Assembly (NCBI GenBank): GCA_026418015.1
Contig: JAOACE010000009.1
Span: 124,001-188,000 of the forward strand
Source: Leptospiraceae bacterium
GTDB taxonomy: Bacteria; Spirochaetota; Leptospiria; Leptospirales; Leptonemataceae
DNA length: 64,000 nucleotides
Reading direction: 5' to 3'
In this document: positions 1 to 64,000 of the stretch, in pieces
Numbering within the stretch: position 1 is the stretch's first letter
How the letters are laid out: each line of letters begins with the position of its first letter
Position numbers and translations under genes: made by a program
The notes under the pieces: generated by a model
The model's database searches: none
Told to the model about the DNA's origin: nothing
The model's input: the letters and a program-made list of their open reading frames with translations, nothing else

Positions 1-562
1 TATTGCCGTTTTCGTCTATGCCTTTGGTGAGTAAATCCTGCATCAAGCCCTGTTTTATGCGTTTGTATTTTTCTATGATCTTCTCGGTTTTTTCTATGGT
101 GTTATCAATTGTCTCAAGAATTTCAGCAATTTTTTGCTGCTCGGGGAGCGGGGGGAGGGGGATGAGGAGATTTTGGAAATGTGGTAACCTTAGAGAGAAA
201 ACAGTTGTACCAACAGAAACTTTAATAAGTTGATCTTTTAGCAGGTGCATCAAATAGTAGAAAAATTTTCCTTCCAATCCTTTAAAATCAAATATAGCAT
301 AAGCTCTCTGGTGCAAGTCAAATTTCCCTTTGTAGTATTTTGGTATAAAATACAAACCTTCACCAGGCACAATTACTGCCTCCTTATTTAAAAAATATCC
401 GTCACTCCTTTTAACTTCTCCTGACCTATCAAAAAGAGGATAAATCCCACCATCAACAGCATCCTGCACATTTGAGTTGCCGGTAGCTATTTTTGCAACC
501 TCTCCCAACCTTACCCACTTCCACCCCTCTGGCAAATCTTTAAACCCTTTCTCATTATTCAT
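1..562 (-). CDS. hsdS: Type I restriction enzyme specificity subunit HsdS (partial, C-terminus beyond left edge)
   Basis: Reading the minus strand from the ATG at 562 gives an open frame to the window edge (about 187 residues), so the gene is cut at its 3' end. The N-terminus has the WKWVRLGEV start typical of an HsdS target-recognition domain. It is followed by a variable domain and then the conserved linker PLPPLPEQQKIAEILETID and a helix ending in KRIKQGLMQDLLTKG. This is the central conserved region that separates the two target-recognition domains, so a second one probably lies beyond position 1. HsdS sets DNA specificity for the HsdM methylase and HsdR nuclease. It is last in hsdM-fic-hsdS'-hsdS and is preceded by a 212-bp spacer that resembles the fic-hsdS' spacer. 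Confidence 0.88.
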   Translation of the reverse strand, partial: MNNEKGFKDLPEGWKWVRLGEVAKIATGNSNVQDAVDGGIYPLFDRSGEVKRSDGYFLNKEAVIVPGEGLYFIPKYYKGKFDLHQRAYAIFDFKGLEGKFFYYLMHLLKDQLIKVSVGTTVFSLRLPHFQNLLIPLPPLPEQQKIAEILETIDNTIEKTEKIIEKYKRIKQGLMQDLLTKGIDENGN

Positions 563-774
563 AATTAAGGAACATCTAAACAAAATAAACTGCGTGCAAT
601 AAAAATCAAAAACATAACATAAAAAAAATTTCGCGTGTATTTTATCTTACACAAAAACATTTTTGTAAAGCAAAAAGCAATTTCACTTTATAATTTTTTT
701 AGATAAATTTACGATTATACGACTAATAGCATACTCTGCCGATTTTCTTTTTTTAGATGGTTTATGTAATCGTA
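563..774. repeat. Diverged duplicate of the fic-hsdS intergenic junction
   Basis: This segment and 1384-1580 have the same organisation: fic 3' end, AT-rich spacer, hsdS 5' end. Matching blocks are gcatactctg (729 and 1521), a gtgtat...ttacacaaa motif (633-656 and about 1450-1472), and ctaaacaaaataaaytgcgt (576 and 1394, 19 of 20 bases). The offset between copies is roughly 790-820 bp, so hsdS' plus its flanks form one unit of a diverged tandem duplication. Confidence 0.7.
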
Positions 775-784
775 TTAGTCCTGC
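683..784 (-). pseudogene. Remnant of a second fic gene (C-terminal 33 codons)
   Basis: In one minus-strand frame ending in TGA at 683-685, the DNA translates to AGLIRLHKPSKKRKSAEYA and a short tail. This matches the C-terminus of the complete Fic protein at 1475-2611 ([19 protein letters not shown]). At DNA level about 49 of 57 bases match between 727-784 and 1519-1576. The remnant has no start codon and no body. Its first bases are also the last codons of the truncated hsdS at 775-1383, which marks the joint between the two genes. It is best read as debris of a tandem duplication. Confidence 0.75.
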
Positions 785-1383
785 TTAAAACCCTGTTTGA
801 TTCGTTTGTATCTTTTGATTATTTTATCTATCATCTTTATAGGATTACCAATCATTTGGAGAAGGAACACGATTATTTTCTGCTCGGGAAGTGGTGGGAG
901 CGGAAATTCAAACGACTCTATAACACTTGGACTAATATTTGGTTGGGAACTAGTCGCAAAGCGATTTAAAACAAAATTATAAAACTCATTACTATTTAAC
1001 AAAAAAAATAAAAAGGTTTTATTAATTTGATTTGTATTTATGTTAAATCTTCCAACCCGTTGGTTGAACAAAGCAATTCCCATATCCTTCACAATTCCAA
1101 CCTTGCCAATTGTTGCACCTGATAAAGATATTAAAATATCATTTTCATTTGTTATAAAATCTTCATAAAATTGTATTTTGTTATCAGGCAGATAACTATT
1201 TGTCTCGTTCAATATAATTCTTTTATCTTCAAAATTTTCTATATCAATAATAGGAATGCCATCATCATCTTCTATAAATTCTTGAGATTTAAATGGAAAA
1301 CCTACTTCTACTTTGCAAACCTCTCCCAACCTTACCCACTTCCAATCCTCAACCATTATTTGATATATGTCTTTTACTTTCAT
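775..1383 (-). CDS. Truncated single-domain HsdS (half specificity subunit)
   Basis: Start chosen at the ATG at 1383 (MKVKDIYQIMVEDWKW), which has a good upstream ribosome site (gaggtg, 7 nt away); a TTG at 1401 would add six residues. The 202-residue product has one target-recognition domain (WVRLGEV through about residue 150), the PLPPLPEQ linker and a coiled-coil helix ending KRYKRIKQGFKQD. It then stops where full HsdS proteins continue with LLTKG and a second domain. Its last codons overlap a fic remnant, and the stop codon comes from fic-derived DNA. Family knowledge: half-size HsdS proteins can dimerise to make a symmetric recognition subunit. Whether this one does, or is only a store of recognition sequence, is not known. 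Confidence 0.75.
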   Translation of the reverse strand: MKVKDIYQIMVEDWKWVRLGEVCKVEVGFPFKSQEFIEDDDGIPIIDIENFEDKRIILNETNSYLPDNKIQFYEDFITNENDILISLSGATIGKVGIVKDMGIALFNQRVGRFNINTNQINKTFLFFLLNSNEFYNFVLNRFATSSQPNISPSVIESFEFPLPPLPEQKIIVFLLQMIGNPIKMIDKIIKRYKRIKQGFKQD

Positions 1384-1474
1384 CCTATCACCTCTAAACA
1401 AAATAAATTGCGTAAATCAAAAGATATTGCTACTTTACACAAAATAGTTTGTGTATATTTCACTTTACACAAAT

Positions 1475-2611
1475 TTAACATACATCTCTACTCTCAATAA
1501 TATCTATTATGCCATTAAAAGCATACTCTGCTGATTTTCTTCCTTCAGAAGGTTTATGTAAATGTATTAATCCTGCATCAATCAAACTTTTTAAAACATT
1601 ATTCGCAGTTATTCTATTGGGTATACCTGTCATTTGAATGAAATTCGCCGTGCTTATTATCGGCTGTCTAAAAAACGCATCAAGAGCAGGAATAGCATAT
1701 TGAGATTTAGTAGCCTGTATAAATTTATCTTTCATCTCATTATAAAGATTCAAATGCTTTTGAGCTTTATCAGTATTTATTTTAGCCTGCTGGATGACTG
1801 CCGTTAAAAAGAAATCTATCCAACCGCTCCAATCATTATTTTTAGTTATCATCAACAATCTATCATAATACTCAGTTCTATTTTTTTCAAAATACTCACT
1901 CAAATAAAAACTTGGCCTTGAAATTAGCCCCTTCCAATACAAAAACAAAGGAATTATAAGACGCCCAACTCTGCCATTACCATCTTCAAAAGGGTGAAGA
2001 ATCTCAAACTGAGCATGCAATAAACCAAGCTGGACGATTTTATCAGGATAATCATCAGATTTTAAAAAGCTTTCCCAGTATTCAAGATGCTCTGATAAAA
2101 TAATAGGGTCTGGTGGTATGTATCTTGCATTTTCAATTGGTTTTCCGGGTGTACCAATCCAATTTTGAGTTTTTCTAAATTCACCAAGTAACCTATACTT
2201 TCCTCTTACATCAGTTAATAAAATCTTTTGAAACTCTTTAATTAAAGATAAAGATAAATCTCTATACTGAACCGCCTGAGAGCCATAGATTAAAGCCTTT
2301 TTATAGTTTAAAACTTCTTTCAAATCCTCTTTTAAAGATTGAGAGATATTTTTGGGAGTTATTCCAGCCTCTTCTTTTAAAACATCTTCAAAGCTTGCCT
2401 GCGTTCCTTCAATTCTGCTGGATAATACGGCTTCGTTTGTTGTTAATGGGGCAAGTAAAATGTCTGGATTTGGTAATGCTCTCAATATTCCATCAAATAG
2501 AGCTACTCCTCTGTTTGCTTCTACTATCTTTTTTATAAAAGGTTCTAATTTTAAATCTTTTGGCGGAAACTCTAATGGTATGTATGGCTTTGATTTACTC
2601 ATTTCTTGCAT
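1475..2611 (-). CDS. Fic-domain protein with N-terminal inhibitory helix (putative AMP-transferase)
   Basis: 378 residues. A Fic N-terminal region carries SSRIEG at about 64-69, matching the (S/T)xxxE(G/N) inhibitory helix of self-inhibited Fic proteins. The core has a full catalytic motif, [12 protein letters not shown], at about 206-217. The C-terminal ~90 residues look like a winged helix ([19 protein letters not shown]). Fic enzymes usually transfer AMP from ATP to a Ser, Thr or Tyr of a target protein; the intact motif suggests activity that is held off by the Glu. The start overlaps the hsdM stop by 17 nt, or by 8 nt if the ATG at 2602 is used, so it is probably translationally coupled to hsdM. 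Position inside a restriction-modification operon suggests a linked or guard role; this is inference. Confidence 0.88.
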
Positions 2612-5036
2612 ATCCCAACTTTTCGAGAAAATCCTCTAATTTTTTTACTTCCTCATCTCTTTCTTCCCTTAATTGCGTCAGAGAAATTTTATATTTGTCC
2701 CAAAGGTTTTCGAAGATTTTGGTTAGTTCTTTTTTTTCTGCATTTAGGTATTTTTCGAGGTGTTGGTTTATGATTTCGTAAAACTTTTCTAAAATCAATT
2801 CCTCTGCTTCTTTATATGTTAAAGAATCCCTCTTTTGTTTTATTTTATCCTCTAAGTCTTCTTTCATTGACTTTAATTCTTTGTTTAGTTTCTTTAATTC
2901 TTTGTCTTTGTTTTCTATTTTCTTGATTAACTCTTCCCATTTCTTTGCTTCTTTCATTGCGGATTCTTGTTTATTGGAACGAAGGTCTTTTACAAGATTG
3001 TTTAGGTAAATTATCACCTTACCTGATGTTTTTTGTCCTTGCTCTTCTTCGTCCCAGTCTTCTATTTCTTCGAGGATTTCGTTTAATTCGCCTTCAACCT
3101 CTGAAATTTTGCTTTCTTGCTCTTCGATTTTTTTTAAATCTTCTGCAAAAAATTTCTTTGCTATTCTCTCATCCTCAATCAGTCTACTGCTCCAGCCCGA
3201 AGAAACAACAGTTTTAAAATCGTATTTTAATTCTTCCCACCAGTTGACAAATACACCTGCAATTTTAAATTCATCAAGAACACCTAAGGGAAGAAGTTTT
3301 TCTTTAAGGCTTTCCAGTGCTTTATTCCTGAATTTCCAAAGGTTATTGTTTCCGGGAAATTTTTTTATTTCTTCACTAACCTCAGACCACCATTCCTTTA
3401 GCTCTTGGAAGTAAGTAGAAAATTTATTTATGACACCTTGATGAGAATCTACAATTCCGTTTATATCGCTTTTGTCTTTGATATCTTCTCTGAATTCTAT
3501 AGTTATACTATCTTTTTCTACCAACAAAGAATTTATTGTAAAACCTAATTTTTCTATTTGTGTTTTGTAAGTTTCAATCTCTTCTTTTGGCACACCTCCA
3601 AAGATGTGATAGTGCACAGATTCTATTTCGGGGTCGGGAGAGTTATCAACATACCTACGAATGTTTAAGTTAAAATCGTTTTCTTTAATCTCTTTAATAT
3701 CTACCAACCTTGAATATTTAGGTATTTCTAATTTTCTTTCGAAGACAGTGACTATTTTTTCAATATCTTCGGGTCTTAGGTAATTTTGGTTTCTTCCTTC
3801 GCCGTATTCTCTATCTGCATTTATAAAAAAGATTTTATTTTTGAGTTCTGGTGATTTTCTTTTATTTATAACAACAATGCACGCGGGAATCCCTGTATTA
3901 TAAAACAATTTTGATGGAAGTCCAATGATTGCTTCTATTAAATCGTCTTCAACAATTCCTTCTCTAATGACTTTTTCTTGCCCACCGCGAAACAAAACAC
4001 CATGTGGCATCACTGTTGCCAAAATGCCCGTATCTTTTAGAGAAGCGATCATGTGTTGTAAAAACATCAAATCTGCTTTTTTGCCTGTTTCGGGAGTAAA
4101 TCCATATTTAAACCTTTCTGGATATTCCATATTTGCAGTTGAGTAGTTTTGGGAAAACGGCGGATTCGCTAAAACTCTATCGAATCTTTTTATGTAGCGA
4201 TTTTCCACAAATTTAGGTGCAACAAGTGTGTCTTCGTTCTCTATGTGTGGGTCGGATATGCCGTGAAGTATCATGTTCATTTTACAAATTGACCAAGTGA
4301 CACCGTTTAACTCCTGCCCATAAAGTCCTAAATTTCTTGCATCTTGCCCGATTGCTTCTACATATTCTCTTGCTTCTATAAGAAATCCACCAGAACCAAC
4401 AGTGGGATCATAAATCGTCATTCCTTGCTGAGGTTTTACCAGCCTAACCATAAGAGTTTTTACGTGCGTAGGTGTATAAAACTCGCCGCCTTTTTTGCCA
4501 GCTGAATCTGCAAACTCTTTTAGTAGGTATTCGTAAGCAGCACCTAGCAAATCGGGAAATTCAAAATCTTCGTTTCTTAACCTATATTTATTAAAGTGAT
4601 GGATTAAATCTACAAGCTGCTGATCTTTAAGCTTGTTTTTTCCTTTTACTGCATTAAAGTCAATATGCTTTAAAACACCCTCTAACGAGGGATTTGCTTC
4701 TTCCAGAGCAGCAAGGGCTTTGTTGAGTTCATTCCCTACATCTGTTTTTAAATTTAAGATATTTTTCCATCGCGCTCGTTCGGGAACAAAAAAGGTATCG
4801 TAATAAAAATTTGGATCTTCGAGTAACTCTTCTAATTGTTCTTTTGAGTATTGTTTGGAGAATTGATTGATGATTTCTTCTTGTTTGGCTTCAAATACAT
4901 CCGAAAGCCGTTTTAAAAAAAGCATACCAAAAATGTATTCTTTGTATTCCGAAGCATCCATCTTACCTCTTAAAATATCCGCTGCTTGGAACAAATGTGT
5001 CTCAAGCTGACTTAATGTAATCTTACCGTTATTCAT
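2595..5036 (-). CDS. hsdM: Type I restriction-modification DNA methyltransferase subunit HsdM
   Basis: 813 residues. The HsdM N-terminal domain (about 5-150) is followed by an N6-adenine methylase domain with FYTP (186), the AdoMet-binding motif DPTVGSGGF (about 210-218) and catalytic NPPF (about 291). The protein is longer than the common 500-550 residue HsdM: roughly residues 480-813 are a charged, Glu/Lys-rich coiled-coil extension seen in a subset of the family. With HsdS it would methylate adenine in a bipartite site. The start has a good ribosome site (ggagt 7 nt upstream). No hsdR lies within the window; it may lie past the left edge or be missing. Confidence 0.93.
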
Positions 5037-5802
5037 TATTATACTCCTTTTTTATAACGCGTTTAATAACACTTTACGAATACATCAACACTTGTTAATA
5101 AGATCGATTTTTTTTTGATTGATTTGAACATTTTACCTCCCTTATAAAGTTTTTTTGAATTTATTTTTATAATTTTATTGATTTTTTTTATCTTAAACGT
5201 CAAGCATAAATTAAGATGAAGAAAAGATTTTGTTTTTTCTAGATGTTGCAGTGTAATTAAAGAGATATCGCAAAATGTTTATTAGAAATGTTGTGCTACA
5301 AATAAGCGATTTCGCGAAGATTTACACCCAAAAGATATAATGGGAATAATGCGCGCAATGTAAATATGATAAGATGCGATAAAAGTTGACGCGGTGTAAT
5401 GGAATAGCCTATCGCGATGTTGAAGTAATATTTTCGCGAGAACGATATACATAATTGAGCGATGACGCGATGTTGTTGTGATAAACGATACGGCGAAACG
5501 ATAACTCGATGTTAACGCGATATTGTCGCGACATATTTGCGTAATTGAACGATGGTGCGATGTTGGTACGTTTTGCAAAGTGATATTAACGATGTCGCGA
5601 TAAATCAAAAGCGTTAAATTATTGCAACCTATGGCGTAATTTACATCAAATCGTAATATGGTATAATCATCGACCATATGTGAGCAATTGTGCAATATAG
5701 AAAGAAGCGCGGCATGTAGTATAGATTCAATCTTCTTTTTGCTCGCGCTCTAAACGTTTTTTATTATTTTATCCTAATCCTAATTATGATTTTTTCAACG
5801 TA
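5037..5802. other. 766-bp non-coding region between hsdM and lon
   Basis: The hsdM-proximal part (5037-5280) is AT-rich and holds the hsdM ribosome site and presumably its promoter. From about 5290 to 5640 the sequence changes character: GCGAT, CGCGA and CGATGTT recur many times in a setting that is otherwise poor in G+C. A 137-codon minus-strand frame exists here (5282-5695), but its make-up (His, Arg, Thr and Ile rich, no domain, no ribosome site seen) argues against coding. The last 100 bp before lon are AT-rich with no clear terminator. Confidence 0.6.
5411..5600. repeat. Two imperfect direct repeats of about 91 bp, GCGAT-rich
   Basis: Aligned anchors: CGATGTT at 5415 and 5507, CGCGA at 5435 and 5527, and the block TAATTGA-R-CGATG-NN-GCGATGTTG at 5452 and 5542. 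The 28 bases starting at 5451 match those at 5541 with about six mismatches. Further partial motifs (agatgcgataaaa near 5373, aacgatgtcgcgataaa near 5588) flank the two copies. The function is not recognised. Confidence 0.65.
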
Positions 5803-8235
5803 TTACCATCCTTCTCGTTCTAAATAAACAGTTTGTTTCGAACGAAATGCTTTTGGTACGGTTCTTTTTAATAAATCCATCATGTTGGAATAATATTCTA
5901 CGTTTAATCCGCTTCTGATTTCTTCGGGTATTTCTTCGAAATCGGATCGATTTTTTTCTGGTAGTAGAACAGTTTCTATTCCAGCTGCTTTTGCAGCTAA
6001 TACCTTTTCTTTAATTCCTCCAACGGGTAGAATTTTACCTCGTAAAGAGATTTCGCCAGTCATCGCGATATTTTCTTCTACGGGTGCATTTGTTAAAAGA
6101 CTTGCTAATGCTGTTAAGATAGTAACACCTGCGGATGGTCCGTCTTTGGGTACAGCACCACTTGGTACATGAATATGAAAATCAAAATCTGTAAATAAAT
6201 AGTTTGCTATACCTAATTCTTTTGCATGTGCTCTTAGATAAGAGAATGCCAATTGGGCAGATTCCTTCATTACTTCGCCTAATCTTCCAGAAAGTTTTAA
6301 ATTTCCTTTACCAGGATATTTGGTAGCTTCGATGTATAAAATATCGCCGCCTACGGGTGTCCAGGCAAGTCCTATAGCAACACCAGAAATTCCAATATTT
6401 TCTTTTATATCTTTTTGGAATCTTTCTTTTCCTAAATAAGAACTAACATGATTTTCATCAACTACAATAGGTAATTGAATTTGATTTTTGTTTTCTTCGA
6501 TTTTTAAAGTGACTTTTCGCGCAATAGATTCAATCATTCTTTTTAAGTTTCTTACTCCAGCTTCTCGTGTGTAATTTTCTATGATTTTTTTAATCGCGTT
6601 ATCGGTGATGATCCATTCTTGTTCTGATAAATTGTATTGCTCTCTTATCTTAGCAATCAAATGATTTTTTGCTATCTCTATTTTTTCTTCTAATGTATAA
6701 CCAGATAATTGAACAATTTCCATTCTATCCAATAATGGTAATGGTATAGTATCGAGTGTATTTGCTGTAGCAATAAAGATCACTTTGGATAAATCGTAGG
6801 GTAAGCCTAAATAATGATCATCAAAAGCATGATTTTGTTCGGGATCTAAAACCTCTAATAAAGCAGCTGCTGGGTCTCCTTGGTAAGAAATGCTCAACTT
6901 GTCGATTTCGTCTAACAAAAATACAGGAGAAATGGATTCTGCTTTCTTCATTGCTGTAATGATTTTACCCGGCATTGCACCAACATAAGTTCTTCGATGG
7001 CCGCGAATTTCTGCTTCGTCTCTTACACCGCCCAATGAGGCACGTACAAAGGGACGATTCATACAACGTGCAATAGATTTCGCGAGAGATGTTTTACCAA
7101 CACCAGGAGGGCCAACCAAGCAAAGAATCGGTCCTTTGATATTTTTTGTTTTTTTCTCTACAGCTAAATGTTCCAAGATTCTTTTTTTGACTTCTTCCAA
7201 TCCCTCGTGATCTTCATCCAATATTTTTTTGGCTTTTTCTATATCGATGGATTCTAACTCTTTTTCTAATTTACTTTGTTCATCCTCTACATTCCATGGT
7301 AATTCTAATACCAATTCGATCCAGTTTCTAATTTGAGAAGCTTCTAATCCTCCACCTTGTGGTCCTTCGACTAATCGTCTATATCGTTTAAATTCTTTCT
7401 CGACTGCTTTTTTTACGTATTCGGGCAATTTTTTTTCTAAGATTCTTTTTTCTAACTCGTCTGCATCGCTAAAATCTGTTTCTCCCAATTCTTTTTTGAT
7501 AGTTTCTAACTGCTTTCTTAAATAGAATTCTTTTTGCAATTTAGCGGCATCTTGTTCTACTTTTTCGCGAACCTCTTTTTCCATGATCAATCTTTGTGTT
7601 TCGTCCAATAAATATTTTTTTGTATAATCCAACTTTTCTTTAATAGAATCTATCTTTAAAAATTCGATTTTTTCTTCGTTGGTTTTGTTAGAAAAAAAGA
7701 TTACTTGGTTTGCCAATGCAGAAGGGTTTTTAATTCGTTTTATGTAATTTACTACTTCATCGGGAATCAATGGATTATTTTCTATGTATCTTACAACATA
7801 GGTTTGAAATTCAATTACATCATCTTCTGTATAATTTTGTATTTCGAATTTTGGTTTAATCCGTCCTTTTAAATAGGGATTATCTGTTACTATTTCGAGT
7901 AGCTCAATTTTTTGCACGCCTTGTAGAAAGACCTGAAATCCACCTTCCCCCATGGGTATAACGCGATGGATTTCTGCTAATGAACCTATTCGAAACAACC
8001 CTTCTATGTCTACTTTTTCGTCTTCGGGATTTTTTTGTGTAAACACTCCTATTAGTGCACCTGGTTTTCCAAATTCTTCTATTAGTTTGATGGATTCTAC
8101 TCTACCTACAAAAATTGGTAATAAAATACCAGGAAATACTACTGCATTTCTTAAAGGTATAACTGGTATAATTTCGGGTATATCTTGCTGTTTGATTTCT
8201 GTTATGTTTTGATCATTATATCTTATTAAACCCAT
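5803..8235 (-). CDS. lon: ATP-dependent serine protease Lon
   Basis: 810 residues, the normal length for LonA. The N-terminal substrate-binding domain (about 20-215) starts PVIPLRNAVVFPG. A coiled middle region follows, then an AAA+ ATPase with Walker A GPPGVGKT (375-382) and Walker B VFLLDEIDK (438-446). The C-terminal protease domain has Ser701 in KDGPSAG and Lys744 in GGIKEK, the Ser-Lys catalytic pair. It degrades misfolded and regulatory proteins in the cytoplasm. It stands alone: 766 bp of non-coding DNA lies downstream and 173 bp separates its start from the bactofilin gene. A ribosome site (aggagg region just upstream of 8235) supports the start. Confidence 0.97.
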   Translation of the reverse strand: MGLIRYNDQNITEIKQQDIPEIIPVIPLRNAVVFPGILLPIFVGRVESIKLIEEFGKPGALIGVFTQKNPEDEKVDIEGLFRIGSLAEIHRVIPMGEGGFQVFLQGVQKIELLEIVTDNPYLKGRIKPKFEIQNYTEDDVIEFQTYVVRYIENNPLIPDEVVNYIKRIKNPSALANQVIFFSNKTNEEKIEFLKIDSIKEKLDYTKKYLLDETQRLIMEKEVREKVEQDAAKLQKEFYLRKQLETIKKELGETDFSDADELEKRILEKKLPEYVKKAVEKEFKRYRRLVEGPQGGGLEASQIRNWIELVLELPWNVEDEQSKLEKELESIDIEKAKKILDEDHEGLEEVKKRILEHLAVEKKTKNIKGPILCLVGPPGVGKTSLAKSIARCMNRPFVRASLGGVRDEAEIRGHRRTYVGAMPGKIITAMKKAESISPVFLLDEIDKLSISYQGDPAAALLEVLDPEQNHAFDDHYLGLPYDLSKVIFIATANTLDTIPLPLLDRMEIVQLSGYTLEEKIEIAKNHLIAKIREQYNLSEQEWIITDNAIKKIIENYTREAGVRNLKRMIESIARKVTLKIEENKNQIQLPIVVDENHVSSYLGKERFQKDIKENIGISGVAIGLAWTPVGGDILYIEATKYPGKGNLKLSGRLGEVMKESAQLAFSYLRAHAKELGIANYLFTDFDFHIHVPSGAVPKDGPSAGVTILTALASLLTNAPVEENIAMTGEISLRGKILPVGGIKEKVLAAKAAGIETVLLPEKNRSDFEEIPEEIRSGLNVEYYSNMMDLLKRTVPKAFRSKQTVYLEREGW

Positions 8236-8363
8236 AATATCCTCCTTAAATCAATAAAAATTAAATCTATGATTTGCCATTAAAAAAATAATAGCGTTCT
8301 TGATTTTTTAAAGCAAAGATTATGCCTATAAATTTAATTTAAAAATATAGAGAATTTGAAAAG

Positions 8364-8404
8364 TTTTTTGGTTATACCAACATATCGTCAGTATAACCAA
8401 AAGA
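8364..8404 (-). terminator. Hairpin downstream of the bactofilin gene
   Basis: TTTTGGTTATAC at 8366-8377 pairs perfectly with GTATAACCAAAA at 8391-8402 around a 13-nt loop. It begins 7 nt past the bactofilin stop codon, as a terminator would. There is no clear U-run after the stem in that direction, so a factor-assisted terminator, an mRNA-stabilising hairpin, or an operator for lon are alternatives. Confidence 0.5.
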
Positions 8405-8408
8405 ATCG

Positions 8409-8738
8409 TTATTTTTTGATTAATCGACCACTGAGATATGAGGTAGGTTCAATGTCGATATATTTTGAATGTAGATCTCCATCAACTTCTGCTTTGTCTC
8501 CTAAGTAAATGGATTTTTTTCCATAGCAATTTCCTTTTACTTTTCCATAAACGATAATTTCCGAGCCATAAAGATCGCCCACTACCTTAGCACCTAATCC
8601 TACTATAATGGGGTTATTTCCTGCATCAATTCTTTGAGCCTGAACATCGCCTTCGATGATTAATTCTTCGTCGCTATAAATATTTCCTTCGATTCGTAGT
8701 TTTGGTCCAATAATGGATTTTTGTAAATTAATTGGCAT
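8409..8738 (-). CDS. Bactofilin family cytoskeletal protein
   Basis: 109 residues, almost all made of a bactofilin (DUF583) domain: repeated six-residue beta-helix rungs such as LIIEGDV, AKVVGDLYGSEIIVYGKVKGNCYG and KAEVDGDLHS. Bactofilins polymerise without nucleotide into filaments that guide cell-wall synthesis and cell shape. The short proline-rich tails often found at either end are nearly absent. It is transcribed in the same direction as lon, with a hairpin between them; the upstream outer-membrane-protein gene ends 129 bp away, so it may have its own promoter. Confidence 0.9.
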   Translation of the reverse strand: MPINLQKSIIGPKLRIEGNIYSDEELIIEGDVQAQRIDAGNNPIIVGLGAKVVGDLYGSEIIVYGKVKGNCYGKKSIYLGDKAEVDGDLHSKYIDIEPTSYLSGRLIKK

Positions 8739-8867
8739 ATTTTCGCTCCTTTATTTATATTAAATAAATGCATTAAATCGATCCCACCACCCACCACTAA
8801 GAATTATTTTATTTTCGATATAATAATTTCTATTTTTCATTAAATTTGTAAATAAAATTTTATCTTT

Positions 8868-9635
8868 TTACAATAATTTTTGTATTTGAATTCGGATTTC
8901 TCTATTATAAGCAGATTTTTCTGATGGAAATAAATAGATCAAACTTACAACAAATTGATTCCAATTGTATCCAATAGAAGGTCCAATAAAGTAGGTTTCT
9001 TGTTTTTTTTGTTTTGGATCGTATAAATATTGATATTGAGCTTCTATCCAAAATCGCCAATTTTCGTAAACGATCCCCATAGATAAATCGTATTTCCACA
9101 TCCTTTCGAATTGTTGATTTTCTTCTTCTTTAAATTTCGTATTAGATTGAGTATTCCAACGAACAGCAAATTTAAAAACAAAAGAAGAAGCATAAAAACC
9201 AATACCCAAATATGGTTCTATGTATCCTAAATTTTTTGGGACATCGCCAGCTTTATCATGATTTCTTGGTAAGTCCAATAAGATCCCCGAATAGAAGAAA
9301 TAGTTTTTCCACCCAAACTGAAATTTATTTATAACACGAATATGATCCATATATTTTCTATTTTCGCTTCCTTCTGTCCAACGCAAAGTATATGGGATAT
9401 GAACATATAAACTATAATGATCAAAAAATGAGTATTCTCCAAAAAATGTATATTTTTGTTCTTTTTGGGAATTTTGTTTTTCTAAATGATCTTTGTATTC
9501 GTATTTTAAACCAACTCTGTTTATAAGTTCAACTTCGTCTAAAAAAATGTGTTGATATCTATTTTTTATTTCTTGTGCCTGAACGTTTATATTAATTAAT
9601 AAAATTGATAAAATGATTAATATAGTTTTTTTCAT
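8868..9635 (-). CDS. Probable outer-membrane beta-barrel protein
   Basis: 255 residues. The signal peptide MKKTILIILSILLININVQAQ should be cut after VQA. The rest shows alternating hydrophobic-aromatic strands rich in Tyr, Phe and Trp (for example YTFFGEYSFFDHYSLYVHIPY and QFVVSLIYLFPSEKSAYN), typical of a small outer-membrane barrel. No specific family was recognised. Its ATG overlaps the stop of the SGNH-hydrolase gene by 4 nt, so it is the last gene of the lemA operon and translationally coupled. A role in lipid or envelope handling with the hydrolase is possible but unproven. Confidence 0.7.
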   Translation of the reverse strand: MKKTILIILSILLININVQAQEIKNRYQHIFLDEVELINRVGLKYEYKDHLEKQNSQKEQKYTFFGEYSFFDHYSLYVHIPYTLRWTEGSENRKYMDHIRVINKFQFGWKNYFFYSGILLDLPRNHDKAGDVPKNLGYIEPYLGIGFYASSFVFKFAVRWNTQSNTKFKEEENQQFERMWKYDLSMGIVYENWRFWIEAQYQYLYDPKQKKQETYFIGPSIGYNWNQFVVSLIYLFPSEKSAYNREIRIQIQKLL

Positions 9636-10465
9636 AAATTTTCTATTGTTTTTAGATTTTGAACATAAACATCTGATATTAAACTAAACCCTAATGTATT
9701 GGGGTGTAAGCAATCAGTCATCATATCTGGATTAGAATAAGGAGGACCGCCAAGGGTTCGTCTTAAATCAATATAATAGAAATTGGGTATTTCCGTCGAT
9801 AGTTGTTTAAGCGTTTCGTTAAATCGATCTACTACCTTCATTGGTAATTGATTTGCAGTTTCTCGACTCATACCTGCATTTAGAGCACTTAAAATACAAG
9901 ATGGTTCTTTTTCTGGATTCGGATAATCATAGCCATGAATTATCCATATTAGTGGTTCTCCTCCATATAGCGACAACTTTAATTGATTACCATACAACAT
10001 GAGTGTTTTTAACCTTTCTGTGTAGGAAAAAAGACGCGAAGAAATTGTAACATCAAACCCATCGGTATAATAATTGCTTGTTGGGTAGATCAAATCATTC
10101 CCCCCTAAACTTAACAACATATACCTAATTTCTGGTCCAGCATTCTGAATAACTTTAATAAATCCTCTTCGTTCTTCGAGTTCCGTTCTTAGAGTTAGAC
10201 CTGCTATATTCGAAGCTGTAATCTTATAACCATATCTTTTTGTTAATTGATCATATAGATCCTCAGCTAACTCGTATCCTAATGCAAAGTCTGTCCAACT
10301 ATCCCCCACCATTCCAAATCGCGAATATGGATTACATGCATTAACAATTTGGCAATTGATGATATCCTTTATAAAATCTTCGGATGTTTTCTTTCTATCA
10401 CAATACAAAAAAAATAATAAAAATAAATATATAAAAATTATTTTATATAATTTACCAACTGCCAC
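9632..10465 (-). CDS. SGNH/GDSL-family hydrolase, probable lipoprotein
   Basis: Start placed at the GTG at 10465, about 8 nt after ggaggaggtgg. A longer frame opening at 10576 only re-reads the glycine-rich tail of the upstream gene and has no meaning. The 277-residue product begins with a hydrophobic stretch ending FFLYC, a plausible lipobox. SGNH blocks are visible: block I GMVGDSW with the Ser nucleophile, block III SLGGND, and block V DCLHPN with the Asp-x-x-His pair. The family hydrolyses ester bonds in lipids or acylated sugars. The start overlaps the TPM gene stop by 14 nt; the end overlaps the outer-membrane gene by 4 nt. The substrate cannot be told from sequence. Confidence 0.85.
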   Translation of the reverse strand: MAVGKLYKIIFIYLFLLFFLYCDRKKTSEDFIKDIINCQIVNACNPYSRFGMVGDSWTDFALGYELAEDLYDQLTKRYGYKITASNIAGLTLRTELEERRGFIKVIQNAGPEIRYMLLSLGGNDLIYPTSNYYTDGFDVTISSRLFSYTERLKTLMLYGNQLKLSLYGGEPLIWIIHGYDYPNPEKEPSCILSALNAGMSRETANQLPMKVVDRFNETLKQLSTEIPNFYYIDLRRTLGGPPYSNPDMMTDCLHPNTLGFSLISDVYVQNLKTIENL

Positions 10466-11282
10466 TAGCGCCACCTCCTCCAAAAGAACCACCACCGCCC
10501 GAAAAACCACCACTAAAACTACCTCCGCCACCAGAACTGCTACTTCCAAAGCCTTTCGAACGATACCATGTAACACCTAGTATTGACATGATAAATACTA
10601 ATCCCAACAATTCCAACGAAAAACCATAAGAAAATACTCCAAATACAAAAAAAACAAGAGTTGTAATCAATATTGCTACAAAAGTATTTATAAAAAAATG
10701 TAAAATAAAAGAAGCAACCGCAGGTCCGAATATCAAAAAAAGCGATGGGTTAGAATCCTTTTTATTTTCTCTTAATGGTAATTCTTCGCCCTTTATTAGG
10801 GTTATGATTGCATCAATACCTCGATCAATACCAGCATAAAAATTCCCTTTTTTAAATTCCGGAACAATTATCTCCTCTATAATTCGTTTTGCTATTACAT
10901 CGGGAATTGCTCCTTCTAATCCATATCCCACCTCTATTCGCAACTTACGATCATCCTTCGCTACTATTAATATTACCCCGTCATCTACTCCCGCTCGACC
11001 TATCTTCCATTTCTCTGCAACTTTAATAGAATATTCTTCGATGGTCTCTATTCCTGTCGTTGGTATCAACAATACTACAACCTGCGAACCTTTCTCTTTT
11101 TCTAAATTCTCTAACTTTTTAGACAATGCTTGTATTTCGCTACTTGTTAGAGTGTTTGTTAAATCCACTACTCTTCCAGTTAATTCTGGTATCGGAACAA
11201 ATTCCTGAGAAAGAAGATACAAAGGGAATAGAAAAATTATTATATAAATAAAATAATTTTTTTTATTTAACATTTTGAACAT
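10452..11282 (-). CDS. TPM-domain membrane protein with glycine-rich tail (YgcG family)
   Basis: 276 residues. An N-terminal signal or anchor (about 8-25) leads into a TPM domain (about 35-170: GRVVDLTNTLTSSE, AEKWKIGRAGVDDGVILIVAKDDR, IEVGYGLEGAIPD). Two or three membrane segments follow (about 190-255), then a Gly/Ser tail ending GGGGASGSW. This is the usual form of YgcG-type proteins, which regularly sit next to LemA, as here (3-nt gap). The domain has been linked to photosystem repair in plants; its bacterial role is unclear. The GC-rich glycine codons in the tail also provide the ribosome site for the next gene. Confidence 0.88.
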   Translation of the reverse strand: MFKMLNKKNYFIYIIIFLFPLYLLSQEFVPIPELTGRVVDLTNTLTSSEIQALSKKLENLEKEKGSQVVVLLIPTTGIETIEEYSIKVAEKWKIGRAGVDDGVILIVAKDDRKLRIEVGYGLEGAIPDVIAKRIIEEIIVPEFKKGNFYAGIDRGIDAIITLIKGEELPLRENKKDSNPSLFLIFGPAVASFILHFFINTFVAILITTLVFFVFGVFSYGFSLELLGLVFIMSILGVTWYRSKGFGSSSSGGGGSFSGGFSGGGGSFGGGGASGSW

Positions 11283-11285
11283 ATT

Positions 11286-11885
11286 TTACTTTTTCTTAAA
11301 ATCTATTTCTGGTGGTTTTTCTAATTGTTCAGGATTTTCCACTTGGAACTGGGGTTTTTCTGTATATCCAAATATCCTTGCAGTAATTACATTAGGAAAT
11401 ATTCTTATCGTTACATTATAATCTTGAACTGCCTCTATGTATCTTCTTCTTGCAACAGCTATACGATTTTCTGTTCCTTCGATTTGTGCTTGTAAATCTC
11501 GAAAGTTTTTATCAGATTTTAATTCTGGATATCTTTCTACTACTACCATCAACCTTTGCAATGCATTGGACAATTCGCCTTGAGCTCGTTGAAATTTCTG
11601 GAATGCTTCTGGATTATTAATCAATTCTGGTGTCGCCTGAATTGTTCCAACTTTGGATCTTGCTTCTGTTACTTGAATTAGCACTTCTCTTTCTTGTATA
11701 GCGAAACCTTCTACTACTTTAACCAATTGGGGAATTAAATCTGCTCTTCTCTTGTATTGGTTTAACACCTCTGCCCATGCTGCTTTTACTGCTTCGTCTT
11801 TTCTTTGAATTTCGTTATAACCACAATTGCTAAAACCGAATACCACCAAAATCAAAAAAAGGAATTGAATGATCTTGTTTTTCAT
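11286..11885 (-). CDS. lemA: LemA family protein
   Basis: 199 residues. A short N-terminal hydrophobic segment ends at FGFSNCG, which could be a membrane anchor or lipobox. The conserved LemA helical domain follows: NEIQRKDEAVKAAWAEVLNQYKRRADLIPQLVKVVEG, then long helices and RIFGYTEKPQF near the end. LemA proteins are envelope-anchored helical proteins of uncertain function. It is the first gene of a four-gene run (LemA, TPM, SGNH hydrolase, outer-membrane protein) with gaps or overlaps of at most 14 nt. The promoter presumably lies in the 98-bp space shared with the divergent antiporter. Confidence 0.92.
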   Translation of the reverse strand: MKNKIIQFLFLILVVFGFSNCGYNEIQRKDEAVKAAWAEVLNQYKRRADLIPQLVKVVEGFAIQEREVLIQVTEARSKVGTIQATPELINNPEAFQKFQRAQGELSNALQRLMVVVERYPELKSDKNFRDLQAQIEGTENRIAVARRRYIEAVQDYNVTIRIFPNVITARIFGYTEKPQFQVENPEQLEKPPEIDFKKK

Positions 11886-11983
11886 AATGATTCAATAGTT
11901 TTTTAAAATTATTTTTCGTCAATAGATTTATAATGTTCATTAAATGATTTGACTAATAATATTGATAAAATTCGCATGTTATT

Positions 11984-13705
11984 GTGGAATTATTAGTCGA
12001 TATTATCATCATTATTACGTTTAATTTTATTTTTTTATGGATATTTTCTTTTTTAAAGATTCCCAGTATTATAGGTTTGTTTTTAGCTGGTTTTCTAATT
12101 GGTCCTTTTGGCTTAAAAATCATCAAAAATTACGAAACCATCGAGATTGTATCCGAAATTGGAATTATTCTCTTACTTTTTACCATTGGATTAGAATTTT
12201 CTTTAAAAGATTTGGAAAAACAAAAAAAAGATTTTTTTATTCTTGGTTCTTTACAAATCATCTTTTCGATTTTACTTAGTATAATAATTTTTCTTAACTT
12301 TTATAATCTCATAGAATCTTTAATCATTGGTTTTATGATCAGTCTAAGTAGTACAGCTATTATATTAAAAATTCTACAAGACGAAAATCAAATTTCTTCC
12401 CCTTATGGTAAAATTTCTGTATTGATCTTAATCTTTCAAGATTTAGTCGCTATTATTTATGTAATGATCATTCCTTTCTTGACAAAATTAAATAATTTAA
12501 ACTATTTTATAAATTTTGATATAAATTTTTTATTAAGTTTATTTATAAAAATTGTTATATTTATAATTTCATTCTATTTGATGTATAAACACATCATCCC
12601 CTTTTTGTTGTACCAAATTGTAAGATTAAAAAATAAAGACCTATTTGTCTTATCGATTATTACTTTTTGTTTTCTTATAGCTTTTGGTACTTATAAATTA
12701 GGATTATCCTTAGCATTAGGTGCATTTTTGGCTGGATTATTGATTTCCGAAACACCATTTAGTTCCGAAACAATCAATAATATCGTTCCTTTTAAGATTA
12801 TTTTTACGAGTATCTTTTTTACTTCGATTGGTATGATGGTAAACCTTGATTTTTTTATCACAAATTATCATTGGTTAAAAATCATCTTTTCCTCTGTTTT
12901 ATTTATCATCACAAAATTTATTGTTATATTTTTCATAATCTTAATCTTTCATAAAAACATACGAATTAGTATGATTACCTCTATGTATTTATCTCAAATT
13001 GGTGAATTTTCACTTATTGTATTAAAATTAGCCTATGATCAAAATTTAATCGATGATGCAACAAATCAAATTCTACTTTCGTCTAGTATATTAACGATGC
13101 TATTAACACCACTTATTGCGAATTACTCCCATAAGATTACATATAAAACCACCGAAATATTAAATTCAATTTATAAATTTGATTTAAAAGAGCAAACCAT
13201 TTCGATTAACGAAAAATTAAAAGATCATATTATTATTGTTGGTTTTGGTATTAACGGAAGAAACGTCGCAAAAGCAGCAAAAATTGTCGATATACCCTAT
13301 ATTATTATAGAAATGAACATAAAAACAGTACTAAATGAACAAAAAAAAGGAGAATCCATCGTATACGGAGATGCAACCAACATACATTTACTAGAACAAA
13401 TTGGAATACGAGATGCTAAATTGCTGGTTATCGTAATCAACGATTTTAAGACGACGGATCATATCATTCAAATTGCAAGAAAACTAAACCCCAACTTACA
13501 CATGATTGCAAGAACACGATATGTAGCAGAGGTTCCCCAATTATACAAATCTGGTGCTAATGATGTTATTCCAGAAGAATTCGAAACTTCTATCCAAATT
13601 TTTAGAAAAATCTTAGAGCATTACAATTATTCTTTTCCAGAGATTCAATTTTTTATAGAAGAGCTTAGAATCTCTGGTTACGAAATATTGCGAAGAGAAA
13701 GTTGA
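11984..13705 (+). CDS. CPA2-family cation/proton antiporter with RCK domain (KefB-like)
   Basis: 573 residues, GTG start. About 12 membrane segments (1-385) carry the Na/H-exchanger fold, with the FQDLVAI motif at 151-157 that holds the conserved Gln-Asp pair of Kef-type antiporters. A cytoplasmic RCK/TrkA-N domain follows from about residue 413: HIIIVGFGINGRNVAKAAK is a Rossmann nucleotide-binding loop. A TrkA-C domain as in longer homologues is not evident. It probably exports K+ or Na+ in exchange for protons, gated by nucleotide binding. It is divergent from lemA, and its stop codon directly abuts that of the convergent acyltransferase gene. Confidence 0.9.
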   Translation: MELLVDIIIIITFNFIFLWIFSFLKIPSIIGLFLAGFLIGPFGLKIIKNYETIEIVSEIGIILLLFTIGLEFSLKDLEKQKKDFFILGSLQIIFSILLSIIIFLNFYNLIESLIIGFMISLSSTAIILKILQDENQISSPYGKISVLILIFQDLVAIIYVMIIPFLTKLNNLNYFINFDINFLLSLFIKIVIFIISFYLMYKHIIPFLLYQIVRLKNKDLFVLSIITFCFLIAFGTYKLGLSLALGAFLAGLLISETPFSSETINNIVPFKIIFTSIFFTSIGMMVNLDFFITNYHWLKIIFSSVLFIITKFIVIFFIILIFHKNIRISMITSMYLSQIGEFSLIVLKLAYDQNLIDDATNQILLSSSILTMLLTPLIANYSHKITYKTTEILNSIYKFDLKEQTISINEKLKDHIIIVGFGINGRNVAKAAKIVDIPYIIIEMNIKTVLNEQKKGESIVYGDATNIHLLEQIGIRDAKLLVIVINDFKTTDHIIQIARKLNPNLHMIARTRYVAEVPQLYKSGANDVIPEEFETSIQIFRKILEHYNYSFPEIQFFIEELRISGYEILRRES

Positions 13706-14419
13706 TCATAATTCTCTTGCATCTGTACGAATGATAGCTCTGGAACGCTTTCTTCTTTCTGGATGTAGGCTTAAAGCATATACTTGTTTTTCTAAATCGT
13801 TTTTCAATGCTGCCACATCAACGTTCGATTCTATAAAAATGGGATTACCAATATTGTAGTTAATCTTAATTCGTTGAAAAGCAAGTTGTACCATAGAAAA
13901 AATATCCGATAATTTGTATGTTCCTTGTATGCCAGAAGGGAAAACAGGAAGATTATTTTGTAAAGCAGAACGATAAATTGCTTCTACCATATCTTCGTTA
14001 AAGGGTTGAATGACTCCCGAATTTGTTGGCTTTATTTCGGGATAGATAAAAATAAAATGGTTTTTTGATAAACCCAAAATCGTATTATAAAGATTTTCTT
14101 TTTCGACAAACTGAATTTCTAATAAGTTGTAAAAGATTTTTAGGTTTTGGTTTAACAGCAGATCAAATGTATTATCTTTTTTTATATCCAATGGGTAAAT
14201 TAAATAGATGGGTTTAGGGATAAAAAACAAAGGAATTATCAAATCAGAAATATCATAATGATTGCTTACGATTATCCCTTGTTTAAAATCATTTAAAAAA
14301 TCCTCCCCCGTAATTCTTACTTCAAATAATAAAGATAAAACATTCTGAAAAAACATTTTGATGTGTAATGGTAAAGAATAAACAAAAAACATAAGGTTAA
14401 TAAATTCAACAAAATTCAT
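13706..14419 (-). CDS. PlsC-like acyltransferase (putative 1-acylglycerol-3-phosphate acyltransferase)
   Basis: 237 residues. The NHYDISD motif near residue 52 is the HX4D catalytic signature of glycerolipid acyltransferases. FIYPEIKPTNSG near 125 sits where the family has its (F/V)PEG substrate motif, here altered to PEI. An N-terminal hydrophobic stretch could be a membrane anchor. It likely acts at the inner membrane on a lysophospholipid or related acceptor. The altered second motif makes the exact acceptor uncertain. Its stop abuts that of the antiporter gene with no bases between; upstream is the 150-bp space before rimP. Confidence 0.75.
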   Translation of the reverse strand: MNFVEFINLMFFVYSLPLHIKMFFQNVLSLLFEVRITGEDFLNDFKQGIIVSNHYDISDLIIPLFFIPKPIYLIYPLDIKKDNTFDLLLNQNLKIFYNLLEIQFVEKENLYNTILGLSKNHFIFIYPEIKPTNSGVIQPFNEDMVEAIYRSALQNNLPVFPSGIQGTYKLSDIFSMVQLAFQRIKINYNIGNPIFIESNVDVAALKNDLEKQVYALSLHPERRKRSRAIIRTDAREL

Positions 14420-14569
14420 TTGGTCAACATTTAATTGTTGCTTGGTTCTTTAAAATTTTCTTAATATCAATAAATCTTTTAATGGATTTACTTGACGTAT
14501 AATAGAATTGTTATTTTTTGGAATAATAATATTAATAAATTTTTTTGTTAATTTATATGTTGATTTTTT

Positions 14570-15112
14570 ATGATAGAAGGTTTAAGAAAATTATCCGAAG
14601 AAGTTGCGGTAAATTATCCTGGAGTAGAGGTTTACAACCTAAAATTATCGAAATTACACAGCGACTATTATATACAAATTGAATTAGACAACCTAAACGA
14701 TCCTTTTGGTTCTGTAACAGTTGATATCTGCGAAAATTTTAGTAAAGACTTTATCCAAACGTTAGACGAAAGGTTAACTTCGGATAAAATTGCCTTCAAT
14801 CTACCGATGGATTTAGAAGTGGATAACTATACATTAGAAGTTTCTTCAGCTGGTGCAGAAAGAGAAATCCGCTTCCCCAACGATTTAGAAAGGTTTAAAG
14901 AATTACCTTTAAAAATACGCTTTAACGATAGCATAAAAGAAAAAGATCAAGAAATCATTGCAAAATTTGTTTCTGTAGAGAACGATGACTATGTTTTCGA
15001 AGAATATTTTACAAAAAAACAAAAAAAGAATTTTAAATTAAAAACCAAAGCAAATTTGATCAAATTAAAACAAGATAATATTAAAAAAATCAATCTTTAT
15101 TTAGATATTTAA
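14570..15112 (+). CDS. rimP: Ribosome maturation factor RimP
   Basis: 180 residues; aids 30S subunit assembly. The N-terminal domain holds GVEVYNLKLSKLHSDYYIQIELDN and VTVDICENFSKDF; the centre has NYTLEVSSAGAEREI, corresponding to the family's conserved YxLEVSSPG(x)(D/E)R stretch (here SAG rather than SPG). The Sm-like C-terminal part is Lys-rich. It heads the canonical rimP-nusA-infB run; nusA starts 24 nt downstream. The sequence is divergent, but position and motif agree. Confidence 0.93.
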   Translation: MIEGLRKLSEEVAVNYPGVEVYNLKLSKLHSDYYIQIELDNLNDPFGSVTVDICENFSKDFIQTLDERLTSDKIAFNLPMDLEVDNYTLEVSSAGAEREIRFPNDLERFKELPLKIRFNDSIKEKDQEIIAKFVSVENDDYVFEEYFTKKQKKNFKLKTKANLIKLKQDNIKKINLYLDI

Positions 15113-15136
15113 ATTATCATTAATAAAGTAGGGACT

Positions 15137-16567
15137 ATGGCAACAAAAGAAACGGAAATAAAAAAAACAAACAAAAAAGATAAAGGTCCAGATTTAAAAG
15201 CGTTTTACGAGGATTTAAGAAATTTAGCTAGCACAAAAAATTTAACGTTTGAACAAGTATTAGAAGTATTTAAAAGCACATTGATTTCTGTATTAAACAA
15301 AAAATATGGACCCAATTCTAATATCGATATAAAAATCGATCCAAATAACAACATTCTTGATATATTTGTTCATTTTAACGTAGTCGATAAAGTAAAGAGT
15401 TCAGACTACGAAATGTCCTTAGAAGATGCAAAAAAGATCGATCCAAACGCAAAAATTGGCGGTACAATCACCATTGTAGAAAATATAGATAATTTTACTC
15501 GTGTAGGTACGTTTAACATCAAAAATACATTCAAAAATCGATTAAAAGATCTAGAAAACGAAATCATTTATAATGAATTTATCGAAAAAAAAGGAGAAAT
15601 TGTAACAGCCCAGATTTTATACAGTAAAGGCAATAAGGATGTTCATGTATCCTTAGGTAAAACCGACGCTATCTTGCCCAAAAGTGAACAATTAGCAAAA
15701 GAAAAATATCCACCTGGAAAACACATTAAAGCTGTAATTAAAGATGTGATTTTGCGTAAAGATCCCAAGACAAAAGATTCCGAAATTTTGATTATATTAT
15801 CCAGAAGTTCGCCTTTGTTTGTGGCAGGATTATTTAAAGAAGAAGTCCCAGAGATTCAGGATGGAATTGTAGAAATCGTCAACATTGTTCGAGAAGCAGG
15901 ATTTCGCACAAAAATGCTAGTAAAAAGCAACAGAATGGATGTAGATGCTGTTGGTGCTTGTGTAGGTGTAAGAGGAACAAGAATTCAGTCTATTCTTAGA
16001 GAAATCCACAACGAAAAGATTGATATTGTGAATTCTTCTAGCAACCCAGCAAATATTATTAGTCAGGCATTGAATCCAGCAAGAGTTACAGAAGTTCATG
16101 TGGATACTGGAAATAAAGAAGCTCTTGTAATCGTCCCAGATTATGAATTTAACAAAGCACTTGGACCTGGAGGAAAGAATGTTCGATTAGCTTCTATGCT
16201 TTTAAATTATAAAATCAACCTAAAAACAGAAAAAGAATTCAGAGAAGAAATGAGTTCTCCAGAAGCGAAAGCAAGGTTAGAAGCATTGTTTCATGTAAAT
16301 ACTAGCGAAGCAGAAGAAAGCGAAGAAGAGGAAGAAACACCCATAACAGAATTACCAGGACTTACAAAACGTGTAATTGAGCTTTTGGAAGCTGGTGGAA
16401 TTAAAAGTGTAGAACAATTGGTAGAAATATTGTACCCAGAAGGAAGTAGTCAACCTAATATAGAAGTTTTACAAAAAATCCCAGGAATTAACAAAAATAT
16501 GGCAGAATACATTGCAAAAATCGTTAGTGAAAGCGTAGAAATAGAAGAAAGCGAAGAAGAGGAATAA
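15137..16567 (+). CDS. nusA: Transcription termination/antitermination factor NusA
   Basis: 476 residues. NusA N-terminal RNA-polymerase-binding domain (about 15-145), S1 domain (about 150-220), two KH domains (about 225-375, including CVGVRGTRIQSILREIHNEKIDIV and GPGGKNVRLASMLLNYKI), then an acidic linker. The C-terminal helix-hairpin-helix-like region (about 410-470) has TELPGLTKRVIELLEAGGI and LQKIPGINKNMAEYIAKIV. It binds RNA polymerase and nascent RNA to modulate pausing and termination. Preceded by a ribosome site; 6 nt before infB. Confidence 0.97.
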   Translation: MATKETEIKKTNKKDKGPDLKAFYEDLRNLASTKNLTFEQVLEVFKSTLISVLNKKYGPNSNIDIKIDPNNNILDIFVHFNVVDKVKSSDYEMSLEDAKKIDPNAKIGGTITIVENIDNFTRVGTFNIKNTFKNRLKDLENEIIYNEFIEKKGEIVTAQILYSKGNKDVHVSLGKTDAILPKSEQLAKEKYPPGKHIKAVIKDVILRKDPKTKDSEILIILSRSSPLFVAGLFKEEVPEIQDGIVEIVNIVREAGFRTKMLVKSNRMDVDAVGACVGVRGTRIQSILREIHNEKIDIVNSSSNPANIISQALNPARVTEVHVDTGNKEALVIVPDYEFNKALGPGGKNVRLASMLLNYKINLKTEKEFREEMSSPEAKARLEALFHVNTSEAEESEEEEETPITELPGLTKRVIELLEAGGIKSVEQLVEILYPEGSSQPNIEVLQKIPGINKNMAEYIAKIVSESVEIEESEEEE

Positions 16568-16573
16568 AAAAAT

Positions 16574-18880
16574 ATGTCAGATTCAACCAAAAAAAAGATT
16601 AAAGTAAAAATAAAAAAAACTGCAAAAGATGTAGCGAAAAGTACTGCAACAGATATTTCTGATATTTACAGAGAAAAAACCATTAAAGAATCATTAAAAA
16701 CTTCTCAAAAAACTAAACCAGAAATTCCAAAGACAAAATCGCCAGAAATTCCCCCCACAGCAGAAACAAAAACCATCATAAAACCAGAACCCAAAGCTAC
16801 AAAAACACTCGAATCTACCACAATAAACCAAAATATTTCTAACGTTATAGAAGATACGATTCAACAACCAAAAGAAGAAATTGTAGAAACACCACAAGAA
16901 GGACAAAATGTAGTACAAGAAACAATAGAATCAGAACAAGAAAACAAAACAAATAAATTTGACAAAAAGAAAAAAGAAGGTAAAAAGTTTTATCATCATA
17001 AACCATCATACAAAGAAATTGTTTCGGAAGTAGAAGGAAAAACAAAAAAACACCAAAAAGAAATCGAAAGCGAGCTTCTCTATTCCAAAAAAGAATCACA
17101 CGTAAAGAAAAAGGAACCTCCTAAACCTGTAACACCCACTACACCAAAAGAAATAACTATTACAGAAAGCATACAAGTCGCAGAACTTGCAAAAAAATTG
17201 AACGTAAAGCCTAACGATTTAATCAAAAAATTGATCTCATTAGGTGTAATGGCAACGATAAATCAAGTATTAGATGCAGATACGGCTTCTATTTTAGCAG
17301 CGGAATATGGTACAGAGGTTAAAGTTGTTTCTTTATACGAGGAAACCGTTATTAAAGAAGATGAAGATAAACCAGAAGATCGCGTGCCAAGACCTCCTGT
17401 GGTAACAATTATGGGGCATGTCGATCACGGAAAGACAAAACTGTTAGACACAATAAGAAAATCTAATGTCGCACAAAAAGAAGCTGGTGCAATTACTCAA
17501 CATATTGGTGCTTACCAAGTATCCACACCTAAAGGTAAAATTACCTTTCTCGATACACCAGGCCACGAAGCGTTTACGGCGATGAGGGCTCGTGGTGCAT
17601 CGGTAACAGATATAGTTGTACTGGTCGTTGCTGCGGACGATGGAGTAAAAGAACAAACCGTAGAAGCGATAAAACATGCACAAGCTGCTAACGTTCCCAT
17701 TATTGTAGCAATCAACAAAATCGATTTGCCAACAGCGAATCCCCAAAGAGTAAAACAAGAACTGGTTCAGTATGGATTGCAACCAGAAGAATGGGGAGGC
17801 GAAACAATCTACTGCGAAATTTCTGCAAAAAATAATATCGGTATAGATAATCTCTTAGATATGATTTTAATCCAAGCAGAATTGTTGGAATTAAAAGCAA
17901 ACCCTAAGGTTAAGCCCGTAGGTAGAGTGCTTGAATCCAAGAAAGATCCTGGAAAAGGTCCTGTTGCAACAGTATTGGTTCAAAAAGGAACGTTACGTGA
18001 AGGAATGCCCTTTGTTGTTGGAGTTTATGCAGGAAAAGTTCGAGCAATGTTCGATGATTTAGGAAGGAGGATCAAAGAAGCGGGTCCATCTACACCTGTA
18101 GAAATCATTGGTATTGATGATGTGCCAGAACCAGGAGATCCATTCCATGTAGTAGAATCAGAAAAAGAAGCAAAAGAAATTGCATCCAAAAGACAATTCT
18201 ACAAACAAATTACACAAGCAAAACGAAAACATCCATCATTAAAGGATTTAGAAGAATGGACAAAAGAACACAAAGAATTAAACATCATCATAAAAGCAGA
18301 TGTTCATGGTTCCGTAGAAGCAATACGCGATGGTTTATTAAAACTATCCACAGACGATTTAAAAGTAAACATCATTTATGCAGCAGCTGGACCTATCACA
18401 GAATCGGATGTAAACTTAGCAATGGCATCAAACGCGATAATAGTTGCATTCCAGGTTAGAGCATCTTCTAAAGCTCAAGAATTAGCAGAGCAAAACCAAG
18501 TAGAAATCAAATATTATAGTATTATATATAATTTAATCGAAGATATAGAAAAAGCATTAAAAGGTCTTCTCGAACCTAAATACGAAGAAGTAATTACTGG
18601 GGAAACAGAAGTAAGACAAGTATTTCGTATTTCTAAGGTTGGTAATGTTGCAGGTTGTATGGTAAAAAAAGGTAAAATTAGCAGAAGCGATAAAATCCGA
18701 CTTATTAGAGATGGTGTTGTAATTTATGATGGAGAAATCAACCAATTAAAACGATTTAAAGAAGATGTTGCAGAAGTAGCAGAAGGTTATGAATGTGGTT
18801 TATCCATAAAAGGATACAACGACATAAAAGAAGGTGATATCATCGAATCTTACAAAATCGTGGAAGTACAACAAAAATAA
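16574..18880 (+). CDS. infB: Translation initiation factor IF-2
   Basis: 768 residues. A Lys/Glu/Pro/Thr-rich, low-complexity N-terminal region (about 1-195) is followed by an IF2-N domain ([25 protein letters not shown]). The GTPase domain has G1 GHVDHGKT (about 280), G3 DTPGHEAF and G4 NKID. The remaining IF-2 domains reach the C-terminus, including the fMet-tRNA-binding C2 part ([23 protein letters not shown]). It brings initiator tRNA to the 30S subunit. It lies 6 nt after nusA and 2 nt before rbfA. Confidence 0.98.
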
Positions 18881-18882
18881 TT

Positions 18883-19272
18883 ATGGATGCAATCAGAAAG
18901 AAAAGAATTGAATCTCTTATAGCAAGAGAAATAGCAAATTATATACAAACCATTATACGAAAAAAAGATGATCGTATAGGATTGATCTCTGTTACGCGAG
19001 TAGAATTAAGTCCAGATCTAAGTATTGCAAAAATCTATTTTTCGCTTTTTTCTCCCACAGAAGAAGAAAATAAAATCACATGGTCTATTGTAAATCGCTA
19101 TAAAAAAATAATGCAGTCCGAAATTTCGCGACAAATAAGGTTAAGAAGAACCCCACGTTTTGAATTTTTTATCGATCCGTCTATAAAAGAGGGTGATAGA
19201 ATTATCGAACTTATAGAAAAAAATAAAAAACAAACCGAAAATCAGCAGATAGATTCTTCTTTAAATCCTTGA
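18883..19272 (+). CDS. rbfA: Ribosome-binding factor A
   Basis: 129 residues, normal for RbfA. It begins RKKRIESLIAREIANYIQTII and has VTRVELSPDLSIAKIYFSLF and the KH-like core RRTPRFEFFIDPSIKEGDRI. RbfA binds immature 16S rRNA helix 1 and aids 30S maturation, especially in the cold. Only 2 nt separate it from infB, so it is in the same mRNA. Confidence 0.96.
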   Translation: MDAIRKKRIESLIAREIANYIQTIIRKKDDRIGLISVTRVELSPDLSIAKIYFSLFSPTEEENKITWSIVNRYKKIMQSEISRQIRLRRTPRFEFFIDPSIKEGDRIIELIEKNKKQTENQQIDSSLNP

Positions 19273-19285
19273 TTTAACCAAAATT

Positions 19286-20233
19286 TTGAATAATAAAATA
19301 AGCATGAAAAGAGCCTATTCCCACAACGATTTGTTAACAAGTATTTTATTTCTAAACAAACCAAAGGGTATTACATCTCATGACGCTATAAAAAAGGTTC
19401 GAGAAAGGATCAGAGAGAAATTTTCTATAGATCCTAAAATTGGACACACAGGCACATTAGATAAGTTTGCAGAAGGTTTACTAATCCTATTAATCGATAA
19501 AGCCACAGTTTTTTCTGAATATTTTTTAAAAAAAGATAAGGTTTATTTAGCCGAAATACAAATCGGAAAAGAAACTGATACAATCGATCCAGAAGGAAAT
19601 ATTCTTCAAGAATGGTCACAAGAACAGGTTAAGTCTTTTGTAGAAAATCACAAAGAAAAAATCATTACAGAAATTCGCAATTTTATCTATCAAACTGAAC
19701 AAATACCACCAGAATATTCTGCCATTAAAATTGATGGGAAAAGAGCATCGGATTGGACAAGAGAAGGCAAAACCATTACTCTTACACCCAAAAAGATACA
19801 GATTTATCAGAGTGAAGTAATACAGATTTTTCCCGATGGAAGAATTATTGCTAAATTTCATGTATCTAGTGGAACATACATTCGTTCCATTGCCCGCGAT
19901 TTAGGGGAAAAAATCCATGCACCTACTTGCTTAAACCAATTACAAAGGATTTCTATCGGCGAGTGGTCACTTTTTGAACCATACGTATGTAAAATTGATT
20001 CTCCAAATTATGTGTTTAGTTCTGTATTAGATATTCTAAAAAATTGGGATAAATTGATTGTTCCTAAGGAATGGGAACAAGCAATTAAAAACGGAAAAAA
20101 ACCTCCCATAGACTTAAATTTGGTTCAAAACGATGATTTCTTTCTTCTCGATAAAAAAAATAAAATCTTGGCATGGGCAAAAAAAGTCGATCAACAAAAC
20201 TTTATATATAAAAAGGTCTTTACAACAGATTAA
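19286..20233 (+). CDS. truB: tRNA pseudouridine(55) synthase TruB
   Basis: The catalytic motif is GHTGTLDKFAEGLL, with the active-site Asp in GTLD. LNKPKGITSHDAIKKVR opens the domain, and SSGTYIRSIARDLG is another conserved block. 315 residues if the TTG at 19286 is the start; an ATG at 19304 gives 309 residues and is at least as likely, since neither has a clear ribosome site. It makes pseudouridine 55 in the T-loop of tRNA. The C-terminus carries a PUA-like extension. It sits 13 nt after rbfA. Confidence 0.95.
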   Translation: MNNKISMKRAYSHNDLLTSILFLNKPKGITSHDAIKKVRERIREKFSIDPKIGHTGTLDKFAEGLLILLIDKATVFSEYFLKKDKVYLAEIQIGKETDTIDPEGNILQEWSQEQVKSFVENHKEKIITEIRNFIYQTEQIPPEYSAIKIDGKRASDWTREGKTITLTPKKIQIYQSEVIQIFPDGRIIAKFHVSSGTYIRSIARDLGEKIHAPTCLNQLQRISIGEWSLFEPYVCKIDSPNYVFSSVLDILKNWDKLIVPKEWEQAIKNGKKPPIDLNLVQNDDFFLLDKKNKILAWAKKVDQQNFIYKKVFTTD

Positions 20234-20300
20234 GAAAAAAAAATAATTCCATACTGGTAAAATATTTTTTTAAATTGATAATAGTAAAAAGAGGGTAAAC

Positions 20301-20570
20301 ATGATAACAAAAGAACAAAAAGAAGAAATAATTAAAAAATTTGCAAAACATCCACAAGATACGGGCTCCCCAGAAGTACAAATTGCCTTATTAACAGCAA
20401 GGATTCGGGATTTAACAGAAAACCATTTTAGTGTTCATGTAAAAGATCATCATTCCAAAAGAGGTTTATTGAAATTAGTAAGCCAACGAAGAAAGTTGTT
20501 AAATTATTTGCATAGAATTGATCCAGCAAGATACAGAGCATTGTTAAAAGAATTAAATTTAAGAAGATAA
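20301..20570 (+). CDS. rpsO: 30S ribosomal protein S15
   Basis: 89 residues, the exact usual size. Typical S15 sequence: [23 protein letters not shown]-like block, [21 protein letters not shown] and a basic C-terminal end. It binds the 16S rRNA central domain. A ribosome site (agagggt) lies before the ATG. The 67-bp gap after truB may hold an S15 autoregulatory leader or promoter, but no structure was clear to the eye. Confidence 0.98.
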
Positions 20571-20595
20571 ATAAATACAACAGAAAGGAAGAAAG

Positions 20596-22887
20596 ATGGA
20601 TATGGATCAAGATCAAAAATTCGATCCAACTATATCAGATGATATTGAGGATATTACAGAACCAAACCAAGAGATAATTAAAAATAAATTTGTTCCCGTG
20701 ATTGAAAAAAAAGAAGTAAAAGTTCGTCTACCGTGGGAAGACGAAGAAATTATCATAGAAACAGGTAAATGGGCAAAGCAAGCTCATGGATCTGTTGTTT
20801 ATAAATGTGGTAAATTAGTATTATTAGCAACTGTTTGTGCAGAAAAAGAAGCAAAAGAAGGGCAGGATTTTTTTCCGTTAACAGTAGAATACAGAGAAAA
20901 ATCTTATTCGGTTGGGAAATTCCCGGGAGGATTTGTAAAAAGAGAAAGCAAGCCACTCGATCACGAAATATTGATTTCGCGTTTAATTGATAGACCCATA
21001 CGTCCCTTATTCCCAGAAGGATATTTTTGCGAAGTTCAACTATTAGTAACTGTTTTATCTGCGGATCCAGAAAAATCCCTAGAAGGACATGCAATCACAG
21101 CTGCCTCTGCTGCATTAGAAATCTCTGATGTGCCGTTTTTAGGACCAGTAGCAGGCGTAGTTGTTGGTTATAAAGATGGTCAATTTTATATAGATCCATC
21201 AAGAGAAATATTAGATACAGGTGAATTAGAATTAGTTGTAGCAGGCACAGAAAATGCTGTTACAATGATAGAAGGTGCTGCAAATGAAGTTTCAAGTGAA
21301 TTATTAATTCAAGCAATTGAACTTGCACACAACAAAATTAAAGAAAAGATTCAAATACAAAAAAAACTCATTGCGGAAGTTCAACCACAAAAACGCGAAG
21401 TAAAATTAAAACTACCAGACGAAAAACTAAAATCAATCGTATATCAATATGCATACGACAAAATCTATGTAGCTAACAGGACAAAAGACAAAAAAGAACG
21501 TGCATCAAAAATAGAAGAAATTAACCAACAAACTATTGAATATGTTTTAAAACACGAATATGTAATCAACAATAACCTTAAACAAGATCAAGTTTTAAAA
21601 GATGTAAAAAACTTTTTACACGAACTCGAATACGAAGTTGTAAGGAAAACCATTTTCGAAGAAGGTATTCGCGCAGATGGGAGAAAATTAGACGAAATTC
21701 GCGATATTTCTATCGAATTAGATGTATTGCCTTCTGCTCATGGTTCTGCTGTATTTACAAGAGGCCAAACTCAATCTCTTGGTGTTGTTACACTCGGTGC
21801 TGGCGATGACTTTCAGCTCGTAGAAAATCTCTATGGCGAAGAACAAAAAAGATTTATGCTTCATTATAACTTCCCACCTTTCTCTACAGGAGAAGTAAAA
21901 CGATTAGGACCACCCTCTAGAAGAGAAATCGGACATGGAAACTTAGCCGAAAGAGCATTAAAAGCAGTTATCCCACCACAAAGTGAATTCCCTTATGTAA
22001 TTCGCGTTGTGTCAGAAATACTAGAATCAAATGGTTCTTCTTCGATGGCAAGTGTTTGTTCTGGTTCAATGGCTTTAATGGCTGCGGGTGTTCCCATCAA
22101 AGCACAAGTAGCTGGTATTGCAATGGGATTAATAACCGATAAAGAGACAGGTAAATACGTTGTATTATCCGATATTGCAGGTATAGAAGATCACTTTGGA
22201 GACATGGATTTTAAAGTAGCTGGTACTCGTAAAGGTATAACAGCATTTCAATTAGATATCAAAACAGAAGGATTATCTATCGAAATCTTAAAAAATGCAT
22301 TAGAACAAGCAGAAAAAGGGAAATTGTATATCTTAGACAAAATGGATGCAGTAATATCTAAACCGCGAGAGCAATTAGCTCCAAATGCACCTTCGATTTT
22401 ATCTGTTCAAATTGATGTAGATAAAATAGGAGAATTGATCGGTCCAGGTGGTAAAATCATCAAAAGTATTATCGAAAAAACTGGAGCCGATGTATGGATA
22501 GAACAAGATGGTAAGGTGATGATTTCTGCAACAAATCAAAAATCCGCAGAAGAAGCCAAGAAGATCATCGAAAGCATGTTTACAAAAATAGAAATAGGTC
22601 AAGTTTTTAAAGGTGTAGTAAAACGTATAACGGATTTTGGAGCATTTATCGAAATTCTACCCGGTAAAGAAGGTTTATTACACATTTCTAAAATGTCTCC
22701 ACATAGAATTAATTCTGTTCGCGACGTAATGGATGTAGGAGACGAAGTCTCTGTTGCTGTATTAGATATCGATAATACGGGAAGAATTAGTCTAATCATA
22801 AAAGATTTGCAACAACAAAACAAGCAAAGTTCAGCTAATAAACCCAAAACACAACCTCAAAGACAAGATAACAAAAAACGATATTAG
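20596..22887 (+). CDS. pnp: Polyribonucleotide nucleotidyltransferase (PNPase)
   Basis: 763 residues. Two RNase PH domains (first from about 45, second from about 350: IRADGRKLDEIRDISIELDVLPSAHGSAVFTRGQTQ), a KH domain (IGELIGPGGKIIKSIIEKTGADVWI) and a C-terminal S1 domain (GQVFKGVVKRITDFGAFIEI). It degrades RNA from the 3' end with phosphate. Unusual: the first ~40 residues form an acidic extension (MDMDQDQKFDPTISDDIEDI...) before the usual PNPase start. The ATG has a ribosome site (ggaaggaag), so the extension appears genuine. rpsO-pnp order is conserved in many bacteria. Confidence 0.97.
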   Translation: MDMDQDQKFDPTISDDIEDITEPNQEIIKNKFVPVIEKKEVKVRLPWEDEEIIIETGKWAKQAHGSVVYKCGKLVLLATVCAEKEAKEGQDFFPLTVEYREKSYSVGKFPGGFVKRESKPLDHEILISRLIDRPIRPLFPEGYFCEVQLLVTVLSADPEKSLEGHAITAASAALEISDVPFLGPVAGVVVGYKDGQFYIDPSREILDTGELELVVAGTENAVTMIEGAANEVSSELLIQAIELAHNKIKEKIQIQKKLIAEVQPQKREVKLKLPDEKLKSIVYQYAYDKIYVANRTKDKKERASKIEEINQQTIEYVLKHEYVINNNLKQDQVLKDVKNFLHELEYEVVRKTIFEEGIRADGRKLDEIRDISIELDVLPSAHGSAVFTRGQTQSLGVVTLGAGDDFQLVENLYGEEQKRFMLHYNFPPFSTGEVKRLGPPSRREIGHGNLAERALKAVIPPQSEFPYVIRVVSEILESNGSSSMASVCSGSMALMAAGVPIKAQVAGIAMGLITDKETGKYVVLSDIAGIEDHFGDMDFKVAGTRKGITAFQLDIKTEGLSIEILKNALEQAEKGKLYILDKMDAVISKPREQLAPNAPSILSVQIDVDKIGELIGPGGKIIKSIIEKTGADVWIEQDGKVMISATNQKSAEEAKKIIESMFTKIEIGQVFKGVVKRITDFGAFIEILPGKEGLLHISKMSPHRINSVRDVMDVGDEVSVAVLDIDNTGRISLIIKDLQQQNKQSSANKPKTQPQRQDNKKRY

Positions 22888-22888
22888 A

Positions 22889-23341
22889 ATGATTCCCGTT
22901 AAAATTTATGCAGAAAGAGGTGCACGTTTACCAGAAAAAGCAACACCCTCTTCTGCCTGCTATGATGTTCGTGCATTTTTACCTTTTGATCAAGAAATCA
23001 TTCTTGAACCTGGAGATTGGTTTGCAGTACCAACTGGATTATATTTCGAAATTCCACCAGGTTATTTTATTTCTGTTCGACCGCGTTCTGGTTTAGCGTA
23101 CAAACATGGTATAACGCTATTAAATACGCCAGGAACAATTGATTCGGATTATAGAGGCGAGTTTAAAGTAATTTTAATCAACCTTGGTAAAGAAACATTT
23201 GTTGTTCGACATAACGAAAGAATAGCCCAAATCCTTCTAGAAAAAGAACATCCCATAACATGGGAAGAAGTCGAAAGAAAGGATCTTCTTAATTCGACCA
23301 TAAGAAACGAAGGTGGTTTTGGTAGTACCGGACTTACCTAA
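22889..23341 (+). CDS. dut: dUTP diphosphatase
   Basis: 150 residues, normal for a trimeric dUTPase. All five family motifs can be seen: SACYDVRAF, RPRSGLAYKHG, GTIDSDYRGE, ERIAQILL and the C-terminal GGFGSTG arm. It converts dUTP to dUMP, keeping uracil out of DNA and supplying dTMP synthesis. It starts 1 nt after the pnp stop, so it is probably in the same mRNA. Its TAA overlaps the convergent DHH gene's TAG by 4 nt. Confidence 0.97.
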   Translation: MIPVKIYAERGARLPEKATPSSACYDVRAFLPFDQEIILEPGDWFAVPTGLYFEIPPGYFISVRPRSGLAYKHGITLLNTPGTIDSDYRGEFKVILINLGKETFVVRHNERIAQILLEKEHPITWEEVERKDLLNSTIRNEGGFGSTGLT

Positions 23342-24192
23342 TTTGTAGATAATAATTTATAAAATTTCTTTAAGGGTATTTTTGCTCCCGCAGCGTGTAA
23401 ATGCCCTCCACCACCAAAAAATTTTGCAGCGTCCTTCGCATAAAGCTTTGTACCTTCGACACTTCTAAAACTTAACTTTACATCATGATTTGTTATATAA
23501 AAAATACAAGATATACCGCCATATTTTTTTGCTAATTCATTTCCTAATTCTGATAGATAAAATGTAGAATTTAAAGCAGGAACTTTATATTTTTTTAACA
23601 ATGAACCAAACTTTATCCAAATCGGATCAACTTTTTCTAATGTTTGTTGGATGTTTGTTTGCATATAAGTTTTTAATTCTAATCCGCGTTGATAAATCTC
23701 TTCTTCGTCATAATCAAGATAATTGAGTAATTCTTGTGGTTTATCCAACACCCTAGCAAAAAGAAAATAGCATATTTCATCGGTTTTAGGAAATTCTTTT
23801 TTCCATAAATCGCGATCTTCTATGTAATAAATTAACTTAGGAACTTCTTTAAAAAGATATTCCCAAGTTAAATACGCTCCTGAATGTTGAAGATCAAAAA
23901 TACTTAAATAATTTTTATATTTTTTTAAATATTCCACATCTTCTTTTATTGTGATATGATGATCAATGTGTATGATCTGATTTTGGTTGAACAAAAGTTT
24001 TTCGAAATCATCTCTTTTTAAAGAAAAATCCACCACGTAAATAATATCATTCTTGGTTTCCAAAACAGGGGATATATCCTCTTGTGTGTAAGAATGATGA
24101 ATTGGCATTAAATTTACATCAGGAAATTTTTTTAAAACAGCAGCAGCCGACCCCGTTCCATCTAAACAATTTTTATGATATAAAACCCACAT
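23338..24192 (-). CDS. DHH-family phosphoesterase (NrnA/oligoribonuclease-like)
   Basis: 284 residues. DHH-family metal ligands appear in order: NCLDGTGSAA (Asp11), VVDFSLKR (Asp55), IDHHIT (77-79). A DHHA1 domain ends the protein with GGGGHLHAAGAK. The family cleaves phosphoester bonds of short oligonucleotides, cyclic-dinucleotide products or pAp with Mn2+. The short opening YHKNCLDGTGSA resembles a subfamily seen in mixed genomic contexts, so the exact substrate is uncertain. It is a single gene, convergent with dut with a 4-nt shared stop region. Confidence 0.85.
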   Translation of the reverse strand: MWVLYHKNCLDGTGSAAAVLKKFPDVNLMPIHHSYTQEDISPVLETKNDIIYVVDFSLKRDDFEKLLFNQNQIIHIDHHITIKEDVEYLKKYKNYLSIFDLQHSGAYLTWEYLFKEVPKLIYYIEDRDLWKKEFPKTDEICYFLFARVLDKPQELLNYLDYDEEEIYQRGLELKTYMQTNIQQTLEKVDPIWIKFGSLLKKYKVPALNSTFYLSELGNELAKKYGGISCIFYITNHDVKLSFRSVEGTKLYAKDAAKFFGGGGHLHAAGAKIPLKKFYKLLSTN

Positions 24193-24295
24193 AGGATTTC
24201 CTTTTTATTCTATTATCGACATATTCTAAAAATTATTATACAAAAATGTAGGACATATTTTTATGATTGTTTTTTCTACTAATTGCTTAAAGTAT

Positions 24296-24315
24296 AAACT
24301 TTTTTCTTAAAGTTT
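24296..24315. promoter_or_regulatory. Inverted repeat upstream of amtB
   Basis: AAACTTT at 24296-24302 and AAAGTTT at 24309-24315 form perfect 7-bp arms with a 6-nt gap; CTTAAAGT also occurs just upstream at 24286-24293 and again at 24306-24313. It is centred about 60 nt upstream of the predicted start site, where a regulator could bind. No known operator consensus is matched. Confidence 0.4.
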
Positions 24316-24339
24316 AATCAATACTACTAGTTAGAGAAT

Positions 24340-24356
24340 TGGCATATTCCTTGCTA
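24340..24356 (+). promoter_or_regulatory. Sigma-54-type promoter for amtB
   Basis: TTGGCATATTCCTTGCT matches the -24/-12 consensus (TGGCAC-N5-TTGC) with GG at 24341-24342, GC at 24353-24354 and exactly 10 nt between them. The only deviation in the core is T for C after TGGCA. Ammonium transporter genes are classic nitrogen-regulated sigma-54 targets. If used, transcription would begin near 24366, only about 2 nt before the amtB ATG. Confidence 0.7.
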
Positions 24357-24367
24357 GATTTAAAATC

Positions 24368-25723
24368 ATGAAAAACACAGAAACACATGTTAACGGAAAA
24401 AGATTTTATATAATTCCATTCAGTTTGTTAATCCTTTTTGGGATAATAGGTTTATTCTATCCAGAGGTCCATACACAAATAGATACGAGTAAATTAAACT
24501 CCGGAGATATTGCTTGGATGATTACCGCATCTGGTCTTGTAATGTTGATGACTCCCGGGTTAGGTTTTTTTTATGGCGGAATGGTAAGACCTAAAAACAT
24601 CATTTCTACGATATTACAAAGTTTTATTAGTTTAGGTGTAATTAGTATTTTATGGGTTGTAATCGGTTTTAGCTTAACCTTTGGCGATGATATAGGTGGA
24701 ATCATTGGAAATCCCCTCACTTATTTTATGTTTCATAACGTTGGTAGTGCTCCCAACCCAAACTTCGCAGCAACCATCCCATTAGCTTTATTTGCTATGT
24801 TTCAATTGAAATTTGCCATCATAACACCTGCTTTGATCACTGGTTCTTTTGCAGAAAGGGTTCGATTTTCCTCGTATCTTTTATTTATTACCTTATGGTC
24901 ATTATTGATATATTCTCCATTAGCACATATGACTTGGCATCCCGAAGGATTATTAAGAACCAAAGGTGTATTAGATTTTGCTGGTGGTACTGTTGTACAT
25001 ATGTCTGCTGGAATAGCTGCTCTTGCTGGTGCAATGTTTTTAGGCAGAAGGAAGGTTCATTTAGAAGGAAAATCCCATGAACCAGCCAACATTCCTTATG
25101 TTTTGTTAGGAACAGGAATGCTATGGTTTGGTTGGTTTGGTTTTAATGCTGGTTCAGCTCTTGCAGCAAACGATCAAGCTGCAAATGCATTTGTTACGAC
25201 CAATACTGCTTCTGCTTCTGCAATGTTAAGCTGGATTTTCTTTGATGCAATTCGCGGTAAAAAACCTTCTGCAATGGGCGCTAGCGTAGGTGCAGTTGTA
25301 GGACTTGTTGCAATTACTCCTGCTGCTGGTTATGTAAGTACTGCTTCTAGTATATTGATTGGTACCATCGCAGCAATTGTAAGTAATCTTGCCGTCTCTT
25401 GGAAGTCTAAATCCACGTTAGACGATACATTAGATGTCTTTCCTTGCCATGGTATTGGTGGAATTGTAGGTATGATTGCTACAGCGATCTTTGCAAAAGA
25501 TGTTGGGTTGATCTTTGGCAAAACAGAAACATTTATTGTTCATATAATCTCTACGATAGGTGTGAGTATTTTTGTCTTTGTAGGTTCTTATATTCTTTAT
25601 TGGTTTACCAACCTTTTAATTCCCATAAGAGTTACAGAAGAGCAAGAAGAAAAAGGTTTGGATATAAGTCAACATGGCGAGAGTGCTTATAGTTTAGATC
25701 CTTCTGTGATAAAAGCATCATAA
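24368..25723 (+). CDS. amtB: Ammonium transporter AmtB
   Basis: 451 residues with 11-12 membrane segments. Key features are present: the opening block AWMITASGLVMLMTPGLGFFYGGMVRPKN, the twin pore histidines in GTVVHMSAGIAAL and FPCHGIGGIVG, and GSFAERVRF. It conducts ammonia/ammonium across the inner membrane and is normally gated by a PII protein; no glnB/glnK gene is in this window. An N-terminal hydrophobic segment (about 15-30) is probably a signal peptide. A strong sigma-54-type promoter lies right before the start. The end overlaps the convergent DUF1501 gene by 6 nt. Confidence 0.96.
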   Translation: MKNTETHVNGKRFYIIPFSLLILFGIIGLFYPEVHTQIDTSKLNSGDIAWMITASGLVMLMTPGLGFFYGGMVRPKNIISTILQSFISLGVISILWVVIGFSLTFGDDIGGIIGNPLTYFMFHNVGSAPNPNFAATIPLALFAMFQLKFAIITPALITGSFAERVRFSSYLLFITLWSLLIYSPLAHMTWHPEGLLRTKGVLDFAGGTVVHMSAGIAALAGAMFLGRRKVHLEGKSHEPANIPYVLLGTGMLWFGWFGFNAGSALAANDQAANAFVTTNTASASAMLSWIFFDAIRGKKPSAMGASVGAVVGLVAITPAAGYVSTASSILIGTIAAIVSNLAVSWKSKSTLDDTLDVFPCHGIGGIVGMIATAIFAKDVGLIFGKTETFIVHIISTIGVSIFVFVGSYILYWFTNLLIPIRVTEEQEEKGLDISQHGESAYSLDPSVIKAS

Positions 25724-26965
25724 AATGGGTTCACCGTTTTGGACAAGGATATAAGGTCTTTTATCAGAGGTATACAATTTAATATAAGGATCAATCCCAA
25801 CATGAGAATAAATCGTTGCCAATAGATCATTGATAGATACTGGTTCTTTGAGGGGGTACTTCCCCTCTTTATCGCTTTCTCCAACAACATGATTTTCGGG
25901 TATCTTACCACCTCCTAACAAACAACTCCAAACTTTAGGATGATGATCTCTACCATCGCCATTGGGTGCAATTTCTGGTTTTCTTCCAAACTCAGAATTA
26001 AGATAAATCAATGTCTGTTGCCACAATCCCTCGGATTTTAATTCATTGACAAAATGATATAACGGCAAATCTACCTCGTTTGCTAATTTTTGGATTCGTT
26101 CTTTATTGTTATTGTGGGTATCCCAACCAGACAAAGAAACTTGAATAAAAGGTATTTGTTCGCGAATACATCTTTTTGCAATTAAAAGAGCAATTCCAAA
26201 ATCCGAAGTTGTATAATTTTTTATAGAAGATTCTTTTTCTTCTTTCCAGTTAAAAACAGAAATTTTTTCGGAATTCATAAAATCCACTGCCATGCGAAAA
26301 TATTCTTTACCCACTTCAATATGATTAGAATAAAAATTATTGTGGAAATTTTCATCAAGAAAATCTAAAAACATTTCGCGTCTTAAAAACCTAGAAGAAT
26401 CTAACCAGTGATATTTATTCTTAACATTCGACAAAGGTTCTTTTACATTAGAAATATGGAAGGATTTATATCTATTTCCTAAAAATCCAGCCTCTCCAAT
26501 CATACCTTCTTTTTTGCCAATGGTAATATGATTGGGGAAATAATAGTCTTTGTTCTGCTCTAATGCTTTCGCGATAATCGCGCCAAAAGATGGAGCATCT
26601 TTAAAGCCTCCCAATAGGTTTTTTCCCGTATGCAATAGATATTGAGCTCTTTCGTGATCACCAGTATCAGAATTAACAGAACGAATCAATGTAAAATACT
26701 TTAAGATTTTTGCCACATTAGGAAAGACTTCGCTGATGTTTACGCCAATGCTACTCTTGATTCCTAAAAACTGAGAGTTCGGTTTGTAATCCAAGGTATC
26801 AATATGACTCATACCCCCTACCATATTGATAAACAAAACAGATTTTATGGGAGTAGACTTTTTTCTTAAGACGGGAATTTCTTCTGCCCAAATATTTTTT
26901 CCTAGCGATAAAAAAGAAAACAACCCCATAGTCTTAAAAATAAATTCTTTTCTGTTGATTAACAT
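25718..26965 (-). CDS. DUF1501 (sulfatase-like fold) secreted protein
   Basis: 415 residues. The N-terminus NRKEFIFKTMGLFSFLSL resembles a Tat signal with RK in place of RR. The body carries DUF1501 features: FINMVGGMSHIDTLDYKP, GDHERAQYLLHTG, PFIQVSLSGWDTHNNN and NSEFGRKPEIAPNGDGRDHHP. DUF1501 proteins have an alkaline-phosphatase-like fold and are nearly always encoded beside DUF1549/DUF1553 proteins, as here (10-nt gap). The family is common in planctomycetes; its biochemical role is not settled. It is the last gene of the apparent tolC-RND-DUF1549-DUF1501 operon. Confidence 0.88.
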   Translation of the reverse strand: MLINRKEFIFKTMGLFSFLSLGKNIWAEEIPVLRKKSTPIKSVLFINMVGGMSHIDTLDYKPNSQFLGIKSSIGVNISEVFPNVAKILKYFTLIRSVNSDTGDHERAQYLLHTGKNLLGGFKDAPSFGAIIAKALEQNKDYYFPNHITIGKKEGMIGEAGFLGNRYKSFHISNVKEPLSNVKNKYHWLDSSRFLRREMFLDFLDENFHNNFYSNHIEVGKEYFRMAVDFMNSEKISVFNWKEEKESSIKNYTTSDFGIALLIAKRCIREQIPFIQVSLSGWDTHNNNKERIQKLANEVDLPLYHFVNELKSEGLWQQTLIYLNSEFGRKPEIAPNGDGRDHHPKVWSCLLGGGKIPENHVVGESDKEGKYPLKEPVSINDLLATIYSHVGIDPYIKLYTSDKRPYILVQNGEPIL

Positions 26966-26975
26966 AAATCATCCT

Positions 26976-28712
26976 TTAATGAATGTATAAAAATTCTTTG
27001 GATTGAATGATGCTCCACAAAAAGTCTTCTACTTCGTCTACGCGATATCGATTTTCTTTGGTAAAATATTTCGATTGATAAAGAGATCTTAATCGATCTT
27101 TTTCGATAGATGTCATTGGTCTAGAAAGTAAATTGATAAACAAATAATCAAAGACATCCATCATCGATTTGTTTTGTTCGTAAATATTTTTTAGCGTATC
27201 TTTTTTTGGAGCATTCATAACAATGTTAAAAGATAAATTCCCATTCATTAAGGTAAGAACTTGATCCAAATCCATCGTATTTTTGGTAGAATCTATATCA
27301 TCTCTACTTCCAGCTCCGAAGATAGCCAAAAATGTATTGGAATAAGGTGGTTGTTCAAACTCACAAGCATTGGAATAACTTTTTTTGTTTTCTTGGGGAA
27401 CAAGATATTGCTTATTACCAACAAAATCATCGATGATGGGTTGGTTCGATTGGATCACTAAATTTCTTTCCCAAACATGGGTAACCTCTCCCAATGTTGA
27501 ACCTTGTATTAAAGAATTGAATAGTTGAGCATAATCCATTCGAACAGCTGGGAAATAAATCAATGGATTCTCTTTATCGATATCTCTCGGATTAGCAGAT
27601 CTTCTCTGGTAAGCCTTCGATGTAACAATAACATAAATCAAATCTTTTATTCTGTATTTTTTTTCTACAAAAATTTTATCTAATAAGTCTAAGATTTCTG
27701 GATGTTGGATTTTTGTTTTATCATTCCAATTATCTAATGGATAAAAAAAACTCCATCCCATTAATTTAGTCCAGATTCGATTGATGATTACTTTTCTAAA
27801 TCGCTCTTGACGGACTAACCAATCTGCAAAAATTTCTCGAAGATCCTCGTTTTTAACAGAAACAATGGTGCCATCGGGTAATCGAGGTTTGACTATATCT
27901 CCACCCGGTTTATTATCTAAGACGGGGAACCTTAAACCTAATTCTTTTTCGATGGATACTGTTGCATAAGGCAGTTTATTTTGATCTTTATTGGGGATTT
28001 TGTTCCATTCGTGAATCTTTTTTTTGTATTCGTCTTGTAGGTGGGCTGGTAAATCTTGAATCCTTTCCCGCGGAATAAAATCATAAGAATAATTTCTTAT
28101 GTATACTTGACCAAAAAACGCTGCTAAACCATAATACTCCCTTTGGGTAAAATTCTCGAAGGGATGATCGTGGCAACGGGCACAAGATAGTCTTTTTCCA
28201 TAAAATGCACGCGAAACATATTCAGCAACTTCTAATGGATCTGCATTATCCCTTAGGTAAAAGTTAACAGCTGGATTTTTGTCTGGACTTCCCAACGATG
28301 TCAAAAGTTCTCTAACGAATTGATCATAAGGCTTATTTTGATCCAAAGAGTCTGCAATGTATTTATAATAACTTGCATAAGAAGAATTTCTTATTTTGGT
28401 TTTTTCTCTTAATAAATCTCCAAAATATAAAGACCAATAATTAGCAAAATCAGAAGATTTTAGAAAAATCCTAGCATAGTAATTTACCAGTTCGTCTTTA
28501 TTTTTAAAGTTTTTTATGTATTGGACTTCTTGATAATTGGGTATTTTGCCGCGTAAATGCAAAGATAATCTTCGAACAATACTGTAAGAATCTGCTTCTT
28601 GAATGTTTCCAAATTTTTGTTGGTAGATAATATCAATTGGATTTTCGCACAACAAATAACTAATCGAAAAAAAATACAACAAGAAAAGAATGATTTTTTT
28701 CATCACAAACAT
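26976..28712 (-). CDS. DUF1549/DUF1553 secreted protein
   Basis: 578 residues with a signal peptide (MKKIILFLLYFFSISYLLC; an ATG at 28703 may be the true start). DUF1549 spans about 30-240 and has a CxxCH-like motif, LSCARCHDHPFENF, typical of this family. DUF1553 spans about 290-560, with RKVIINRIWTKLMGW, TSKAYQRRS and TLMNGNLSF. Longer relatives carry an N-terminal cytochrome c (PSCyt1) domain; here it is missing, leaving only the one CARCH motif. It pairs with the DUF1501 gene. The role is unknown; a link to sugar or metal chemistry in the periplasm is speculation. Confidence 0.88.
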   Translation of the reverse strand: MFVMKKIILFLLYFFSISYLLCENPIDIIYQQKFGNIQEADSYSIVRRLSLHLRGKIPNYQEVQYIKNFKNKDELVNYYARIFLKSSDFANYWSLYFGDLLREKTKIRNSSYASYYKYIADSLDQNKPYDQFVRELLTSLGSPDKNPAVNFYLRDNADPLEVAEYVSRAFYGKRLSCARCHDHPFENFTQREYYGLAAFFGQVYIRNYSYDFIPRERIQDLPAHLQDEYKKKIHEWNKIPNKDQNKLPYATVSIEKELGLRFPVLDNKPGGDIVKPRLPDGTIVSVKNEDLREIFADWLVRQERFRKVIINRIWTKLMGWSFFYPLDNWNDKTKIQHPEILDLLDKIFVEKKYRIKDLIYVIVTSKAYQRRSANPRDIDKENPLIYFPAVRMDYAQLFNSLIQGSTLGEVTHVWERNLVIQSNQPIIDDFVGNKQYLVPQENKKSYSNACEFEQPPYSNTFLAIFGAGSRDDIDSTKNTMDLDQVLTLMNGNLSFNIVMNAPKKDTLKNIYEQNKSMMDVFDYLFINLLSRPMTSIEKDRLRSLYQSKYFTKENRYRVDEVEDFLWSIIQSKEFLYIH

Positions 28713-28734
28713 TAGAAAAATTTTTTTACAAAAA

Positions 28735-31700
28735 TCAACCTTTTTTTTGTTGAATCAAATTTTTTATATGTTCGACTTTATAATATAAAAATGGTAATAT
28801 CAATAACGTTAATATAGTAGAAGAAATTAATCCTCCTACTACGATGGTTGCCAATGGTCTTTGAACCTCTGAACCTACCCCTGTATTCAACGCCATGGGA
28901 ATAAATCCTAATGCTGCTACAAGTGCTGTCATCAACACTGGTCTTAGTCGAATCAACGTACCTTGAATTACCACTTCTCTTAAATTGTAATGTTGTTTTA
29001 ATTCATTAAAAAAATTGATTAATACAATTCCATTCAATATTGCAATACCCGATAAAGCGATAAAACCAATCGATGCAGAAACACTAAAAGGAATGTCTCG
29101 AATCCATAATAAAAAAATTCCACCAATACTTGCAAGAGGTATTGCAGTTAAGATTAACAAGGTATGAACCAAAGACTTTAAATTTTGGTACAACAATAAT
29201 ACGATGACCAAAATTGTTAGAGGTATTAATATCATAAATCGTTCTTTTGCACGTTGAAGGTTTTTATACTGACCAGCCCAAATATAATAATAATCTTTAT
29301 GATCTTTTAAAATATTCTCTACAATAGGTTGAGCTTTTTTTACAAATCCTTCCACATCTCTGTTTTTTAAATAAATAGAAATTGCTGCATACCGCTTAGT
29401 ATTGATACGAGAAATGGTTGTAATATTTTGTTTAATGTAGGATTTTGCTAACTGACTAAAAGATATTACCCCACCCTCTGGTAAATCTACGGGAATTTGT
29501 TTAACATAATTTATATTATTTCTATAATAATCATCCATAATAAAAATAATAGGAAATTTGATGTTATTTTCGTAATAAAAACCAATGGGCATTCCAGCCA
29601 TACTGATCTCAAAGATTTTATTCAAATCATCTTGTTTTATTCCATAATCTACTAATGCTTTATTGATTGATTCGAATTGTAATACAGGTGTTCGCGTAAG
29701 AGCACTTAACTCGTCTTGTGTTATTTCTTTTATGTCTTGTTCTAAATTTTCTTGGATTTGATTTTTTACAGTTTCTATTAATTCGAACAAGACATCGAGA
29801 TTTGGTCCAAAAATCCTTAAACTGATATCGGCTCGCGAACCTTCTAACATTTCGTTAAATCGCATCTCGATAGGTTGAGTTGGAGATAATTCATCATCTT
29901 TTAGGAGTGGATGTTGCTGAATCTTATCCCTTATAAGAAAAAACAATTCTTGTTTTGTAATAGGTTCGCCTTTGTTATTCTTTCTCCATTTGGATCTATC
30001 TTTTTGTAATATGATAAAAGTATCGGCAAAATTGATTCCCATAGGATCGATTGCAGATTCTGGTATTCCAATACGCGAAAATACATGACTTACTTCTGGA
30101 AATTCTAAAATAATCTTTTCTGCTAACTTTTGTTTTTCTACCATTTCTTCTAAGGAAATCTCTGGATTTCTTACGATTCCTACTACAAGGTCTTGTTCGT
30201 CTAAGTTAGGAACAAATTCCGATGGCATACGAATAAAAAGAAACATTGCAAAAGCAAACAAAAATATCGCCAAACCAACCAAATACCATCCATATCTTAA
30301 AGTAAATTCTATAATAGGTTTATAAAATTTTTTTAATAAGTAATTGATTTTGCTTTCTTTTTCTGTATGTTTAACAGAAATAAATAGATAAGCAAGTACT
30401 GGCATTAAAAACAGAGCGATAAATAAAGAGCCCAATAAAGCAAAGATAAGGGTTTCTGCCATGGGACGAAACATCTTTCCTTCGATGCCTTCTAAAAAAA
30501 GAACTGGAACATATACAATTATAATTATGCTTACTCCCGTGATGATAGCTGGTGTAATTTCTTTAATAGATTGTAGAATGATCGCTTTTTTTTGTTTTTT
30601 TTGTCTATCTTCTTCTAGGTTTCTTATGATATTTTCGATGATAACAACAGAACCATCTACAATTAAACCAAAATCGATGGCACCTAAACTCATCAAATTA
30701 GCAGTAATCTTATTAGAAACCATGCCAAAAAAAGCAATCAACATCGATAGAGGTATCGCTAAACTTACGATGATAGCAGCTCTTAAATTTCCTACTAGCA
30801 AAAATAATATTACGATAACAAGTACTGCGCCCTCGAAAAGATTCTTTTTTACTGTTTGTATGGTAGCATCAACCAAATAGGAACGCGAATAAACTCCTTG
30901 TATTTCTACATTCTCTGGTTTAAAAATTTCTTTGATTTTTGTCTCTGCCTCTTTAGCAACTTCTTTACTGTTTTCTCCTATCCTCATTAAGATTGTTCCC
31001 AAAACAGTTTCTTCGCCATTAAATGTTGCTGCACCAATTCTTGGTTTTTCTTTTGCTTCTATATGAGCCAACTCGCGAAGAGAAATTTCTGGTCCTATTG
31101 CATAAGTTCTTACAGGAAAATTTTTGATTTGATCGAGGTTAAAAAAACGATTATCACTTCTTACAATAATACGTTGATGCCCACTTTCGATAAATCCTCC
31201 ACCAGAGATTTCTCCAATTCCTTCAATGCTATTCAACAAAGTCAAAGGGCCAATACCAAACTGATTCAATTTCTGAGGAATATAACCAATATAGATTGCT
31301 TTACTAAATCCACCATTAGAATCTACCTCTGCTACACCATTCAACGTTTTTAGTTGTGGTCTAATAATCCAATCTTGAACTGTTCTTAACTCTAACAATT
31401 TTTGTCTTTCATTAATACTATCTTTGCTATTAAGAACATACATGTAGACTTCGCTCAATCCAGTACTGATGGGTCCCAATTGTGGAACAATGCCTTGTGG
31501 TAATTCTTTTTGTACCGATTGTAATCTTTCACTTACCAGTTGTCTTGCTAAATATAGATTCATGTCATCTTCGAACACAACTGTTACAAGCGATAATCCA
31601 TATTTTGTAATAGAGCGAATTTCTTCTATTTTTTGTATGCCCGATAGTTCTATTTCGATGGGATAAGTGACCAAATATTCTGCTTGTTCAGGATCCATTG

Positions 31701-31863
31701 AACCTGTTTTAGTCTGAACCATTACCTGTATGCCTGTAATGTCTGGAACAGCATCGATGGATAAGTGTAGAATACTATAACTACCTATTGCAAAAATAAA
31801 AACGATAGTTAAAATTGCCCAAATAGGTTGATTTAAAAAAAATTTTTGAATTCGATAAATCAT
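28735..31863 (-). CDS. Heavy-metal efflux RND transporter (CusA/CzcA family)
   Basis: 1042 residues, the usual size. Twelve membrane segments and two large periplasmic loops are evident. TM4 holds DFGLIVDGSVVIIEN, whose D-x5-D-x6-E spacing matches the proton-relay residues of CzcA-type pumps. It opens PIWAILTIVFIFAIGSYSILHLSIDAVPDITG, as in metal RND pumps rather than drug pumps. It would export mono- or divalent metal ions using proton flow. The TolC-like gene lies 9 nt upstream, but no periplasmic adaptor gene is near. The metal is not predictable with confidence. Confidence 0.93.
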   Translation of the reverse strand: MIYRIQKFFLNQPIWAILTIVFIFAIGSYSILHLSIDAVPDITGIQVMVQTKTGSMDPEQAEYLVTYPIEIELSGIQKIEEIRSITKYGLSLVTVVFEDDMNLYLARQLVSERLQSVQKELPQGIVPQLGPISTGLSEVYMYVLNSKDSINERQKLLELRTVQDWIIRPQLKTLNGVAEVDSNGGFSKAIYIGYIPQKLNQFGIGPLTLLNSIEGIGEISGGGFIESGHQRIIVRSDNRFFNLDQIKNFPVRTYAIGPEISLRELAHIEAKEKPRIGAATFNGEETVLGTILMRIGENSKEVAKEAETKIKEIFKPENVEIQGVYSRSYLVDATIQTVKKNLFEGAVLVIVILFLLVGNLRAAIIVSLAIPLSMLIAFFGMVSNKITANLMSLGAIDFGLIVDGSVVIIENIIRNLEEDRQKKQKKAIILQSIKEITPAIITGVSIIIIVYVPVLFLEGIEGKMFRPMAETLIFALLGSLFIALFLMPVLAYLFISVKHTEKESKINYLLKKFYKPIIEFTLRYGWYLVGLAIFLFAFAMFLFIRMPSEFVPNLDEQDLVVGIVRNPEISLEEMVEKQKLAEKIILEFPEVSHVFSRIGIPESAIDPMGINFADTFIILQKDRSKWRKNNKGEPITKQELFFLIRDKIQQHPLLKDDELSPTQPIEMRFNEMLEGSRADISLRIFGPNLDVLFELIETVKNQIQENLEQDIKEITQDELSALTRTPVLQFESINKALVDYGIKQDDLNKIFEISMAGMPIGFYYENNIKFPIIFIMDDYYRNNINYVKQIPVDLPEGGVISFSQLAKSYIKQNITTISRINTKRYAAISIYLKNRDVEGFVKKAQPIVENILKDHKDYYYIWAGQYKNLQRAKERFMILIPLTILVIVLLLYQNLKSLVHTLLILTAIPLASIGGIFLLWIRDIPFSVSASIGFIALSGIAILNGIVLINFFNELKQHYNLREVVIQGTLIRLRPVLMTALVAALGFIPMALNTGVGSEVQRPLATIVVGGLISSTILTLLILPFLYYKVEHIKNLIQQKKG

Positions 31864-31872
31864 AATTACTCC

Positions 31873-33180
31873 TTAATCTAAAAATAATTGCTTACCAGAA
31901 TAGATTTCTAATATACTTAACGATTCCACAACCTTTTGAAAAGAATACATCGTCATTATAAGAAGATTACGATATTTTTCGTGTTCGCCCCAAAATTCAA
32001 AATAAGTAATCCTTCGCTTGATTAAAGAATCTTCTAACATTTCTAAATATGGATCCATTTCTTTTAACAATTTTAGGTTTCTTTTGTATTGCGAATAATG
32101 ATTTAAATAGTCTTCGTGAGCTTTTTTAATTTGATTTTGTATTTCTATCTTTAATTGTTCTGTTTTTAGTTGTTGGATCTCTAACTCTTTTCTTTGGATA
32201 GAAACATCATACTGCTTTTCGGAACCATAAGGGATAGGAACGCGAACCCCAAATGACCATAGATTTTCTTGTTCTGGACTTACACTTTCAAACGTGGGAT
32301 TTTGGTAATTCCCTCTGAATTTTTTAGAATAATTCAAGAATATTTCTGTGGTTTCGTATGGCAATTTTTTATAAAGATCGATGTTTTTTACAAGAATTTT
32401 TGTTTTTAGGTCTTCTATTTTGATGATGGAACTCGATTCCAAGCTCAATAAATTTTTTAAGTCTATGCTTTTAGGAAGAAGTTTTTCTATATCTTCTAAA
32501 CCATCTAGTTCGATCGTAGAAGATTCCCTATCTGCCAACAAGTTGTATAAAACCATTTTTTGATGGTTGATCCTAGAATCTGTTTCGCTCAATTCTGTTT
32601 TTAGGGTATTTATACCCAATTCTAATGCTGGAACAGTATAATATCCTAATTTTTTATCGAAATAGCTTTTTCCTACAATTGTCTTTAAACGATTGAATTT
32701 TATTATATGTTCTTCTAAATGTTCTTTGATTCGGTTCAAAAAGATTAATTCAAAATAAGCGCCGCGAAACTCCATTAGATTTTGCATTTGAATCAATTCT
32801 TGGTTTTCTTTTTCGATTTCTTTTTGGATTAAATAAATTTCTCTGTATGACTTTTGTTGGTTTAAGACATCGATCAATTTGCTTATACCAATCGTATATT
32901 GACGAATCACTTGGTTTGATGCTTCTTCGTTTTTTAAAATATTTAAAGGTGTTTTGATATTTCCTTGGGAATATTGAAGATCGATTCTTAAAGGATCTTG
33001 GAATAAAGATTCTTTCTTTTGGATAAGTTGTTCTACCTTTTCTTGTTCTTTTTTTTGAATTTGTAAAGATAAGTTTCGAGAGAACAAAAGATTTTTATAT
33101 TTTGTGTAATTCAGATCTTTTGGATGGATAGATAAAGGAATCAATAAGATTACAAAAAGCAAATGTGGTTTTATTCTCAT
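31873..33180 (-). CDS. TolC/CusC-type outer-membrane efflux protein
   Basis: 435 residues. A signal peptide (MRIKPHLLFVILLIPLSIHP) is followed by two repeated helical halves with long coiled coils (KKEQEKVEQLIQKKESLFQD, KELEIQQLKTEQLKIEIQNQ) and short beta regions (FGVRVPIPYG), as in outer-membrane efflux channels. It should form the outer-membrane exit duct for the RND pump encoded 9 nt downstream. It lacks an obvious lipobox, unlike CusC. It is the first gene of the operon; 63 bp separate it from the divergent regulator. Confidence 0.87.
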   Translation of the reverse strand: MRIKPHLLFVILLIPLSIHPKDLNYTKYKNLLFSRNLSLQIQKKEQEKVEQLIQKKESLFQDPLRIDLQYSQGNIKTPLNILKNEEASNQVIRQYTIGISKLIDVLNQQKSYREIYLIQKEIEKENQELIQMQNLMEFRGAYFELIFLNRIKEHLEEHIIKFNRLKTIVGKSYFDKKLGYYTVPALELGINTLKTELSETDSRINHQKMVLYNLLADRESSTIELDGLEDIEKLLPKSIDLKNLLSLESSSIIKIEDLKTKILVKNIDLYKKLPYETTEIFLNYSKKFRGNYQNPTFESVSPEQENLWSFGVRVPIPYGSEKQYDVSIQRKELEIQQLKTEQLKIEIQNQIKKAHEDYLNHYSQYKRNLKLLKEMDPYLEMLEDSLIKRRITYFEFWGEHEKYRNLLIMTMYSFQKVVESLSILEIYSGKQLFLD

Positions 33181-33243
33181 AATTTCCTCTTTTTTTGTTG
33201 ATTTAAATTATAAATCGTTTTTTATTGATTGTAAATAGGTCAT

Positions 33244-33777
33244 ATGTCCTTATTCAGAAAAAATCATACTGGTATAATTATAAAAATCTCGAAAGTATTA
33301 TTCTTTTTTTTAATCGTGAGTCTAATTTTAATCAATTTATACGATATTAGTTATCATCTTATACAAGAAGGTTCTTTGAATTTGCACCAAAAAACAGAAG
33401 CTATTATATTATTTTTTATTACGATTTTAGTCATATTGATTAATACTTACTATATTTATGGACTCAATCATTTACATTCCGAATTAGACAAAAAAAACCA
33501 AGAAATCGATGTTTACAAAAAAAAATATAAAGATTCAATTCAAGAAATAAAACAAGGAATTAAAGAACAATTTCGGTACTGGAACCTAACAAAAGAAGAA
33601 GAAAAAGTTGCACAATATTTAATCCTAGGATATAGCTTTAAACAAATTTCTGGTCTTTTAAACAAAAGCGAAAAAACCATCCGTAATCAAAGCTTATCTA
33701 TTTATAAAAAAGCAGGGATGACGGGAAGAAATGATCTTGCAGGATTTTTTTTGTACGATTTTTTTGATGAGGAATAA
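33244..33777 (+). CDS. Membrane-anchored LuxR-type HTH regulator
   Basis: 177 residues. Two membrane helices (about 15-36 and 50-72) are followed by a short coiled coil and a C-terminal LuxR/GerE helix-turn-helix: LTKEEEKVAQYLILGYSFKQISGLLNKSEKTIRNQ. Such proteins bind DNA while anchored in the membrane and may sense envelope conditions. It is divergent from, and 63 bp away from, the efflux operon, so it probably regulates that operon, itself, or both (inference from position). Confidence 0.82.
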   Translation: MSLFRKNHTGIIIKISKVLFFFLIVSLILINLYDISYHLIQEGSLNLHQKTEAIILFFITILVILINTYYIYGLNHLHSELDKKNQEIDVYKKKYKDSIQEIKQGIKEQFRYWNLTKEEEKVAQYLILGYSFKQISGLLNKSEKTIRNQSLSIYKKAGMTGRNDLAGFFLYDFFDEE

Positions 33778-34070
33778 TGATAAAAATCAACCTTTACTAT
33801 TCAAAACTATAACACATACGTGGATAGATTTTTATTATTAAAATTTAGATGCGCGAAAACTATCAAGCCTAATAGAACACAACATTACCAGTAGTACTAA
33901 TATGAACAAATGCTTCGCAAAATCAGCCCATGAAATTATCATCATTATGATGATATTTCGATTGTCGATGATCTTTCCTCGATCTTGCAATATTCATTTC
34001 TTTACGAAAACATTGTTTTATAAAAATAAAATTGACGACAACTTTTACTTGAATTAAATTATTAGAAATT
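33778..34070. other. Non-coding gap with a near-perfect hairpin
   Basis: No convincing gene lies in these 293 bp. An inverted repeat at 33932-33959 (GAAATTATCATCA-TTA-TGATGATATTTC, nearly symmetric, with one unpaired position per arm) could be an operator or an mRNA hairpin. It lies about 155 bp after the LuxR-type gene and 110 bp before the GAF gene. No U-run follows, so it is not a good intrinsic terminator. Confidence 0.5.
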
Positions 34071-35627
34071 ATGTCGGTAGAACCAAAACTATCCCAAAGC
34101 TACGTTAATTTTAAACAAGAATTTTACGAAAACTTTAAAGAACTTTTTAGCTCTTTTAGTTTTTTTATTCTCGATAAAGACTTAAAATTCTTCTATGTAA
34201 ATAAAAAATTTAAGTCCCTCATTAAAGTACCTATATTACATAAACCCCTTCAAAACTTTTTAGGCGAAGAAGAACAAGTTCTAATCGAACTATTAAAATC
34301 TCTTAAAGAAAACGATAAATTGATTAAAGAAATACGGTTTAATATCGATAACCAAATCTTTCTTTTAAAAGTGGCAATTTTTAAAAACAAAAAAAATCAA
34401 ATTTTATGTATTGGTTTAGAAATAAACGAAAACGAATTCATCGATTTAGAATATATCCACAGAAATGAATTGTTCGAAATCATCAAGTTATCGTTAGAAT
34501 GTGGAGACCTTAAATCGTTCTTAGATAAATTACTATTACATCTAACAAAAATTCCTTGGTTATCTTTACAATCCAAAGCAGGGTTTATGATCAATCACGA
34601 CGAAGAATTACGTCTTATCTCTTATTATAATGTTTCTGATAGCTTAGTAAAAATGTGTGCAAGAGTTCCCTTTGGTAGATGTCTCTGTGGAAAAGCAGCA
34701 GAAACAAAACAAATTATCTACAAAGCACATGTAGACCAGGACCACGAAAACATGCCAGAAGGTATAAAGCCCCACGGCCATTACAATGTTCCTATCCTTC
34801 ATGGAGAACAGCTATTAGGGGTTTTATTTTTATATATAGAAGATGGATATCCCAAAAAACAAGAAGAATTAGAATTTTTAAAAAAGCTTTCTCCTATCTT
34901 GGCAATGATCATTTTAAGGTATCAAGCAGATAAAGAATATCAAGAAGCTATTGCAAAACTCATTCGTATGAACGAAATCATGGTAGAGAACTTAAAAAAG
35001 ATCCATCTCTTAGAAGAATTTATCGATACCTATGTACCAGATGTGATAAAAAAAGATTCTCTTAACAAAAAAAACAAAACAGTAAACTTTTATATAGAAA
35101 ATAATTATTATTTATTGATTAACTTTCATGGATTGATTCAATTTAGTAATACCTTTCCCCTACAAAAAGTCTACAAAACCATCGAACAATATTATAATCC
35201 CATCATCGATTGCATTGTAGAACACAAAGGAGATGTAGAACAATATTTAGAAGATAGAATCTTCGCGATATTTTCGGATTCTTCCGAGATTGTAAATTGC
35301 TCCCTTAAAATAAAAGAAATCATCCATCATATTAACGAAAAAAGAAAAGCATTTTATCTTAAACCATTTCACTTTCAGATCGCTATAAATTATGGCACAA
35401 CCTTCTTTGGAATCATTGGTAGCCAAAAACGAAAAAACTGGATGAGATTTGGCGATACCATTCGTTGGCTTACATCAATGCAAAAAAAATGCGAACAAGA
35501 TCAAATCATTGTTTCTGAATTTATATACATGAAAGAAAAAGAAAACCATCAATTTTCTAAACCATTTAAGATTATAAAAGAAAAAAACTCAAGCCAATAT
35601 TTAATTGCCCGTTATCTTTTGTCTTAG
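34071..35627 (+). CDS. GAF-domain protein with degenerate class III nucleotide cyclase domain
   Basis: 518 residues. A PAS-like N-terminal part (about 20-125: FSFFILDKDLKFFYVNKKFKSL) is followed by a GAF domain (about 140-285) with the well-conserved FGRCLCGKAAETKQIIYKAH and GHYNVPI. After a helix comes a class III cyclase fold (about 340-518: KGDVEQYLEDRIFAIF, INYGTTFFGIIGSQKR, MRFGDTIRW). The first metal Asp (FxDIxGFT in active enzymes) is replaced within NFHGLIQFSN, and the usual GDxVNxAAR reads GDTIRWLTSM. It is therefore unlikely to make cAMP and may act as a ligand-binding or protein-interaction module. Confidence 0.8.
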   Translation: MSVEPKLSQSYVNFKQEFYENFKELFSSFSFFILDKDLKFFYVNKKFKSLIKVPILHKPLQNFLGEEEQVLIELLKSLKENDKLIKEIRFNIDNQIFLLKVAIFKNKKNQILCIGLEINENEFIDLEYIHRNELFEIIKLSLECGDLKSFLDKLLLHLTKIPWLSLQSKAGFMINHDEELRLISYYNVSDSLVKMCARVPFGRCLCGKAAETKQIIYKAHVDQDHENMPEGIKPHGHYNVPILHGEQLLGVLFLYIEDGYPKKQEELEFLKKLSPILAMIILRYQADKEYQEAIAKLIRMNEIMVENLKKIHLLEEFIDTYVPDVIKKDSLNKKNKTVNFYIENNYYLLINFHGLIQFSNTFPLQKVYKTIEQYYNPIIDCIVEHKGDVEQYLEDRIFAIFSDSSEIVNCSLKIKEIIHHINEKRKAFYLKPFHFQIAINYGTTFFGIIGSQKRKNWMRFGDTIRWLTSMQKKCEQDQIIVSEFIYMKEKENHQFSKPFKIIKEKNSSQYLIARYLLS

Positions 35628-36355
35628 TTATTCACAATAATATTGATTTTGATGATTTTACTATTCCCATCGCCTGCTTCGATAATTTTATTTAATACTG
35701 GAAAGGATTCTTCTTGTAATTGACCAAAAAACGTATGTAAACCATTTAAATGCGGTGTATCCACCTGATTGATAAAAAACTGCGATCCATTGGTATTAGG
35801 ACCTGCATTTGCCATCCCTACTGAACCTCGTTTCCCCGGTATTGACGGCAAGTTTTCGTTGTAGGTATATCCAATTTCTTGCAATACCTCTTTGACCGAC
35901 ATTTCTCGAATCTTTCCTAATTCGCGTTCTACTGCAAAACGCTTTTGGTTAAACTCCTCTTGACTTTTGATGTTTAACCTGCGAATTACTAACATCATCA
36001 TATATCTTTCGTAATAAGGAGACTGGCCAATCTTAATCTTATCCAATCCTAATGCATTTGCATTGATCTCGTCTTCGAATTGATAACCAGGTCCACCAGC
36101 ACCAGTACCTGTTGGATCTCCTGTTTGTGCCATAAAATTAGCAATCACGCGATGAAAAACTACCCCGTTATAGAATCCTTCCTTAGACAACTTGATAAAA
36201 TTTTCTACGGTTTTAGGTGCAACATTAGGAAATAGTTCAATCACTAAATTTCCTTTATCTGTTTCTATAACGGCAAATGTACCTTTTTTTTCTATTTTAG
36301 TTTGATCCATACATGTAACTACAAAAAATATAATAAAAAATATAAATTTTTTCAT
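35624..36355 (-). CDS. Cyclophilin-type peptidyl-prolyl isomerase, lipoprotein
   Basis: 243 residues. A hydrophobic leader ends FVVTC, a likely lipobox at about residue 15. The cyclophilin core is FPNVAPKTVENFIKLSKEGFYNGVVFHRVIANFMAQTGDPTGTG plus GSVGMANAGPNTNGSQFFI, with the catalytic-site residues FHR, QxGD and SQFFI retained. About 70 residues (roughly 98-168) are inserted between the two core halves, rich in charged helix (KSQEEFNQKRFAVERELG). It would catalyse proline isomerisation in envelope proteins. It is the last gene of the leuS run and its stop overlaps the convergent GAF gene by 4 nt. Confidence 0.9.
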   Translation of the reverse strand: MKKFIFFIIFFVVTCMDQTKIEKKGTFAVIETDKGNLVIELFPNVAPKTVENFIKLSKEGFYNGVVFHRVIANFMAQTGDPTGTGAGGPGYQFEDEINANALGLDKIKIGQSPYYERYMMMLVIRRLNIKSQEEFNQKRFAVERELGKIREMSVKEVLQEIGYTYNENLPSIPGKRGSVGMANAGPNTNGSQFFINQVDTPHLNGLHTFFGQLQEESFPVLNKIIEAGDGNSKIIKINIIVNN

Positions 36356-36361
36356 ATAACT

Positions 36362-36997
36362 TTATAACTGAGAATAACAATAAATTTTTCCTTGTAATAT
36401 ATTTCCATTCTTGTCAATCATATTAAATTCTAAATTCGCTTTTTGAACATATTTGCTATCAGAAGTAAGGGTAAAACCTTTACTGTAATCAATCGTTCCA
36501 CTTACAGCCTGAAAGGTAATCGGATTTACCATACCAACAAAAATAAAAGCCTTTGTGCCTCCACACTTTATTCCATCTGCTGTTTCGCAAGTTCTTGTTC
36601 CAGCAGTATTGCAGGTAATAAAATCAACCGTGTTACAAGTAGAGAGAACTGTTGTTGTTGGAACTAATGTATACTTTTGCCGATTACTGTCGTAGGTATA
36701 TCGTAGTTGCATATAATCACCGAACTTAAAAAGATAATAAGAATCTATATCATAGGTAGTAGTTGATGTAGACTCAGAACTTCCACTACTACCACTACTA
36801 GAAGAAGAGCTACTAGAACTCGTTTTTACATCTCCACAATAAGGAGTAATATCTTTGTTGATTTCTCCTTCGAAATAATAAAAATTCCCCGGAATTCCCG
36901 TTCCTAATAGAGTTAAATCTGCTTTTTCGACTTGCTTTTTACACGATATAATCAACAAAAAAACGAATACAATACCTACAAGGAGTTTAGTTTTCAT
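36362..36997 (-). CDS. Putative lipoprotein with serine-rich tract
   Basis: 211 residues, no recognised family. The signal MKTKLLVGIVFVFLLIISC is a clear lipobox leader (Cys19). A Ser tract of nine, followed by Ser/Gly/Thr residues, lies at about 60-85; the DNA here is a run of imperfect Ser-codon repeats. After it come four further cysteines in 30 residues (CNTVDFITCNTAGTRTC...C), which might form disulfides. The C-terminal part is beta-rich. It sits between another lipoprotein gene (21-nt gap) and the cyclophilin gene (6-nt gap), so it is co-transcribed with leuS. The serine stretch may be a flexible linker. Confidence 0.7.
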   Translation of the reverse strand: MKTKLLVGIVFVFLLIISCKKQVEKADLTLLGTGIPGNFYYFEGEINKDITPYCGDVKTSSSSSSSSSGSSGSSESTSTTTYDIDSYYLFKFGDYMQLRYTYDSNRQKYTLVPTTTVLSTCNTVDFITCNTAGTRTCETADGIKCGGTKAFIFVGMVNPITFQAVSGTIDYSKGFTLTSDSKYVQKANLEFNMIDKNGNILQGKIYCYSQL

Positions 36998-37018
36998 ATT
37001 ATAATTATCGTAATATTA

Positions 37019-38149
37019 TTATCGTATATTATACAATAATTCTTCTTTTAGGACAAACATTTTTTTTTCTAAATTATTAAAGGGTTCTTTTCTTACAAAT
37101 AAACCATCTTCTTTTAAGAGTATTAAAGAACCATCGTATACATAATAATCTTTTGACTTAATAGGTATTTGTATTTCTTTATCGGTTTCTGGGTTTAAAA
37201 AGAATAAGTTATCTTCTTTCCTAATTAAAAATAAGTTTTGCTTTTTTATGTATACATACCTATCGTTAAATTTTACGTTAAAACTTTTCCATAGAGTATC
37301 TGGTAATTGAAATCCCGTCAATGTGTATTGTCCAGCTGCACCCATAAACACAAAATAATAGTGTTCGGGTGCTTTATCTTCTACAAAAAGATCCTCTGTT
37401 GCATAATATACCGTAGGTTTTGCTATGCTTTTTTGTAAAAATCTTAATCCCTTTTCGTCATAATAGTAGAGATCGTAATATCCAGCATTCCCATAAAAGA
37501 TCCAAAAACCTTTATCTGGCAATGGTACAAAATGAATTGTATGAGGATTTTTCTTGAAAATTTTTCTTAATTGTGCAGAAGCTATTTTGAGTATTTTATT
37601 TGTTTTATTGATTAAATATACTTCTTGATTTATTTCTATGTATAGATTACCTAAATCTGTGATAACAACGTTATTACAATTATTGATGTTTTCTTCTAGA
37701 AGAACAAAAGTAAAATCTTCTTGTTTTGCATCTATGTCTAACCGGTAGATTTGATCTCTACAGGTTTTATCATTGGTTTTATAACGAAATATGTAATACA
37801 TACCAGAGAAAGAAGAAAAAATCTCGTGAGGTTTAGATAAACTAGTAGAAACGATTTTATCTTTATAATATAAATAGATCATCTCTTCTTTGCTAAAAAG
37901 AAAAAATTTTTTCGATGGTGTTAAATAATAAATAGTATTCTTACGAATATTGTCCAATTTGATGATTTTTTTTTCTGTTTCTTGCTTTTCTAATGCCTCT
38001 AAGTCTTCGAGAATATCTACAATCTTATTCAAATCTTGTTTCTGAATTGCATCTTTTGCTTTGAGTTCTAATCGCTCAAATTCTTCTTCTATATTTTTAG
38101 AGCATGTAATAAATAAAATTAATAAAAAAAATGTTATATATTTTTTCAT
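37019..38149 (-). CDS. Putative lipoprotein of unknown function
   Basis: 376 residues. The leader [16 protein letters not shown] ends in a lipobox Cys16. A helical, Lys/Glu-rich segment follows (about 20-70). The rest is a series of beta strands with Tyr/Phe-rich repeats ([61 protein letters not shown]), suggestive of a beta-propeller, but no family was recognised. Its ATG overlaps the leuS TGA by 4 nt, so translation is coupled to leuS. Confidence 0.7.
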
Positions 38150-40746
38150 TTTATTACTATGTTAACCAATTTATTTTTTACTGTAATGATTTTGATGATA
38201 TTTTTCCCTTCGATATGTTTTTGTACGTTGGGTTCGTTTAAAGCTTCTTTTTTTAATTCTTCTTCTTCTAAATCTATTGGCAGCATTTTCTTAGATCTGA
38301 TTTTCCCATTAACTTGAAATACCACTTCTACTTTTTCTTGAACAATTTTAGAAGAATCATAAGTAGGCCATGGTTCGTATTCAATTGTATTTTGATTTCC
38401 CAATAAGTTCCAAAGTTCTTCTGCTAAGTGGGGTGCAAAAGGAGAAAGTAGAATAACAAAATCACTTGCAGCCTTTTTTCCAATCTTTTTAATCTTATGA
38501 GCTTCGTTGATAAAAATCATCATATCGCTTATGGCTTTGTTAAAACGAATTTTTTCGATATTTTCTGTTACATTTTTAATCGTTAAATTAATCCAATAAT
38601 CTCGCTCTGGTTTTAATGCTTCTTCGGGTTCTTCGATAAGTTCTTGGTTTAGAATATATTCGCCGTCTTTTTCTATTGTATATAGACGAAAAACCCTGCC
38701 CAAAAAACGAAAAACGCCTTCGATTGCTTTCGAAGACCAAGGCTTCATCATTTCTAATGGCCCCATAAACATTTCGTACATACGAAAAGCATCTGCACCA
38801 TATTGTTCTACGACATCATCTGGGTTAATAACATTACCGCGAGATTTAGACATCTTTTGATTATCTTCTCCTAAGATGATTCCTTGATGCACCAATTTAT
38901 AAAAAGGTTCCGGAGTAGAAACATATCCTAAATCGTACAAAACCTTATGCCAAAACCTTGCATAGAGTAGATGCAAAACAGCATGCTCTGCACCACCAAT
39001 GTATAAATCCACACCATTAGGTTGCATCCAGAATCTTTCTTTTTGTGGATCGACAAACATCTTATCGTTGTGAGGATCAATATATCTTAAATAATACCAA
39101 CAACTTCCCGCCCATTGAGGCATGGTATTCACTTCTCGTCTTAATTTCTTTTTTAATTTAGGATGAATGTACTCTACCCAGTCTTTAATTTTTGCTAAGG
39201 GAGATTCTCCGGTTTCTACGGGTTTAAAATCTTTTGAATCTGGCAACACCAATGGAAGATTTTCTTCGTTTTCTGGTACAAAATTACCTTCTTCGTCGTA
39301 ACTGATGGGTATGGGCTCTCCCCAATATCTTTGTCGAGAAAATAACCAATCGCGTAGTTTATAGGTAACGTGAAATTTTCCTTTATTGTATTTTTCTAGT
39401 TGTTGAATCATCGCCTTTTTTGCTTCTTTTGTAGATAATCCATTCAAAAATTCCGAATTGATACTAATTCCGTCTTCTGTAAATGCTTGTGTTGAAACTT
39501 CGTAATCTTTTTCTCCCACAGGAGCAACTACTGTCTTAATAGGAAGATGAAATTTTTTTGCAAACAGAAAATCTCTTTCATCATGTGCAGGAACAGCCAT
39601 AATTGCTCCTGTTCCATAGCTCAACAAAACATAGTCCGAAATCCAAACAGGAATTTTTTCGTTGGTAAAAGGATGTAATACATAAGCTCCAGTAAAAACG
39701 CCTGTTTTTTCTGTTTCTATCCCTTGGGATGTTCGTTCTAATTCTGTTTTTCTTAACGTTTGATCAATATAATTTTCTACTGCTAGTCTTTGCTCTTCTG
39801 ATGTTATTAAAGATACAATTGGATGTTCTGGTGCTAAAACCATGTAGGTAACACCAAACAGTGTATCGGGTCTTGTTGTAAAAACTTCTAATGTCCCAGA
39901 AAACCCATTTTGTTGTAATTTTTTCTTTAGTTTTTCTTCGAAATCAAAATAAATTAATGCACCTTCGGAACGACCAATCCAATTTTTTTGTAATTCGATT
40001 GTGCTAGAAGGCCAATCAACAAGCTTTAAATCTTCCAACAATCTTTCTGCATAAGCAGTTATACGTAACATCCATTGCTTCATTGGTTTTCGAACAATTG
40101 TATATCCTTTCGATGTCCATTCTTCCACTTCTTCGTTAGCTAAAACAGTTCCTAATTCTGGACAATAATTTACTGGTGCTTCGTGTAAATATGCTAATCT
40201 ATGTTTATTTATATATTCTTCGCGTTCTTTTTTCTTTTCTGGTTTTTGTAATTCTTCTGGTATAGGTAATTCCGTAATTGGCTTTGCTTTTTTTTCTACT
40301 GGATCAAAATAAGAATTAAAAATTTTTAAGAAAATCCACTGAGTCCATTTATAATACGATGGATCGGTTGTATCGATTTCTCTATCCCAATCGTAAGAAA
40401 AGCCTAAGGATTTTAACTGCCGCTTGAAATTTTCTATATTTTTTTTTGTTGTTATAGCAGGATGTATGCCTGTCTGCATTGCATAACGTTCTGCTGGCAA
40501 TCCAAAGGCATCCCAACCCATAGGATGTAAAACATTAAACCCACAATGACGTTTATATCTTGCTATAATATCTGTTGCTGTATATCCTTCTGGGTGTCCA
40601 ACATGTAATCCAGCACCCGATGGATAAGGAAACATATCTAATACATAAAATTTTGGTTTATTTGTATCTTCCGAAGTTTTAAAGGTTTTATGATTTTCCC
40701 AATATTCTTGCCATTTCTTCTCTATTTTTTTAAAAGGATAACTCAT
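38146..40746 (-). CDS. leuS: Leucyl-tRNA synthetase
   Basis: 866 residues, standard size. The HIGH-like motif is in [15 protein letters not shown] near residue 40, and KMSKSRGN is at about 645. The CP1 editing domain (about 235-430: [21 protein letters not shown]) and C-terminal anticodon and LeuRS-specific domains are present. It charges tRNA-Leu and clears mischarged products. It leads an operon followed by two lipoproteins and a lipoprotein cyclophilin, an unusual set of partners for leuS. Confidence 0.98.
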
Positions 40747-40941
40747 ATTACCAAAACTTCTTTATAAATGCTAAATTCAAATACTTTTATAATTTATGTA
40801 ATTTAATATTTAAGCTAAGTAAGAGAAAAAATTTATCATTAAAAGCAAATAACTTAAATAATATTAAATTTTATTATATTTACATTTTTATAAATTTTAC
40901 TTAATAAATGATCGGTATGATTGAAATTAATTTAAAGAAAG

Positions 40942-40959
40942 GCATCCCGAATGGGATGC
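40942..40959 (-). terminator. Intrinsic terminator after acyl-CoA dehydrogenase
   Basis: GCATCCC and GGGATGC form a perfect 7-bp GC-rich stem with a 4-nt loop, 6 nt past the minus-strand stop at 40966. The minus-strand transcript then continues with a T-rich stretch (CCTTTCTTT). Confidence 0.75.
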
Positions 40960-40965
40960 GCGAAA

Positions 40966-42150
40966 TTAATATATGACTTTTTTTGTTGTTGATTCTTTGA
41001 TTAATCCAGCAGCAATTTCGTTCAATTGAATTTGACTTGTTCCTTCGTAAATTTGTAATATTTTAGCATCTCTAAAATATTTTTCTACGGGATATTCTCG
41101 AACATAGCCATAACCACCAAAGATTTGAACTGCATTTGTTGCTACTTCCATCGCAGTTTCTGATGCAAAATATTTTGCCATAGCAGAAAATTTCGCAGTA
41201 TCTTTATGGCCATTTTCTGCCATCACAGCAGCTTTATAAGTTAGTAATCGTGCTGCTTCAATTTTGGTTGCCATAATCGCTAACATATGTTGAATCGCTT
41301 GGAAAGATACAATCTTAACACCAAACTGCTCTCTTTCGCGTGCATATTGCATCGCTGCATCATAAGCACCTTGTGCAGTTCCCACAGCAGATGCTGCAAC
41401 AGCAGGTCTCGAAAGATTCAATGTTTTTAATGCATGAATAAACCCATTATTTTCTCTACCACCCACTAAATTTTCTGCTGGCACTTCGCAATCTTCGAAG
41501 ATTAATTGTCTCGTTTCGGAACATCGAATTCCTAATTTATCTTCTTTTTTACCAAAAGAGAATCCTGGCGTTCCCTTTTCTACAATAAAACAACTTATAC
41601 CTCTTGGACCTCTCGATTTATCTGTTATAGCAAACACCGTATAAACATGGGCTTGTCCAGCACCAGAAATCCATTGTTTTGTTCCATTTAGTATATACTT
41701 ATCTCCTTTCTTTACTGCGGTTGTTTGTAAAGATGGAACATCAGAGCCAGCATTGGGTTCTGTTAAGCCAAAAGCAGCAATGATTTCTCCCGATGCAAGT
41801 CTAGGTAACCATTTTTTCTTTTGTTCGTCTGTTCCACCAACTTCGATAGGAAGCGATCCTAACTTTGTTGCTAAAAAAGCTGTACCAACCCCCAAACATC
41901 CATAAGCTATTTCTTCTGCTAAGATAATATTGCCCATCATTCCTAAGCCCATGCCACCATATTCTTCGTCAAACATCGCTTGGAACAAGCCAGCTTCTCG
42001 AAATTTCTCGAATACTTTCCATGGGTATTCATGTTTTTCGTCTAATTCTTTCCTTACAGGAATAACTTCATTACGTACTACTTCTCTCACTAAATCTTGA
42101 AGCATTTTTAGCTCTTCGGATAAATTAATAGGTATTGATAATTCTGACAT
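40966..42150 (-). CDS. Acyl-CoA dehydrogenase
   Basis: 394 residues, usual length. FAD-dependent family signatures: GLTEPNAGSD, WISGAGQAHVYTVFA, REREQFGVKI and QIFGGYGYVREYPVEKYFRDAKILQIYEGTSQIQ, with the catalytic Glu in YEGTS. It makes the trans-2 double bond in an acyl-CoA, as in fatty-acid or branched-chain acid breakdown. It closely fits the short-chain/butyryl-type pattern, but chain length cannot be settled here. It is a single gene with its own terminator; no electron-transfer flavoprotein genes are nearby. Confidence 0.93.
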   Translation of the reverse strand: MSELSIPINLSEELKMLQDLVREVVRNEVIPVRKELDEKHEYPWKVFEKFREAGLFQAMFDEEYGGMGLGMMGNIILAEEIAYGCLGVGTAFLATKLGSLPIEVGGTDEQKKKWLPRLASGEIIAAFGLTEPNAGSDVPSLQTTAVKKGDKYILNGTKQWISGAGQAHVYTVFAITDKSRGPRGISCFIVEKGTPGFSFGKKEDKLGIRCSETRQLIFEDCEVPAENLVGGRENNGFIHALKTLNLSRPAVAASAVGTAQGAYDAAMQYAREREQFGVKIVSFQAIQHMLAIMATKIEAARLLTYKAAVMAENGHKDTAKFSAMAKYFASETAMEVATNAVQIFGGYGYVREYPVEKYFRDAKILQIYEGTSQIQLNEIAAGLIKESTTKKVIY

Positions 42151-42237
42151 ATTTACCTCATTGATTAAAAATTCTTGATATTCAATTAAATTTGTTTGGT
42201 ATTACATTCAATAAAAAAATGTCATTCAGTTACGATT

Positions 42238-43590
42238 TTATTTATTTTTTTCGCTATTGATATTAGTTGCAGGATGTTGTATTTTTTCTACACGAAATTG
42301 AATAATTCTTTGTCGATTTCTTTTTAATAAAGTAAATTTATAATCATTATATACGATACTTTCGTTAATTTCTGGGAAGCGTCCTAAATGTTCAATAATA
42401 AAACCAGCAACTGTTGTATATGCTTCGGACTCGGGAATAACATCATCCTTTACGAATTCATTAAAATCGAAAATATTGCAACTACCGCTAACAAGAAAAA
42501 CATTCTCTTTTATTTTTATGATTTCTTTTTCTTCGTTCGAAATTTCTGTAATATCTTTTATATCGCCAACAATTTCTTCTAGTATATCTTCTAATGTTAA
42601 GAGCCCAGCAGTCCCTCCAAATTCATCTACAACTATTGCTAAATGTGTTTTTCTTTTTTGCATTTCTTTTAAGATTTTTCCTATCTTCATCCCTTCGGGC
42701 ACAAAATAAGGTGGTCGAACCAACTTTGCAATAGAAAACGTATCATTTTTTTGTAGGTTGATGTTTTCTTTCCACAATACTCTTATAAGATCCTTCATGT
42801 GTAATATGCCGACAATATTATCTAAATTATCTTTGTATACGGGAATCCTGCTATACATGGATTCCATAGCTCTAAAAATTTCGTCTAATGTTGCATCTAC
42901 GGGAAGTGCTACCATCTCTACACGAGGTATCATAACTTCGCGAGCATCAGTTTCGTTTATCTCTAAGATATTTTCTATCATTTCGTGTTCACTACTTTCT
43001 ATTGAACCTTCCTTTACTCCTTCTTCTAATAAATGCAGAATTTCTTCCGAAAGTAATTTTGTCTCCGAAAAGCTTGTTCTATCTTTAAAAGGTTTTAATA
43101 AAATATTACTTGAATAAGTCAAAATTTCGCTCAAGATAAAAAACAACTTGTTAAATATCGCTAAGGGATAAATAATCAACAACGCTACCTTTTCTGAATA
43201 ATGCAATGCTAAGGATTTTGGAACAAGTTCTCCTATAACAATTTGTAGAAAAGTAATCAAAAGTACAATAACGACAAAAGAAATTTCTTGTGCCAAAGAA
43301 ACAAAAAGCGATGGCAAGTTAAGTGATTCCAAAAAAAGAGATAACTTCCCGACTAATGTAGCACCACCAAATACAGAAGCAATTGTGCCAATGAGTGTAA
43401 CTCCAATCTGAACCGTAGCAAATAATCGATTCGGATCTTTTTGTAATTGTTCGATTAATTCTGCCTTTTTATTACCTTCTTCGATTAAAGCTTTTAACCT
43501 GCTTTTTTTTACAGTAATTAAGGCGATTTCGGAAGCACTAAAAAAACCATTCAATAAGCTTAAAAATATTAATATTATCAGGTCTACCAT
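42238..43590 (-). CDS. CorC/HlyC (CNNM) family protein with CBS domains
   Basis: 450 residues. The N-terminal DUF21/CNNM membrane domain (about 1-190) opens LLNGFFSASEIALITVKKSRLKALIEEGNKKAE, typical of the family. A CBS pair follows (about 210-330: DAREVMIPRVEMVALPVDATLDE, HLAIVVDEFGGTAGLLTLEDILEEIVGDI). A C-terminal CorC_HlyC transporter-associated domain ends it (about 355-435). Members are linked to Mg2+ (or Co2+) export and, formerly, to 'hemolysin' names. Single gene, 87 bp from the acyl-CoA dehydrogenase gene. Confidence 0.92.
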   Translation of the reverse strand: MVDLIILIFLSLLNGFFSASEIALITVKKSRLKALIEEGNKKAELIEQLQKDPNRLFATVQIGVTLIGTIASVFGGATLVGKLSLFLESLNLPSLFVSLAQEISFVVIVLLITFLQIVIGELVPKSLALHYSEKVALLIIYPLAIFNKLFFILSEILTYSSNILLKPFKDRTSFSETKLLSEEILHLLEEGVKEGSIESSEHEMIENILEINETDAREVMIPRVEMVALPVDATLDEIFRAMESMYSRIPVYKDNLDNIVGILHMKDLIRVLWKENINLQKNDTFSIAKLVRPPYFVPEGMKIGKILKEMQKRKTHLAIVVDEFGGTAGLLTLEDILEEIVGDIKDITEISNEEKEIIKIKENVFLVSGSCNIFDFNEFVKDDVIPESEAYTTVAGFIIEHLGRFPEINESIVYNDYKFTLLKRNRQRIIQFRVEKIQHPATNINSEKNK

Positions 43591-43764
43591 ACGAATTTAA
43601 AAAAATATTTTCTTGAAAACAAAAATACCATTCTCGAATTATACTTTGTTTATTAATTTATACAAAAAATATATGTAAAAAGCTGGCAAGTAAAAAAAAG
43701 TGGACGTAAATGATTTATTTTTTTATAATATAAACAAATTTTTTTGTTCGGAGAGGAAGTAGGA

Positions 43765-44541
43765 ATGTATTCTTACAGGAGAAATAGTGTGATTCATTAT
43801 AAAAGCAAATACGAAATCCAAAGAATGAAGGATGCAGGAAAGCTTGCAGCAGAAGTCCTTTACGAAACAGGTCTTCGAGTAAAAGCTGGCATTTCTACTT
43901 TAGAATTGAATGATTTCGCTCATCAATATACAATCCAAAAAGGAGCAGAAAGTGCCCCCCTAAATTACAAAGGATATCCTAAAAGTATATGCACTTCTGT
44001 AAATAATGTTGTATGCCATGGAATTCCAAGAAAAGATGAAATCTTAAAAGAAGGAGATATCATTAACATCGACATAACAGTTAAGTATAAAGGATACCAT
44101 GGAGATACTTCCAGAATGTTTTTTGTTCCTCCAATTTCAGAAAATGCAAAAAGATTAATCGAAGTAACAGAAAAAGCTATGTGGGTAGGCATTCAAGCAG
44201 TAAAACCAGGAAATCTTATTTGTGATATAGGTGCAGCAATCGAAGAATTCGTAAAACCATACGGGTATGGTATTGTAAGAGAGTTAGCTGGACATGGTAT
44301 TGGGAGAAATTTTCACGAAGATCCTATTGTTCCTCATTACAAAAACAACGAAGTTAAAATAAAAATGAAGCCCGGAATGACTTTTACGATTGAACCAATG
44401 ATTAACGAAGGAACCTATGAAGTTGTATTCGATGAACAAGACAAATGGACTGTTCGAACAAAAGATGGAAAGCTTTCTGCCCAGTTTGAACATACAATAC
44501 TAGTAACACCCGATGGTTACGAAGTATTAACTTTATTATAA
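43765..44541 (+). CDS. map: Methionine aminopeptidase type I
   Basis: Start taken as the ATG at 43765, which has gagaggaagtagga upstream. A TTG at 43744 opens a longer frame, and a GTG at 43789 with aggag upstream gives the usual family start (IHYKSKYEIQRMKDAGKLA). The product (258 residues) has metal ligands in DIINIDITVKYKGYHGDTSRMF (two Asp), GHGIGRNFHEDP (His), FTIEPMINEG (Glu) and QFEHTILVT (Glu). It removes the initiator Met from nascent proteins. Divergent from the CorC gene; no partner genes (secY, adk, infA) nearby. Confidence 0.95.
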   Translation: MYSYRRNSVIHYKSKYEIQRMKDAGKLAAEVLYETGLRVKAGISTLELNDFAHQYTIQKGAESAPLNYKGYPKSICTSVNNVVCHGIPRKDEILKEGDIINIDITVKYKGYHGDTSRMFFVPPISENAKRLIEVTEKAMWVGIQAVKPGNLICDIGAAIEEFVKPYGYGIVRELAGHGIGRNFHEDPIVPHYKNNEVKIKMKPGMTFTIEPMINEGTYEVVFDEQDKWTVRTKDGKLSAQFEHTILVTPDGYEVLTLL

Positions 44542-44651
44542 AATTATAAATTTTTTATATATTTTTTAATGATTTTACTATTATTTTTTTGGTAGATACA
44601 TTTTTTGCTTGAAAATTAACGATAATTTTATTGATTATAATTCATAATTTT

Positions 44652-45221
44652 ATGAAATTTTCTTTAAAAATAAGTTTAATTATTTTATTATTCTTTTTTA
44701 TTTTTTGCAAAAGTACAAATATTATTCAATCTATCAATCGAAACCAAGTAAATATTATTTTAACAGATCAAAAAATTCAATTTTTCTTACCACCTAATTG
44801 GCAATTCTATTTTTCTTCTAAAAAATATTTTCATTTAGTAGCAAAAGAAGATAGTGATCCCTATGGATTTATGATAGAATATAGAGGTTTGATCAACACA
44901 ACAAAAAACCAAAAGGAAAGAGAACTCTATGCAGAAGGATGGTATAAAGCCATACAACTAAATTATCCTCAATGGGAATATATAGAAAAAACTTATGAAG
45001 AAATCAAATATAACGATAGTAAAATCTATAACTATCAATTTTTAGGAACTTTTTTTGATGGAAAAGTAAAAATGAAGAAATTAGGTTTTTTACGATTTTA
45101 TAAAGATAGAATCCATGCCATCTATTATACCAGTAAAGAGACCAATTTTCATCAATTTTCTTCGTTAATAAAAGAGATTGATCAAAATATTGTCTATGAT
45201 GTAAATATTCTTATCTATTAA
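44652..45221 (+). CDS. Putative lipoprotein of unknown function
   Basis: 189 residues from the ATG at 44652; a TTG at 44631 would add seven. The leader MKFSLKISLIILLFFFIFC ends in a lipobox Cys. The mature part is mixed alpha/beta (KIQFFLPPNWQFYF, PYGFMIEYRGLI, MKKLGFLRFYKDRIHAIYYTSK), with an overall look of a small folded domain that handles an amphipathic ligand, but no family was recognised. Stand-alone gene with 110 bp before and 99 bp after it. Confidence 0.7.
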   Translation: MKFSLKISLIILLFFFIFCKSTNIIQSINRNQVNIILTDQKIQFFLPPNWQFYFSSKKYFHLVAKEDSDPYGFMIEYRGLINTTKNQKERELYAEGWYKAIQLNYPQWEYIEKTYEEIKYNDSKIYNYQFLGTFFDGKVKMKKLGFLRFYKDRIHAIYYTSKETNFHQFSSLIKEIDQNIVYDVNILIY

Positions 45222-45320
45222 GGAAAATAAAAAAAATTATTAAAACACTTTTTTGTACAATAAATTCTAACTATTAAAGTATTTGACATCCAAGAATTAA
45301 AGAAAAAAGATTCTAGATAA

Positions 45321-45716
45321 ATGAACATTTCGGAAGTGATTCGATTATTAATTATTGCATTAGGACTAATAATTGGTGGTTTAGGAATATTTCATCAATT
45401 AATTGTTGGTGGAATTGTAACTCGATTAACCGAAGGTGATGAAAAAGATATTCGCCTTTATCTAATGACTTGGATAACCCATGGAGCTTATGTTTCCTTG
45501 TGTGGAATTTTGCCAGCCATATTGTTGATTTTTTATCCCTATTACGAAGCTTCTTTGTTTACAACATTGTTTATCCTTGGTATAGCAATTGTGATATTAA
45601 TAATTCACATCGGTATTACTGGTTTAAAATACAAAATTATCCCTATTACATTGGAATTTATACTTTTAATTCCTTATTCTATCTTGATTTTTGTGTATTA
45701 CATTTTAAATACATAA
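45321..45716 (+). CDS. Small integral membrane protein, unknown
   Basis: 131 residues with four predicted membrane helices (about 8-30, 45-70, 78-98, 105-128) and one cytosolic loop with RLTEGDEKDIRLYLM. No family recognised. The gene lies 44 bp before the DoxX gene in the same direction and could share its transcript. A TTGACA hexamer at 45283-45288, upstream of the ATG, may be a -35 element, but the -10 region is poor. Confidence 0.65.
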   Translation: MNISEVIRLLIIALGLIIGGLGIFHQLIVGGIVTRLTEGDEKDIRLYLMTWITHGAYVSLCGILPAILLIFYPYYEASLFTTLFILGIAIVILIIHIGITGLKYKIIPITLEFILLIPYSILIFVYYILNT

Positions 45717-45760
45717 GCTTTTTTTATTGTCAAAAAATTTAGATTATTAACCTTGGATTT

Positions 45761-46144
45761 ATGGTTTTTTTAAGAAATTTCGAGGATTTAATTTATAGTC
45801 TTTTTCGCGCTGTTTCGGGTTTTTTGTTTATGCAACATGGAATTCAAAAACTATTTGGTGGATTAGGGGGCACACAAGTAGAAATTCTTTCCCTTCTTGG
45901 TATCGCTGGAGTGATCGAATTTATCTGCGGTATCCTTATCTTTGTTGGATTATTCTCTTCTTTCGCAGCTTTCCTATCTAGTGGTACGATGGCTGTTGCA
46001 TATTTTCTTGTTCATGCTCCCAAAGGATTCTGGCCTATACAAAACAAAGGTGAGCTTGCTGCACTTTATGCCTTTGTATTTCTCTATATTGCTGCCCGCG
46101 GTGATGGCAAGTATAGCTTAAAACGTATCGCCCAAAAAAGTTAA
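45761..46144 (+). CDS. DoxX family membrane protein
   Basis: 127 residues, four membrane helices. It begins [28 protein letters not shown], and [44 protein letters not shown] continues the DoxX/SURF4 pattern with the conserved HG, E-x2-G and Phe/Pro positions. Members act in thiosulfate/quinone chemistry or detoxification in different bacteria, but most are of unknown role. It follows a small membrane-protein gene. Its TAA overlaps the convergent chemoreceptor gene stop by 4 nt. Confidence 0.85.
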
Positions 46145-48102
46145 TAATTCTTATAACGAGCTAAGATATTCTCTAATCGCTCTGCGTCTTCCCTAAATGA
46201 TTGGATCAATTGATTCAAGCTCGTTATTTGTTCATCTTCTTCCCCTAACATATTCTCTAATTGATTGATCCCTTTGTTTACACTCTCTACAGCCTGCAAA
46301 TTCTGTGTTATATTCCCACTGATCTCCTTTATCGCTGTCGTCTGCTCCTGGAACGATGCTACAATCATCTGCGTTAGCTGATTCAACATATTAAAATTCT
46401 CGTTGATATTCACAAATATTTTATTCGTCTCTCCTACGCTCTCTAACAATGTCTTGATGTTGTTATTGATATGTCCTAATTCATCTTTCGTCTTATTCGC
46501 TAATTCCTTTACCTCACTCGCTACTACCGCAAATCCCGCTCCCTTATCCCCTGCATTTGCCGCTTCTATCGCCGCATTCAACGCCAATAAATTTGTCTGC
46601 TGAGCTATTTCCGATATTATATTCGCTGTCCTCTCTATCCCCTTCGTACTATCCACTAAATGTTCTAATATATCTTTTGCCTTCTTCACTACCTCAAAAA
46701 CATCATTCGATTTTATCGTAACTTCCCCTGCATTCTTCGATACCTCATTTAACGTTATCGATATCTCCTCAATTGAACTCGCTATCACATTTAAATTATT
46801 GCTCATCTCCACAGAAGACGACGCTAAATGCTGGTTAAATTGCTTGATATTCACCGCTATCGCATCTATCTGCTTTGCAATCGAAACCAAATTATCCCTC
46901 GATATCCTAATCTTTTCGTAAGAGGATTTTATCTCCGATATCAAACCCTTAAACTTTTGTATTATCTCCAATAACATGTTTAGGATTATTCCAATTTCGT
47001 CTTTCGTGTCCCTCTTACTTGTATCAATACCCAAATCACCTGCATTAACTTTATCCAAAATTAACCTTACATCTTCTATCCCTTTGGTTATATTTTTACT
47101 AATAATAAAAATAATCGAAACTATAAATAAAATGGCCAAGATCAATATACCTAAAATAACTGTAATTTGTATAAGATTATTCTTGTAATAAACCTCTGCT
47201 TCTTCTATAAGAATTTGTCCAATTTTTTCTTCAATTACTTTTAGGTTGTCGATTCTTTGGGTAGATACTTTAAACCACTCTTCGGGAGTTATATCTTCCC
47301 ATTTTTCTTTTAATACCATTTCTCTATAAGATTGTACTTTTTTCTCTAATTCTTGGTTAACATTTTCGTTATAGATTTGTTTTACTTTCTCTAAATTCCT
47401 TATTCGATCCTGAAAATGTTTAAAATAGTTATATTGTAAAGTATAGATATTTATATAATTTCCATAATTTGTTAAACTTAAACTTCTCTGAGTAATGATT
47501 CGATTCAGTGTTGCTCTTTCCCTGCCTGCATATTCTTTATAATAAGAGAAATCATAATAAGCCCTCATAATATTACGTAAAATTGAGTAATTTATATTTG
47601 CTTGAATAAATTTTACTAAATCAATATAATCTATAATATAGTCACTATAAAAATTAAATGCTTCTTGAGGAGTTACATTTATTGCATCGATTCGTTTTCG
47701 AAGTTCTAACAATTCTTCTCTCTTCTTGATGATCTTATTTACCTCATCTTCGATTTTAAATACTTTGATTAAACCTTGATTCTTATCAACAAATTCTATA
47801 AAAATTTGATAGGTTTGATCTGTATCTTTCCGAACAGATGCTAATTCCTCTCGAAATTTCTCGCCAGAACTTGCTATATAACCTTGCGATAACCCTCTTT
47901 CCTTTTGCAAATTATGAACAATTTCATTGGACTCGTTACTAAATCTAACACTATCTATGATATTTTTTGACTCCGTAATTCGATTATATTGCTCAATAAA
48001 CCAAAAAGAGAATAATACGATAATAATCAAAAATAAAGGCACTACAATCAATAAAATTTTATTTCTTAATGTTGAATTATTGACAATTTGTTTTATGTTC
48101 AT
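46141..48102 (-). CDS. Methyl-accepting chemotaxis protein with NIT sensor domain
   Basis: 653 residues. Membrane segments at about 15-35 and 312-338 flank a periplasmic NIT domain (about 45-300), recognised by [19 protein letters not shown] and a similar repeat ([22 protein letters not shown]). A HAMP domain follows (about 339-392) and then the long signalling helices with the highly conserved hairpin [41 protein letters not shown] domains sense nitrate or nitrite in some proteins; the ligand here is not known. Oddly, the DNA for the signalling part (about 46150-46990) is far richer in G+C than that for the sensor part. Confidence 0.93.
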
Positions 48103-48162
48103 AATTTATTTACTTTTCGGTATAAAATTTATTTTTCTTGAGTTTTATTCTTGTTTTATTCT

Positions 48163-50961
48163 TTAATGGGCAGATTCCCAATCTCTTCCTATCCCTATAT
48201 CCACTTTTAAGGGAACCTTTAAAGAAACGGCACTTTGCATTTTTTCTTTCGCTATTTCCATCAATTCCTCTTTTTCTTCGTCTTTTGCTTCGAACACCAA
48301 TTCGTCGTGTACTTGGAGAATCATTTTTGATTGCATCTTCTTTTTTTTAAGTTGCTTGTGGATTTCTATCATTGCAATTTTAATGATATCTGCACTGGTT
48401 CCTTGTATCGGTGTATTGATTGCTACTCTTTTGGCTGCTTCTTTCGTTTGCTTGTTCGAAGAATGAATATCAGGAATATATCGTCTTCTTCCAAATAAGG
48501 TTTCTACATAGCCGTTTTTTTCTGCAAACTCCACCATAGAATCAATATAACGTTTTACACCTGGATATTTCTCCATAAATGTATCGATGAATGATTTCGC
48601 TGTGGTTGTATCAATTCCTAAATTTTGAGATAATCCATAAGGACTTACTCCATAGATCACAGAAAAATTCAACGTCTTGGCTTGAGAGCGCATTTCGGGA
48701 GTAATTTCTTCTTTGGGTTTTCCGAATAATGACATCGCTGTTTGTGTATGTATGTCTTCGTTATGCCAAAATGCCTTCATCAAATTTTCGTCTTGCGAAT
48801 AATGAGCAAGAATTCTTAACTCGATCTGAGAATAATCCAAAGAGACAATCCAATATCCTTCTTCTGCAACAAATCCTCTTCGAATTGCTCTTCCCTCTTC
48901 TTCTTTTATGGGAATATTCTGTAAGTTGGGATTACTCGATGCTAATCGCCCAGTAGAAGTAATGGTTTGAGAATAATTCGTATGGATTCTTCCTGTCGAT
49001 GGTTCAATCAAATTTGGTAAAACATCGATGTAAGTATTTTTTAATTTTGTCAATTTTCTGTACTGCAAGATATGTTCAATAATAGGATGAAAGTTCTTTA
49101 AAGCTTCTAATACGCTTTGATCCGTAGAATATCCTGTTTTTGTTTTCTTCTGAACGGGAAGTTGCATTTTTTCGTATAGAATGTGTTGTAATTCTTTCGT
49201 AGAGTTGATGTTGAAGTCGACGCCCGCTTCTTCGTAAATTTTTTTTGTATAATACTGAATTTTTTTCTCGTATTCTTCGGATAATTTTCTAAAATAGTTT
49301 ACATCGATCTTTACCCCATTAAATTCCATTTCTGCTAATACTTCGATTAAAGGACATTCGATTTTATCGTGAACATCTAATAATTTTTTTTCTATCAATT
49401 GATTCTTTAATACCTTGTACAATTGATAGGTAATATCTGCATCTTCACAGGAATAAACATAGATTTCTTGTGGATCGATTTTATCGAAAGTAGTTTGCTT
49501 TTTTCCTTTTCCTGCTATATCTTCGTACTTGATAGTTTTGTAGTTTAAATATTCTACCGCTAAATCGTCCAAATTATGTTGTCGAATGCCTGGATTCAGT
49601 AAATAGCCAGCTATCATGGTATCGAAATATAAGTTTTTTAATATAATTCCTTTACGATAGAGCATTTTGTAATCGAATTTTAAATTTTGTCCTATAATTT
49701 TATAATTTTTATTTATGATTTTTTCTAAATATTTTTTTACTGTTTCTATGGGGATTCCCTTATTCGAAAACAAAGAACCTTCTTCAATAACAGATATATA
49801 ATAAGCACGATTTTCTTTAACACAAAGAGATATTCCCACCAATTTCGCGTCGTAAACATTCAAAGAAGAAGTTTCTGTATCTATTACTATCTCGTCGTAG
49901 TTCGAAATCTCATCAAGACAGTGTGTAAGTTCTTCTTCTTTAGTAATTAAAACATATTTGCTCGTATTTGCATTATATTCTTTTAGGTTCGAAGACTCAA
50001 CATAAAGTGCTTGCCCAAACATATCTGGGGTTTGATGTTCTTCCGAAAGATGGCTTTGAAATTCTTTTAATAGTTCTTTGTAGATTTGTTGAAATCCTTC
50101 TCTACGAAATAATACTAATATATCGTGCGATAAATAATTGGGAACTTTTAAATCCTGTTCTGTAATTTTCAAAATATCTTCAATATCTTTTTTGATAGTA
50201 GATAATTTCCTGGACAAAAATACATCTTCTTTCGATTCTATAAGTTTTTTTCTTATCGATGGTTTTATTTCTTCTATGTGGTTATACAAATTCTCTATGG
50301 TATGATATTTTTGGATCAATTCGGAAGCTGTTTTAGGACCAATACCTTTTGCACCAGGAATGTTATCGGATGTATCGCCCACCAATGCCATGTAATCTGG
50401 CACGTGTTCTGGTAAAATTCCATTTTCTTTGGTCAAGAATTCAGGCGTAATTACTGTAAATTCAGAAACTCCCTTTTTGCCCCGAAGCATAACAACATTT
50501 TGATCCAAGAGTTGATAGCAATCTTTATCTCCTGTTAATAAAATAATTTTATATTTTTTTTTAAATTTTTCTACCAGTGTTCCAATTATATCGTCTGCTT
50601 CGTATTTTGGAGAAATTATAATAGGGAAACCAATTTCTTTTAAAATTTCTTTGATTTTTTCTATCTGATAGATTAAATCTTCTGGCATAGGTTTACGATT
50701 TGCTTTGTATTCTTGATAAACTTCATGGCGAAATGTTTTTTCTGGTGGATCCCAAGTAATTGCTACATACTTTGGTTTATATTCATTCAACAACTTAAAC
50801 AACATGCGAAAAAAGCCATAGATTGCTCCTGTTGGTTTTCCATCTGCATCTCTTAGATCTTGCTGAACTAATGCATAGTAGGCTCTATACGCCAATGCAT
50901 GTGCATCTATAATAATCAAATCTGCATTAATAAAGTTTGTATTAGAATCTTTTTTCTTCAT
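48163..50961 (-). CDS. polA: DNA polymerase I
   Basis: 932 residues. 5'-3' exonuclease domain (about 12-290: IIDAHALAYRAYYAL, GDTSDNIPGAKGIGPKTA). 3'-5' proofreading domain (about 330-520), with its catalytic residues kept (VIDTETS, GQNLKFDYKML, YSCEDADITYQLY), so proofreading is probably active. Polymerase domain with motif A SLDYSQIELRI, motif B RSQAKTLNFSVIYG and motif C QVHDELVFE. It fills gaps in repair and removes RNA primers. It lies 60 bp upstream of the chemoreceptor gene and is probably transcribed separately. Confidence 0.98.
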   Translation of the reverse strand: MKKKDSNTNFINADLIIIDAHALAYRAYYALVQQDLRDADGKPTGAIYGFFRMLFKLLNEYKPKYVAITWDPPEKTFRHEVYQEYKANRKPMPEDLIYQIEKIKEILKEIGFPIIISPKYEADDIIGTLVEKFKKKYKIILLTGDKDCYQLLDQNVVMLRGKKGVSEFTVITPEFLTKENGILPEHVPDYMALVGDTSDNIPGAKGIGPKTASELIQKYHTIENLYNHIEEIKPSIRKKLIESKEDVFLSRKLSTIKKDIEDILKITEQDLKVPNYLSHDILVLFRREGFQQIYKELLKEFQSHLSEEHQTPDMFGQALYVESSNLKEYNANTSKYVLITKEEELTHCLDEISNYDEIVIDTETSSLNVYDAKLVGISLCVKENRAYYISVIEEGSLFSNKGIPIETVKKYLEKIINKNYKIIGQNLKFDYKMLYRKGIILKNLYFDTMIAGYLLNPGIRQHNLDDLAVEYLNYKTIKYEDIAGKGKKQTTFDKIDPQEIYVYSCEDADITYQLYKVLKNQLIEKKLLDVHDKIECPLIEVLAEMEFNGVKIDVNYFRKLSEEYEKKIQYYTKKIYEEAGVDFNINSTKELQHILYEKMQLPVQKKTKTGYSTDQSVLEALKNFHPIIEHILQYRKLTKLKNTYIDVLPNLIEPSTGRIHTNYSQTITSTGRLASSNPNLQNIPIKEEEGRAIRRGFVAEEGYWIVSLDYSQIELRILAHYSQDENLMKAFWHNEDIHTQTAMSLFGKPKEEITPEMRSQAKTLNFSVIYGVSPYGLSQNLGIDTTTAKSFIDTFMEKYPGVKRYIDSMVEFAEKNGYVETLFGRRRYIPDIHSSNKQTKEAAKRVAINTPIQGTSADIIKIAMIEIHKQLKKKKMQSKMILQVHDELVFEAKDEEKEELMEIAKEKMQSAVSLKVPLKVDIGIGRDWESAH

Positions 50962-51034
50962 TATAAAAACAATCTAAATGCACAACTATAATGGTCAATT
51001 CTGTTATCGTACTTTAAAAACAATGGATTAAATT

Positions 51035-52066
51035 TTACTCATTGGGCTTTACAACAAATCGAATTGGATTTCCTACCCTTTTTTCTAGTATTTCGAAACA
51101 ATCATTAATTTTATCTAATGGAGCAATACCACTAATAGAATCTTTTAAGTTTAATTTTCCCTTCTGATACAAATCGATTAAATCTGGTAAAGCTCTACTG
51201 TCCGATCCATAGCTACCACAAAGACACAAAGATCGAAATACCATAAGCGATGGGATTTTTAAAATCAATTCTTTTCTACTTAATCCAACCATAATATATT
51301 TACCACCAGAATTGAGTAGTCGGATTAGCGGTTCTACAAAATCATAATTACCCGTAAAGTCTAAAATTAAAGAAAATTTAATTTCTTTTTGAATTTTTTT
51401 TATAATATCCTTTAAATTTTTTGAATTATATACACTCGTTGCACCAGCTTTTTTTGCATTTTCTAAAGAACCTTCATCAATATCGAATGCATAGATTTGA
51501 TTTGCTTCTAATGCTCGAGAAATTTTTATCGCATGGATTCCTAATCCTCCACACCCAACGATTAAGACATTTTGATTTTTTTGTAGATTACCTACATATT
51601 TAATAGCATGAAAGGGTGTAGAAACAGCATCCGCAAGTATTGCTCCTTCTTCGAAAGGAATTTCATCAGGCAATTTCGCAACATTGGATTGAGGAATATT
51701 AATAAATTGTGCAAAAGCTCCATCGCGATTAAAACCTAATACACCTACTTCTTCGCACAAATTTTCGCGATGACTTAAACAAAACTCACACTTACCACAA
51801 CTTGTTCCAGCAGAAATAACAACACGATCGCCTTTTTTTAAACTCTGAACGTTTTTTCCTACTTTTTCGATAATTCCTGCAGCTTCGTGTCCGGGAATAA
51901 TCGGATCTTTTACTGGCTTTAAAAAACCATGCAATAAATGCAGATCCGATCCACAAATTCCACAAGCCATCACCTTTACTTGTACTTCGTGATCTTGGGG
52001 ATCTTCAATGGGAACATCTTGTATAATCAATTTAGGGTTATTTTTATAGTATAGTGCTGCTTTCAT
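51035..52066 (-). CDS. Zinc-dependent alcohol dehydrogenase family protein
   Basis: 343 residues of the medium-chain dehydrogenase family. Catalytic zinc ligands are in CGICGSDLH and GHEAAGIIEKVG. The four-Cys structural zinc site is intact (SCGKCEFCLSHRENLCEEV). The nucleotide-binding loop is VGCGGLGIHAIKI, followed by an Asp (YAFDID), which favours NAD+. The sequence resembles D-sugar-alcohol or threonine dehydrogenase relatives, but the substrate is not clear. Single gene, divergent from ridA. Confidence 0.9.
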   Translation of the reverse strand: MKAALYYKNNPKLIIQDVPIEDPQDHEVQVKVMACGICGSDLHLLHGFLKPVKDPIIPGHEAAGIIEKVGKNVQSLKKGDRVVISAGTSCGKCEFCLSHRENLCEEVGVLGFNRDGAFAQFINIPQSNVAKLPDEIPFEEGAILADAVSTPFHAIKYVGNLQKNQNVLIVGCGGLGIHAIKISRALEANQIYAFDIDEGSLENAKKAGATSVYNSKNLKDIIKKIQKEIKFSLILDFTGNYDFVEPLIRLLNSGGKYIMVGLSRKELILKIPSLMVFRSLCLCGSYGSDSRALPDLIDLYQKGKLNLKDSISGIAPLDKINDCFEILEKRVGNPIRFVVKPNE

Positions 52067-52165
52067 TTTTTTATCAATTTTAATTTTATTTTATTAAGTC
52101 AATAGAGAAAAATTTTGTTTTTATAAAAGACTTGCCTATTCTGTAAAGTTTTAAATTTTGAATTT

Positions 52166-52615
52166 ATGATTAAACGACGATTAGAGGAACTAGGAATTAT
52201 TTTACCAGAAGTTCCTAAACCAGTAGCTTCTTATATACCAGCAAAAATACAAGAAAATTTACTTTACATAAGTGGACAATTACCCCTAAAAGATGGAAAA
52301 CTTTTACTAACGGGAGCACTAAAACAAGAATCTGATGTAGAAAACGGAAAAAAAGCGATGGAACAATGTTTGATCAATTCCTTAGCAGCAGCATCTTCTG
52401 TGATTGATATTGATCAAATCAAAGGTATACTAAAATTAACTGCATTTGTTGCATCAACACAGGATTTTGTATGGCAACATTTAGTAGCGAATGGTGCATC
52501 GGAATTAGCATTTCGTATTTTTGGTGATGCAGGCAAGCATGTTCGCTCCGCAGTAGGTGTAGCATCTCTTCCTCTAAATGCATCCGTAGAACTAGAAGTT
52601 ATATATATTTTATAA
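52166..52615 (+). CDS. RidA/YjgF family protein (enamine/imine deaminase-like)
   Basis: 149 residues in the YjgF-like subgroup. It starts RRLEELGIILPEVPKPVASYIPA, and ends HVRSAVGVASLPLNASVELE, holding the Arg that contacts the carboxylate in RidA proteins. Members hydrolyse reactive enamines or imines from PLP enzymes, protecting metabolism. It heads a three-gene run; the next gene starts 5 nt later. Confidence 0.9.
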   Translation: MIKRRLEELGIILPEVPKPVASYIPAKIQENLLYISGQLPLKDGKLLLTGALKQESDVENGKKAMEQCLINSLAAASSVIDIDQIKGILKLTAFVASTQDFVWQHLVANGASELAFRIFGDAGKHVRSAVGVASLPLNASVELEVIYIL

Positions 52616-52620
52616 AATTT

Positions 52621-53154
52621 ATGGAATTTTTGTTATTCTACAAACAATGGTTTTTGATAATCTTTCGTGGCTGGAAGTTGATATTCAAAGAAATTATTGG
52701 AGATATTTTGTGGATAATAAAAAGATTCCATTTTAGTTATTGGATTCTTTTATTTTCTTCGATGATTTTATTTGTTTTAGTAATCCTTCCATGGTTTTCG
52801 TATCAATTCCAGTTAAACGAATTGGAAACAGTCTATTTAAGGACAAAAAAATGGTATTTTTTTGTGATTCCAGCGGTTACACCATTTTTCTTCGCGTTCA
52901 TTTATCATAGAAAGATTTATAACATACAAATGTTCATAAACATCATCATCATTGCTTTGTATGTTTATGGTTTCTTTAACAAAGAATTTCATATTTTTAT
53001 AAAAGGTGATTATCACACATCTTTTTTTTATTATTTCTATTTTTTGGGGTTGATCTTTCATACTTATGCGATTTATGCATTAAAGAGAAAAGAAAATTAT
53101 CTTTTTACTCAACTAGCTGAACTATGGAAAACGAAGATAAAAAACAGCCAATAA
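52621..53154 (+). CDS. Membrane protein of unknown function
   Basis: 177 residues with about four hydrophobic helices (about 40-62, 78-96, 100-122, 138-160) and a Lys/Arg-rich C-terminal tail. No family recognised. It lies 5 nt after ridA, and its last 31 bases overlap the start of the following gene in another frame, an unusually long overlap that suggests translational coupling. Confidence 0.65.
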   Translation: MEFLLFYKQWFLIIFRGWKLIFKEIIGDILWIIKRFHFSYWILLFSSMILFVLVILPWFSYQFQLNELETVYLRTKKWYFFVIPAVTPFFFAFIYHRKIYNIQMFINIIIIALYVYGFFNKEFHIFIKGDYHTSFFYYFYFLGLIFHTYAIYALKRKENYLFTQLAELWKTKIKNSQ

Positions 53155-55115
53155 GATATTTAATCCCCGAAAAAGCGTGGGAATATTTTTCTCAACCTCT
53201 AAGTACAGATGATGATTTTATTAAACACCAAAAAATCCTATCGCAGTTTTACGATGCAATCATAAATCTTTATCAAATAAAAAAATCCGAAACTTATATT
53301 CCCGAATTCGAAGAAATCTACCAAGAACTAGAATTTAGGAAAAAAGCAATAAGCGATAAAATTCCTTTACCAGAAAAAAGTGAATTGTTAAAATATAGCT
53401 TTATATTAGCATGCCATAAGCCAGCTTTTTTGGCAATTTTAAGAGAATTACAATTCGATGAACAACAAAGAAGATTTTATTTTAACACAAAATACGCTAT
53501 ACCTTTTAATGGTGATCTAAATTTTCTACAAAAAGGTATCTCTCAAGTTTTACACAACTCTCAAGCAAATTTTCGTACTCATTTAACAGAAATCAACCCC
53601 ACAAACCTACTAAAAGAAAAAATCGTGAATTTTAAATCCATCGAAGAGCTAAAAGATGTATTAGAAACAGGCCAACTACATGCAATTTTTAAAAAAATCT
53701 ATTTTATTAAAAATCAATTTGTTTATATAAACGAAAACGATATATATCGCATGAATTTAATCAACCAAAGGCTTAAAGAATTAATCTTAAAACCATTGAT
53801 CTATCAATTAGCAAAAGAAAAACTGATTTTATCTTTAAAAAGAAACTTAGATGTGCACTCCCCCGATGTGCTGTTGATCAATAATTTATACTACATAGAA
53901 TTAAGGTTTAATCTGCTACTCGATTTAATCCATCACGAATCGATAAAAAAAACCATCTACGAAAAAATTTCAACCAACGATAAAATCTTATTTTCTTCTA
54001 AAAGTAGAGTCGAAGAAGCAATATTGTTATCTCAATTTGTAATGAAGAATAAAGATTTTTCTGAAGATATACTCTTACTCTGCAGCGAAATAATCAGTTT
54101 AAATCAATTTATCGAATCTTCTAAAAAACAAGAAAAATTAGAACAACAAAAAATAGAATTAAAACAATTAGTGGATAAACTTTCTAAATCCAACGGTATA
54201 TATCGTGTAAAATACAAAGATAGAGTATATTCATCCCCCGAAATTATCGAGTATATTTTAAAAGGTCAAATACCTCAAATCCTTTTTGCTACATATCCAG
54301 TATTTAATTCTAGTAGTACTTCTATCGATTCTTACGAAGAGATCTATCTCTTATTAAAAGATAAAAAACAAATTGCTTCTGCTATCGAACAAGCAAAAGA
54401 TTTATACCAAAAAGTTTCGGATATTCATTTTGTACGTATATTAGAACAAATTTTACAATATCATGATAAGTCCGAAGAAGAAATCAATCAGATACTTCCA
54501 AGCTATCTGAAAGAAGATTTCGAAATATTATTATCTCGAACTTATCTACAAGATTTACCGTTTTTTCAGAGAATTCTTTATAAACTCATTGGAGGTAAAT
54601 TAGACAAAAAGACTTTAATGCAACTCTGGAAGAATTACTACAACAAAAATAAACTAAAAGTCATAAAAGAAGCACCTATCAATAAGCCAGAAAAGAAAAC
54701 AGAAAAAGTAAAACAAAAACAAGAAGAGGAATTAAACATTCAAGATAATGAATTATTTGTTCAATTAAAACAAAAAATTGAATGGTACATAGAAAGAGAT
54801 ATTATCCCAACAGAAAAGGTTATACTACACGATTTTAAAGAGAATAAAAAAGAATTAGAAAATATATTTAAAATGATTCATGTTGGGTTAAAATCGGTAC
54901 AAGATATAATCCCTATCATAACCAAAAATGATGTCTATCTTTTAAGTAAAGAATATCTCTTAAAACATAAAGACGAGCTACTGAACAAATACAACACAAA
55001 AATTCAAGAGCTAGAAGGAATCCAACTTAAAGATGGAAAAGTGATTTCTTTAAAAACAGAAAAAGATAAAATTGATTTATATAAAAATATAATAAAAATT
55101 ATTAATAAATTATAG
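53124..55115 (+). CDS. Large helical protein of unknown function
   Basis: 663 residues without signal peptide or membrane segment, so probably cytoplasmic. It is mainly helical and rich in Lys, Glu, Ile and Leu. A central segment has DKLSKSNGIYRVKYKDRVYSSPEIIEYILKGQ; about 545-575 form a Lys/Glu-rich linker (NKPEKKTEKVKQKQEEE), separating a last ~110-residue helical domain. No domain or catalytic motif was recognised. It begins inside the end of the membrane-protein gene (31-nt overlap), which hints that the two products act together. Confidence 0.75.
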   Translation: MENEDKKQPIRYLIPEKAWEYFSQPLSTDDDFIKHQKILSQFYDAIINLYQIKKSETYIPEFEEIYQELEFRKKAISDKIPLPEKSELLKYSFILACHKPAFLAILRELQFDEQQRRFYFNTKYAIPFNGDLNFLQKGISQVLHNSQANFRTHLTEINPTNLLKEKIVNFKSIEELKDVLETGQLHAIFKKIYFIKNQFVYINENDIYRMNLINQRLKELILKPLIYQLAKEKLILSLKRNLDVHSPDVLLINNLYYIELRFNLLLDLIHHESIKKTIYEKISTNDKILFSSKSRVEEAILLSQFVMKNKDFSEDILLLCSEIISLNQFIESSKKQEKLEQQKIELKQLVDKLSKSNGIYRVKYKDRVYSSPEIIEYILKGQIPQILFATYPVFNSSSTSIDSYEEIYLLLKDKKQIASAIEQAKDLYQKVSDIHFVRILEQILQYHDKSEEEINQILPSYLKEDFEILLSRTYLQDLPFFQRILYKLIGGKLDKKTLMQLWKNYYNKNKLKVIKEAPINKPEKKTEKVKQKQEEELNIQDNELFVQLKQKIEWYIERDIIPTEKVILHDFKENKKELENIFKMIHVGLKSVQDIIPIITKNDVYLLSKEYLLKHKDELLNKYNTKIQELEGIQLKDGKVISLKTEKDKIDLYKNIIKIINKL

Positions 55116-55748
55116 ATGAGAAATAGAATTCCATGTAATTATCTTAAAATATATTTTATCGATAATTTTTTTCCCTTCTAAGATAGAAATACCCATGTTA
55201 AAAAAAACCACTTTAATAGCAAATTCTGGAGGTAGATTTAACACGACAGAAGCTAAAACTCTTAACAAATTACCATGCGATAAAACCAAAATGTGGGAGT
55301 TTGGATTTTCTAACAGAGGTTCAATCTTATTATTATAAAACATTTCTGCTCTTTTTCGAACATCGAGAATACTTTCTCCCTCTGGATAACCTGCATCCAC
55401 TTTGGTGCGGATTTGGTTTAATAATTCAGGTTCCTGTCTTTCGATTTCTTTTACAAGTTTTCCTTCCCACCTTCCGCAGTGGATTTCTTTTAAAAGATCA
55501 TCTACCGTTATGGGAAATGATTTTTGATGTTTTTGATAGAACTGCGAAATTATCTCCAAAGAACGAAAAGCTCTTTTTTGGGGAGAAACAAAGCAATAAT
55601 CAAAATTTATGTTATTTTTTAACAAATATTGTGCTGTTTTCTCGCACTGAGTAATTCCTACCTCATTTAAATCTGTTTCTATGCTTCCTTGAATCCTTCC
55701 TTCTTTGTTAGAGTCGGTTTCTCCATGTCGAATTAAATAAATGCGCAT
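55110..55748 (-). CDS. Histidine phosphatase family protein (phosphoglycerate mutase-like)
   Basis: 212 residues. The catalytic RHGE is in MRIYLIRHGETDSNKEGRIQG, the acid/base Glu in EIHCGRWEGKLV and the second His in LVLSHGNLLRVLAS. This fits the co-factor-independent-looking, broad-specificity branch (CobC/GpmB type) rather than glycolytic GpmA. It is encoded 11 nt after lpdA, in the same direction. Its stop overlaps the convergent unknown gene by 6 nt. Confidence 0.9.
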   Translation of the reverse strand: MRIYLIRHGETDSNKEGRIQGSIETDLNEVGITQCEKTAQYLLKNNINFDYCFVSPQKRAFRSLEIISQFYQKHQKSFPITVDDLLKEIHCGRWEGKLVKEIERQEPELLNQIRTKVDAGYPEGESILDVRKRAEMFYNNKIEPLLENPNSHILVLSHGNLLRVLASVVLNLPPEFAIKVVFFNMGISILEGKKIIDKIYFKIITWNSISHL

Positions 55749-55759
55749 AAAGAAAATTT

Positions 55760-57202
55760 TTAAATATTGATTGGCTCGTCAATACTAACCCCAAATGCTT
55801 CCATAATTGCTTCGGAAATGGTAGGATGTGGGTGTACAAACTTAGCTAAATCTTCTGCTAACAACTCTGCATTGGTCGAAACTAATCCTTCACTGATAAT
55901 TTCTGTTGCATTTTTTCCTATTATATGTATACCTAAAATGTTATGATATTTCTTACCGATAATCACTTTTACAAAACCTTCTGCTTCTCCACTTGCATGG
56001 GCTCGTCCTAACGCGTTATAGGGGAATTTTCCGACTTTAAATTCAATACCCATTTCTTTGACTTTTTTTTCTGTAAAGCCAATTGATGCAATTTCTGGAC
56101 TACAATAAACACAAGAAGGAATCCAATTATAATTGATGGGTTTATAGTCGACTTTATGATCAGAAGAAATCTTTTTTTCTTTTTGTAATGTAATAAAAAT
56201 ATGTTCTGCTGCTCGAATGCCTTCGTGACTTGCAACATGAGCTAATGCTGGTGTATTAATACAATCACCAATTGCATAAATATCAGGATTCGTAGTTTGA
56301 TAATCTTTGTTGACTTTTACCTTATCTTTGTTCAGCTCTACAAAAACACCATTGAGGTTTAATTTTTCTGTATTGGCAATAATGCCCACAGCAAGTAAGA
56401 TTTTATCGAAATTATCTTTAAAAATTTGATTTTTGTTATCTAGAATTTCTACATCTATCTTACCATTATTTATCTTATGACTTTGAACCTTAGAATTCGT
56501 ATATATTTTTATATTTCTTTTTTTATAAATATTTTCTAATGTTCTTGCAATTTCTTCGTCTTCTAATGGTAGAATATTAGGCATTAATTCTACGATAGAA
56601 ACTTCTGTCCCTAAACTATGGTAAAAATCTGCAAATTCTATCCCAATAGCACCAGCTCCAATAATTAAAAGTTTTTTGGGGAGTTCTTCTAAAGACATGG
56701 CTTTTTTATAATCGATGATGTGTTCTTGATCAATTTTGATATCGGGTAAATTCTTCGCTCTTGCCCCTGTTGCAATAATCGTTTTTTTTGTTTGCAATTC
56801 TGTGATTTTTTCTGTTAGGCTTTCGTCTTTATATACTAAGATGTTATGAGTATCTTTAAAAACACCAAATCCATAGATCACATCGATTTGGTTTTTCTTC
56901 ATTAGATATTCCACCCCTCTTGACATTCTATTTGCAACTTTTCGTGAACGTTCGATAATAGAAGAAAAATCAAAACTAAAATCGTTTACAACAATCCCAA
57001 ATTCTTTGGATTTTTTGATCTTCTGATAAAGATGTGCACTTTCTAATAAAGCTTTTGTGGGAATACATCCCCAATTTAAACAAATACCACCTAATTCTGA
57101 TTTTTCTATTACTGCTGTTTTTAAACCTAGCTGAGATGCTCTAATTGCAGCAACATAACCTCCAGGTCCAGATCCAATTACGACGACATCATAAGCATTC
57201 AT
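55760..57202 (-). CDS. lpdA: Dihydrolipoamide dehydrogenase
   Basis: 480 residues. FAD loop VVIGSGPGGYVAA near the N-terminus; redox disulfide GGICLNWGCIPTK with Cys41 and Cys46; NAD-binding GAGAIGIEFADF; C-terminal dimer domain with the HPHPTISE catalytic His-Glu pair. It reoxidises dihydrolipoamide in 2-oxoacid dehydrogenase or glycine-cleavage complexes. No E1, E2 or gcv genes are nearby, so it probably serves complexes encoded elsewhere. Confidence 0.97.
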   Translation of the reverse strand: MNAYDVVVIGSGPGGYVAAIRASQLGLKTAVIEKSELGGICLNWGCIPTKALLESAHLYQKIKKSKEFGIVVNDFSFDFSSIIERSRKVANRMSRGVEYLMKKNQIDVIYGFGVFKDTHNILVYKDESLTEKITELQTKKTIIATGARAKNLPDIKIDQEHIIDYKKAMSLEELPKKLLIIGAGAIGIEFADFYHSLGTEVSIVELMPNILPLEDEEIARTLENIYKKRNIKIYTNSKVQSHKINNGKIDVEILDNKNQIFKDNFDKILLAVGIIANTEKLNLNGVFVELNKDKVKVNKDYQTTNPDIYAIGDCINTPALAHVASHEGIRAAEHIFITLQKEKKISSDHKVDYKPINYNWIPSCVYCSPEIASIGFTEKKVKEMGIEFKVGKFPYNALGRAHASGEAEGFVKVIIGKKYHNILGIHIIGKNATEIISEGLVSTNAELLAEDLAKFVHPHPTISEAIMEAFGVSIDEPINI

Positions 57203-57206
57203 GTTT

Positions 57207-57247
57207 ATATTTTAAAAAAGATTGATTTTTTGTCAAAATCTTTTAAA
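57207..57247. promoter_or_regulatory. AT-rich inverted repeat between lpdA and the TPR gene
   Basis: AAAAGATT at 57216-57223 pairs with AATCTTTT at 57237-57244, and the outer TTTTAAAA-type bases extend the symmetry. It sits in the 89-bp divergent intergenic space, where it could be an operator or overlap both promoters. In such AT-rich DNA, chance symmetry is possible. Confidence 0.35.
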
Positions 57248-57291
57248 AACGTTTTGTTAAATTTACTCAACCAACTGAATTGTATTTATTT

Positions 57292-58230
57292 ATGAAATTT
57301 TATTATTATATTTTATTTTTTTTTATGAACATATTGTATGCTCAAACCAATGAGAATTTGCCAGATATTCTTGTAAAGGAAAACGAATATTTAGCTTCTT
57401 TTCCTAAAACAGCATTTGTTTTCGAATTAAATAGTGCTGATTTTATCGTTTGTAGAGAGAATCCATTATTCAAACCAAAAAAAGAAATTCAATCTACGAT
57501 TAATATAGAATTCCAAAACAGAAATTACCAAGAAATAGGCAAATTCAACAATGATCTTATAGAATATTATCTAACAACAAATGACATTAAAACAACCAAC
57601 CAAAAATTTCTCGAAGGTTATAATCAAGATCCTCTATTTTTTGCGTTTTTGTACAATTTGGGAAGGTCGTATTATATTCAAAAAAATTACGAAAAAAGCA
57701 TTTTTTATTTTAATAAAGCTTTATATTTTTTCCCAAACTATGCAAGAATCCACTATTATTTAGGAAAAAACCACTTTTTATTGAATAACGAAATTTCTGG
57801 AGAATATCATTTTAGAAAAGCCATACAACTAAATCCAGAACAAGTAGAATATTGGATAGATTTTATAAATATCCTTTACGATAAAAAACAATTTTCTAAA
57901 GCAGATTTGTATATTTCTAAAGGACAAGAAAGATTCTCGGATAACAATTATTTTAAAATCTTTCGAATTCGATACTTAATCAAAAAAAATCAATACAAAG
58001 AAGCAATCAACTTGGTTCAATCTATAAATCTAAATCAACTTAGCGAACTAGAACAATTAGAACTAAAATATACAAAATTTCTTCTGTACGAAAAAACTAC
58101 AAGCATCGAAAATGCACTAACCGAAATCAACGAGATTTTAAACGCGAACGATCGCTATTTTTTAAATAAATATCCCAAAGAGTTATTACTAAATCAAAAA
58201 ATGCGATTAGAAAAAATCATAAAAAAATAG
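57292..58230 (+). CDS. Secreted or membrane-attached TPR protein
   Basis: Start taken as the ATG at 57292; a TTG at 57280 is an upstream alternative. 312 residues. The signal peptide MKFYYYILFFFMNILYA is probably cut before QTNE. Repeats near the centre (FAFLYNLGRSYYIQKNYEKSIFYFNKALYFFPNYARIHYYLGKNHFLLNNE) are two clear tetratricopeptide repeats, with two or three weaker ones after. TPR proteins bind partner proteins; no enzyme domain is seen. The TAG stop is part of the terminator hairpin of the convergent lipoprotein gene. Confidence 0.8.
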   Translation: MKFYYYILFFFMNILYAQTNENLPDILVKENEYLASFPKTAFVFELNSADFIVCRENPLFKPKKEIQSTINIEFQNRNYQEIGKFNNDLIEYYLTTNDIKTTNQKFLEGYNQDPLFFAFLYNLGRSYYIQKNYEKSIFYFNKALYFFPNYARIHYYLGKNHFLLNNEISGEYHFRKAIQLNPEQVEYWIDFINILYDKKQFSKADLYISKGQERFSDNNYFKIFRIRYLIKKNQYKEAINLVQSINLNQLSELEQLELKYTKFLLYEKTTSIENALTEINEILNANDRYFLNKYPKELLLNQKMRLEKIIKK

Positions 58231-58246
58231 CCCCTATCGGGGCTAT
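58227..58246 (-). terminator. Intrinsic terminator of the large lipoprotein gene
   Basis: ATAGCCCC and GGGGCTAT form a perfect 8-bp stem with a TATC loop. On the minus strand the stem is followed by seven T, a strong intrinsic terminator, 28 nt past the stop at 58275. It also includes the stop codon of the TPR gene. Confidence 0.85.
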
Positions 58247-58274
58247 AAAAACACTATGGGTTAAAGGAGAGAGA

Positions 58275-61200
58275 TTAGTAATGACATGCAGTGTCGCTTG
58301 GGTTATTATTATCGCAATAGTTATCCCAAACACCAGGATCATTGATAAAATCTGTTGCTGAACAGCCGGGTTGTCCCACATCAATAATAGCTTTGGTTGC
58401 TTTATCAATGCAGAATAAATTCCACCATAGATTTACTTGTCCAGAACCAGCAACATAAGTTCTAACTAGTCCAGTATTTTTGTAAACCCTTACTACCGCT
58501 TGGGCATCTTTAATCGTTTTTGTAGAATAATATCTCTGAGACCAGTTGAACACACCATAACCATATCGATTTGCATAAGGTCCAGTAAATGTCCACATCG
58601 TATTTTTTACTGTAATGGTTTCTGGACCATATCCTGTTACAACATCATAGTCTAAACTACCATCACCGAGGGTTAATCCAGAGAAACTGCTGTCCCATTG
58701 AGATGTTACCTTTCTCCATTTCCAATATACTTGGCAGGTATGTTTTTTGGTTAATGTACCTTTTATTAAGCAGTTTTTATCACCAAATTCGAAATGAGAA
58801 TCTAAGTCTCTTGGGTCATTGGTATTCCATTGTAGAACTATACGCATTTCTGTTGGACCTAATTGTGGAGAGATCAATACATCTTGGCTTGCTGGTGTAT
58901 TTGTTCCTGCAGAAATCACTGTCTTATAAGTTGTTATGTAAGGTTCTGTAATATTATTAGCTGTTCCTGTTCCCGATACCTCTAATGTGTAATTTCCTGC
59001 TGGTACATTGGTAATTACATAATTACCATAACTATCTGTTGTAACCGCTGGTATGGTTTGATTGTTTGCATCTAATGCATAAGGTCCAGAAGTAATGTTT
59101 ATGCCAGGACGAAGTCTTACGGTTAAACCACTTACTGGCTTGTTATTAAATGCATTTCTTACAACACCGCGAATGTTTGCTGGTCCTTGGGAATCTGGTA
59201 TAGCTGTAATAATATCGAACACTGCTTTTCCATTAGCAGGTATATTCACTATACCTTCCACAGATTTATATCCTGCTGCGGTAAATTTAACCTTCCATTG
59301 TCCAGCATTTACGCTAAAAATATTGTATTGAGATGTTCCAGACCAAACTGCAGGTCCACTTGTTAACGACGCTGGATTTACACCAGTAGTTGGTCTTACA
59401 CCAGATACTGGGTTTACTAATTCAATTGCATACGTTCCAGTAAATGGGAATCCACCAGCCAACAATACACGTCCTTCGAGATCGCCACGACCTGTATTAG
59501 GCACAATTGTTGTGCTAACAGTTGCATTACCATTCCATGGAACGGTTACATCTATAACCTGATCTTCATAACCTGTTTTAGATATAATGAGCACATAATC
59601 ACCGGGATCAATATTGATAAACTCATAATATCCATTTGTATCGGTTGTTTTATCTGCAACAAGTTCATGAGCAGAAGTACTTAATCGTGTTAATGTAGAG
59701 ATTATATCGTAATCTTTGTATACATTGACTAAATTACCACTCACACGTTTTCTTAATTTAACTGTTGCACCTTGCGCTGCTATCGTAGTGAATGCATCTG
59801 TAACGTTTCCACTCAATTTTCTTCGAGGTTTGTGTGCTAAGACCGATGTTACATTTAACACAGCAGAGGGATCTAATGTACTAACCGCAACGGAATTATT
59901 ATCAGCTTGATATAATCCTGTCGAAATGTGATCTAATGGATCTACAATAAACACACTATATGCACCTTGTTTTAAGAAATAGTAATCCACACCGCTTACC
60001 GTAATTTTTTGTATCGTTGCTGAAGGATCTGTTCCAACAATGGAAGAACTTGCTAATGTTGGTGCAGAAGCAAAATTTTGTATTGCATAACCAACCTTTT
60101 GCTCTTCGGTTAATCCATTGGGAAGTTGAACCGCTTTTACATTACCATTAAAATCATAATTTCCTGTTGCATCTGTAGTAGTTACCAATGCATAATTGTT
60201 CGTTCCGTCATTAATGGTTACCAATACAACAAACAATCCTGGTAAAGGATGTCTAGATGTATATCCTGTTGCCATTGGATACGCATTTTTCTGACCATTT
60301 ACTAATGTATCAAGAGTAACAGCTACCCCTTTAATACGAGAACGTTTTGTTGTTGAATTTAAAGATATATATCTTTCTTCGCTTTGTCCGTTTAAGATAA
60401 TTATATCTTGGGCAGAATTTTCGTAGCCAGGTGCAGATACATAATAAGCCCATTTTCCAGCAACGGCTGTTAAAACCAACTTGTTGATAGAAGGATTATA
60501 ATCGTATTCTTTAATTGCCCATGTTTGGTAATTACAATTAGGAGCACAAGTACAACTCAATGTGCCTGCTGCCGTTCCATCCCACGTAGGACATGCTTGC
60601 AAAATCCAAGATCGTATTAAATTGCCTAACTTAGGATCGCTGAGCAAATAAGCCAAATTTTTAGGTGGTTGAGTTTGATGCGGTCTAAAATTAATCCTTG
60701 CTCCTGGTATTGGTGCAATAGCTCCTGAAGAAATCATTCCTGTAACCTGAGATGGATTTGCCACCATTACAATAGGTTGTGAAGTAAGATCGATGGTTCT
60801 AGTTCCTCCCGCAGCATGAGCAACAAAGGTAAAAGTTTGATTTCGAGCATTAAAACCATCTCTAGAAACTTGTAAATAGTAGATTCCATTCGACAAAGTT
60901 TGAGAAAATACTACAACACCACTTGCATTGGGAGTAGCTGTTGCTACTTGATTACCATTTTCGTCGAACAATTTTACTGTAAATTGTGATAAGTCGTCCC
61001 CCTCAATTGCCCCATTCACAACAACAGCTTGAATTTGTGCACTACTGGAAGTTGGTGCTTGCCATACAACATTTAATTGTCCAGCAGATACTTCTGTCGG
61101 AATTGTTTGATTATTTCCACTAAATACAAAATGCACCATTGCTTGAGCGTTGTTAAAATTTTGTCCAGAAATCGTTAAACTACCACCGTTTGCTACCACG

Positions 61201-61937
61201 TAATAATTACCATTTTGTAAGTTTCCAAGTGCTGGATTATCGCTACTATCAAAACTAAAACTACCGTCACTTCCTGTTGTTTCGCATGCAATTTGATTGT
61301 TGTTAGAATCGTATAAGCAAACTTGAATTCCTGCTAAACCACCAGGAGGAATATTTACACCATCTTGATTAAATCCTGGATTGGTAACAACACCAGAGAT
61401 AATTGCTGGTCCAGATGTATAATAAACCCTTTTCGCTATAAGACTTAATCCGCTAATTTGATTTGGGTTTTGTGTAGGATTGTATACAAAGCTAAAATCT
61501 GTATATGCATACGCCAAACCATATCCATCATTGATTAGAATTCGATAATTGTTGTTTAATAAATCTGCCAAATCGAAAAGGAAAGCTCCACTTACTTCTG
61601 GTGTTACCTCTGCTTTTTGAGATGCATCTGGTGCAATCAACTTTATCTTGATGTTATTTATATCACCAGAGGTTAATCCAGCATCTGTTAAAGAAACAAT
61701 ATCGCCATTGGGCATTTCTACACTTAATATACCCGAAATTTGCACTGGTCCATGATTTGGTACCTCTTGTTGACTACTACCACCAGGATTTCCCGTAATA
61801 TCCCCCGGTAAAGGAACACCATTCGAATCTTTTATCGCATCTGGTGGAAAAAACATAAACCCCTTTTTATCCTTGCCACAGGCACTAATAAAGATTAGTA
61901 CCCCCATAAATATCGCATACCACGTTTTTTTATTCAT
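58275..61937 (-). CDS. Very large lipoprotein with repeated carboxypeptidase-regulatory-like domains and a YfaP-like end
   Basis: 1220 residues from the ATG at 61937 (ribosome site gggggg-taagaaa). A frame reaching back to 62006 has no sign of being real. The leader MNKKTWYAIFMGVLIFISAC is a lipobox (Cys20). The body consists of about eight beta-sandwich repeats of CarboxypepD_reg type, with the recurring signature 'TDxxGxYxFxxxxxGxYxLxV' (for example TDTNGYYEFINIDPGDYVLIISKTGYE, TDSYGNYVITNVPAGNYTLEV). The last ~190 residues contain IVLQWNTNDPRDLDSHFEFG, matching DUF2135/YfaP-type domains. A long surface-exposed or periplasmic adhesive or structural protein is likely. A divergent XRE-type regulator gene lies 177 bp away. 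Confidence 0.83.
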   Translation of the reverse strand: MNKKTWYAIFMGVLIFISACGKDKKGFMFFPPDAIKDSNGVPLPGDITGNPGGSSQQEVPNHGPVQISGILSVEMPNGDIVSLTDAGLTSGDINNIKIKLIAPDASQKAEVTPEVSGAFLFDLADLLNNNYRILINDGYGLAYAYTDFSFVYNPTQNPNQISGLSLIAKRVYYTSGPAIISGVVTNPGFNQDGVNIPPGGLAGIQVCLYDSNNNQIACETTGSDGSFSFDSSDNPALGNLQNGNYYVVANGGSLTISGQNFNNAQAMVHFVFSGNNQTIPTEVSAGQLNVVWQAPTSSSAQIQAVVVNGAIEGDDLSQFTVKLFDENGNQVATATPNASGVVVFSQTLSNGIYYLQVSRDGFNARNQTFTFVAHAAGGTRTIDLTSQPIVMVANPSQVTGMISSGAIAPIPGARINFRPHQTQPPKNLAYLLSDPKLGNLIRSWILQACPTWDGTAAGTLSCTCAPNCNYQTWAIKEYDYNPSINKLVLTAVAGKWAYYVSAPGYENSAQDIIILNGQSEERYISLNSTTKRSRIKGVAVTLDTLVNGQKNAYPMATGYTSRHPLPGLFVVLVTINDGTNNYALVTTTDATGNYDFNGNVKAVQLPNGLTEEQKVGYAIQNFASAPTLASSSIVGTDPSATIQKITVSGVDYYFLKQGAYSVFIVDPLDHISTGLYQADNNSVAVSTLDPSAVLNVTSVLAHKPRRKLSGNVTDAFTTIAAQGATVKLRKRVSGNLVNVYKDYDIISTLTRLSTSAHELVADKTTDTNGYYEFINIDPGDYVLIISKTGYEDQVIDVTVPWNGNATVSTTIVPNTGRGDLEGRVLLAGGFPFTGTYAIELVNPVSGVRPTTGVNPASLTSGPAVWSGTSQYNIFSVNAGQWKVKFTAAGYKSVEGIVNIPANGKAVFDIITAIPDSQGPANIRGVVRNAFNNKPVSGLTVRLRPGINITSGPYALDANNQTIPAVTTDSYGNYVITNVPAGNYTLEVSGTGTANNITEPYITTYKTVISAGTNTPASQDVLISPQLGPTEMRIVLQWNTNDPRDLDSHFEFGDKNCLIKGTLTKKHTCQVYWKWRKVTSQWDSSFSGLTLGDGSLDYDVVTGYGPETITVKNTMWTFTGPYANRYGYGVFNWSQRYYSTKTIKDAQAVVRVYKNTGLVRTYVAGSGQVNLWWNLFCIDKATKAIIDVGQPGCSATDFINDPGVWDNYCDNNNPSDTACHY

Positions 61938-62040
61938 TTTCTTATACCCCCCTTTAAAAAAAGGTTGTCTTATACAAAATTCTAAATAAATGCAATTCAT
62001 AGTCAAGTTGGATAATTTTTAAAAAATAAAAAAAATTTAT

Positions 62041-62081
62041 AAATTGTACAATTTGGGACAATTTTAAAACAATTTTGTTCC
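62041..62081. promoter_or_regulatory. Paired palindromes in the lipoprotein-XRE intergenic space
   Basis: AAATTGTACAATTT at 62041-62054 is a perfect 14-bp palindrome. Directly next to it, 62055-62081 is an imperfect inverted repeat (GGxACAAxxTTT ... AAxxTTGTxCC). Both contain ACAATTT elements, and they lie between a lipoprotein gene and a helix-turn-helix gene, as expected for the regulator's operators. Confidence 0.5.
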
Positions 62082-62114
62082 TTTATGGACAATATATACT
62101 TATGGGGGGTATAT

Positions 62115-62648
62115 ATGGAATATATACAAAAACACCAAAATTCTAAAAACGAAAATACCTTCAAAAATATTTTTCATGAATCAAGAATCAAAAAAGATAT
62201 ATCTATTAATAAAATCGCACAAGATACTGGTATAGACAGAAAAATCATTAACAACATAGATAAAGGAAATTTTGATCATGTAAAACTATTACATATCATC
62301 CAAGTAAGTAAATACTTAGGAGTAAATATTTTTCAGTTTATTCGCGATTATTATAAAATCGATGATATGGAATTTTATTCCGAAGAAATCGGTGACCTTG
62401 TAGACAGAATGGTATGGTTGCAGATGGATTTAATCTATTCGGAATTAAAAGAATTAGCAAAACTTACCAAAATGCGTGTAGATGATTTTAACATTCAGCA
62501 GATACTATCACAAAGAAAAAATCTTACGAAGTTGATTGTTTTGAATATGCGTTTAAAAAAAGGAGAAATTACTGCATCGGAAGCATTATCTCATTTTCCT
62601 ATATTAAAACATGGATATTTGCGCAGAAAAAACTTAGATGAAGAATAA
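62115..62648 (+). CDS. XRE-family helix-turn-helix transcriptional regulator
   Basis: Start taken at the ATG at 62115, 5 nt past a ggggg stretch; an ATG at 62085 would add ten residues. 177 residues. The N-terminal half is a Cro/C1-type helix-turn-helix (about 18-75: SRIKKDISINKIAQDTGIDRKIINNIDKGNFDHVKLLHIIQVSKYLGVNIFQF). The rest is a helical domain of unknown family. It probably regulates itself and the divergent large lipoprotein gene. Its stop is 10 nt from the convergent permease gene end. Confidence 0.82.
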   Translation: MEYIQKHQNSKNENTFKNIFHESRIKKDISINKIAQDTGIDRKIINNIDKGNFDHVKLLHIIQVSKYLGVNIFQFIRDYYKIDDMEFYSEEIGDLVDRMVWLQMDLIYSELKELAKLTKMRVDDFNIQQILSQRKNLTKLIVLNMRLKKGEITASEALSHFPILKHGYLRRKNLDEE

Positions 62649-62658
62649 TCAGTAAATT

Positions 62659-63534
62659 TTATTTTTCTTCTGCTATAAGATTTAAGGCAAGTATTAAAGG
62701 TAAAATTCCAAGAAAAGAAGCACTAAAAAAATTCCACCAGATGGGAGGATCTCTCATCAATTCGCGTTGTGCTTCTGCAATCATGATTCCCCAAGAAGAA
62801 GAACCTGGTTCAATACCAATGCCAATAAAGGTTAAAACTGTTTCTGCAAGTATCACCTGAGATGCTGATAGAGCAAAAGTAATACGAATAATCGATGTAG
62901 TATTAGGTAATATTTCTTCTATAAGGATGCGAAAAGTGGATTTACCCGAAACCTTAGCAGAACGTATAAAAGCTAATTCGCGAATTTTTAAGGTTTCTCC
63001 CCGTATCAATCGAGCTAATTCTACCCAAGAGGTTAATCCAATGGCAAGAATAATCCAAAACATGCCTCTTCCAAAAATCATCAAAAATGTTATTACAAAA
63101 AGTAGCCAAGGAATCGATGCAACTGTTGTATAAAACCATTGAATTATATCATCTATTAAACCACCAAAATATCCTGCAATTAATCCTAAAAGAATTCCAA
63201 TGGGAAAAGCAATTAAATTTACCCCAAACGCTAAAAGCAAAGCAGTTTTAGACCCTTTTAGAGTAAGTAGTAGTACATCATTTCCATTAATATCTGTACC
63301 TAACAAATGAAAGCCTTTTGGACTTTCGAAATACGGATTAGGTTTTTTATAAATTCCAAGTGGTTCTGTATATGTCCTTTCTTTTTGGATATTAAAGCCA
63401 TGAATAAAAATTCCATCGAGTAAAGATCTTCTTGCACCTAAACTATCCTGATAAGTGATTAAATCCAAAATTCCAATAGTAAAATATATTAATATAATAA
63501 TATAACTAATTTTTTTTATTTTTTTTCCATACAT
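62659..63534 (-). CDS. ABC transporter permease, OppC/DppC type
   Basis: 291 residues. The N-terminal membrane segment is followed by a ~70-residue loop (FNIQKERTYTEPLGIYKKPNPYFES) and HLLGTDINGNDVLLLTLKGSKTALLLAFGV, the start of the binding-protein-dependent permease domain. The EAA loop is SAKVSGKSTFRILIEEILPNTTSIIRI. The C-terminus is short: after FSASFLGILPLILALNLIAEE it stops, lacking the GDALRDxLDP tail of most relatives. It imports peptides or similar solutes with the OppB-type partner 3 nt upstream. Binding protein and ATPase genes would lie beyond the window edge. Confidence 0.9.
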   Translation of the reverse strand: MYGKKIKKISYIIILIYFTIGILDLITYQDSLGARRSLLDGIFIHGFNIQKERTYTEPLGIYKKPNPYFESPKGFHLLGTDINGNDVLLLTLKGSKTALLLAFGVNLIAFPIGILLGLIAGYFGGLIDDIIQWFYTTVASIPWLLFVITFLMIFGRGMFWIILAIGLTSWVELARLIRGETLKIRELAFIRSAKVSGKSTFRILIEEILPNTTSIIRITFALSASQVILAETVLTFIGIGIEPGSSSWGIMIAEAQRELMRDPPIWWNFFSASFLGILPLILALNLIAEEK

Positions 63535-63537
63535 AGT

Positions 63538-64000
63538 TTATTCCAATCTTATTCGAGGATCAACAAATGCGTAAGAAATATCAGTTAAAATATTTCCCAA
63601 CATATAAAGCAAAGCACCTAAGTAAACAAGAGCTTTAATTACAGGAAAATCCTGAGAAATCACAGCCATATACATCATATCTCCCATACCTGGTATACCA
63701 AAAAATTGTTCTAAAAGCAAAGAACCCGTAATAAGAAAAGGAAGACTCATAACCACAGTTGTTAGAATTGGTATCGATGCATTACGCAAAATGTGATAAA
63801 TCAAAATATACCATGGAGTTGCACCTCTTAATCGAGCTGCGACAACATATAAGGCATGTTTTTGATCATGCAAAACTGTTCTATAAAAACGTATTTGTCC
63901 ACCAATCCCTCCAACAACTGCAACAATAATTGCTGGTGCTGGATTCCCAAATATTGGTACAATACGAATCAGTTCACCAAATACCCAACCTGCTAAAAGT
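63538..64000 (-). CDS. ABC transporter permease, OppB/DppB type (partial, N-terminus beyond right edge)
   Basis: The frame is open from the window edge to the stop at 63538 (about 153 residues), so the start lies past 64000. Typical OppB features: RFYRTVLHDQKHALYVVAARLRGATPWYILIYHILRNASIP is the EAA loop region, and SGSLLLEQFFGIPGMGDMMYMAVISQDFPVIKALVYLGALLYMLGNILTDISYAFVDPRIRLE is the standard C-terminus (read here with ITGSLLLEQFF). It pairs with the OppC-type gene that starts 3 nt after its stop. Confidence 0.9.
   Translation of the reverse strand, partial: LLAGWVFGELIRIVPIFGNPAPAIIVAVVGGIGGQIRFYRTVLHDQKHALYVVAARLRGATPWYILIYHILRNASIPILTTVVMSLPFLITGSLLLEQFFGIPGMGDMMYMAVISQDFPVIKALVYLGALLYMLGNILTDISYAFVDPRIRLE

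Follow-up and report, generated by a model that had tools for sequence, protein, structure and literature searches.

Long unbranched rods occur among bacterial RNAs, 6S RNA (RF00013) being one, and imperfect direct tandem copies in an intergenic region are typical of degenerate bacterial minisatellites and iteron-type arrays. The locus described here shares the imperfect direct tandem copies between genes with such arrays; unlike them, it has a period of approx. 92 nt, 65% identity between copies, an odd composition and no replication gene among the neighbors examined. With 6S RNA it shares the long unbranched rod, which is predicted in our case. Identity with 6S RNA was rejected, as the genome carries its own 6S RNA elsewhere (C27:48607-48785, E-value 1.7e-12) and Rfam gives no match to the block at gathering score. 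Structured RNAs of bacteria are often located in long GC-rich intergenic regions (PMC8632094). Like the RNAs of the GC-IGR pipeline (PMC8632094), the locus is a long intergenic region, non-coding and GC-rich within a GC-poor genome, with a predicted structure on one strand; it differs in having no homologs, hence no covariation, and in being a single locus.

The window, i.e., the whole stretch of DNA analyzed (64 kb, C26:124001-188000), belongs to a 2.9-Mb genome which is 97.9% complete. Features are listed in Table 1 in positions of this window. We conclude that the block is a real, odd, single-copy, lineage-specific patch of degenerate tandem repeats.

Table 1. Position, strand and basis of the features discussed in the text.
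Feature	Position	Strand	Basis
hsdM, first gene of type I restriction-modification operon	2595..5036	-	Pfam N6_Mtase, HsdM_N; PADLOC MTase_I
CpG/GCGAT-rich non-coding block	5290..5647	+	CpG o/e, CGAT bias, CpG rank, no Pfam match for ORF across
Outer extent of predicted rod	5291..5724	+	118 nested pairs, 23 G-U
Inner predicted RNA rod	5358..5647	+	MFE -81.9 kcal/mol, 101 nested pairs
Degenerate direct repeat copy 1 (5′ arm of predicted rod)	5410..5501	+	self-alignment, shuffles
Best conserved repeat core, TAATTGAGCGATGACGCGATGTTG	5452..5475	+	3-mismatch search of 392 genomes
Degenerate direct repeat copy 2 (3′ arm of predicted rod)	5502..5592	+	self-alignment, shuffles
Core, second copy, TAATTGAACGATGGTGCGATGTTG	5542..5565	+	3-mismatch search of 392 genomes
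Partial further repeat copy	5593..5641	+	overlapping end of same self-alignment
Promoter-like TTTACA-16-TATAAT	5640..5667	+	consensus scan, 11/12 matches
lon protease (name assumed)	5803..8235	-	90% identical to gene of Leptospiraceae bacterium KatS3mg129

Composition and tandem repeats of the block

The intergenic region containing the block is 754 nt long, ranks fifth in GC content among the 27 intergenic stretches of at least 250 nt and has a CpG o/e of 2.57; both values are high for this genome. Positions 5290-5640 hold 34 CpG dinucleotides (o/e 2.75 vs. 0.98 for the 64-kb window), and AG, CT and GG are strongly depleted there. When 18,350 segments of 250 bp from 464 kb of the same genome were compared, the top CpG count fell on the block (29 per 250 bp), followed by non-overlapping segments with 17 and then 16, one of the latter (5701) adjoining the block. 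CGAT occurs 14 times on the plus strand of 5290-5640 and once on the minus strand. The density of GCGAT, CGCGA and CGATGTT words which the first-pass annotation had reported is confirmed. The same plus-strand stretch contains 8 of the window’s 49 GCGAT, 7 of its 47 CGCGA and 4 of its 7 CGATGTT words. TCGCGA has 23 sites in the window, five of them in the block, where base composition gives an estimate of approx. 5; exceeding this expectation in the window, the word appears to be favored genome-wide and not in the block alone. A coding sequence was rejected: the 137-aa minus-strand ORF across the block (TTG start) lacks a Pfam match at gathering score, its two matches (E-value approx. 0.05) both being below the cut-offs. 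CGAT positions in the block show no period of three.

In the best self-alignment, 5410-5546 is matched to 5502-5641 over 144 columns with 65% identity at an offset of 92 to 95. The score of 64 obtained for 5290-5640 was reached by none of 400 dinucleotide and none of 400 trinucleotide shuffles (maxima 50 and 52, respectively); thus, the repeats are not explained by word composition alone. A weaker, candidate self-alignment joins 5241-5301 to 5384-5442 (67%, 63 columns). Accordingly classed as a tandem array, with adjacent direct copies beyond chance, the block comprises approx. 2.5 overlapping copies with a period of 92-95. Two imperfect direct repeats of approx. 91 bp had been proposed at first; their anchors are real (CGATGTT at 5415 and 5507, TCGCGA at 5434 and 5526) and the repeats stand, but not as two isolated units. 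Tandem Repeats Finder reports no array at the block, the copies being too degenerate, and an ungapped repeat finder recovers just 46 nt at 72%. When 392 genomes were searched with up to three mismatches allowed, the 24-base core turned up at its two own sites and at one three-mismatch site in another genome (G262). A CRISPR array was ruled out, as the copies are 65% identical and 92-95 apart, and none was reported by Tandem Repeats Finder. Composition and repeats are demonstrated by these results.

Genomic setting and searches for relatives

The block lies beyond the 3′ end of a putative lon gene and upstream of a type I restriction-modification operon; lon (ending at 5803) and hsdM (starting at 5036) are both on the minus strand. 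Identity between the Lon protein and its counterpart in the MAG Leptospiraceae bacterium KatS3mg129 is 90–92%, which shows the host organism to be a close relative of this reportedly hot-spring-derived MAG. In the congener G003, Lon is 91% identical. In KatS3mg129, the gene of a presumably aminotransferase-like protein follows approx. 1.4 kb after lon, whereas it is found approx. 13 kb off in the genome studied (C26:115459-116724), so that block and operon together form an insertion relative to KatS3mg129. The block lies at the lon-side end of this approx. 13-kb restriction-modification island, which the closest relative does not have at this place.

The operon is ordered hsdM, a Fic-domain gene, hsdS-type genes, the gene of a 589-aa protein, hsdR and the gene of a 233-aa protein, the latter without a PADLOC match. 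In this operon (window 1475-5036 and L106:13660-19935), the Fic-domain gene is placed between hsdM and hsdS, and the 589-aa gene beside hsdR has weak matches to defense models. HsdM has relatives with 86% and 68% identity in a different family of the phylum. Their upstream DNA (L072, L073) contains no such block by eye, for which reason the block was rejected as a part of the restriction system; the earlier idea of a site cluster for the neighboring methylase is weakened by the same absence. It was also rejected as an ancestral neighbor of lon, since the DNA following lon in three congeners (G001, G002, KatS3mg129) differs and, by eye, does not contain it. A 22-codon open frame with GGGAGG 5′ of it was seen by eye on the minus strand (5063-5131) in the stretch separating the block from hsdM, 26 nt ahead of the start of hsdM; it possibly encodes a leader peptide.

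Using BLAST in its own genome, the block matched itself, and the 14 other matches all had at most 31 bits. A dispersed mobile repeat or MITE, which would be present in multiple copies, was rejected because the block is single. Among 61 genomes (its own and 60 relatives), BLAST detected no homolog; one 21-nt identical match in G034 (E-value 0.002) is taken as chance. When the core 226 bases were searched against 392 genomes of the phylum, the own genome alone matched at an E-value of 0.001, and plasmid and phage sequences yielded no match to the block. A covariance model built from the block alone recovered itself exclusively in the 61 genomes. Rfam produced no match at gathering score in the 64-kb window and five sub-threshold matches in 5037-5802, which are at chance level (lowest E-value 3.1), and the window contains no detected tRNA or tmRNA. 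A trinucleotide score trained on the block revealed no second block in the 400 kb of stretches scanned, its next-best matches being in foreign loci, e.g., L026 and L051. Across the genome, a triple-CGAT pattern has 10 sites in forward and 9 in reverse orientation; the block accounts for three of these, and one overlapping pair is located at C6:18273-18348. On the far side of the island, L106:12722-12870, containing a few GCGAT words, was rejected as a family, as its relatives match just an AT-rich part of the query (approx. 99-143). Four stretches of viral contigs with an exact 17-mer match were discarded as well, the flanks of the match being dissimilar by eye.

The absence of detected relatives is therefore demonstrated for these collections, and a remnant mobile repeat, one of the options raised initially, is not upheld: the block is single in its own genome, and no copy was detected in the 391 further genomes of the phylum sample, in plasmids or in phages. 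That the repeat unit is single in the genome and not conserved in relatives are two outcomes which the first-pass annotation itself had listed as counting against its proposal. No searched resource matches the block, yet a new kind of system is not proven. As an observation apart, SRP RNA models (RF00169, RF01854) had no match at an E-value ≤ 1 in the own genome, and the same models matched in 13 and 10 of 14 control genomes; SRP RNA is either missing from the 97.9%-complete assembly or divergent.

The predicted plus-strand rod and its controls

For an RNA transcribed from the plus strand, a single long rod is predicted, imperfect and rich in G-U pairs. Its two arms are repeat copy 1 (5410-5501) and repeat copy 2 (5502-5592), paired with each other, and the hairpin loop lies between them. 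Predicted energies for 5358-5647 are -81.9 kcal/mol on the plus strand and -50.6 kcal/mol on the minus strand, and those for 5291-5724 are -116.1 vs. -80.3. The plus-strand fold of 5280-5725 reaches -116.5 kcal/mol with 118 nested pairs, 23 of them G-U. Compared with dinucleotide shuffles, the energy of 5290-5640 is unremarkable (z -1.0; 18 of 100 at least as low), and that of 5291-5724 was equaled or surpassed by 8 of 300. The nesting depth of the rod (5291-5724), counted within limits taken from the fold itself and hence overstated, is rare (3/300 and 0/300 shuffles). Under DNA folding parameters, neither strand beats shuffles (z -0.43 and 0.05). Overall, the stability of the rod is close to what composition gives.

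Since repeats with self-pairing words form rods anyway, a control preserving the repeats was used: the copies differ at 27 of 89 aligned columns, and at these the two bases were randomly swapped from one copy to the other, leaving divergence and composition unchanged. On the plus strand of 5358-5647, 12 of 500 swaps were as stable and 1 of 500 as deep, whereas on the minus strand no effect was seen (172/500 for stability, 195/500 for depth). The corresponding counts for 5410-5600 were 28/500 and 1/500 (plus) vs. 63/500 and 240/500 (minus). With arms fixed, none of 500 swaps reached a score counting G-U, and of 500 trinucleotide shuffles 2 did so; for a score counting A-C, the minus-strand equivalent, the numbers were 348 and 120 of 500, respectively. 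These tests, like those of depth, are overstated because limits and arms were taken from the fold. Counting Watson-Crick pairs only, the arms are weakly complementary, and 44 of 500 trinucleotide shuffles did as well. When G-T and A-C were scored equally in aligning the arms, the optimum held 29 G-T and 9 A-C.

The test to trust is the position-free one, in which each control picks its own best stem place. Here, the G-U score was reached by 2 of 400 swaps and the A-C score by 392 of 400. Dinucleotide shuffles reached the stem score itself in 13 of 400 cases and trinucleotide shuffles in 19 of 400, and 68 of 3,628 strand-windows of the own genome were as good. A depth scan in steps of 150 framed the block poorly, its best block window having a depth of 71. 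A strand- and wobble-specific phase of the copy differences is thus demonstrated and would point to selection on a plus-strand RNA. The structured RNA suggested at the outset is partly supported, by the strand- and wobble-specific pairing seen in the swap controls; the folding energy alone is unremarkable, and neither homologs for covariation nor an Rfam match were detected.

A promoter consensus scan of the region returned 6 sites vs. 4.3 expected, i.e., about chance. The best site, TTTACA-16-TATAAT, sits at the rod's 3′ edge, from which transcription would run toward lon and not into the rod; a weaker plus-strand site (5321-5350) falls within the outer rod, immediately ahead of the inner rod. 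A convincing promoter into the rod was not found by the consensus scan, nor was a terminator found by scanning the region. These expression signals give poor support for a simple RNA gene.

Origin and possible role of the block

Our leading reading, tentative and unproven, is that the block represents a lineage-specific non-coding element giving a plus-strand rod RNA. An old, now degenerate tandem duplication of an approx. 92-nt unit would have built it. Transcription would most likely proceed on the plus strand, away from hsdM and toward the 3′ end of lon, and the product may be a stand-alone structured or regulatory RNA beside the restriction-modification operon.

Close to this reading, somewhat doubtful but still a serious contender, stands a neutral explanation. 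The block would be a decayed tandem repeat (an old minisatellite) of odd composition which was gained or amplified along with the restriction-modification island and has no function, and the rod would be a by-product of words such as CGATGTTG which self-pair via G-U. That the block is single and undetected in relatives, that its copies are degenerate and contain indels, that the rod is just mildly unusual under position-free controls, and that all of this is located in an island which the closest relative lacks here would fit such an origin. However, drift does not predict a phase of copy differences favoring plus-strand wobble pairing, and the extreme CpG content and strand bias have persisted despite 35% divergence between copies.

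We consider it unlikely that the block is a series of directly oriented sites occupied by a DNA-binding protein which regulates the hsdM operon or acts in replication or partition. The candidate site would be the core TAATTGA-N-CGATG-N3-CGATGTTG, where the two copies are best conserved; the copies all point the same way (CGAT 14:1), and the block is upstream of the hsdM operon. On the other hand, good copies of the core number just two, the HsdM systems with 86% and 68% identity are without such an array, and wobble-specific pairing is not predicted by protein binding. Still less probable is a once-perfect, transposon-like inverted repeat decayed by C-to-T changes mostly on the plus strand, leaving G-T mismatches without RNA selection: the excess of 29 G-T over 9 A-C mismatches between the arms, the G-rich plus strand and 8-nt terminal inverted repeats at the ends of 5358-5647 (ATGTAAAT/ATTTACAT) suit it, but the weak Watson-Crick complementarity (44/500 trinucleotide shuffles), arms which are also direct repeats and the lack of another copy in the genome do not, and CpG-sparing decay cannot account both for C persisting mainly in CpG and for G following 15 of 24 wobble T.

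Extending the plus-strand rod RNA further, one may speculate about an undescribed kind of bacterial RNA, i.e., an unbranched wobble-rich rod of approx. 290–430 nt derived from a tandem-duplicated self-pairing unit, its gene and a type I restriction-modification operon being set back to back and the RNA acting together with this defense island; we regard this as improbable. Should the block indeed produce an RNA, tandem repeats would have given rise, in one lineage and beside a defense operon, to a long rod-shaped RNA, which might illustrate how new genes for structured RNAs come into being. Should it be a repeat in decay instead, it would be a caution that impressive rods form unaided from word-rich repeats whose units self-pair, and that only location-free and copy-swap controls reveal how little such a rod needs selection.
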